Positions 1 through 33,099 of a DNA stretch of 33,099 nt are shown here, one piece after another. The stretch comes from Phocaeicola coprophilus DSM 18228 = JCM 13818 (lineage in GTDB: Bacteria > Bacteroidota > Bacteroidia > Bacteroidales > Bacteroidaceae), in the NCBI RefSeq assembly GCF_000157915.1, contig NZ_EQ973632.1, positions 310,022 to 343,120 on the forward strand, read 5' to 3'. The position numbers and the translations under genes were made by a program. The notes below the pieces were generated by a model. It made no database searches. It worked only from the letters and a program-made list of their open reading frames with translations, and was not told the origin of the DNA. Each line of letters begins with the position of its first letter. The stretch's first letter is position 1.

Positions 1-810
1 CATTTTGTGGGCAACTATGGAAATGCCTGGTGGAAACAGCGCGAAGAGTTTACAGCGTTCAACGGCCCGATTGTCTTTACGACCAACTGCATCGTTCCGC
101 CGCTGGAGAATGCCTCTTATAAGGAACGGATGTTCACGGCCAATTCGACAGGCTATCCCGGATGCAGACACATTGCTGCAGATGCCGATGGTCATAAGGA
201 TTTCTCGGAAGTTATCGCCCTGGCCAAACAGTGCCAGCCGCCCGTGGAACTGGAGCAGGGAGAGATTGTCGGCGGATTTGCCCACAATCAGGTGATGCAA
301 CTGGCCGACAAGGTAGTTGAGGCTGTAAAGAGTGGTGCCATCCGTAAGTTTGTGGTCATGGCCGGATGCGACGGACGCATGAAGAGCCGTGACTACTATG
401 CCGACTTTGCCCGGGCCCTTCCGGAAGATACGGTCATCCTGACGGCCGGTTGCGCAAAGTACCGTTACAACAAGCTTCCGTTGGGTGACATTCAGGGAAT
501 CCCCCGTGTGCTCGATGCCGGACAATGCAACGACAGCTACTCACTGGCCGTCATTGCCCTGAAACTGAAGGAAGTTTTCCAGTTGAATGATATCAACGAA
601 CTGCCCATCGTGTACAACATTGCCTGGTACGAGCAGAAAGCCGTCATTGTCCTGCTGGCCTTGCTGAGTCTGGGCGTAAAGCATATCCATCTGGGGCCCA
701 CCTTGCCGGCTTTCCTTTCACCCAATGTGGCCAAAGTGCTGGTTGAGCGGTTCGGCATCGGCGGCATTACTTCCCCTGACGAAGATCTGAAACGGTTCGG
801 AATCCTGTAA
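1..810 (+). CDS. hcp: Hybrid cluster protein (hydroxylamine reductase), C-terminal part
   Basis: The reading frame is open from the first base, so the true start lies outside the window; the GTG at 7 is internal. The visible 269 residues match the C-terminal half of the hybrid-cluster protein Hcp. The segments that carry the ligands of the 4Fe-2S-2O cluster are present: [25 protein letters not shown], and WYEQKAV with its glutamate. Members of the family reduce hydroxylamine or nitric oxide in the cytoplasm and are linked to nitrosative stress and anaerobic metabolism; the precise substrate here is inferred. The gene ends with TAA at 808-810, 61 bases before the pnuC-type gene, which has its own promoter-like box. 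Its own regulation cannot be seen. Confidence 0.95.
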
Positions 811-867
811 GTGATCATTTTCTGTTGCAATAGGATGCAATTATCTCATCACTTCCCCTTATCTTTG
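811..867 (+). promoter_or_regulatory. Short intergenic region with nested dyad and -7 box for the pnu gene
   Basis: The box TATCTTTG at 860-867 fits the Bacteroidetes -7 consensus TAnnTTTG. It sits so close to the ATG at 872 that the transcript would be nearly leaderless. No good -33 TTTG is found at the usual distance. Upstream lies a nested dyad: GTGAT (811-815) with ATCAC (848-852), and inside it TTGCA (825-829) with TGCAA (836-840). This could end the hcp transcript or be an operator; there is no T-run. I found no TPP-riboswitch core in this gap. Confidence 0.4.
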
Positions 868-871
868 CATC

Positions 872-1468
872 ATGAATTATCTGGAACTGTTTGGAACCCT
901 CGTAGGGTTAGTCTATTTGTGGCTTGAATACCGGGCCAGTATTTATCTGTGGCTGGCATGTATCATAATGCCGGCCATCTATCTGGTAGTCTATTACCAG
1001 GCCGGACTCTATGCCGATTTCGGAATCAATGTCTATTACCTGATTGCTTCGGTCTACGGCTGGATTGTCTGGAGCAGAGGACGGAAAAAGCATGATGCAC
1101 AGCAGGAGGAAAAGGAAATCCCTATCACCCGCATGCCGTTCAGGAAGTATTTTCCTTTGACGGTGGTCTTTGTCCTGTGCTGGGTGTTCATAGCGTGGAT
1201 ACTGATTAAGTGGACAGACAGCAGCGTGCCCTGGACGGACAGTTTCACGACGGCCTTGAGCGTGATAGCCATGTGGATGCTGGCCCGCAAATATGTGGAG
1301 CAGTGGTGGGCCTGGATGATTGTGGACTGGGTATGTTGTGCCCTCTATATCTACAAGGAGCTGTATTTCACTTCAGCTTTGTATGGAGTGTATGCGATCG
1401 TCGCTTTCTTCGGATGGAGAAAATGGCTTTCATTGATGAAAACCGGATCACGAACTGAAAACAAATAA
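872..1468 (+). CDS. PnuC-family vitamin transporter, probably thiamine (PnuT-like)
   Basis: This is a 198-residue, very hydrophobic protein with about seven membrane segments and the PnuC-family features YGWIVWSRG (62-70) and WxxWxxxDW at residues 145-153. The family moves vitamins by facilitated diffusion across the inner membrane, and a cytoplasmic kinase traps them by phosphorylation. PnuC proper takes nicotinamide riboside. In Bacteroidetes a branch called PnuT takes thiamine and is usually encoded beside thiamine pyrophosphokinase, which is exactly the next gene here, 12 bases downstream. I therefore favour thiamine, but the motif position holding D (N in many riboside carriers) is only suggestive. 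No TonB-dependent thiamine receptor gene is in view. The ATG start follows a -7 box directly. Confidence 0.9.
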   Translation: MNYLELFGTLVGLVYLWLEYRASIYLWLACIIMPAIYLVVYYQAGLYADFGINVYYLIASVYGWIVWSRGRKKHDAQQEEKEIPITRMPFRKYFPLTVVFVLCWVFIAWILIKWTDSSVPWTDSFTTALSVIAMWMLARKYVEQWWAWMIVDWVCCALYIYKELYFTSALYGVYAIVAFFGWRKWLSLMKTGSRTENK

Positions 1469-1480
1469 TCAGCTGGCAAT

Positions 1481-2131
1481 ATGGAGAAGAATAAATCAGG
1501 GATATATCTTGCTATACCCGAAGCCGTAGTTGTAGGGAACGGAGAGTTTCCATCGCATCCGTTTCCTCTGTCCGTTCTGGATCAGGCACCTTGTGTGGTG
1601 TGTTGCGATGGAGGAGCGAATGCGCTGGTAGAAAGCGGACGTCTGCCTGACTGGATTGTAGGCGACGGAGACTCTCTCTCGGAAGAGAACCGGATTCGTT
1701 TTCAGGACCGCATTCATCGCATTCCGGATCAGGAAACGAACGACCAGACGAAGGCTGTTTCCTTTTTGGCTTCGCAGGGCATACGCCGGATTGCCATTTT
1801 GGGAGCAACAGGTAAACGGGAAGATCATACGCTGGGCAATATCAGTCTGCTTATGGAGTATCAGCAGATGGGGCTGGAAGTGGTGATGCTGACGGATTAC
1901 GGTTTCTTTACTCCGGCTGCAGATACACAGACCTTTGCCGGATTCCCGCACCAGCAGGTGTCCGTCTTCAATTTTGATGCGGTGCAGTTGCGGAGCGAAG
2001 GATTGAAATATCCGATCTATGACTTCCGGTATTGGTGGCAGGGAACCCTGAATGAGGTGGAAGGCGATTCGTTTCGGATTATGGCGAAAGGGCATTATCT
2101 GGTTTATCGCACTTATGAGGCGAAGGAGTAA
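1481..2131 (+). CDS. Thiamine pyrophosphokinase
   Basis: This 216-residue cytoplasmic enzyme transfers pyrophosphate from ATP to thiamine, giving the cofactor TPP. Family motifs are clear: CDGGAN (42-47), GDGDS (61-65, the acidic metal/ATP site), NDQTKA (87-92) and GATGKREDHTLGN (108-120). The C-terminal third is the TPK thiamine-binding beta domain. Length is typical for the bacterial TPK family. It is co-directional with the PnuC-type transporter 12 bases upstream and should share its transcript, so import and trapping are coupled. The island that follows starts right after this gene, so the operon probably ends here, although no clear hairpin terminator is seen. Confidence 0.93.
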   Translation: MEKNKSGIYLAIPEAVVVGNGEFPSHPFPLSVLDQAPCVVCCDGGANALVESGRLPDWIVGDGDSLSEENRIRFQDRIHRIPDQETNDQTKAVSFLASQGIRRIAILGATGKREDHTLGNISLLMEYQQMGLEVVMLTDYGFFTPAADTQTFAGFPHQQVSVFNFDAVQLRSEGLKYPIYDFRYWWQGTLNEVEGDSFRIMAKGHYLVYRTYEAKE

Positions 2132-2220
2132 TCATTGTTGCTACATGGATTTGTCGGGTTGGCAAAACAGTTTTATTGAATTCTACCATCATTAATTTAT
2201 TATATATTTAAAGATAATAG

Positions 2221-2228
2221 TATATTTG
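2221..2228 (+). promoter_or_regulatory. -7 box of the defence operon promoter
   Basis: TATATTTG matches TAnnTTTG exactly. A weak -33 element, TTTA at 2196-2199, lies 21 bases upstream inside a strongly AT-rich stretch. Transcription would start near 2235 and give a leader of about 160 bases ahead of the GIY-YIG gene. It is the only convincing promoter I see for the seven-gene block that follows. Confidence 0.5.
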
Positions 2229-2242
2229 TCAGGCATAATGTA

Positions 2243-2290
2243 ATGGTTATGGAACGCAAGCCTTGGAATCATATTAAAGTTATTTTGTGA
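2243..2290 (+). CDS. Tiny leader ORF 1 (15 codons)
   Basis: ATG at 2243 opens 15 codons starting MVMERKPW and ending with TGA at 2288-2290. The stop shares its A with the ATG of the next tiny ORF (TGATG), which is typical of translational coupling. It lies just downstream of the predicted transcription start. It may be a leader peptide, a decayed gene fragment, or chance; I recognise no homologue. Confidence 0.2.
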   Translation: MVMERKPWNHIKVIL

Positions 2291-2373
2291 TGAAAAATAA
2301 AGCTGATAAATACTCCACGCCTCGATGTGGAAATGTTGATACAGATGGCTTAAAGCTTGGACGTAAAGATTGA
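2290..2373 (+). CDS. Tiny leader ORF 2 (27 codons)
   Basis: ATG at 2290 opens 27 codons, beginning MKNKADKYSTPRCG and ending in LGRKD, with TGA at 2371-2373, 24 bases before the GIY-YIG start. The peptide is polar and basic. A small dyad, TCCAC with GTGGA around 2320-2337, lies inside it. The TGATG overlap with the previous ORF is the main argument that it could be translated. Function is unknown; it may equally be a remnant. Confidence 0.25.
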   Translation: MKNKADKYSTPRCGNVDTDGLKLGRKD

Positions 2374-2397
2374 TGATTTACTAAGAATCGAGTAATT

Positions 2398-3069
2398 ATG
2401 GAAAAAGAGACTGGTTATGTATATATATTGACAAATCCGAGTTTTAGAGAAGATTGGGTTAAGATCGGTAAAAGTTCACGTCCTGTGGATGTTAGAAGCA
2501 AAGAACTTGACAATACAGCCGTACCTTTGCCTTTTGAGATTTATGCGACTCTCAAGACCTCTAAATATGCTAAGGTTGAGAAACAAATACATAAGCAAAT
2601 TGATCGCCTGACAGATCTGCGTATAAGGCAGAATCGTGAATTTTTTAATATAGCCCCGTCTGTTGCTTTGGACATTATGCGGGATATAGCTGATTTACTT
2701 GATGACGCCGAGCTATATGTGTATGTTGATGGAAAGCCTGTTGTCAGCAAAAGTAAAGATGAGGATAAGAAGATAGAAGCAGAATCTAAAGAAAAACAAC
2801 GCAAAACTCAAAAGCCTCCGTTTAAGTTTCATATGATAGGCTTGAATGTGGGAGATACAATCATTTTTGATGCACTTCAGATTCCTGTCAGAATAGCCAG
2901 TGATGATAAGATTGAGTATGATGGCCGTCTGTATAGTCTCTCTGCATTTACAGCTAATTTTCTGCCAGAAGAAAAGCAAAACGCATCGGGAGCATACCAA
3001 GGTCCTAAATATTTCAGTTATAATGGTAAGGTATTGAGTGATTTGAGAAAGGAAAAGGAACAGCATTAA
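2398..3069 (+). CDS. GIY-YIG nuclease-family protein (T5orf172/Mug113 type)
   Basis: This 223-residue protein has an N-terminal GIY-YIG domain of the T5orf172/Mug113 kind at about 6-95: GYVYIL (6-11), VKIGKS (21-26), arginine R33, glutamate E61 with H65, and REFF (80-83). After a charged lysine/glutamate linker (about 115-140) comes a separate C-terminal domain (about 142-220), rich in VGD, YDGRLYSLSAF and SGAYQGPKYF segments, which I cannot name firmly. GIY-YIG domains cut DNA with one metal ion; this subgroup is often found beside restriction systems. It is the first gene of the block, 14 bases before hsdM, so a job in the same defence system is likely but not shown. Confidence 0.8.
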   Translation: MEKETGYVYILTNPSFREDWVKIGKSSRPVDVRSKELDNTAVPLPFEIYATLKTSKYAKVEKQIHKQIDRLTDLRIRQNREFFNIAPSVALDIMRDIADLLDDAELYVYVDGKPVVSKSKDEDKKIEAESKEKQRKTQKPPFKFHMIGLNVGDTIIFDALQIPVRIASDDKIEYDGRLYSLSAFTANFLPEEKQNASGAYQGPKYFSYNGKVLSDLRKEKEQH

Positions 3070-3083
3070 AAAGTAAATTATAT

Positions 3084-5006
3084 ATGATAAATATACGAAA
3101 ACTTGAAGCGGAACTTTGGGAATCGGCTGACCTATTGAGACAAGGCAGCAAACTGACAAGTAACCAGTATTGCATGCCCGTCTTGGCTTTGCTGTTTCTT
3201 CGTTATGCTTATAGCAGGTATAAATTGGTGGAAGCAGAGATATTGAAAGATCGTCCTTCGCGTGGAGGAAGAGTAATGCCTGTTGAACCAAGCGATTTTG
3301 AAGCAAAAAGCGCACTTTATCTTCCTCGGGAAGCTCAGTTTGATTTTCTTGTCAATTTGCCGGACAATATCACTTCTGCCGGACTGAGAAATAAGGACGG
3401 ACAGCCGGTGAATTCATTGGGTGAAGCCGTAAACAATGCAATGCAACTGGTGGAAGAGCAAAGCGAACAGCTTACAGGTGTATTGCCAAAAACATATACG
3501 ATATTCGCCGATGATTTGCTCCGTGAATTGCTGCGCATTTTCAATAATAAGACCATTGATGAAATAGGAGGTGACATTATAGGCCGAATTTACGAATACT
3601 TTCTTTCAAAATTTGCAAAGGCTGTAGCCAGCGACGATGGGGTTTTCTTCACGCCGAAGTCTTTGGTGAAAATGCTGGTCAATGTGCTGGAACCGGAACA
3701 AGGCGTAATGTTCGATCCTGCATGCGGTTCGGGCGGTATGTTTGTTCAGACCGGTGATTTTGTAAATGCGGCAGGAATGAACGCCAATACGCAGATGACA
3801 TTCTTTGGTCAGGAAAAAGTGGAATACAACGCCCAGCTCTGTCTGATGAATATGGCTGTTCATGGTCTTAACGGACGTATTGTGTCGGGCGATGAAGCCA
3901 ATTCGTTCTATCATGATGCGTTCAATCTCGCAGGCAAATGCGATTATGTGATAGCCAATCCTCCTTTCAATGTGGATAAGGTAAAATCGGAGTCGGCTTT
4001 CAATGCGGGACGCCTTCCTTTCGGACTGCCTGGTGTCAATGCCAAAACCAAGGAGGTGGGCAATGCCAATTATCTTTGGATTAATTATTTTTACGCTTAT
4101 CTGAATGAGCGTGGACGTGCCGGCTTCGTCATGGCAAGTTCAGCTACCGATAGTTCCAACAAGGACCGCGACATCAGGGAACAGCTGGTAAAGACCGGAC
4201 ATGTGGATGTAATGGTCAGCGTAGGGAACAACTTTTTCTACACATTGTCATTGCCTTGTTCTCTGTGGTTTTTCGACAAGGCTAAACGGGAAGAAAACCG
4301 CGATAAGGTGCTTTTTATAGATGCCCGTAAATATTATACTGTTGTTGACCGCACTCTGAACGAATGGACTGAATGGCAGCTGCTCAATTTACAGGCAATC
4401 GTCCATCTTTACCGTGGAGAAACAGATAAATATCAGGCATTATTGGAAAAATACAACCAGACTATCAGCGAGGCCGTAAATTCTATTTCGGAAGAATCTC
4501 TGTCATTTTTTCCCCTCCTTGACAGCGAAACTGCCGGTCAGTTCAACAGTTCATTGACATGGCTTAACAGTCCGTGGAACAATTATGATGAATTATCCAG
4601 GAATTTGAACGGACAGATAGAGCAAACCAAGAGTTGCGTCAGGTTGGCGGAAGAAAGGCTGAAAAAGCGTGAACTAAAACCCATGAGGCTGGCAGGAGAT
4701 AAATTCTGCAAAGTTCTTGAGGAAATTCTGACGATTATAGAAGAACACGAATGGCTGACTGGAAAATTCGGTAAAGGCGAGTATAACGACATTGCCGGTC
4801 TCTGTAAGATTGCCACACTGGCCGAAATCGAAGAAAAGAACTATTCGCTCACGCCGGGTGCCTACGTGGGTGTTCCGGAGGCAGAAGACGACGGTGTGGA
4901 TTTTCACGAACGTATGAATGAAATTCATGCGGAACTGGCAAAACTTCATGAAGAAGCAAACGTGCTTATGAAGGGAATATTAAATGACTGGGAGAAGCTG
5001 AAATGA
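3084..5006 (+). CDS. hsdM: Type I restriction-modification DNA methyltransferase subunit
   Basis: This 640-residue HsdM transfers methyl from S-adenosylmethionine to the N6 of adenine in the site chosen by HsdS. It has an N-terminal helical HsdM domain (about 5-160), then the methylase core: FFTPKSLV (188-195), the SAM-binding DPACGSGGMF (211-220) and the catalytic NPPF (292-295). The C-terminal 150 residues are rich in charged helices, suited to contact HsdS. Length is somewhat above the usual 500-550, as in the longer N-6 DNA methylase subfamily. The ATGA at 5003-5006 overlaps its stop with the start of fic, so the two are translationally coupled. Confidence 0.95.
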   Translation: MINIRKLEAELWESADLLRQGSKLTSNQYCMPVLALLFLRYAYSRYKLVEAEILKDRPSRGGRVMPVEPSDFEAKSALYLPREAQFDFLVNLPDNITSAGLRNKDGQPVNSLGEAVNNAMQLVEEQSEQLTGVLPKTYTIFADDLLRELLRIFNNKTIDEIGGDIIGRIYEYFLSKFAKAVASDDGVFFTPKSLVKMLVNVLEPEQGVMFDPACGSGGMFVQTGDFVNAAGMNANTQMTFFGQEKVEYNAQLCLMNMAVHGLNGRIVSGDEANSFYHDAFNLAGKCDYVIANPPFNVDKVKSESAFNAGRLPFGLPGVNAKTKEVGNANYLWINYFYAYLNERGRAGFVMASSATDSSNKDRDIREQLVKTGHVDVMVSVGNNFFYTLSLPCSLWFFDKAKREENRDKVLFIDARKYYTVVDRTLNEWTEWQLLNLQAIVHLYRGETDKYQALLEKYNQTISEAVNSISEESLSFFPLLDSETAGQFNSSLTWLNSPWNNYDELSRNLNGQIEQTKSCVRLAEERLKKRELKPMRLAGDKFCKVLEEILTIIEEHEWLTGKFGKGEYNDIAGLCKIATLAEIEEKNYSLTPGAYVGVPEAEDDGVDFHERMNEIHAELAKLHEEANVLMKGILNDWEKLK

Positions 5007-6058
5007 GTATGAACCATAAGATAGAAACATTGCTTTCCCTGCTGGATGAATATAAGGCATTGGGCATTGCGGAGCAGATAGACTACAACAAGTTCTATCT
5101 GTATTCCCTTATTACCCATTCCACAGCCATTGAGGGCAGCACAGTCACTGAAATAGAGAACCAGTTGCTTTTCGATGAAGGTATCACGGCAAAAGGCCGC
5201 AGCCTGCAGGAGCAGATGATGAATCTGGATTTGAAAGCGGCATACGAACAGTCAATGAAGCTTGCCAAGGCGCATGCTGATTTTTCTGTCGATATGCTAA
5301 AAGGCTTGTCTGCTTTGGTGATGAAAAACACAGGTGGAGAATATAACACAGCAAGCGGTAGTTTTGACTCGTCGAAGGGAGAATTGCGTTTGCTTGGTGT
5401 TACAGCCGGTGTAGGAGGAAGTTCCTATATGAATTTCCGGAAAGTTCCTGCCAAATTGGAGGAGTTTTGCCAATATATAAACAGTCAGCGAAAGGAACTG
5501 CTGAGTACAGACGATGCAATCTCCAAATATAGGCTTAGTTTTGAAGCTCATTACCAGCTTGTCACCATTCATCCTTGGGTAGACGGAAACGGACGCATGT
5601 CAAGGCTGGTGATGAATCATCTGCAATATGAATTCGGTCTGATTCCTTCGAAAGTAGTCAAGGATGATAAGGCAGAATATATCCAGTCGCTTATGGATGC
5701 ACGAGAACAGGAAACGCTTTTTCCTTTCTATGAATTTATGTTCGACGAACATATTCAGAACATAAGTAAAGAGATTGAAGCATACAAGAAGTCACAGGCT
5801 GCTGACCTGATAAAACCGGTATCTGACCCGATAAATGATATATCTGACCCGATAACAGAACGCTTGTATCAGGCTATTCTAAAGAATAATAAACTGAATT
5901 ATGCTGAATATGGAGCGTTGTTGGGTGTATCGGAAGCAACTATCAAACGCCGTTTGGGTGAGTTGAGGAAAGTTGGGATGATTGTGCGTATGGGTAGTAA
6001 TAAGAGCGGATATTGGGAAGTGGTAAGTTTGAAGGATAGAAAGGAGGAAAAGGTATGA
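5003..6058 (+). CDS. Fic-family protein embedded between hsdM and hsdS
   Basis: This 351-residue protein has the Fic active site HPWVDGNGR (190-198), a close match to HPFx[D/E]GNGR, so it should be able to move AMP or a related nucleotide group onto a protein. An N-terminal inhibitory motif of the (S/T)xxxE(G/N) type is visible as STAIEG (40-45), which marks a self-inhibited class II Fic. A two-copy heptad SDPINDI/SDPITER (274-287) links to a C-terminal winged-helix-like DNA-binding region (about 290-342). It overlaps hsdM by ATGA and hsdS by ATGA, so its production is tied to both. Its target is unknown; it could regulate the R-M complex or act as a toxin. Confidence 0.92.
   Translation: MSMNHKIETLLSLLDEYKALGIAEQIDYNKFYLYSLITHSTAIEGSTVTEIENQLLFDEGITAKGRSLQEQMMNLDLKAAYEQSMKLAKAHADFSVDMLKGLSALVMKNTGGEYNTASGSFDSSKGELRLLGVTAGVGGSSYMNFRKVPAKLEEFCQYINSQRKELLSTDDAISKYRLSFEAHYQLVTIHPWVDGNGRMSRLVMNHLQYEFGLIPSKVVKDDKAEYIQSLMDAREQETLFPFYEFMFDEHIQNISKEIEAYKKSQAADLIKPVSDPINDISDPITERLYQAILKNNKLNYAEYGALLGVSEATIKRRLGELRKVGMIVRMGSNKSGYWEVVSLKDRKEEKV
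5821..5855 (+). repeat. 21-bp direct repeat inside fic
   Basis: ATCTGACCCGATAA occurs at 5821-5834 and again at 5842-5855, exactly 21 bases apart, so the unit is seven codons (SDPINDI, SDPITER). It encodes the linker between the Fic core and the helix-turn-helix region. Copy number could change by slippage without breaking the frame. Confidence 0.8.
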
Positions 6059-7266
6059 GTGAATGGAAGAAAGTGAAGTTGGGAAAATTATGTGATATCA
6101 CTTCTAGTAAAAGATGTTTGGCATCTGAGAGAAGTAATAATGGTATACCTTTTTATTGTTCAAAAGAAATAATTCTTTTAGAAAAAGGTGAAGAAATTAG
6201 AGATTCTGATTACATACCTATAGAATTATATTTATCCATTAAAGAAAAATATGGAGTACCTATAACTGGAGATTTACTTTTAACAACAAGAGGAACAAAT
6301 GGCATTCCTTATATTTATAAAAAACATGATTGTTTTTATTTCGCAGACGGAAATCTCTCTTGGTTTAAAAATTTCAAATCTGATCTTGATGTTAAATATT
6401 TATATTATTGGTTTAAATCAGATACTGGGAAACATATTATTGATTCTATTGCAAAAGGAACAGCACAAAAGGCAATACCTATTGATGGGTTACGTAATAT
6501 AAATATTTCTATTCCATCAATTCGTGTTCAATGTAAAATATCTGAAATCCTTTCTCATTACGATACATTGATAGAAAACTACCAAAAACAGATTAAGTTA
6601 TTGGAAGAATCAGCACAGCGTCTTTATAAAGAATGGTTTGTTGATTTACGTTTTCCAGGGTATGAGAATACTAAGATTGTGGATGGGGTGCCGGAAGGAT
6701 GGGAGAAGAAAGAAATTAATGAATTTATATCAATATTGAGTGGATATGCTTTTAAAAGTTCCTCTTTTGTAGAAGATGGAGATTATAAAATAGTAACGAT
6801 AAAAAATGTACAAGATGGTTTTTTTGATGGGAAAAATTTAAGTCATATAAGAGAAATACCCAATAAAATGCCAAAACATTGTTTTTTAACTACAGGTGAT
6901 TTACTACTATCCTTGACAGGAAATATAGGACGAGTTTGTATGGTTATTGGTAATAACTATTTACTAAATCAACGAGTTGCTAAAATTGAATCAGTTTTTC
7001 CGGCTTTTGCCTATTGTTTATTTAGAAGTGAAAATTTGTTCACTTCGATAAATAATTTAGCGAATGGAGCAGCTCAGCAGAATGTTAGTCCAATAAAGAT
7101 TGGTACATTGAAGATAGTAGTAAATAATGAAATAATCTCTAAATTTGAGAAGGTTGTAGGTAATATACGAAACCAGATATTAGTATTGTATTCTCAAATT
7201 GAAGAACTTACCGAAGCCCGTGACCGCCTGCTTCCCAAGCTGATGAGTGGAGAAATAGAAATATAA
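6055..7266 (+). CDS. hsdS: Type I restriction-modification specificity subunit
   Basis: This 403-residue HsdS has the standard two-half layout: target-recognition domain 1 (about 1-150), a coiled-coil spacer with ISEILSHYDTLIENYQKQ and KLLEESAQRLYKEWF (about 163-196), target-recognition domain 2 (about 215-360), and a second conserved coiled coil ending in ARDRLLPKLMSGEIEI. The subunit reads the bipartite DNA target for both methylation and cutting. It overlaps fic by ATGA at 6055-6058. The recognition domains are visibly more AT-rich than hsdM, as expected for fast-exchanging segments. I saw no second partial hsdS or recombinase nearby, so no phase-variable shuffling is evident. Confidence 0.94.
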   Translation: MSEWKKVKLGKLCDITSSKRCLASERSNNGIPFYCSKEIILLEKGEEIRDSDYIPIELYLSIKEKYGVPITGDLLLTTRGTNGIPYIYKKHDCFYFADGNLSWFKNFKSDLDVKYLYYWFKSDTGKHIIDSIAKGTAQKAIPIDGLRNINISIPSIRVQCKISEILSHYDTLIENYQKQIKLLEESAQRLYKEWFVDLRFPGYENTKIVDGVPEGWEKKEINEFISILSGYAFKSSSFVEDGDYKIVTIKNVQDGFFDGKNLSHIREIPNKMPKHCFLTTGDLLLSLTGNIGRVCMVIGNNYLLNQRVAKIESVFPAFAYCLFRSENLFTSINNLANGAAQQNVSPIKIGTLKIVVNNEIISKFEKVVGNIRNQILVLYSQIEELTEARDRLLPKLMSGEIEI

Positions 7267-7284
7267 ACCTAAAATAGAAACAAT

Positions 7285-8619
7285 ATGCACGATATTACAA
7301 TAAAAAATTTCCGATGCTACGAAGAAAAAAGTATGGAATTTCGTAGAGGAGTAAATTTGTTGATAGGAGACAACTCTGTCGGTAAAACTTCGTTATTACA
7401 TGCCTGCAATTTGGTAATGAGTGCTTTCTTTTCCGGCTATAGCGATGAAAATACGGTATGGATTAGTGCAGATGAAAATGATTTTAGAAATACCGGTATT
7501 ACCGAGCAGCCTGTTGAAATTCTATTTCATCCGGGAGAATGGGATTTTAATACAATTTCGACACCTATAGGCGAATCATATTCTCTGGTTAGAGATGTGG
7601 ATTTAAAGATTGAAAAGAAGTCGAAGAAGAACTCACGGAACCTTCTTTCTGGCTTGATACCTTTAAGGAACTACGCAAGTAATCTGAAACTTTGGTCGCA
7701 TATTGTATTGAAAGATAAAGGAATCAAACAGATTAATCCTTTACCAGTTTATGCCTGTTTTACCACAGAAGATATTCATTCAACTGTCAAGTTGGAAAAA
7801 AACAAGTTTAAGACATATGTACAAAAACCTTCTTTCGGATATTACGGATGTAGTGATTGTAGAGGTTTGCTTGAATGCTGGATAAAACGCCTGCTTGTAT
7901 TGAAAGAAGCTCAAAGAGGTGAGGAGGAAATTAATTCCGTAAGAAATGCCATTATCGATGCATTAGGCACTGATGGGTGTAATATCATCAATGATATGGA
8001 TATACGTCATAATGAAGGCAAGGTATATTTCAAGTTTGTTGACGGACGCGAATCAGAATCCGCTTTGTTGTCCGACGGTTACCGTCGTTTGGTGAATATT
8101 GTGATGGATATTGCTTTCCGTTGTGCTTTGCTCAACAAATCTATGTTTGGCGATCAGTGTTACAAACATACGCATGGCACTGTCATTATTGATGAGATAG
8201 ATGAACATCTGCATCCGGCTTTGCAAGTTCGTGTACTAAAAGCATTGCAAGATACATTTCCAAAGATTCAGTTTATAGTAAGTACACATGCTCCGCTGGT
8301 GATGTCATCGGTTGAACCGAGAAAAGATGAAAACGGAAATGATATCAATGTTGTGTATAAACTGGAATATATTGATGGGGAATACATGCATAAGGAATTG
8401 AATATCTACGGAATGGATGCTTCAACAATTATTGAAACATACATGGGGCAGCCTTCGCGAGACTTGAAAGTAAATAATGATATTAAATCTATACTGGAAT
8501 TAATAGATAAAGGTGATATTCAAACAGCGAGGAAATTGTTGGAAGAGTTAGAGAAGAATATTGCTAATGGTGATCCGGAATTGACAAGAATGGAAGCATT
8601 AATCTCATTTATGGAATAA
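7285..8619 (+). CDS. SMC/ABC-like AAA ATPase, PtuA-like (Septu-type) candidate
   Basis: This 444-residue protein is an ABC/SMC-type ATPase of the AAA_15/AAA_21 kind. Walker A is GDNSVGKTS (28-36), a signature-like LLSDGYRR is at 261-268, Walker B is TVIIDEIDEHLHP (299-311) and the switch histidine is in STHAP (333-337). The middle (about 100-250) is the family-variable insert. The next gene, 8 bases on, is an HNH nuclease of the PtuB type, so the pair resembles Septu PtuA-PtuB, in which the ATPase controls the nuclease. It is shorter than many PtuA proteins and no retron reverse transcriptase is present. It lies 18 bases after hsdS, where PrrC sits in EcoprrI. An OLD-like role is less likely because no TOPRIM domain is visible. 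Confidence 0.85.
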   Translation: MHDITIKNFRCYEEKSMEFRRGVNLLIGDNSVGKTSLLHACNLVMSAFFSGYSDENTVWISADENDFRNTGITEQPVEILFHPGEWDFNTISTPIGESYSLVRDVDLKIEKKSKKNSRNLLSGLIPLRNYASNLKLWSHIVLKDKGIKQINPLPVYACFTTEDIHSTVKLEKNKFKTYVQKPSFGYYGCSDCRGLLECWIKRLLVLKEAQRGEEEINSVRNAIIDALGTDGCNIINDMDIRHNEGKVYFKFVDGRESESALLSDGYRRLVNIVMDIAFRCALLNKSMFGDQCYKHTHGTVIIDEIDEHLHPALQVRVLKALQDTFPKIQFIVSTHAPLVMSSVEPRKDENGNDINVVYKLEYIDGEYMHKELNIYGMDASTIIETYMGQPSRDLKVNNDIKSILELIDKGDIQTARKLLEELEKNIANGDPELTRMEALISFME

Positions 8620-8627
8620 CAAGCCTT

Positions 8628-9317
8628 ATGATTCTGATTACAAAAAATAAAGAGCCGAAAGAGTGGACTGAGTATAGAAACACTCCAGGAGTAGATTATC
8701 AGGCTATTCCAGAGTTAGTCCAATCGCTTTTGAAGGAACAGGGATATATATGCGCCTATTGTATGCGAAGGATACCAACGAAAGACAAAATATATAAAAA
8801 AGATGGAGTAAACTTTGTCTATACCAATGAGGACCATCGCGTTGAGCACATCAAAAGCAGAGAACAACATGACGACTTAAAATTGGATTACACGAATATG
8901 GTGGTTTGTTGTCCCGGTCATATTGGAATGCAAGATCACTGTGATAGATTAAAAGGACCAAAGGATATTTCGTTTAGTCCAATTGATAAACAATTTATTG
9001 AGATGATCAGATACAGTTCCAATGGAGAAATATCTTCAACAAATGATGTGTATAATAATGAAATGAAAGATGTTCTTAATCTGAATACAGAACTGCTGCG
9101 TAGGAATAGGTTTTTAATGCTGACAGAGGTTATCATTCAAATCAATTCAACTTGTAAAAAAGGGAAAAACTGGGATAAGAGAACTTTGGAGCTGTTTTTA
9201 AAGAAATACAGTGAAAAGCATTCAGAAAAAGATGAAGAAGGAACAAAGGAAAAGTATTATCCATATTGCGGTATTATTATTTGGTATTTACAAAAGAAAC
9301 TACGAACTTTAGATTAA
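8628..9317 (+). CDS. HNH endonuclease, PtuB-like (TIGR02646 type) candidate
   Basis: This 229-residue protein has an HNH/treble-clef arrangement: CAYC (42-45), VEHIKS with H74 (72-77), YTNMVVCC (88-95) and HCDRLKG (104-110). This order of zinc cysteines, catalytic histidine and asparagine matches the TIGR02646 family, which includes PtuB, the nuclease of Septu and of retron Ec78-type systems. It follows the ATPase gene by 8 bases, so the two are very likely a functional pair. The likely act is cutting nucleic acid when phage infection is sensed; whether the target is phage DNA, host DNA or tRNA cannot be read from sequence. The C-terminal half is lysine-rich and unrecognised. The next gene is hsdR, 21 bases on. 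Confidence 0.85.
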   Translation: MILITKNKEPKEWTEYRNTPGVDYQAIPELVQSLLKEQGYICAYCMRRIPTKDKIYKKDGVNFVYTNEDHRVEHIKSREQHDDLKLDYTNMVVCCPGHIGMQDHCDRLKGPKDISFSPIDKQFIEMIRYSSNGEISSTNDVYNNEMKDVLNLNTELLRRNRFLMLTEVIIQINSTCKKGKNWDKRTLELFLKKYSEKHSEKDEEGTKEKYYPYCGIIIWYLQKKLRTLD

Positions 9318-9338
9318 AAAACTAATTTGAATTAAATC

Positions 9339-12300
9339 ATGTCAATAGACTACAGCGAAGACCGACTCATACAGAAAAGTGCTGCTGAGTTAATGGAAAC
9401 AGAACTTGGTTGGACTTCTGTTTATGCATACGACAAAGAGGTATTGGGAGAAAACGGTACACTTGGCCGTAACAGTTTCCATGAAGTATTGCTTATACAA
9501 CGATTCCGACTTGCTTTGAAAAAGCTGAATCCGTGGATAAACGATAAGCAGATTGCAGAAGCTATTGAAAGAATGACGGAACGTATGAGCAGTCAGACTC
9601 TGATGCAGATAAACGAACAGAAATATCAGTTTATCCGTGATGGCATACCAGTAACACGCATAAAACAAGACGGCACATCGGAAGAAATAAAAGCTGTAGT
9701 CATAGATTTCGAAAATGCCGGCAATAATGACTTTCTATGCGTCAGGGAACTTTGGGTTTATGGTGCCCTATATAGGCGCAGAGCGGATATTGTGGGATTT
9801 GTAAACGGAATACCATTGCTGTTTGTTGAACTGAAAAACCACAATGTTGAAGTAGAAAATGCTTTTAACGAGAATTATCGGGATTATCTGGACACCATAC
9901 CGCAGCTGTTCTATCATAATGCCTTTATCATATTCAGTAACGGACTGGAAGCTCGTGTCGGTACCATTGATTCGAAGTGGAAATTTTTCCATGAGTGGAA
10001 ACGACTTACAGAATTGGATAATGGAAACATTGAGCTTCCGACAATGTTGCGCGGTATCTGTAAAAAAGAAAATTTCCTTGACCTGCTGGAAAACTATATC
10101 CTTTATGACCATTCCGACGGAAAAACGGTGAAAATTATGGCACGAAACCATCAGTATCTGGGAGTGAACCAGGCTGTGGAGATGTATAAAAACCGTGAAT
10201 ATGTAAACGGAAAACTAGGCGTTTTCTGGCATACGCAAGGAAGCGGCAAGAGCTATTCCATGCTGTTCCTTGCTTGTAAAATCAGACGGAAATTTGCGGG
10301 TTCGCCAACTATTGTAATCCTGACCGACCGAGAAGAATTGAACAAACAAATCAGTGACACATTTGAGAATTGCGGTGTGCTTGGGAATGTGAAAGCCAAA
10401 AGTTTCATTGCAAGCAGTGGGGATGATTTGATAACGAAGCTGAAAGGCAATCCTTCGTTCATATTCTCCCTGATTCAGAAATTCAACAAGCCTGATGCCG
10501 AACCAATTTATCCTGACCATGATATTATTGTGATCAGTGATGAAGCGCATCGTACGCAGAATGGAGTATTCGCAGAAAATCTTCTGCATTTGTTACCTAC
10601 AGCCAACCGTATTGGATTCACCGGCACACCTTTGCTGCGTGATGACAATATAACTGCCAGAACTTTTGGTGGATATGTCAGTATATACGACTTCAAACGT
10701 GCCGTTGACGATAAGGCTACTGTGCCGTTATATTATGAAAACCGCGGCGAACGTCTGAAGGAGCTGAAGAATCCGGAAATCAACGAAGAAATAGCTGCCG
10801 TTCTGGAACAGGCTGGCGAAATTGATGCTTCGCAACAGACGAAACTGGAACGCGAATTTGCCAAAGAGGTACATTTGCTGACAGCACCGAAACGCCTCAG
10901 AATCGTTGCGAAGGATTTTGTTCGCCATTACAGTGACTTGTGGACTTCGGGAAAGGCAATGGTAGTGTGCTACAACAAGGTGACTTGCGTACGCATGTAC
11001 AATTATGTACAGGAATATTGGCAGAAAGAAAAAGAATCGTTGGAAAAACAAATATCCAAATCCACCTATCAGCAGGAAGTACAAGAGTTGAAACGTAAAC
11101 TGGATTGGATGCAACAAACGGAAATGGCAGTTGTCGTTTCGCAAGAGCAGAACGAAATACAGACATTCCGGAAATGGGGACTTGACATTTTGCCACATCG
11201 TGAAAAAATGGAAAAACGCGAGCTTGACAAAGAGTTCAAAAGCACAGAGAATCCATTACGTGTGGTATTTGTCTGTGCAATGTGGTTGACCGGATTTGAT
11301 GTCAAGTCGCTTTCATGCCTTTATATCGACAAACCAATGAAAGCTCATACACTGATGCAGACTATTGCACGTGCAAACCGTGTGGCTGACGGTAAAGATA
11401 ATGGCTTGATCATAGATTATATAGGAATTGTAAAGGCTCTTCGTAAAGCATTGGCAGACTATACAGCCAGTCCGGAAGGTGGAGCCGATGGTAATGATCC
11501 GACAATTGATAAACAGGAACTGATTAAGCATGTGACAGAAACAATTTCTGCGGCAACAGCTTTTCTTAAAGAACATGATTTTGAACTGCAGGAACTGATT
11601 GATGCTGATACATTCTTGAAACTGTCGTTGTTGAGAACTGGGGCAGACACTGTATGTGAACCGATTGAAATACGTAAAAGCTACTGTACATACATCACTA
11701 CTTTGCTGAAATTATGGAAGTTCCTCGATCGTGATGATATCACGCAGGAAATGAAGCTGAGCAAGGATGCACTTGAGGCAATCTACAAAGAGCTGCAGAA
11801 AAAACGCAAACATGCTGACATCACTAATCTAAGTGTAGCGATTAATGCTATTGTTGATGAACATTTGGAATTGGATGCTGACAATATAGTAGCGGAAAGT
11901 GGTTCGAACCGTCGTTTTGATATCAGTAAAATCGACTTTGATTTACTCAGACGGGAGTTTGCGAAAAAGAGAGAAAAGAATCTGATAATGAAAGATATCC
12001 AGGAATTACTGCAGGAACGTATTGTTCAGATGATGGCAGCTAATCCCTCCAGAATTAATTTCTACGAGAAGTATCAGGAAATCATTCACAACTATAATGC
12101 TGAACAGAATAGGGCAAGCATTGAAAAGACTTTTGAAGATTTGATACACCTTACAGAAGAGTTGTCGGAAGAAGAAAAGCGTTACATTAGAGAGGGATTT
12201 GAAAATGATGAACAGCTTTCTTTGTACGATGTATTGTTTAAAGACGATTTGTCAAAAGAAGATATTAGAAAGCTGAAGAATGTAGCCAAAGACTTATTGG

Positions 12301-12491
12301 GTAAAATAAAGTCTATGCTAAAGACAATGGATCATCCATTTGACAAACAGGAAACAAAAGCTTCTATTGTTATTGCAATAAGGGATTTACTATGGCAAGA
12401 ACTACCTGAAAGTTATTCAGATGAAAGCATTACTTATTATCGTGATGCTGTGTTTAATTATATCAGCCAACGGTACGGTGGGGTAGCATGA
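9339..12491 (+). CDS. hsdR: Type I restriction-modification restriction (motor/nuclease) subunit
   Basis: This 1050-residue HsdR cuts DNA lacking the HsdM mark after ATP-driven translocation. The N-terminal PD-(D/E)xK-type nuclease domain shows RRADIVG with D150 and VELKN with E164 and K166. The SF2 motor has Walker A TQGSGKS (299-305), ILTDRE, DEAH (401-404), GFTGTP and a later helicase segment with QTIARANRV. The C-terminal 300 residues are helical and likely bind the methylase core. Length is normal for the family. It comes last in the block, split from hsdS by the ATPase-HNH pair, though gaps are short enough for one transcript. The frame is intact, so restriction should be functional. 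Confidence 0.96.
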   Translation: MSIDYSEDRLIQKSAAELMETELGWTSVYAYDKEVLGENGTLGRNSFHEVLLIQRFRLALKKLNPWINDKQIAEAIERMTERMSSQTLMQINEQKYQFIRDGIPVTRIKQDGTSEEIKAVVIDFENAGNNDFLCVRELWVYGALYRRRADIVGFVNGIPLLFVELKNHNVEVENAFNENYRDYLDTIPQLFYHNAFIIFSNGLEARVGTIDSKWKFFHEWKRLTELDNGNIELPTMLRGICKKENFLDLLENYILYDHSDGKTVKIMARNHQYLGVNQAVEMYKNREYVNGKLGVFWHTQGSGKSYSMLFLACKIRRKFAGSPTIVILTDREELNKQISDTFENCGVLGNVKAKSFIASSGDDLITKLKGNPSFIFSLIQKFNKPDAEPIYPDHDIIVISDEAHRTQNGVFAENLLHLLPTANRIGFTGTPLLRDDNITARTFGGYVSIYDFKRAVDDKATVPLYYENRGERLKELKNPEINEEIAAVLEQAGEIDASQQTKLEREFAKEVHLLTAPKRLRIVAKDFVRHYSDLWTSGKAMVVCYNKVTCVRMYNYVQEYWQKEKESLEKQISKSTYQQEVQELKRKLDWMQQTEMAVVVSQEQNEIQTFRKWGLDILPHREKMEKRELDKEFKSTENPLRVVFVCAMWLTGFDVKSLSCLYIDKPMKAHTLMQTIARANRVADGKDNGLIIDYIGIVKALRKALADYTASPEGGADGNDPTIDKQELIKHVTETISAATAFLKEHDFELQELIDADTFLKLSLLRTGADTVCEPIEIRKSYCTYITTLLKLWKFLDRDDITQEMKLSKDALEAIYKELQKKRKHADITNLSVAINAIVDEHLELDADNIVAESGSNRRFDISKIDFDLLRREFAKKREKNLIMKDIQELLQERIVQMMAANPSRINFYEKYQEIIHNYNAEQNRASIEKTFEDLIHLTEELSEEEKRYIREGFENDEQLSLYDVLFKDDLSKEDIRKLKNVAKDLLGKIKSMLKTMDHPFDKQETKASIVIAIRDLLWQELPESYSDESITYYRDAVFNYISQRYGGVA

Positions 12492-12554
12492 ATCCTTTTA
12501 AAGCTTTGGATCTCAGATCAGCCCCAGTTTTTTCGCTTTGTCACATTTTATTTG

Positions 12555-12562
12555 TACTTTTG
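12555..12562 (+). promoter_or_regulatory. -7 box for the DMT-family gene
   Basis: TACTTTTG matches TAnnTTTG, 29 bases before the ATG at 12592. A T-rich run at 12528-12533 stands at about the right distance for a poor -33 element. It gives this gene its own promoter after the defence block. Confidence 0.5.
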
Positions 12563-12591
12563 CGCCGGTTTTTAAATAAAGGAAAAAAGAT

Positions 12592-12966
12592 ATGTTGACA
12601 AATGGTATTTATTCGATTGTTTTGCTGATTTTTTCGAATATCTTCATGACTTTTGCCTGGTACGGACATCTGAAGATGCGTGAAGAGTTCAGCTGGTTTG
12701 CTGCATTGCCGCTGATTGGAGTCGTTGCCTTCAGCTGGGCGATTGCTTTCTTTGAATATTGTCTGCAGGTTCCGGCCAACCGTCTGGGATTCCGCGACAG
12801 TGGGGGACCTTTCGACATCATGCAGCTGAAGGTCATTCAGGAAGTGATTACGCTGGCAGTCTTCACGGTGTTCTCAATGATTGCTTTCAAGATGGAGTTG
12901 CGCTGGAATCACCTGGCAGCCTTTGTCTGTCTGATCCTGGCGGTCTACTTTGTCTTCCGCAAATAA
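12592..12966 (+). CDS. Small DMT-family (DUF486) membrane protein
   Basis: This 124-residue protein has four predicted membrane helices (about 5-25, 34-53, 78-100 and 106-122) and matches the DUF486/DMT small-protein family, with the conserved central stretch FEYCLQVPANRLG. The family is related to the small multidrug-resistance fold, but its substrate is not known. It has its own -7 box and is followed by a strong hairpin terminator, so it is probably a single-gene unit. Codon use resembles the genes after it, not the AT-rich defence block before it, so this gene probably marks the return to the core chromosome. Confidence 0.85.
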   Translation: MLTNGIYSIVLLIFSNIFMTFAWYGHLKMREEFSWFAALPLIGVVAFSWAIAFFEYCLQVPANRLGFRDSGGPFDIMQLKVIQEVITLAVFTVFSMIAFKMELRWNHLAAFVCLILAVYFVFRK

Positions 12967-13000
12967 AATACAGTGCGTATAGCCGCTCGGGCTTTTTGAA

Positions 13001-13060
13001 AAACGCTTCGGTGTGCAGTTGAAAACATTTAGACGTTTCATCCTGCACGCCGAAGCGTTT
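13001..13060. terminator. Strong hairpin terminator between convergent genes
   Basis: Arms 13001-13018 and 13043-13060 pair over 18 bases with a single G/T wobble, around a 24-base loop. The right arm runs into seven T residues on the plus strand, and the left arm starts with A residues that give U on the minus strand. It can therefore stop transcription from the DMT gene (+) and from the DUF4858-like gene (-). Confidence 0.85.
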
Positions 13061-13089
13061 TTTTCTGACCGGACCGGTGATGCTCCGTC

Positions 13090-14091
13090 TCAGTGTTCGC
13101 GCTCCTTCAGGTACTGGCGGGTTTTCTCCACATCGTCCTTGCGGATGCGCAGTTTTTCCGAATGGAACATTTCCTGATAGAACAGGGAGTCCTGTGCTTT
13201 CTTTTCGCGGATATAGTCGTAGAGTTCATCCATGTTCTTCGGCTCTTCTTCTTTCTTTTTTTCGGGCCGCGGAGCGGGAGCCGAACGTTCCGGAATGACA
13301 ATCCCCCGATGGTTTGCCTGATGACCGGGCAAGGTGGCGGAAAGGGTGTCTGCCGGAAGGGGAGAGGACTGCACCGTGCTGAGGCTGTCAGCCACGCTGT
13401 CCGTCACGAGAGGCATGAAAGCCAGGCTGTTCCGGCGGAGGTAGTTGGGGAACTTCAGACTGTCTTCCCGGGTCGGCTTGTAGTCCTTGTAGGTCTTCCA
13501 GGCATTTGCATATTTGCGGTTGTGCCTGAGGGTGCGTCCGTGCTTGTTGAAGGTCTCGTAGAGGGTCATGATGAAGTCCAGGTTGTTGATGCAGATCGCA
13601 GGGCCTACCGGGGATGTATTCATCTGATACATGCTTCCGGTGGAGGGAGTGGGACTCCAGTCATCGTTGTAGTAGGAACGGTAGGGGTTGAAGGTCCAGT
13701 AGATCTTCTGTTCCTTGGGGCGGCCTTCCACCGTGCGGTCGTACACAGGTTCTTCGCCATATTTCGTCCAGATACTGTATGGGGCGAGCCGGATGTATCC
13801 GGTGGGTTTTCTCACTCTGGTGGTGTCGATGAGGCTTCTCGGCAGGGAGAGGTCGGCTTTGAATTCCATCCATTTCTTGTCGAGAGGGGCTTCCTTGGGC
13901 TGGTTCATCTTGCTGAGGTCGGGGGTGAAGTCAAACTGGATCAGCTTGACGGCATCGGTGTTCAGCCTGAGTTCCGTGGTGTCCTGAGGATTCGATGGTT
14001 TCCCGTCCGGATCCTGTGCAGCGGCGGGCAGGAAGCCCAGTGTGCAGAGGGAGAGCAGGAGGGTAAATGCGAGATGGTCGGGATGTTTCAT
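13090..14091 (-). CDS. Secreted DUF4858-like protein of unknown function
   Basis: This 333-residue protein opens with a Sec signal peptide (MKHPDHLAFTLLLSLCTLGF, cut likely after AAA-Q near 25), so it is exported. The body is rich in tryptophan, tyrosine and arginine (for example YWTFNPYRSYYNDDW) and ends in a charged helical tail. I believe it belongs to DUF4858, a Bacteroidales-restricted family, but this rests on recall and not on a search. Its start is 28 bases after the stop of the NlpC/P60 lipoprotein gene on the same strand, so the two probably form an operon and may act together at the cell envelope. No catalytic motif was recognised. Confidence 0.7.
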   Translation of the reverse strand: MKHPDHLAFTLLLSLCTLGFLPAAAQDPDGKPSNPQDTTELRLNTDAVKLIQFDFTPDLSKMNQPKEAPLDKKWMEFKADLSLPRSLIDTTRVRKPTGYIRLAPYSIWTKYGEEPVYDRTVEGRPKEQKIYWTFNPYRSYYNDDWSPTPSTGSMYQMNTSPVGPAICINNLDFIMTLYETFNKHGRTLRHNRKYANAWKTYKDYKPTREDSLKFPNYLRRNSLAFMPLVTDSVADSLSTVQSSPLPADTLSATLPGHQANHRGIVIPERSAPAPRPEKKKEEEPKNMDELYDYIREKKAQDSLFYQEMFHSEKLRIRKDDVEKTRQYLKEREH

Positions 14092-14119
14092 TGCCTGTTG
14101 TGTTTGTGGATGGTTGTTG

Positions 14120-14653
14120 TCAGATGCCTTTCACCCGTCCGCCCTGCATCCAGCAGCGGCGGTAGTAGTCTTCTTCCAGCCGGCTGACAATGACTCCCCG
14201 GCTGGTACTGGCGTGTACGAACCGTCCGTCTTTCAGGTAGATGCCCACATGAGTGGCTTTCCGTTTCTTGCGTCCGTTGTGGAAGAACACCAGATCGCCT
14301 TCCTTGAGGTTGCGTTTGGCTACTTTCCGGCAGTTTTTGGTGCGCTGTTCTTCGGAGCTGCGTTTCAGTTTGTGGCGATACACTTTCTTGTAGACGGCCG
14401 AGGTGAAACCTGAACAGTCGGTTCCCTTGCGGGTGGTTCCTCCGTGACGATAGGGGGTACCGATCCAGTCGGCCACCTCGATGTAGAGGCGGTGGTTGTC
14501 CTTGGCGTCGATGTCCATGTCAAGTCGGACGGCAGCTTTTGCCAGCTGACGGTAGTCGTAGCGGGGAGCCCGTGTGCCGCACGAAGCAAGCAGAAGGGCA
14601 AATAATATGACCAGCATGCCGGCCGGAAAACGGAGGTGTAAGCGTCTGCACAT
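14120..14653 (-). CDS. NlpC/P60 family peptidoglycan endopeptidase lipoprotein
   Basis: I start this gene at ATG 14653 (177 residues). A longer frame would begin with a TTG at 14671 that lies inside the -7 box, so it cannot be translated from that promoter. The product has a lipoprotein signal with lipobox LLASC (C25), then an NlpC/P60 papain-like domain: catalytic C80 in TDCSGF, H135 in HVGIYL and H147 in FVHAST. Such enzymes cut the D-glutamyl-diaminopimelate bond in peptidoglycan stem peptides in the periplasm. The domain is short and lacks SH3b regions. It is transcribed ahead of the DUF4858-like gene, 28 bases downstream. Confidence 0.92.
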   Translation of the reverse strand: MCRRLHLRFPAGMLVILFALLLASCGTRAPRYDYRQLAKAAVRLDMDIDAKDNHRLYIEVADWIGTPYRHGGTTRKGTDCSGFTSAVYKKVYRHKLKRSSEEQRTKNCRKVAKRNLKEGDLVFFHNGRKKRKATHVGIYLKDGRFVHASTSRGVIVSRLEEDYYRRCWMQGGRVKGI

Positions 14654-14668
14654 ATCAATTGTTTTGAA

Positions 14669-14676
14669 CAAATGTA
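14669..14676 (-). promoter_or_regulatory. -7 box of the NlpC/P60 gene
   Basis: On the minus strand this reads TACATTTG, an exact TAnnTTTG. It puts the transcript start at about 14662 and leaves a leader of roughly ten bases before ATG 14653. It rules out the upstream TTG start. No clear -33 TTTG was found. Confidence 0.6.
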
Positions 14677-14770
14677 CGTAATATCCGGGTTGTGTGTACC
14701 TGGACTTAGGGTATTTTATGACCTGTTTAAGTTTCTTTTATCTTCCCGGAAGGAGAGGTCTGCAGACTGT

Positions 14771-14822
14771 TCAGCCCCGTTCGCAGCAGGTCCGGCAGGA
14801 CTTATACTGGGAATGGGGCTGA
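14771..14822. other. Intergenic stem-loop beside the 22-bp repeats
   Basis: TCAGCCCC (14771-14778) pairs with GGGGCTGA (14815-14822), and pairing extends to 12 positions with one wobble (14771-14782 with 14811-14822). The loop contains a smaller GTCC/GGAC dyad. No T-run follows on either strand, so a simple Rho-independent terminator is unlikely. A perfect palindrome, GTCTGCAGAC, lies at 14758-14767. Confidence 0.5.
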
Positions 14823-14944
14823 ATCATATGGTCATTGCGGCCGGATCGTGCGGTCGTTTTTTTTGCATTGACCAGTCAATGCGAAGTTATCGTGCGGTCG
14901 TTTGGCCTGAATCGTGCGGTCGTTCCGGCCTGATCGTGCGGTCA
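14823..14944. repeat. Array of 22-bp-phased repeats, six positions
   Basis: The core ATCGTGCGGTC is exact at 14845, 14889, 14911 and 14933; the steps are 44, 22 and 22 bases. The two remaining 22-base positions, 14823 and 14867, hold diverged copies. The 14823 copy still matches the consensus at about 16 of 22 positions. The 14867 copy is replaced in part by the perfect dyad GCATTGAC/GTCAATGC (14865-14882). The last unit includes the stop codon of the ABC ATPase gene. The core is quasi-palindromic. Confidence 0.75.
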
Positions 14945-15655
14945 GTTTTCTTCCTTCACTTCGAAGTAGTCTTCCAGTTCTTTTCCGGCGGCTCCGTCGG
15001 TGTTGTCAAGGTCACGGATGAGCGATCCTTTTTCCATCAGGGCGATGCGCGTACTGAGGTCTATGGTGTGGCTCAGGTTGTGACTTGATACGAGGATCAG
15101 GGCTTTGTGTTCTTCGCCGTAGTGTTGCAGCATGTGTTTCAGCAGCGACTGCGAAGTGGGGTCGAGGAAGTTGAAGGGTTCGTCGAGGATGACGATCTGC
15201 GGATTCTGGAGCAGGGCATTGACGATTCCGATTTTCTGCTTGTTACCGGCCGAGAGGTTCCGGATGAATTTCTTTTCTTCCAGAATTTCCGGGCCCAGGA
15301 AGCGTTCATAGCGCCGGATGCGCTCGTTGACGGTGTTCCGGTCCAGTCCGCACATGCGGCCGTTGAACTGGAAGTATTCATCGGGAGTGAGGTAGTCGAT
15401 CAGGAAACTTTCGTCCATATAGGCTCCCGTGAAGGTTTTCCATTCTTCGCTGCGGGCCACGTCGGTGCCGTTCATGCAGACGGTTCCGCTGTCGGCCTGC
15501 AGGAGGTCGAGCATCAGGCGGAAGAGGGTAGTCTTTCCGGCTCCGTTGTTTCCCACCAGTCCCAGGATTTCTCCTTCGTGGAGGGTGAAGTCGGGTATGT
15601 CTACGGCAGTCTTGCTGCCATATCGTTTGATCAGGTTGTTTATCTTGATTTCCAT
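14942..15655 (-). CDS. ABC transporter ATP-binding protein
   Basis: This 237-residue protein has all ABC ATPase motifs: Walker A GNNGAGKTT (35-43), signature NLSAGNKQK (133-141), Walker B IVILDEPFNFLDP (154-166) and the switch histidine in SSHNL (H192). It powers the membrane protein encoded just upstream (DUF5687, 31 bases before its start), so the pair should form an ABC exporter of the ABC-2 kind. The substrate is unknown. Its TGA stop lies within the last 22-bp repeat unit, an odd arrangement which suggests that the repeats reach into the gene's 3' end. Confidence 0.93.
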   Translation of the reverse strand: MEIKINNLIKRYGSKTAVDIPDFTLHEGEILGLVGNNGAGKTTLFRLMLDLLQADSGTVCMNGTDVARSEEWKTFTGAYMDESFLIDYLTPDEYFQFNGRMCGLDRNTVNERIRRYERFLGPEILEEKKFIRNLSAGNKQKIGIVNALLQNPQIVILDEPFNFLDPTSQSLLKHMLQHYGEEHKALILVSSHNLSHTIDLSTRIALMEKGSLIRDLDNTDGAAGKELEDYFEVKEEN

Positions 15656-15686
15656 AATTCTGTCTGTTTGCAGGAGGTTGTAAGTA

Positions 15687-17177
15687 TTAGCGTGTGTCGC
15701 GCAGGTTCGTCAGGATGTCATATTTCTTCCGGATGACCTGGCGGTACAGGTATCGCATCCACAGGGGCTGTGCGGCTATTCCGGCCATTCCAAGCAGGGT
15801 GCATACCAGATAAGCCGTGTTTTCGCTGAGCACCAGGAAAAGCAGGTTGCTGAACAGGATGGGGAAGAAGAAGGCGAAGAACACGATTACCATCTGGTAA
15901 GGTGAGTTCCATTGTCCCTTACCCATTAAGCTTGCGTCCAGCGGAGCTGTTTTCCGGTTGATCCATGCCAGTTGCATGATGAGGGGCAGGATGATGCCCG
16001 CTGTAAGAAACAGCTGGCTGACTACCAGTCCGGCCGGAAGTCCGCTCCAGATAATGGACGGGAGAAGAAGAACCAGCGGGAAAACCAGCAGCAGGCAGTG
16101 GAAGTAATATTTGGCCCGGAACAGGCTGAGCAGGGATTCCCGGCGCACCATCAGTCCGTCCAGGTAATTGCCTTCGTACGCCATGATGCGGGTCAGGATC
16201 GAAACGGCAAATCCCGTGAAGCAGTAGATGGAATAGAGCTGGATGGAGTAGACGCTTTGGGTGGATTCCTGCGTGATGCCGAAGAGCATGGCTGCAAAAA
16301 GAACCAGGACAATGCACATCATCTGGAAGTTCTTGCGCGGTGTCTTGTTGCGGAAGATCATGCGCAGTTCCAGCCGCATGTATTCACCGGTCATGCCGAA
16401 GCGTTCCAGATAGCCGTAGCGGCTGAAGTGTCTGACGCGGGAGTCTTCCTTCCGTCCCAGTTCGCTGTAGATGCAGGCTGTCTGCACACGGCAGTTGACC
16501 AGCAGGAGCAGGACGATGACTGCCAGTACGCCTGCATGGGCGAGAAGGTTCCAGCGGAGGAAGGCTTCGCCCAGCCACATGGAGAACTGGCTGACCATTC
16601 CCTGCGAGGGAACGAATTCCAGCAGGGCCAGCAGACCGTAGACTGCTGCGGGGAGTAGGAGCCAGAGCGTGTGCTGACGGGCCAGTGCGCGTACCAGTAT
16701 GCTCCAGTAGGCGTTGGCTGTCATCAGCAGCCAGATACCCACTGCATAGCCGGTCACTCCTGCCACGCCGAAGTATCGGGCGGCCGTAAGGGCGGCAAAG
16801 GGTACGAAAAGAAACAGCCAGAACAGGTTGTAGAGTTTGAGACCCACCTGTACGAGGAGGGTGTTGATCAGTCGCTGTCTGCTGACAGGCAGCAACAGAT
16901 AGGGTTTGATCTCTTGCGCCGGAGTGGGGAAGAGAAAACGGATCAGAAAGTCAATCAGGAGGAAGAGGATCAGGACGCTGTCGAGTGCGTCATAGGGTTC
17001 CATGCCGGGGATATCCTCCTCAAAAGCAAAGGACAGCGAAACCCCGATCAGAACGAGGTACGCTGCCCAGAATGCTGTAAACAGATAAATCAGGAACTTG
17101 GCAAAGCGGTTCCTGTCGTACATGGGGTTCCGCTTTGCTGCAAGTTTCTGGTTTCTTCTTATTTCGGTCAGTAACAT
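15687..17177 (-). CDS. DUF5687 ABC exporter membrane subunit
   Basis: This 496-residue protein has about twelve predicted membrane helices with short loops, an N-terminal cytoplasmic region (MLLTEIRRNQKLAAKRNP) and a charged tail ending in LTNLRDTR. It matches the DUF5687 family of Bacteroidetes ABC permeases. It lies between the M16 peptidase gene (14 bases upstream) and its partner ATPase (31 bases downstream) on one strand, so all three are likely co-transcribed. The transport substrate is not evident; the peptidase neighbour hints at a peptide or envelope job, but this is inference only. Confidence 0.85.
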   Translation of the reverse strand: MLLTEIRRNQKLAAKRNPMYDRNRFAKFLIYLFTAFWAAYLVLIGVSLSFAFEEDIPGMEPYDALDSVLILFLLIDFLIRFLFPTPAQEIKPYLLLPVSRQRLINTLLVQVGLKLYNLFWLFLFVPFAALTAARYFGVAGVTGYAVGIWLLMTANAYWSILVRALARQHTLWLLLPAAVYGLLALLEFVPSQGMVSQFSMWLGEAFLRWNLLAHAGVLAVIVLLLLVNCRVQTACIYSELGRKEDSRVRHFSRYGYLERFGMTGEYMRLELRMIFRNKTPRKNFQMMCIVLVLFAAMLFGITQESTQSVYSIQLYSIYCFTGFAVSILTRIMAYEGNYLDGLMVRRESLLSLFRAKYYFHCLLLVFPLVLLLPSIIWSGLPAGLVVSQLFLTAGIILPLIMQLAWINRKTAPLDASLMGKGQWNSPYQMVIVFFAFFFPILFSNLLFLVLSENTAYLVCTLLGMAGIAAQPLWMRYLYRQVIRKKYDILTNLRDTR

Positions 17178-17191
17178 AGGCCGGTTGTCAG

Positions 17192-20010
17192 TTATTTGGT
17201 AGCCGGAGTACTCATGCTGACTTCAATGACATTGTTCTGTCCGATGAAAGCTTTGGCAAATGCTTTCAGATCATCGATCGTAACGCCATTTACGGTTGCT
17301 TCGTAGTCCTTGTTCATGTCCAGACCGGTCCAGTAGAACTCATTCAGAGCGCCCATCCAATAGCCGTTTTCCTTCTGGTTCTGCTGATAGGTCTTCAGCA
17401 TGTATTCTTTCACCTTGTTGAGATCTTCGGTGGCCGGTCCGTTGGCGATGAAGTCCTGCAGACCCTGCTTGATCAGTCCTACCATCTGTTCGCGGCGGTT
17501 CGGATCTGTATCGAAGTAGATGTTCAAGGTTCCTTCTTCCTGCGGATACTTGCTGATGGAAGCCCAGCTGCTCACACCGTAGGTACCGCCTGCTTCTTCA
17601 CGTACGGTACGGGTGTAGAGAATATCCAGCAACTGGTCGAACATGCTCATCATGATCTTGTTCTTCAGGGTATACGGGCAGTTGCCGCTGTACACCATCA
17701 TGATGCTTGATTTGGCTGTTTCCATGTCGCGGATGAAGTTGTTTTCGTAATCACCCTTGCGGATATCCATCTTCGGATCGCGGAAGTTTTCCTTGCGGCT
17801 GATGGTCGGCAGTCCGCCCAGATACTGCTCAATCAGCGGAGTGGCAGTGGCCAGGTCAATGTTACCTACCAGCAGGAAGGTGAAGTCGCCTGCTTCTGCA
17901 TAGCGGTTCTTGTAGAGTTCCATGATCTTGTTGTAGTCCACCTTGTCCATCATTTCAGCTTTCAGACGGAGGGCACGCGGATGATGGTTGTAGAGAGCTA
18001 CGGCCAGTGAGTCGTTGAAGGTACTCATCGGGTTGGCAGCCTGGTTGGCCAGGGCAGCCTTGCCACGCTGGATGTATGACTGGAAGGCTTCCTGATCCAT
18101 ACGCGGAGCCGTGAAGTTCAGGTAAACCAGCTGGAGCATGGTTTCCAGGTCTTTCGGAGAACAGCTGCCACCGAGTCCTTCGGTGAGGGTACTTACGGAT
18201 GCATTGACAGAAGCCACTTTTCCGGCCAGTACTTTGCTCAGGTCTACGGCGCTGAAGTTACCCAGTCCGCCCAATGGAACGACTTCGTTCATGACGGAGA
18301 ACTGAAGGACATCCTTGTCATCGAAGAGAGAGTTACCTCCGGGGCTGAATGCCTTCATGCGGATTTCATCGGCCTTGAAGTCTGTCGGTTTCACGATCAC
18401 GCGTACACCGTTGCTCAGGGTCAGGATGGTTGATCCGAAGGCTCCCTGTTCAGTCTTCACCACTTTGCCGGCCTGCGGTTTCTCCTTCAGCAGCGGCTCG
18501 TTGGATACCTTGTCCACGTAGGGTTCCAGTTTTTCAGCCTTCACCTTGTCGATCACGGCTTTCAGTTCGGCTTCTGTGGGGTATTTCATGCCTTCCTTTT
18601 CCGGACAGAATACGCTGAGGGCGATATTCTTTTCCTGGATCAGCTGTTTCATCACCTGGTTCACGGCTTCTACCGGAATGTTCGGAACGATCTGGTTCAT
18701 GAGCGGATATTCGTTTTCGATACCCGGAATCGGTTCGTTGTCGATGAAGTGACGTACGTACTCTTTGACGTAGCTGTTTGTACGCTGTTTGTCTCGTTCA
18801 TTATAGGCAACTTCCAGACTGCGGAGGTAGTCAGCTTTGGCACGTGCATATTCGCTGGCGGTAAATCCGAACTGGCGTACGCGTTCGATTTCGCGCATCA
18901 GGGCTTCCGTAGCGGTCAGGATGCCGTCTTCCTTGGCAGCGGCAATTCCCATGAAAGCACCTTTGGTTTTTGACAGCAGGTAATCTCCGTCACCGGCAAA
19001 AGCCTGGATGAAGGGAGCATCAGCCTTCTGGGTCAGTTCTTCCAGACGGGTGTTGAGCATGCTTTCGATCATGGAAGTCAGGTAGCTGTAGACCATGTAG
19101 TCCATGTTGCCCTTTTCTTCCGGTTTGACGGCTTCATGCTTGTGGAAAAGGTAGATGATAGGTATGTTCTGTTCCTTGTCCTTGGCAACGGCAATCAGCG
19201 GTTCGTCGTTGTCGGGCACAGGGAAGTAAGTACGTTCAGCAGGGTTCTCCGGCATTTCGATGGGAGAGAACATTCTCTTGATCTTGTTTTCGATGGAGTC
19301 TACATTGATATCTCCCACGACAACGATTCCCTGCTGGTCGGGGCGGTACCATTTTTCATAATAGTCACGCAGTGCCTGATAGGGGAAGTTGTCCACCACT
19401 TCCATGGTTCCGATGGGGAGGCGGTATGCATCTTGCTGTCCTTGTAGAGAACAGGCAGTACGGTTTCATACATACGCATCATGGCTCCCATGCCTGTGCG
19501 CCATTCTTCGTGGATGACTCCGCGTTCCTTGTCGATTTCTTTCGGATCGAGGGTCAGGTCGTTGGCCCAGTCGTGAAGGATCAGCAGACAGGAGTCAACT
19601 ACGCTTTCGCGGGTAACGGGGACGTTATTGATGTTATAGACCGTTTCGTCGATGGAAGTGTAGGCATTCAGGTTGGCTCCAAACTTCACTCCGATGCTTT
19701 CCAGCCATTCACGCAGGGTATTGTCGGGGAAATGGGTTGTTCCGTTGAAACACATGTGTTCCAGGAAGTGGGCCAGACCGCGCTGGTTGTCGTCTTCCAG
19801 AATGGAACCTACCTTTTGGGCAATATAGAAGTCAGCCTGTTTTTCCGGCAGAGCATTGTGACGGATGTAATAGGTGAGTCCATTGTCCAGTTTACCGATG
19901 CGTACGTTGGAATCAACCGGAATCGGAGGCATCTGTTGTTGGGCAAATGCCATTGTTGCTCCTCCCGTAAGCAGGATAGCAACAAATGTTTTTCTGATTA
20001 GTCTTTTCAT
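17192..20010 (-). pseudogene. M16 (insulinase-family) zinc peptidase, broken by a 1-base frameshift
   Basis: Translation from ATG 20010 gives a signal peptide ([20 protein letters not shown], cut near AFA-Q) and an M16 peptidase with zinc site HFLEH (81-85) and E162 in KERGVIHEE, spaced HxxEH-x76-E as in the family. After residue 193 (KDSK) the frame runs into nonsense. The proper continuation, [15 protein letters not shown], resumes in another frame and stays open to TAA at 17192 (737 residues counted from an internal ATG). The break is one missing base at about 19431-19432, where a codon such as TAT is expected. With it restored the protein would have about 939 residues, the usual two-module length. 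It could be a true pseudogene or an assembly error. Confidence 0.85.
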
Positions 20011-20080
20011 AAATGTATGTGTTTGTAAAAAAAAGTGTTCTCGTTTTCCAAACCTGTTCCTAAATAAAGGCAGGAAATCG

Positions 20081-20133
20081 CACAGGCCCGGGGTGCAGGG
20101 AAGGTCAGCCCTAGCCGTCAGTTCGGGCCTGTG
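20081..20133 (-). terminator. Stem-loop after trxB
   Basis: CACAGGCCCG (20081-20090) is perfectly complementary to CGGGCCTGTG (20124-20133), with a 33-base loop. It lies just past the trxB stop on the minus strand and before the M16 gene. The T-run after it is poor (GATTTCC), so it may act as a weak terminator or as an RNA 3'-end stabiliser. Confidence 0.5.
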
Positions 20134-20144
20134 TGTATGGGGGA

Positions 20145-21092
20145 TTACAGCAGTCCGTTGGCCGACAGGTAGCGTTCTGCTTCGATGGCAGCCTTGCATC
20201 CGCTTCCGGCAGCTGTGATAGCCTGGCGATAGTGCGGGTCGGCTACGTCACCGGCAGCGAATACTCCGGGCACACCGGTACGGGGAGTACCTTCTTCCGT
20301 AAGGATGTATCCGGTTTCGTCTGTCTTTACCCACGGCTTGAACAGCATGGAGTTGGGCTGGTGGCCGATGGCCAGGAAGAATCCGTCGATGGCTACGTCG
20401 TAGCGTTCTTCGTCGGCTTCACCCATACGTTTCACCACGTGCATACCTTCCACTCCGTTATCACCATACAGGCCGACTGCATTGTGTTCGAACAAAACGG
20501 TGATGTTGGGGTGATTCAGCACGCGTTCCTGCATGATCTTCGAAGCGCGCAGGAAAGGCTTGCGTACCACCAGATAAACCTTGCTGGCCAGTCCGGCGAG
20601 GTAAATGGCTTCTTCGCAGGCGGTATCGCCTCCACCCACTACGGCTACCGTTTTCTTGCGGTAGAAGAATCCGTCGCAGGTTGCACAGGCGCTCACACCC
20701 ATGCCGGCATATTTCTTTTCATCTTCCAGACCCAGGTATTTGGCTGTGGCACCGGTAGAGATGATGACCGTATCGGCTGTAATTTCCTTTTCTTCATCAA
20801 TGATGAATTTGTAAGGGGCCTGGCTCAGGTCGGCCTTGGTTACGATTCCGTTGCGGATATCGGCACCGAAGCGTTCTGCCTGTTTGCGCAGGTCGTCCAT
20901 CAATACAGGACCCGTCACACCTTCCGGATAACCGGGGAAGTTTTCCACTTCGGTGGTGATGGTCAGCTGGCCGCCCGGCTGCAGTCCTTCGTAGAGTACG
21001 GGAGCGATGTTGGCACGGCTGGTATAGATGGCAGCAGTGTAACCTGCCGGTCCTGATCCGATGATCAGGCATTTCACATGTTCAGTTGTCAT
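20145..21092 (-). CDS. trxB: Thioredoxin-disulfide reductase
   Basis: This 315-residue FAD/NADPH enzyme reduces thioredoxin in the cytoplasm. It shows the FAD-binding GSGPAG (12-17), the redox-active CATC (136-139), the NADPH-binding GGGDTA (153-158) and the C-terminal FAD segment [16 protein letters not shown] start at ATG 21092 ([10 protein letters not shown]), not the TTG nine bases earlier, because family members start at this point. It follows the DUF4836 lipoprotein gene by 29 bases on the same strand and appears to close the ftsK-lolA-DUF4836-trxB set, with a hairpin right after it. Confidence 0.96.
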
Positions 21093-21121
21093 ATCGTTCA
21101 ATTTTACTGTTTATAGAGTTT

Positions 21122-22663
21122 TTATAATTTGCTTAACTGGACCATCAGGTCGGTCAGTTGCTTCAGGGAATTTTCCTTGCTGTCGGTCAGGACAATTTCC
21201 ACATGTCCGTTGTCGCCGTTGCTGCCGGCCGAGATGTAGGAGATCTTTCCGACCATCTGAAGGAAGGCTCCTGCCGGTGTCGTTGCCGCCATTTTGGCGA
21301 TGGGGAGCTGCAGGGCTGCATCGACGTTGATCAGGCTGTACAGGCTGGTTCCCTTGCGGTTGTCCAGATAGGAGCTGCCTTTCAGGGAAGGAGACGATTC
21401 CTTGCCGATGGTCTTGTAGACCATTTCGTCGTTGGTTGCATAGAAGCGTCCGTCCTTGTATCCGTAGAATAGCGACATGTTGCGGAACAGTCTGGCTGCA
21501 TTTTCGATCATGTATTCGTGGTCAGCCAGCTTCACGAGTTTTTGTGTGCGTTTCAGTCCCAGGCTGTCTTTCTTCTGGTAAAGGGCATCCAGGGCATCCG
21601 GACTCTTCATTTCGCCGTAAATGACGAAGGCCGGCATGCTGGTCAGACTGAAGTTCAGCAGACCGAAAGTTACTTCACCGTTGACAGAACGTGCCAGGGC
21701 TTCCATCAGCTGGTTGTTGTCTGCTGATTTCAGCTGCTGCCGGTAGAAGCTGGTCAGTTCGCTGCCGTTCACATTGGCACTGAAGTACATCAGTGTGGAC
21801 GACGGGAACAGCTTGTCGAATTTGCCTTCAATCTTTCCGTAGGGTTTGACGGCAGCTTCCAGAAAGGCACGGCTTTCTTCGTCCAGGCCCAGAGGTTTGG
21901 CATCTACTACGATCTTGCCTTTTTCGAAACTGACGTTGCCGACGGTGACACACGAAGCAGGCAGGGCTGTCAGGGTGCTGGTGTAGGGATAAGGCAGCAT
22001 TCTGCTGTAACCCGAAGTCTTGAATGCACTTTGCAGGGCGTTTGGAGCGGCCATGAAACGGATATCTCCTTTTTCGCTTTCCATGCTCTTGAAGGCTTCC
22101 TTGCCGGTGATGCTCTGGGCCTCTGTCTGATGGATCAGCCGTCCTGCCATGGCAATCAGGCTGTCTTCAGGCGTGCGGCGCTCGTTGGAGCAGATCAGCA
22201 GTGCATCCTCGGTATAGGCCAGGATGGACTTGTCCGAAAGCTGATAGGAGAAACCGTCTCCCTGGCTGATCGGATTCTTTTCGCCGTCGTTCATTTCAGT
22301 CAGGGTAGCAGTCCAGTCGGATGCATTGCTGAGCCGGGCTACGACTCCTATATTCATTGATGTGGAATTGGTAAAGATATAAATGTCCTTGCTGAAGTCG
22401 ATGCCGGATTTGTCCGGTGAAGCCAGCAGATCTTTCAGGGGGTTGTCCTTACCCGATGAGAAAGCCTTCTGTAAGGATTCGTAAGCGGGAGTTCCGGAAG
22501 AAATGCCTGCTTTTTCAGTCAGGGACTGCAGGTTGACGGCCACGACAGAGGACGCATCCCCGGGAATCAGTTGCGTGTAACTGCTCTTTTCAGAACAGGC
22601 ACTGAACAGGAGTACCAGGCAGCAGGCCGGCATTATGGTAGGGATCAGTCTTTTCATTTCCAT
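21122..22663 (-). CDS. DUF4836 family lipoprotein
   Basis: This 513-residue protein has a lipoprotein signal with lipobox LFSAC (C23), followed by the pattern YTQLIPGDASSVVAVNL seen at the start of DUF4836 members, a Bacteroidetes family of unknown function. Many glycine/serine-rich strands and no enzyme motif are visible. ATG codons at 22663 and 22657 are both possible starts; the difference is two residues. Upstream, a perfect dyad TTTCGCTA/TAGCGAAA (22694-22712) overlaps a poor -7-like sequence on the minus strand, so the gene may have its own controlled promoter besides any read-through from the LolA-like gene. It is followed by trxB after 29 bases. Confidence 0.85.
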   Translation of the reverse strand: MEMKRLIPTIMPACCLVLLFSACSEKSSYTQLIPGDASSVVAVNLQSLTEKAGISSGTPAYESLQKAFSSGKDNPLKDLLASPDKSGIDFSKDIYIFTNSTSMNIGVVARLSNASDWTATLTEMNDGEKNPISQGDGFSYQLSDKSILAYTEDALLICSNERRTPEDSLIAMAGRLIHQTEAQSITGKEAFKSMESEKGDIRFMAAPNALQSAFKTSGYSRMLPYPYTSTLTALPASCVTVGNVSFEKGKIVVDAKPLGLDEESRAFLEAAVKPYGKIEGKFDKLFPSSTLMYFSANVNGSELTSFYRQQLKSADNNQLMEALARSVNGEVTFGLLNFSLTSMPAFVIYGEMKSPDALDALYQKKDSLGLKRTQKLVKLADHEYMIENAARLFRNMSLFYGYKDGRFYATNDEMVYKTIGKESSPSLKGSSYLDNRKGTSLYSLINVDAALQLPIAKMAATTPAGAFLQMVGKISYISAGSNGDNGHVEIVLTDSKENSLKQLTDLMVQLSKL

Positions 22664-22693
22664 AAGTATTCGTTTTTTAGTTAGACATTAAAG

Positions 22694-22712
22694 TTTCGCT
22701 AAGATAGCGAAA
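22694..22712 (-). promoter_or_regulatory. Perfect 8-bp dyad upstream of the DUF4836 gene
   Basis: TTTCGCTA (22694-22701) and TAGCGAAA (22705-22712) form a perfect inverted repeat with a 3-base spacer in the 83-base gap after the LolA-like gene. On the minus strand the middle reads TATCTTAG, one base from TAnnTTTG. It could be an operator over a promoter, or a small stem-loop; only an A-rich tail on the plus side supports a terminator, in the wrong direction for ftsK-lolA. Confidence 0.35.
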
Positions 22713-22746
22713 AAATAAAAGGTCGCGATAAAAAACGGAAAAAAGA

Positions 22747-23370
22747 TTATCTCATGTCGATAATTTCGGCATCCGGGTATTTCTTTGAGTCGAACGTGAA
22801 CTCCTTGTCACTGGCTGTCTGAAGGGCACGGTAAGTGCGGATCAGGATCTCCTGCTGCTGTCCGTTCTTCAGGTCGATGCGGATGTAGAGCGGCTCATAG
22901 CGGTTGTTGACAACGAAGCAGATGCTGCGGATGTCCTGTTGTGACGCACGGGGAGTCAGGATGACTTCCTGTCCCTGTTTGCCGCTGTGTGTCCGCACTC
23001 CGCTGTAACGGCTGTTGTAATGCTGGCTGTAATGGTCCAGCAGTACGTACGGGTTGATGCTCTGCAGTTCTTCCGGGGTGGGGGTGGAGACGTTGACTTC
23101 CTCGTTCTGTCTGAGGTAGCTCCACTGGGTTTTCCCGTCGAACCAGGTCTCTACGTCACCGGTGTTCAGGTGGAACTTGTTTCCTTTCAGCAGCAAAGTA
23201 CCTTCCTGGGTACCGCCGAAGGTGATGCTGACCGCTTGTGCCTGTCGGAAGGCAGCAGCGGTCTTGTCCAGTATTTCACGGGCTTTCGCGTCTGACTGTG
23301 CCTGTAAAAAACGCGGGCACAAAAATAAAAAACATAGAAGCGAAAGCAGAAAAACGTTTCGTCGTTTCAT
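22747..23370 (-). CDS. LolA-like outer-membrane lipoprotein carrier
   Basis: This 207-residue protein has a Sec signal peptide (MKRRNVFLLSLLCFLFLCPR, cut after LQA near 24) and the LolA/LolB-like fold pattern: AREILDKTAAAFRQAQAVSITF at the start of the mature protein, then strands with FHLNTGDVETWFDGKTQWSY and a late EFTFDSKKYPDAEIIDMR, typical of LolA. Such proteins shuttle lipoproteins through the periplasm. It starts 12 bases after the ftsK stop on the same strand, a common pairing in Bacteroidales, as in E. coli where lolA also follows ftsK. That context strengthens the assignment. Confidence 0.85.
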   Translation of the reverse strand: MKRRNVFLLSLLCFLFLCPRFLQAQSDAKAREILDKTAAAFRQAQAVSITFGGTQEGTLLLKGNKFHLNTGDVETWFDGKTQWSYLRQNEEVNVSTPTPEELQSINPYVLLDHYSQHYNSRYSGVRTHSGKQGQEVILTPRASQQDIRSICFVVNNRYEPLYIRIDLKNGQQQEILIRTYRALQTASDKEFTFDSKKYPDAEIIDMR

Positions 23371-23382
23371 ATAAAATGTAGT

Positions 23383-25935
23383 TTAGTTTTTCAGGGAACT
23401 CATTCGCATTTCCAGGTCGTTTTCGTCCATGCACAGCACTTCGCGCGCCTTGCTTCCGTTGGTCGGCCCGACGATGCCTGCACGTTCCAGCTGGTCCATG
23501 ATACGTCCGGCACGGTTGTATCCGATGGAGAATTTACGCTGGATCAGAGACGTTGAACCCTGCTGGTGATAGATCAGCAGACGGGCTGCTTCTTCGAACA
23601 GCGGATCCAGGCGGTTCATGTCCACGTCGGCAGCAGCACTGGGTTCGGCGTTTTCGTCCACGTATTCAGGCAGCATGAAGGCAGTCGGATAGCCCTGCTG
23701 CTTGCTGATGTAGGAGGCGATCTTTTCCACTTCCGGAGTGTCGACAAAGGCACACTGCACACGGACGGGGTCGTTGCCTTGCAGGTAGAGCATATCTCCC
23801 TTACCGATCAGCTGCTGGGCTCCCGGACGGTCGAGGATGGTACGTGAGTCCATCATGGAAGCTACACGGAATGCCACACGGGCCGGGAAGTTGGCCTTGA
23901 TGGTACCGGTGATGATGTTGGTGGTCGGTCGCTGGGTAGCGATGATGGCGTGGATACCGACAGCACGTGCCAGCTGGGCAATACGGCAGATCGGCAGTTC
24001 CACTTCCTTGCCGGCAGTCATGATCAGGTCGCCGAACTCATCGATGATGATGACGATGTACGGCATGAACCGGTGTCCTTTTTCCGGATTCAGCTGGCGG
24101 CTGATGAACTTCGCGTTGTATTCCTTGATGTTACGGCAGCCTGCCTTGCGGAGCAGGTCGTAACGGGTATCCATTTCCACACAGAGCGAATTGAGGGTCT
24201 GTACAACCTTGGTCACGTCGGTGATGATGGCGTCTTCTCCGTCGGGCAGCTTGGCCAGGAAGTGACGTTCAATCGGCGCATAGATGGCGAATTCCACCTT
24301 CTTCGGGTCGATGATGACGAACTTCAGTTCGCTGGGGTGCTTCTTGTAGAGAAGGGAAGTCACGATGGCATTCAGACCGACAGACTTACCCTGTCCGGTT
24401 GCTCCGGCTACCAGCATGTGAGGCGCTTTGGCCAGATCCACCATAAACACTTCGTTGGTGATGGTCTTTCCGAGTGCTACGGGCAGGTCGAAAGTGGTTT
24501 CCTGGAACTTCTTGCTGGCCAGGATGGAGCTCATCGGAACGATGCGCGGATTGGCGTTCGGTACTTCAATACCGATGGTTCCCTTGCCCGGGATCGGAGC
24601 GATGATACGGATTCCGAGGGCAGAAAGGCTCAGGGCAATGTCGTCTTCCAGGTTACGGATCTTGGAGATGCGGACACCTTCGGCAGGAGTGATCTCATAA
24701 AGCGTAATGGTCGGACCCACACTGGCCTTGATCGAACTGATCTCGATGCCGAAACTGCGGAGCACTTTGATGATACGGTCCTTGTTGGCATTCTGTTCCT
24801 CCATGTCGATGGTCGGCTCGTTGTCGTTGTAAGTGTTCAGCAGATCCAGGGTCGGGAATTTGTAGTGTTCCAGATCCAGACGGGGATTGTAAGGCTGTGT
24901 CACGTCGCCGGTATAGGCTTCATCCTCTTCGCTGGTTTTCTCGTCGATCTCGAAAGCCGGTTCACCGCCGGAAGGAAGCAGATCCGCTTTTTCTCCGGTT
25001 GCGATTTCCACCCGCATGTCGCTGGCCTTACTTTCCCTGACCGGAGTTTCGTCCAGACTCAGTTCAATTTCGTGGGCCTTTGACTGCGGCTCGTTCTTGT
25101 CATTATCTTCCTCTTCTTCATATACTTCAGTCACTTTGGGTGAAGGAGTACTGGAAGAAGCAGCGTAAGTTTCTGATATCTTCTTTGCCGGGATATCTTC
25201 CGTCTTTTCTTCCTGAATTTCCGGTCCCGGAGTTGTTGCAGTCGGTTCGGTCGGACGCGGTTCGTCGGGCTGTTCCGGATCGGCCGGCTGCGGATCGTTT
25301 CCTTTTCTGCGGAGGTTCGGACGGAGCGCCTTGCGTACGAAAGGCATTGTCTTGCTGGTCAGTGCCACACAGAAAAGAATGGCTGTTACCAGCAGGGCCA
25401 GAATCAGTCCCGGTGTTCCGATCTGGGAACAGAACCAGCGGCTGACATTATATCCGTGCAGACCGCCCGGATAGATGAATGAGTTTTCAAAAGGACCTTC
25501 GAAAATCAGTCCCAGAGTGATGGAGAACCAGATCATGACGGTCATGCAGCCTGCAAACCATTTCCGCAGGCTGAAATTATAGGCTTTCATCAGCTTCATG
25601 CCTGCAACGATGAGGAACACGATGATGCAGTAGGCCGGAATTCCGAAGCAGTCATTGATCAGGTATTGTGAAAGCTGGGCACCCCGTGTACCGGCATAGT
25701 TCTGGATGCGGTTGCCTGTTTCCAGCAGTTCTCCGGGGTTAGGATGTGCCAGAATGCTCTGGTCGTTGCCTCCCGTGAAAAAGAAAGAACTGAACGCCAG
25801 CAGCATGTAGACGCCGAATATGACGCACAACAGTCCGATGACGAAATGTGCCGTTTCACTTTTAAGAGCCGTAACAACTTTCTGGGTTGTAACTCGCTTC
25901 TGTTCTGTAGTCTTGGTATCTGTTTTTTTCTTCAT
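23383..25935 (-). CDS. ftsK: DNA translocase FtsK
   Basis: This 850-residue protein has four N-terminal membrane helices (about 31-53, 101-119, 127-146 and 172-194), an acidic, proline-rich linker (about 210-350) and the FtsK/SpoIIIE motor with Walker A GATGQGKS (511-518) and Walker B DEFGDL (632-637). The C-terminal winged-helix gamma domain (about 785-845; STSLIQRKFSIGYNRAGRIMDQLE) reads polar DNA motifs. It pumps chromosome ends across the division septum and helps resolve dimers. The start is ATG 25935, preceded by its own -7 box. It leads a same-strand group with the LolA-like gene, DUF4836 and trxB. Confidence 0.96.
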   Translation of the reverse strand: MKKKTDTKTTEQKRVTTQKVVTALKSETAHFVIGLLCVIFGVYMLLAFSSFFFTGGNDQSILAHPNPGELLETGNRIQNYAGTRGAQLSQYLINDCFGIPAYCIIVFLIVAGMKLMKAYNFSLRKWFAGCMTVMIWFSITLGLIFEGPFENSFIYPGGLHGYNVSRWFCSQIGTPGLILALLVTAILFCVALTSKTMPFVRKALRPNLRRKGNDPQPADPEQPDEPRPTEPTATTPGPEIQEEKTEDIPAKKISETYAASSSTPSPKVTEVYEEEEDNDKNEPQSKAHEIELSLDETPVRESKASDMRVEIATGEKADLLPSGGEPAFEIDEKTSEEDEAYTGDVTQPYNPRLDLEHYKFPTLDLLNTYNDNEPTIDMEEQNANKDRIIKVLRSFGIEISSIKASVGPTITLYEITPAEGVRISKIRNLEDDIALSLSALGIRIIAPIPGKGTIGIEVPNANPRIVPMSSILASKKFQETTFDLPVALGKTITNEVFMVDLAKAPHMLVAGATGQGKSVGLNAIVTSLLYKKHPSELKFVIIDPKKVEFAIYAPIERHFLAKLPDGEDAIITDVTKVVQTLNSLCVEMDTRYDLLRKAGCRNIKEYNAKFISRQLNPEKGHRFMPYIVIIIDEFGDLIMTAGKEVELPICRIAQLARAVGIHAIIATQRPTTNIITGTIKANFPARVAFRVASMMDSRTILDRPGAQQLIGKGDMLYLQGNDPVRVQCAFVDTPEVEKIASYISKQQGYPTAFMLPEYVDENAEPSAAADVDMNRLDPLFEEAARLLIYHQQGSTSLIQRKFSIGYNRAGRIMDQLERAGIVGPTNGSKAREVLCMDENDLEMRMSSLKN

Positions 25936-25964
25936 TTGATGCTGTTTTTATCTGAATAACCCCG

Positions 25965-25972
25965 CAAATGTA
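25965..25972 (-). promoter_or_regulatory. -7 box of ftsK
   Basis: On the minus strand this reads TACATTTG, an exact TAnnTTTG, about 30 bases before the ftsK ATG. It lies back to back with the -7 box at 26005 for the opposite strand, so the 94-base gap is a divergent promoter region. Confidence 0.55.
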
Positions 25973-26004
25973 CGAATAAAACTAAAACTGAGAAATTTTT
26001 TTCG

Positions 26005-26012
26005 TACCTTTG
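26005..26012 (+). promoter_or_regulatory. -7 box of the DUF5063 gene
   Basis: TACCTTTG matches TAnnTTTG and lies 17 bases before ATG 26030, giving a leader of about ten bases. It probably drives the three plus-strand genes up to 28497. Confidence 0.55.
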
Positions 26013-26029
26013 CGAAGGTTAATGGACAA

Positions 26030-26644
26030 ATGAATATGAAAAAGAATACACAAGCCATATTTGATAAAAATACAGTGGAGTTTGTCACGGTGGCTGCCGA
26101 ATTCTGCGGTTTCCTGGAACGGGTTTCCGAGCAGAAACGCAGTCAGTTTGTTGATACGGCCCTGAAACTGCTGCCCTTGCTTTATCTGAAGGCATCGCTG
26201 CTTCCCGAATGTGAGCGGATGGAGGATTTTGATCCCGAAACCTTCGTGACCGAGAGCGATTATGAGCAGTTGCGCAGGGAAGTGGCGGCACTGATGGGCG
26301 ACCGTGATGACTATCTGGAAGTGTTTCTCGATGATATGATGTATAGTGATACTCCGATTCATCAGACCGTTTCCGAAGGACTGGCAGACATCTACCAGTC
26401 GGTGAAGGACTTTATCTGCGTGTTCCGTCTGGGACTGGAGCAGACCATGAACGATTCTCTGGTGATCTGCCGGGAACAGTTTGCCGAGTTCTGGGGACAG
26501 CGTCTGGTCAATCTGATGCGGGCCTTGCATGAAGTGAAATACAGCCGTCACGCAGCAGACGACGAGGAAGACGATTGCGGGTTTGAAGATGAAGGAGTGA
26601 CCGAAGACGAACTGTACGAAGGTCTGGATATGGGAGAGGAATAG
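26030..26644 (+). CDS. DUF5063 domain-containing protein
   Basis: This 204-residue cytoplasmic protein is mostly helical and acidic, ending in a strongly acidic tail (DDEEDDCGFEDEG onward). It matches DUF5063, a family found next to the RNase D-like exonuclease and the rRNA methyltransferase in Bacteroidales. No catalytic motif was recognised. ATG codons at 26030 and 26036 are both possible; I keep the first because the -7 box at 26005 leaves room for it. It is 25 bases upstream of the exonuclease gene, so an operon is likely and a role in RNA or nucleotide handling is possible but unproven. Confidence 0.85.
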   Translation: MNMKKNTQAIFDKNTVEFVTVAAEFCGFLERVSEQKRSQFVDTALKLLPLLYLKASLLPECERMEDFDPETFVTESDYEQLRREVAALMGDRDDYLEVFLDDMMYSDTPIHQTVSEGLADIYQSVKDFICVFRLGLEQTMNDSLVICREQFAEFWGQRLVNLMRALHEVKYSRHAADDEEDDCGFEDEGVTEDELYEGLDMGEE

Positions 26645-26669
26645 ATTAAAAACAACCGATAGAAAACGA

Positions 26670-27284
26670 ATGATTGTCATACCGAACAAAATAGACAAAA
26701 AAGTAATTGCCGAACTGCCGAAGGTGGTTTTCCCCGGACGGATTTATGTCATTTATACCGAAGCCGATGCACGCAAGGCTGTTGCATACCTGAATTCTCA
26801 TGCACTGGTGGGAGTAGATACGGAAACCCGCCCTTCTTTTCGCAAGGGAATGGTGAATCAGGTGGCGTTGTTGCAGGTGGCTACGGCAGATGCTTGTTTC
26901 CTGTTTCGGCTGAACCATATCGGATTGCCCGATTTCCTGGAAGAGTTTCTCCAGAACGATGTGCTCAAGGTGGGACTTTCGCTGAAGGATGATTTCCGGA
27001 TGCTGAGCCGCAGAAACCGGCAGGATCCCCGCACGGGAAACTGGGTGGAACTTCAGGATTATGTGCCTCATTTCGGCATTGAAGAGATGAGTCTGCAAAA
27101 GATTTATGCCTTGCTTTTCGGGGAGAAGATTTCGAAAACGCAACGGCTGTCCAACTGGGAAGCGGAAACGCTGACGGAAGCCCAGCAGTTGTATGCGGCC
27201 ACCGATGCCTGGGCCTGCGTACGGATTTATGAATATCTGGAAGAGTTGCGCCGGACAGGTGACTACCGGATTGAAAAACAGTGA
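26670..27284 (+). CDS. RNase D-like 3'-5' exonuclease
   Basis: This 204-residue protein is a DEDDy-type 3'-5' exonuclease: D50 and E52 in GVDTETRPSF (motif I), D107/D108 in VGLSLKDDFRML (motif II), and Y175 with D179 in YAATDAWA (motif III). These acids bind two metal ions that cut nucleotides from the 3' end. The protein has only the exonuclease domain and no HRDC domains, so it is shorter than true RNase D; RNA trimming is the likely job but DNA cannot be excluded. It is followed after 25 bases by the rRNA methyltransferase gene, which fits an RNA-metabolism operon. Confidence 0.9.
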   Translation: MIVIPNKIDKKVIAELPKVVFPGRIYVIYTEADARKAVAYLNSHALVGVDTETRPSFRKGMVNQVALLQVATADACFLFRLNHIGLPDFLEEFLQNDVLKVGLSLKDDFRMLSRRNRQDPRTGNWVELQDYVPHFGIEEMSLQKIYALLFGEKISKTQRLSNWEAETLTEAQQLYAATDAWACVRIYEYLEELRRTGDYRIEKQ

Positions 27285-27309
27285 TAACCTTTTTAATTAT
27301 ACAATAAAC

Positions 27310-28497
27310 GTGTCTTATAAGAAAGTATATCTGAAACCCGGTAAGGAGGAATCGTTGAAGCGTTTCCATCCGTGGGTGTTTTCTGGGGCTATTGCCCGTG
27401 TGGAGGGAGAGCCCGAAGAAGGGGAAGTAGTATATGTTTATACCTCACAGAAAGAATTTATAGCTTGTGGTCATTTCCAGGTGGGAAGCATTGCGGTGCG
27501 TGTGCTTTCTTTCCGTCAGGAAACCATTGACCATGCGTTCTGGGTACGCCGTCTGGAGGTGGCCAAGGATTTGCGCCGTGCTCTGGGACTGATCGGTAAC
27601 CCGCAGAACAATACTTATCGTCTGGTACACGGAGAAGGCGATAACCTGCCGGGACTGATCATTGACGTTTACGATCATACGGCGGTCATGCAGGCTCATT
27701 CTGCCGGCATGCATGTCTATCGCATGGAAATTGCCGATGCTCTGAGCGAAGTGATGGGGGATGTAATCCAGAACATTTACTACAAGTCGGAAACAACCCT
27801 GCCTTTCAAGGCGGATCTGCTGGCTACCGAGAACGGTTTCATCAAGGGAGGCAGTCCGGAGAATATCGCCATGGAAAACGGACTGAAATTCCATGTGGAC
27901 TGGCTCAAGGGACAGAAGACCGGTTTCTTTGTCGACCAGCGTGAGAACCGTCATCTGCTGGAACACTACGCTAAGGGACGGAACGTACTGAATATGTTCT
28001 GTTATACCGGCGGTTTCTCTTTCTATGCCATGCGCGGAGGAGCGAACCTGGTGCATTCCGTGGACAGCTCTGCCAAAGCGATCGATCTGACCAATGAGAA
28101 TGTGGAACTCAACTTCCCCGGTGATGCACGTCACCAGGCTTTTGCGGAAGATGCGTTTAAGTTCCTCGACCGGATGGGCGACCAGTACGATCTGATTATT
28201 CTTGACCCGCCTGCTTTTGCCAAGCACCGGGATGCCTTGCGCAATGCCTTGAGAGGCTATACCAAACTGAATGCAAAGGCTTTCGAAAAGATTCGTCCGG
28301 GAGGCATCCTGTTCACTTTCTCCTGTTCACAGGTGGTCAACAAGCAGGATTTCCGCAATGCGGTCTTTACGGCTGCTGCCCAGAGCGGACGCAGCGTGCG
28401 GATTCTCCATCAGCTGACTCAGCCGGGAGATCATCCGGTGAATATTTACCATCCAGAAGGCGAATACCTCAAAGGACTGGTACTTTACGTGGAATAA
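27310..28497 (+). CDS. rlmI: Class I SAM-dependent rRNA methyltransferase, RlmI type
   Basis: I start this gene at GTG 27310 (395 residues, MSYKKVYLKPGKEESL). The open frame extends back to 27193, but that part overlaps the exonuclease gene and resembles no family member. The product has an N-terminal PUA domain (about 3-75), a middle domain and a Rossmann methylase: QKTGFFVDQR (202-211), SAM motif NMFCYTGGFS (228-237), DPPAF (299-303) and catalytic SCSQ (338-341). RlmI makes 5-methylcytosine at position 1962 of 23S rRNA in E. coli; the same role is inferred here. Transcription ends at a strong hairpin. Confidence 0.9.
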   Translation: MSYKKVYLKPGKEESLKRFHPWVFSGAIARVEGEPEEGEVVYVYTSQKEFIACGHFQVGSIAVRVLSFRQETIDHAFWVRRLEVAKDLRRALGLIGNPQNNTYRLVHGEGDNLPGLIIDVYDHTAVMQAHSAGMHVYRMEIADALSEVMGDVIQNIYYKSETTLPFKADLLATENGFIKGGSPENIAMENGLKFHVDWLKGQKTGFFVDQRENRHLLEHYAKGRNVLNMFCYTGGFSFYAMRGGANLVHSVDSSAKAIDLTNENVELNFPGDARHQAFAEDAFKFLDRMGDQYDLIILDPPAFAKHRDALRNALRGYTKLNAKAFEKIRPGGILFTFSCSQVVNKQDFRNAVFTAAAQSGRSVRILHQLTQPGDHPVNIYHPEGEYLKGLVLYVE

Positions 28498-28500
28498 TAT

Positions 28501-28562
28501 AAAATCCCTCTATTTCATTTTTCTGGCTCAACTGAGTTCCGGAGTTGAAATAGAGGGATTTT
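28501..28562. terminator. Bidirectional terminator, 17-bp perfect stem
   Basis: Arms 28501-28517 (AAAATCCCTCTATTTCA) and 28546-28562 pair perfectly over 17 bases around a 28-base loop. The plus-strand exit has TTTTTG and the minus-strand exit has a T-run as well. It lies between the ends of rlmI and fkp, which converge, so it can serve both. Confidence 0.9.
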
Positions 28563-28584
28563 TGTTTAGTTACGGTTCGCTTGT

Positions 28585-31422
28585 TTAACTGCGGCTCACT
28601 TCCAGACCTTTGTCTGACAGACTCATTTCTACGAAACGGGCCAGGCTGTTAGGCGGATTCTGCTGCAGGATCTGACGGATGCGTACGGCTGCTTCCGGAT
28701 CCTTGGCTACCATGTAGAGATAACCGCCACCACCGGCTCCCGGCAGTTTGTAACCCAGACACAGATCGTCAATCTGACCGGTCAGTGCAGCTACGGCCGG
28801 CGGATTGGTTCCTGCATCCAGCAGCTGGTTCTGCTGCCAGGTCTTGCGGATCAGTCGTCCGGTAGCTTCGAAGTCGTTGCGCTGGATCGCGTCGTAGAGA
28901 TCCAGAGCATGCTGTTTCATTTCACCCAGCAGTTGCAGGTGTGAAGTGGAATTCAGGAACATGCCGCGTACGATTTCTGCCAGAATGCCTTTGGCCGTAC
29001 GGGTAATGCCGGTATAATAAAGCAGGTGACACTTGCTGTATTCCGGATCGGTAAACAGATGTTCCGGCAACCAGCGTACGGACGGATTCTGTGCCCATCC
29101 CGACTGTGTCTGAAGCAGTTTTACACCCTGCAGCACACCTCCGTACTGATCCTGCCATCCGCCGCCGGTAGTCAGCAGCTGTTCCAGAATCAGCGTGCGG
29201 TTGCATACTTCGTGCTTGTCCCAGTTCAGGCCGCAGAAATCGTTGACTGCTCCCAGTACCGTCGAAGCCAGGATGGAGCTTGTGCCCAGTCCTGAACCTG
29301 CCGGAATAGCCGACAGGAGAGTAACCTCGATACCTGCACCGAATGCTTTCAGCTGTTCTTCCAGAGATGCATAATGTTCCGTACTGAAATCCGGGTGGAA
29401 ACCGGCCAGTACCAGTGCTGCCTTAGGAATGGAGAAGGGTGAACCTACTTTGTTGAATCCTGCCAGTTCTTCGTAAGTATGGATGATTTCAATGGCTCCC
29501 AGGTCGATGGAACGCAGTACCACCTGATACTCCTTGCTGGGTTTCACGTACACTTGCAACGGGGGCTGTCCGTTCAGTTCGATGGCCAGGTTCACCACGT
29601 TTCCACCTTCCATCAGACTGTAGGGTGGGGTGTCTGTCCATCCGCCTGCCAGGTCGATACGTACCGGGCTTCGTCCCCAGACAATCTGGTCGGCATAGAC
29701 CGACATGCGGGGATGCTGGCGTTTGTTGACGGTAGCGGTCAGTCCTTCACGCATCAGACGGAATGCCAGATCTTCCTGTTCCTTGCCGTCCTGTCCTTTC
29801 AGAGTCAGGGTACGTGAACGGAACATCGCGTCACTGATGCGGGTCATCAGCGGAGCGGTTTCCGGCAGTGGAGCCGGCAGTTCCAGCCCTTCTGCAGCAT
29901 ACGCTTCCGCAGCTTCCTGCAGGTTCAGCTGATAGAACACACTCTGTTCCCAGTTGCGTGCCAGTGCGTTCCAGCTGTCTTTCCGGAATGCCTCACGCTG
30001 GGCAGTCAGCCGTCTCAGGTTGGCATAAGCAGAGATTTCGTCGGCCGATACCTTTCTGGCTTCTTCCCATACCTTCCGTCCGGCTTCCAGTTCCGGTTCC
30101 GAAGTCATCCATCGCAGGGCGAGACCCAGCTGTTCCGTGTCCTTGCATACCGGGAAGATCCGTGCTGCCTGCAGGTCGTGATTCTGTTCGATATCGGCCG
30201 CATTCAACTGACGGGCTGCCAGCCATTCTCCGGCGGGACGTCCCTGATACATCACGTCCGGATTGTCGAGCGCTCCCTTGAAGGCATCGTTGAATCCGTA
30301 CGGACGTGCCACGTAGTCACTCTCTCCGAAAGGAACGACGTCGATACAGACTCCCTCCGGCACGTTCAGTGTCCAGTCGTTCATCGGTACTCCCGTGATG
30401 ATATTGCGGTTGTGAAGCGTCCATCTGGCTCCTACGCAGCTGTTTTCCACCCAGGTCTGTGAGTTTTCGGCCGTCAGCCGGTAGTTCAGCACAGCGTTCT
30501 GTACGAACATTTCCGGATGGGGTTTCACCTTCCGGTGCATGATGGCCCGCTGGTCGATGACCAGGTTCTGTACGGCCAGTGTCGATGACAGCATTTCGCG
30601 GCTGGTTCCGTAGTGGTAGAATTCTCCTTCCGGCAGAGGAAGAATGGCTACGCTCAGCTGGTTCAGTTCTTCGTCCACGATCCGCGGATGTTCACCCAGA
30701 GCCAGTCCGAATTCCGAATACATGTCGTAGAATCCCAGACTGCCGTTCTTCATCGAACGTTTCACCATCAGGTCAATTGCGCGGTCGCTCAGCAGCCAGA
30801 TACCGATATCCATCAGGAAAAGATAGTTCTGCATCAGGTCACCCAGCTGTTCTACGGAAGGCTTCTGCAACATGAAGTCCAGACGCTCCGGTGTGTTGCG
30901 TGAAGACACGAAGACTCCGTGATTTTTGGCCAGATTCGGGTCCACCCACAGTCCGTAGCATACGACGTCTGCTTCCGGAATGTCCTGCAGGGCTTTTCCG
31001 GCACGGATATAAACATCTCCGCTGGCAATCAGCGTGTGGAGTGAATCCGGTGCTTTCTGCATGATCTGCTCGTAAAGCGGCAGCTGCAGGGACAGCAGGT
31101 TCTGGGTAAGCCGTTGTCCGCGTTCCCAGCGGAACACCGGTATCGGAGTCAGTATCTTTCCGGAAGGAGCATATCCCGGCAGACGGCGGCTCTGTCCTCC
31201 TGCATGCAGCAGGATACGTTTTTCCTTGGCCAGCCAGTCAGTCAGGGCTTCTTCGTTGTTTTCATTGGCTTTACAGGCTTGCAGCAGCCAGGCAGTTCCG
31301 CCTCCTGATCCCAGCTTGCTTCCGATGGGGTCAGAGGTGCAGAACCATTCTTTGCGGTCTGCTTTCTCGATGTCATAAAAGCATTCCACCAGGTTGGGTG
31401 GAAGTGAGAGTAGTTTCTTCAT
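28585..31422 (-). CDS. fkp: Bifunctional L-fucokinase / GDP-L-fucose pyrophosphorylase
   Basis: This 945-residue fused enzyme salvages free L-fucose. The C-terminal GHMP kinase makes L-fucose-1-phosphate, and the N-terminal nucleotidyltransferase joins it to GTP to give GDP-L-fucose. The N-terminal half shows HAGGQSRRLP (73-82) with the following SGKILTPIP. The kinase shows motif 1 RSPVRIDLAGGW (584-595), motif 2 PAGSGLGTSS (707-716) and motif 3 LPGAGGGGY (893-901). Length is close to the well-studied Bacteroides Fkp. It starts 30 bases after the UpxY-like gene and two genes after fcl, so salvage and de novo branches meet in one operon. Products feed fucosylated surface glycans. Confidence 0.96.
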   Translation of the reverse strand: MKKLLSLPPNLVECFYDIEKADRKEWFCTSDPIGSKLGSGGGTAWLLQACKANENNEEALTDWLAKEKRILLHAGGQSRRLPGYAPSGKILTPIPVFRWERGQRLTQNLLSLQLPLYEQIMQKAPDSLHTLIASGDVYIRAGKALQDIPEADVVCYGLWVDPNLAKNHGVFVSSRNTPERLDFMLQKPSVEQLGDLMQNYLFLMDIGIWLLSDRAIDLMVKRSMKNGSLGFYDMYSEFGLALGEHPRIVDEELNQLSVAILPLPEGEFYHYGTSREMLSSTLAVQNLVIDQRAIMHRKVKPHPEMFVQNAVLNYRLTAENSQTWVENSCVGARWTLHNRNIITGVPMNDWTLNVPEGVCIDVVPFGESDYVARPYGFNDAFKGALDNPDVMYQGRPAGEWLAARQLNAADIEQNHDLQAARIFPVCKDTEQLGLALRWMTSEPELEAGRKVWEEARKVSADEISAYANLRRLTAQREAFRKDSWNALARNWEQSVFYQLNLQEAAEAYAAEGLELPAPLPETAPLMTRISDAMFRSRTLTLKGQDGKEQEDLAFRLMREGLTATVNKRQHPRMSVYADQIVWGRSPVRIDLAGGWTDTPPYSLMEGGNVVNLAIELNGQPPLQVYVKPSKEYQVVLRSIDLGAIEIIHTYEELAGFNKVGSPFSIPKAALVLAGFHPDFSTEHYASLEEQLKAFGAGIEVTLLSAIPAGSGLGTSSILASTVLGAVNDFCGLNWDKHEVCNRTLILEQLLTTGGGWQDQYGGVLQGVKLLQTQSGWAQNPSVRWLPEHLFTDPEYSKCHLLYYTGITRTAKGILAEIVRGMFLNSTSHLQLLGEMKQHALDLYDAIQRNDFEATGRLIRKTWQQNQLLDAGTNPPAVAALTGQIDDLCLGYKLPGAGGGGYLYMVAKDPEAAVRIRQILQQNPPNSLARFVEMSLSDKGLEVSRS

Positions 31423-31452
31423 TGCTTATTCTTGCTTTTAGTTTGAATTCGT

Positions 31453-31980
31453 TTATTTTGCCGGGCTGTCTTCCGGTGTTGCTTCCACATATCCGACAGG
31501 CATTTCCACAGAAGCATATCCCAGCTGTTCGATGCGTACCATCACCTGTGATTTTCCGTCGATTTCCGTCAGTTCGCCGTCCAGTCCTGCCAGCGGTCCC
31601 TTGATGACCCGTATCTTTTGTCCCGGGGCGAGGGGAGTATTGATGAAGTGTACAGCTTCTTCCGAATAGTCCAGCATGAAGCGGAAACGCTGCATTTCCT
31701 CGTCGCGGATTACGGCCGGCCGGTGAGTGCAGCGGTCTATCAGACAGCCGCTCACGGATGGAATGTTTCTCATCACGGACAGTCGTACCTGTTCGGAAGC
31801 CCGGATGAAGATCATCATCGGGATGACCACCACTTGCAGCTTCTTGCGGCGGTCGCTCCATTGCCGGACAACTTCCTGTACCGGGAGATAATGTTCCACT
31901 CCCATTTGTCCCAGCTTTTCGGCCACCTTCTTTTCGTGGTGCATGCGTACATACATCGCATACCAGTTCTCTTTCTCCAT
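31453..31980 (-). CDS. UpxY/NusG-like transcription antiterminator
   Basis: I start at ATG 31980 (175 residues, MEKENWYAMYVRMHHEKK); an earlier start at 32037 would overlap fcl and adds no family sequence. The protein has an NGN domain (about 5-110; WYAMYV, EKKVAEKL, YLPV, MMIFIR) and a KOW domain (about 117-165; APGQKIRVIKGPLAGLDGEL). This is the layout of NusG paralogues such as UpxY, which ride on RNA polymerase and let it read long capsule operons. UpxY genes usually stand first in a polysaccharide locus. Here the gene sits between fcl (14 bases upstream) and fkp (30 bases downstream). No UpxZ-like partner follows. Confidence 0.85.
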   Translation of the reverse strand: MEKENWYAMYVRMHHEKKVAEKLGQMGVEHYLPVQEVVRQWSDRRKKLQVVVIPMMIFIRASEQVRLSVMRNIPSVSGCLIDRCTHRPAVIRDEEMQRFRFMLDYSEEAVHFINTPLAPGQKIRVIKGPLAGLDGELTEIDGKSQVMVRIEQLGYASVEMPVGYVEATPEDSPAK

Positions 31981-31994
31981 ATCTTTTTCTTCTG

Positions 31995-33095
31995 TTATAC
32001 AGTTTGATGGTTGATGCAGATACCTTTCTGATACCATTCATAAAGGCGATGAATTCCTTCGTCTATTTCGATGCGGTGGTGCCATCCCAGGGCATGCAGA
32101 CGGGTTACGTCCGTCAGTTTGCGCAGGGTTCCGTCCGGTTTGGAGCGGTCCCATCGCAGTTCTCCCCGGAAGCCCACTTCGCGGATAATCATTTCGGCAG
32201 CTTCGCGGATGCTGATCTCCTTGCCGGTACCAATGTTGATGTGGCAGTTGCGGATCTCTTCTCCCTTTCCGGCACAGATGTCCTTGAAATCCACATTCAG
32301 CAGTACGTGGACACTGGCGTCTGCCATTTCCTCGCTCCACAGGAACTCCCGCATCGGTGTGCCTGTTCCCCAGAGGGTTACCGCTTCCGGCGTGATACCG
32401 AATTTGGCCAGTTTTTCCAGAATCACCTGTTCCGTACAGCTTCCGTTCACCCCTTCCACCGGTCTCAGGTCGATATCCTTTCTGACAGCCTCCCAGTTGC
32501 CTTCATTCAGGCATTTGGCCAGATAGATCTTGCGCATCATGGCCGGCAGTACGTGGCTGTTTTCCAGATGGAAGTTGTCATTCGGTCCGTACAGATTGGT
32601 CGGCATGACGGCGATATAATTGGTGCCGTATTGCAGGTTGAAACTTTCACACATTTTCAGTCCCGCAATCTTTGCGATGGCATACGGTTCGTTGGTATAT
32701 TCCAGCGGGGAGGTGAGGAGAGCCTCTTCCTTCATCGGCTGGGGAGCTTCCCGCGGATAGATGCAGGTACTTCCCAGAAACAGCAGTTTTCTGACACCGT
32801 GTCTGAAACTTTCCCCGATGACATTCTGCTGAATCTGCAGGTTCTGGTAGATGAAGTCCGCCCGGTAGTGCAGGTTTGCCAGAATTCCGCCCACATGAGC
32901 GGCTGCCAGAACCACTGCTTCCGGCTGTTCCTCGTCGAAGAACCGCTTCACGGCCATCGGATCCAGCAGATCCAGTTCCTGATGCGTGCGTCCCGTCAGG
33001 TTGGTATATCCGCGCTGCTTCAGGTTGTTCCAGATGGCAGAACCCACCAGTCCCCGATGGCCTGCCACGAATATTTTTGCAGATTGTTCCAGCAT
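31995..33095 (-). CDS. fcl: GDP-L-fucose synthase
   Basis: This 366-residue NADPH-dependent epimerase/reductase turns GDP-4-keto-6-deoxy-D-mannose into GDP-L-fucose, the last step of the de novo route after GDP-mannose dehydratase. The nucleotide-binding GHRGLVGSA (12-20) and the SDR catalytic set S109, Y138 and K142 (STCIYP, YAIAK) are visible. It is longer than the 321-residue E. coli enzyme because of an insert near 205-240, common in Bacteroidales copies. The ATG lies four bases from the window end, so its promoter and any gmd partner are outside. Its stop is 14 bases before the antiterminator gene. Confidence 0.95.
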   Translation of the reverse strand: MLEQSAKIFVAGHRGLVGSAIWNNLKQRGYTNLTGRTHQELDLLDPMAVKRFFDEEQPEAVVLAAAHVGGILANLHYRADFIYQNLQIQQNVIGESFRHGVRKLLFLGSTCIYPREAPQPMKEEALLTSPLEYTNEPYAIAKIAGLKMCESFNLQYGTNYIAVMPTNLYGPNDNFHLENSHVLPAMMRKIYLAKCLNEGNWEAVRKDIDLRPVEGVNGSCTEQVILEKLAKFGITPEAVTLWGTGTPMREFLWSEEMADASVHVLLNVDFKDICAGKGEEIRNCHINIGTGKEISIREAAEMIIREVGFRGELRWDRSKPDGTLRKLTDVTRLHALGWHHRIEIDEGIHRLYEWYQKGICINHQTV

Positions 33096-33099
33096 GATA

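Follow-up and report, generated by a model that had tools for sequence, protein, structure and literature searches.

Does a restriction–modification (R-M) operon that encloses an ATPase and a nuclease also control them? PrrC, whose slot in EcoprrI the first-pass annotation puts between hsdS and hsdR, is the classic case of a restriction system restraining a suicidal tRNA nuclease. An ATPase–HNH nuclease gene pair occupies this interval of a type I operon in Phocaeicola coprophilus, and the first-pass annotation of the locus proposed, by analogy with PrrC, that the R-M complex could guard the pair. The window considered here is the whole stretch of DNA analysed, i.e. 33,099 nt (NZ_EQ973632.1, 310,022–343,120) of a 4.04-Mb genome.

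Layout of the operon

Six genes on the + strand constitute the operon. They encode a type I methyltransferase (hsdM, 3084–5006; 640 aa; N6_Mtase 250.7 bits, HsdM_N; PADLOC MTase_I 893 bits), a Fic-domain protein with a C-terminal helix-turn-helix (5003–6058; 351 aa; Pfam Fic 58.1 bits, HTH_24; PADLOC SoFic 97.8 bits), the specificity subunit (hsdS, 6055–7266; 403 aa; Methylase_S 91.6 bits), PtuA (7285–8619; 444 aa), the HNH nuclease PtuB (8628–9317; 229 aa) and the restriction/translocase subunit (hsdR, 9339–12491; 1050 aa; HSDR_N, SWI2_SNF2; TIGR00348 481.6 bits, above cut-off). The type I set is complete, since HsdM, HsdS and HsdR each carry their own domains in Pfam, PADLOC and TIGR profiles. 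The successive gaps are −4, −4, 18, 8 and 21 bp, which bears out the earlier description of a pair 8 bp apart sitting exactly between hsdS and hsdR (18 bp after the first, 21 bp before the second); the fic gene, absent from that description, overlaps both hsdM and hsdS. From this spacing, a single transcription unit is likely. Between 2100 and 13100, promoter-like sites (29 for 32.2 expected) and terminator-like sites (7 for 6.9 expected) are at chance level, weak promoter-like sites at 7248–7275 and 9287–9315 lie close to the borders of the ptuAB cassette, and the one match to a Bacteroides-type promoter (0.5 expected by chance) is on the opposite strand inside ptuA. The GC content of hsdS, ptuA and ptuB (30–37%), against 41–45% for hsdR, fic and hsdM, is compatible with separate acquisition.

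Just 5′ of hsdM stands, likewise absent from the first-pass description, a T5orf172/MUG113 ORF of GIY-YIG type (2398–3069; PADLOC candidate PDC-S57, 227 bits). The scanned flanking genes are of housekeeping types (pnuC, thiamin pyrophosphokinase, DMT_6, M16 peptidase, FtsK and others). On the − strand, 17192–20199 carries M16 peptidase domains divided between a pair of ORFs that overlap in different frames, as could result from gene disruption or from a frameshift in the assembly.

Identity of the nested pair

The ORFs at 7285–8619 and 8628–9317 are a Septu type I PtuA–PtuB pair with intact catalytic residues. The PADLOC model of PtuA (PDLC00272) covers residues 1–444 of 444 with 765 bits, and that of PtuB (PDLC00322) gives 234 bits, so that the PtuA/PtuB-like assignment of the first-pass annotation holds at the level of profiles as well as of folds, which match Septu and retron PtuAB. 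PtuA also matches Pfam AAA_15, AAA_21 and, weakly, DUF2813, and its best Foldseek hit is a chain of a Septu complex (8eea_D, E 1.6e-23). PtuB reaches 44.6 bits against TIGR02646, below the curated cut-off of 52.15, and matches zero Pfam families at E ≤ 1e-3; its predicted model shows the PtuB fold in structure alignment. The ATPase head of PtuA (7285–8400, codons 1 to ∼372) contains Walker A (28–36, with K34), the signature LSDGYRR, Walker B (D303/E304) and H335; the C-terminal helical tail (8401–8619, approximately residues 373–444) has its AF2 helices between 379 and 443. K34, D303, E304 and H335 are invariant in an alignment of 31 sequences, and H74 and N90 of PtuB are intact. Within the otherwise strongly conserved head, residues 76–150 (7510–7734) are variable (mean conservation 0.75–0.84 in 51 non-redundant sequences), a possible sensing or escape surface judging from the sequence.

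Three related assignments are ruled out. A retron effector (retron I-A Ec78/Eco7) would require a reverse transcriptase, and the operon has none, hsdS and hsdR being the neighbours of ptuAB; as stated at first pass, a Pfam scan of 20 window proteins finds no reverse transcriptase family, and the NCBIfam cut-offs for retron-type PtuA and PtuB are missed (NF041760, 150 bits versus 500; NF041761, 83 versus 150). A PrrC or RloC homologue is excluded by the Pfam scan, in which the HEPN domain is absent, and by the PtuB fold of the second protein. The pair is not PARIS (AriAB) either, given that the partner is a PtuB HNH protein instead of the AriB Toprim protein.

Like Septu type I systems (8ee4, 8eea, EcB88), the window has a PtuA-family ATPase with a PtuB-family HNH nuclease directly downstream, but a type I R-M operon encloses the pair, and identity to the solved chains is ∼15–22% in structure alignments. 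The effector folds also resemble those of retron I-A Ec78/Eco7 PtuAB (Septu type II), from which the window differs by lacking a reverse transcriptase. Cleavage of tRNA-Tyr has been published for the PtuAB proteins of retron-Eco7 and Septu EcB88; in the latter, the Walker residues of PtuA and the H and N of PtuB are essential (PMC11555353, PMC13096335). In contrast, DNA is the reported target of PtuAB from Septu ATCC25922, and tRNA is said to be an improbable target for retron-Eco4 (PMC11555353). The solved relative closest in sequence is PtuA of the E. coli Septu 8ee4 (108 bits, versus 76 bits for retron Ec78), and thus a DNA substrate is quite possible. Since two published PtuAB systems cleave tRNA-Tyr, the window pair, as a candidate tRNA nuclease, may by analogy be PrrC-like not only in place but also in function.

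Cargo sites in related hsd operons

A search with the window HsdR in 251 genomes of the family (E ≤ 1e-80) gives 29 places in 27 genomes, of which 21 were examined, window included. Among the loci with HsdRs at least 74% identical, plus that of Ca. Phocaeicola faecipullorum (G013), 12 contain a complete hsdS–hsdR interval. The interval is empty in two (G255, G108), holds PtuAB in two (window, G013), other defence-type genes in four and uncharacterized ORFs without a clear defence profile in four (G294, G225, G082, G066). The defence-type cargos are AbiU (G275, 609 bits), an AAA_15 ATPase with a second ORF (G245; PDC-M29A, 152 bits) and a McrBC-like pair with extra genes (G017, G258), accompanied in G258 by an AAA_21 protein. 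Among incomplete intervals, G085 shows a McrBC-like pair before its contig end, and G208 and G181 end too early. The DNA varies between conserved borders, i.e. the hsdS 3′ end on the left (similar in 12 loci) and the hsdR 5′ end on the right (conserved in 13 loci). Seven more distant HsdR loci (28–38%) contain Fic (G260 and, with weak similarity, G082-C57), Schlafen-AlbA (G237), an AbiL/RloB-type pair (G177), a DUF6978/DUF1828/M78 set (G162) or nothing (G114, G148). The hsdS–hsdR slot is thus a cargo site in relatives of the window HsdR, and its alternation between other genes and none suggests a swappable second line of defence.

A second cargo slot lies between hsdM and hsdS (5003–6058 in the window; relatives in L105–L115). 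It holds Fic in the window, G013, G275 and G294, YhcG/DUF1016 proteins in G255 and G225, and PDC-S02 proteins in G017 and G082.

Nesting at these sites has precedents. In EPEC, DarTG2 sits between hsdS and hsdR (RRDM island), a site proposed as a potential recombination hotspot (PMC12255303); this second-line module has its slot in common with the window ptuAB, but it is a toxin–antitoxin pair and not an ATPase–nuclease pair. Operons combining R-M, a HEPN RNase and DOC have been described as defending on three levels (DNA, RNA and protein; PMC3710099), and the window set is similar, with PtuAB in the place of the RNase and Fic as a DOC-like gene.

Joint exchange of the PtuA tail and PtuB

Gene order in Ca. 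P. faecipullorum (L001/L065) is identical to that of the window operon, and this repetition rejects a chance juxtaposition of ptuAB and hsd genes. Identity between the two loci is 88.9% for HsdM, 84.6% for Fic, 40.1% for HsdS, 73.6% for PtuA, 26.8% for PtuB and 87.8% for HsdR. DNA identity starts only at hsdM, is confined to hsdM–hsdR, is low across ptuB and returns at hsdR. As the DNA of the hsdS–ptuA junction is nearly identical, both loci probably derive from one ancestral insertion; in this sample, PtuAB has entered the type I slot once, with two descendants.

Within PtuA, residues 241–360 are 98–100% identical and the next 40-residue windows fall to 25–48%, with a drop near 372; the core (201–371) is 94% identical and the tail 33%. 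The break coincides with the boundary in the model between the ATPase core and the C-terminal helices (379–443). At this one pair of loci, the PtuA tail and PtuB have been replaced jointly, while hsdM, fic, hsdR and the PtuA head were kept. It is tempting to propose that the tail docks PtuB.

Database proteins give a similar picture for the tail. Homologues were taken as the best 120 of 1712 PtuA homologues and the best 120 of 1713, and 14 of 176 outside 440–452 aa were left out of the tail analysis. For head segment 76–175, 164 of 169 PtuA entries among the matches listed fall into one cluster; their tails, again among the matches listed, are of window type in 155, of Ca. P. faecipullorum type in eight and of a third type in one. 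One protein (P0123) combines a Ca. P. faecipullorum head (1.00, 1.00 and 0.96 by segment) with a window-type tail (0.88). Together with the tail distribution in a single head cluster, this indicates that the tail is exchangeable. A chimeric metagenome-assembled genome is an unlikely source of the swap, considering P0123 and seven database proteins with the Ca. P. faecipullorum-type tail. As to the donor, PtuB of Ca. P. faecipullorum matches 0 of 301 family genomes at E ≤ 1e-15, in a sample without G013 and without a positive control.

Recurrence of PtuAB in other operons

The window PtuA model was searched in 61 genomes of the genus, 399 of the family, 393 of the order and 395 of the phylum (overlapping samples; P-loop-only matches of the genus search were left unextended). 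Eight loci exceed 350 bits. Two have a type I R-M context (window, G013) and two a BREX context, between brxC and pglX (G449, G824). In G188 (L044, 8296–18001), PtuAB lies ∼0.8 kb upstream of genes that we take, from their Pfam domains, to be a Zorya-like set. The stretches retrieved for the remaining three (G052, G381, G164) yielded neither R-M nor BREX genes. Among these, the close relative G052 has no R-M gene in the 18 kb fetched; its adjoining ORFs of 849 and 299 aa are without PADLOC match, the former also without Pfam match. In G164 (L046, 535–2404), the PtuA sequence next to a PtuB-like ORF is broken over two frames and may be degenerate or misassembled.

More distant PtuA subfamilies are nested as well. 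Two loci with two different subfamilies show the type III R-M order mod–PtuA–PtuB–res (G111, L052 6660–13891; G017, L071 6551–12772; in G017, Mod 544 bits and Res 553 bits). A BREX locus (G012, L070 673–13116) has the order brxC–PtuA–PtuB–PsyrT–PsyrA–pglX-like, with two defence pairs in tandem. A HsdR beside an AAA protein in G042 (L062) is rejected as a further type I case, the PtuA match being partial and the C-terminal part matching RT-Toprim models.

A tree was built from 28 PtuA sequences, i.e. 32 extended loci plus the window, minus L046 (two frames), L062, L066 (split), L074 and L075 (weak). Seven are nested (two in type I, three in BREX and two in type III operons) and 21 have no such host found, including the Zorya-adjacent G188 and the close relative G052. 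Well-supported branches require at least five gains or losses of the nested label, which shows no significant clustering (64 of 500 shuffles gave as low a number). Given hosts of different kinds, several separate entries of PtuAB are likely.

A second sample, searched with PtuA model PDLC00278, gave 23 matches in 16 of 193 phylum genomes; 20 regions were read, the window and G824 being already known and G911 left out. Three of the 20 are nested (G998-C45, G990, G954). In G990 and G954, PtuAB stands beside pglX of BREX, followed in G954 by a GmrSD gene and PglZ. The G998-C45 operon (helicase–PtuA–PtuB–DUF1156 methyltransferase–DUF499) resembles BREX-related systems of PMC12839542, and its likeness to Hma is our own reading. 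Elsewhere, G861-C21 (L155) has PtuA without adjacent PtuB and two large unprofiled ORFs. In G998-C3 (L161, 1–5287), genes for a TIR-domain protein and a DNA methylase come after PtuA–PtuB, at the contig end on the PtuB side; this is possibly a further nested case. Besides type I, nested loci thus number two in type III, five in BREX and one in the DUF499/DUF1156 system; as the comparison of neighbours relied on a restricted reference set and selected Pfam and PADLOC scans, these are lower bounds and, with loci at contig edges (e.g. L060, L068), ‘no host found’ does not establish that a pair stands alone. No close PtuA relative was confirmed in viral contigs and the operon DNA has no match in plasmids, where PtuA matches 83 records, all below 60% identity among the 40 of 83 matches listed.

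This survey has a mixed bearing on the tie to type I R-M envisaged at first pass, since PtuAB is mostly unlinked to type I genes, with one type I entry, and nests in several other methylation-based operons. Septu type I is often associated with Hma (Payne et al. 2021, PMC8565338), and Septu beside or within this helicase–methylase–ATPase operon (PMC8565338, PMC12255303) differs from the window by its host system. OLD-ABC plus HNH dyads and PARIS-type backup effectors occur in BREX loci (PMC12839542); they are likewise ATPase–nuclease pairs in a methylation-based operon, and the window differs by its type I host. The names ‘PtuA’ and ‘Septu’ have zero occurrences in the main text of that paper. 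In the literature searched, most subscription journals and preprints being outside its scope, no description was met of PtuAB between hsdS and hsdR, of PtuAB between mod and res, or of a joint tail–PtuB exchange. The parts and the nesting principle are already known, and PtuAB in a type I slot is tentatively an arrangement absent from the literature searched.

Second line, passenger, guarded effector or sensor

The account that probably fits best is that of a Septu pair that travels as cargo between hsdS and hsdR in a mobile type I R-M operon, is co-expressed with the operon and serves as a self-silenced second-line nuclease. In its favour stand the profile and fold assignments, the invariant catalytic residues, the tight spacing on one strand, the order repeated in a second species, the changing contents of the slot, the nesting in type III, BREX and DUF499-type operons, the GC contrast and the published cleavage of tRNA-Tyr by two PtuAB systems. 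R-M would form the first line by destroying unmodified phage DNA. In the second, to judge from existing Septu and retron PtuAB complexes, PtuA would keep PtuB inactive in a multi-subunit complex and activate it once infection persists, e.g. when restriction is blocked. PtuB would then cut a nucleic acid on which both host and phage depend, tRNA being the likeliest and phage DNA the alternative, and phage production would stop. Against this account, an R-M host was found for only a minority of the surveyed PtuAB pairs, and a single type I lineage is present in this sample. The readings discussed below overlap with it, and their probabilities are not meant to sum to one.

PtuAB may alternatively be an independent passenger that gains only transport and expression from a site in a mobile defence operon that is prone to insertion or recombination, a reading that differs from the favoured account solely in denying a functional link to restriction. 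This is a possible but doubtful view. The varied cargo between conserved borders, the empty slots of G255 and G108, the four of 12 slots holding ORFs without defence profile, the loss of DNA identity to Ca. P. faecipullorum beyond hsdM–hsdR and the hotspot already proposed at this site (PMC12255303) all agree with it; a local hotspot, however, leaves unexplained why PtuAB sits in type III, BREX and DUF499-type operons, which have no hsd borders.

A stricter form of the favoured account is a guard of the PrrC kind, in which HsdM/S (or HsdM/S/R) binds and silences PtuA or PtuAB until a phage anti-restriction protein inactivates R-M and releases the effector. PrrC is embedded among hsdMSR and kept inactive by its own R-M enzyme (PMC3710099); the slot that the first-pass annotation assigned to PrrC is supported by that source as to this embedding and is not confirmed there as to exact position, and PrrC170 is listed in the order HsdR, HsdS, PrrC, HsdM (PMC11555353). 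Both arrangements place an effector within an hsd operon, join an ABC-type ATPase to a nuclease and may cleave tRNA; but PrrC is a single protein with a HEPN nuclease, the window has two proteins and an HNH nuclease, and silencing by R-M, described for PrrC, is hypothetical here. The PtuA core is kept while tail and PtuB change, as if the head retained a partner, although ATPase function explains this equally well. That PtuAB adjoins modification genes in operons of more than one kind also speaks for a guard, but the hosts (type I, type III and BREX) are non-homologous, the close relative G052 has no R-M gene in the stretch fetched, and the diversity of cargo shows that the slot does not impose one. 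With no such host found for 21 of 28 PtuA loci, that relative among them, the proposed R-M guard is unproven and appears unlikely.

The weakest candidate, a PARIS-like sensor in which the PtuA head alone detects a phage anti-restriction DNA mimic (e.g. Ocr) with no R-M contact, is improbable: AriA senses Ocr, activates a tRNA-cleaving nuclease and belongs to modules recruited to BREX (PMC12839542), nesting would be favoured if both systems acted on the same phages, and the variable segment 76–150 may be a sensing surface, but the similarity of PtuA to AriA (PADLOC 71 bits; PDB E 4e-4) is weak and within shared ATPase parts. We know of no trigger for this PtuA subfamily.

Returning to the second-line nuclease, a bolder and rather unlikely extension makes PtuA a modular sensor, whose head monitors the modification/restriction complex or its phage inhibitor and whose tail and PtuB are interchangeable cartridges. 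If true, the R-M operon would keep its alarm and change its weapon, and the principle would extend to nesting in type III, BREX and DUF499-type operons. The natural swap of tail and PtuB beneath a conserved head provides matched pairs for separating phage sensing from action. If PtuAB, which cleaves tRNA in two published cases, fills a slot of the PrrC kind in operons of type I, type III and BREX systems, ATPase–nuclease backup of restriction would be a recurring design.
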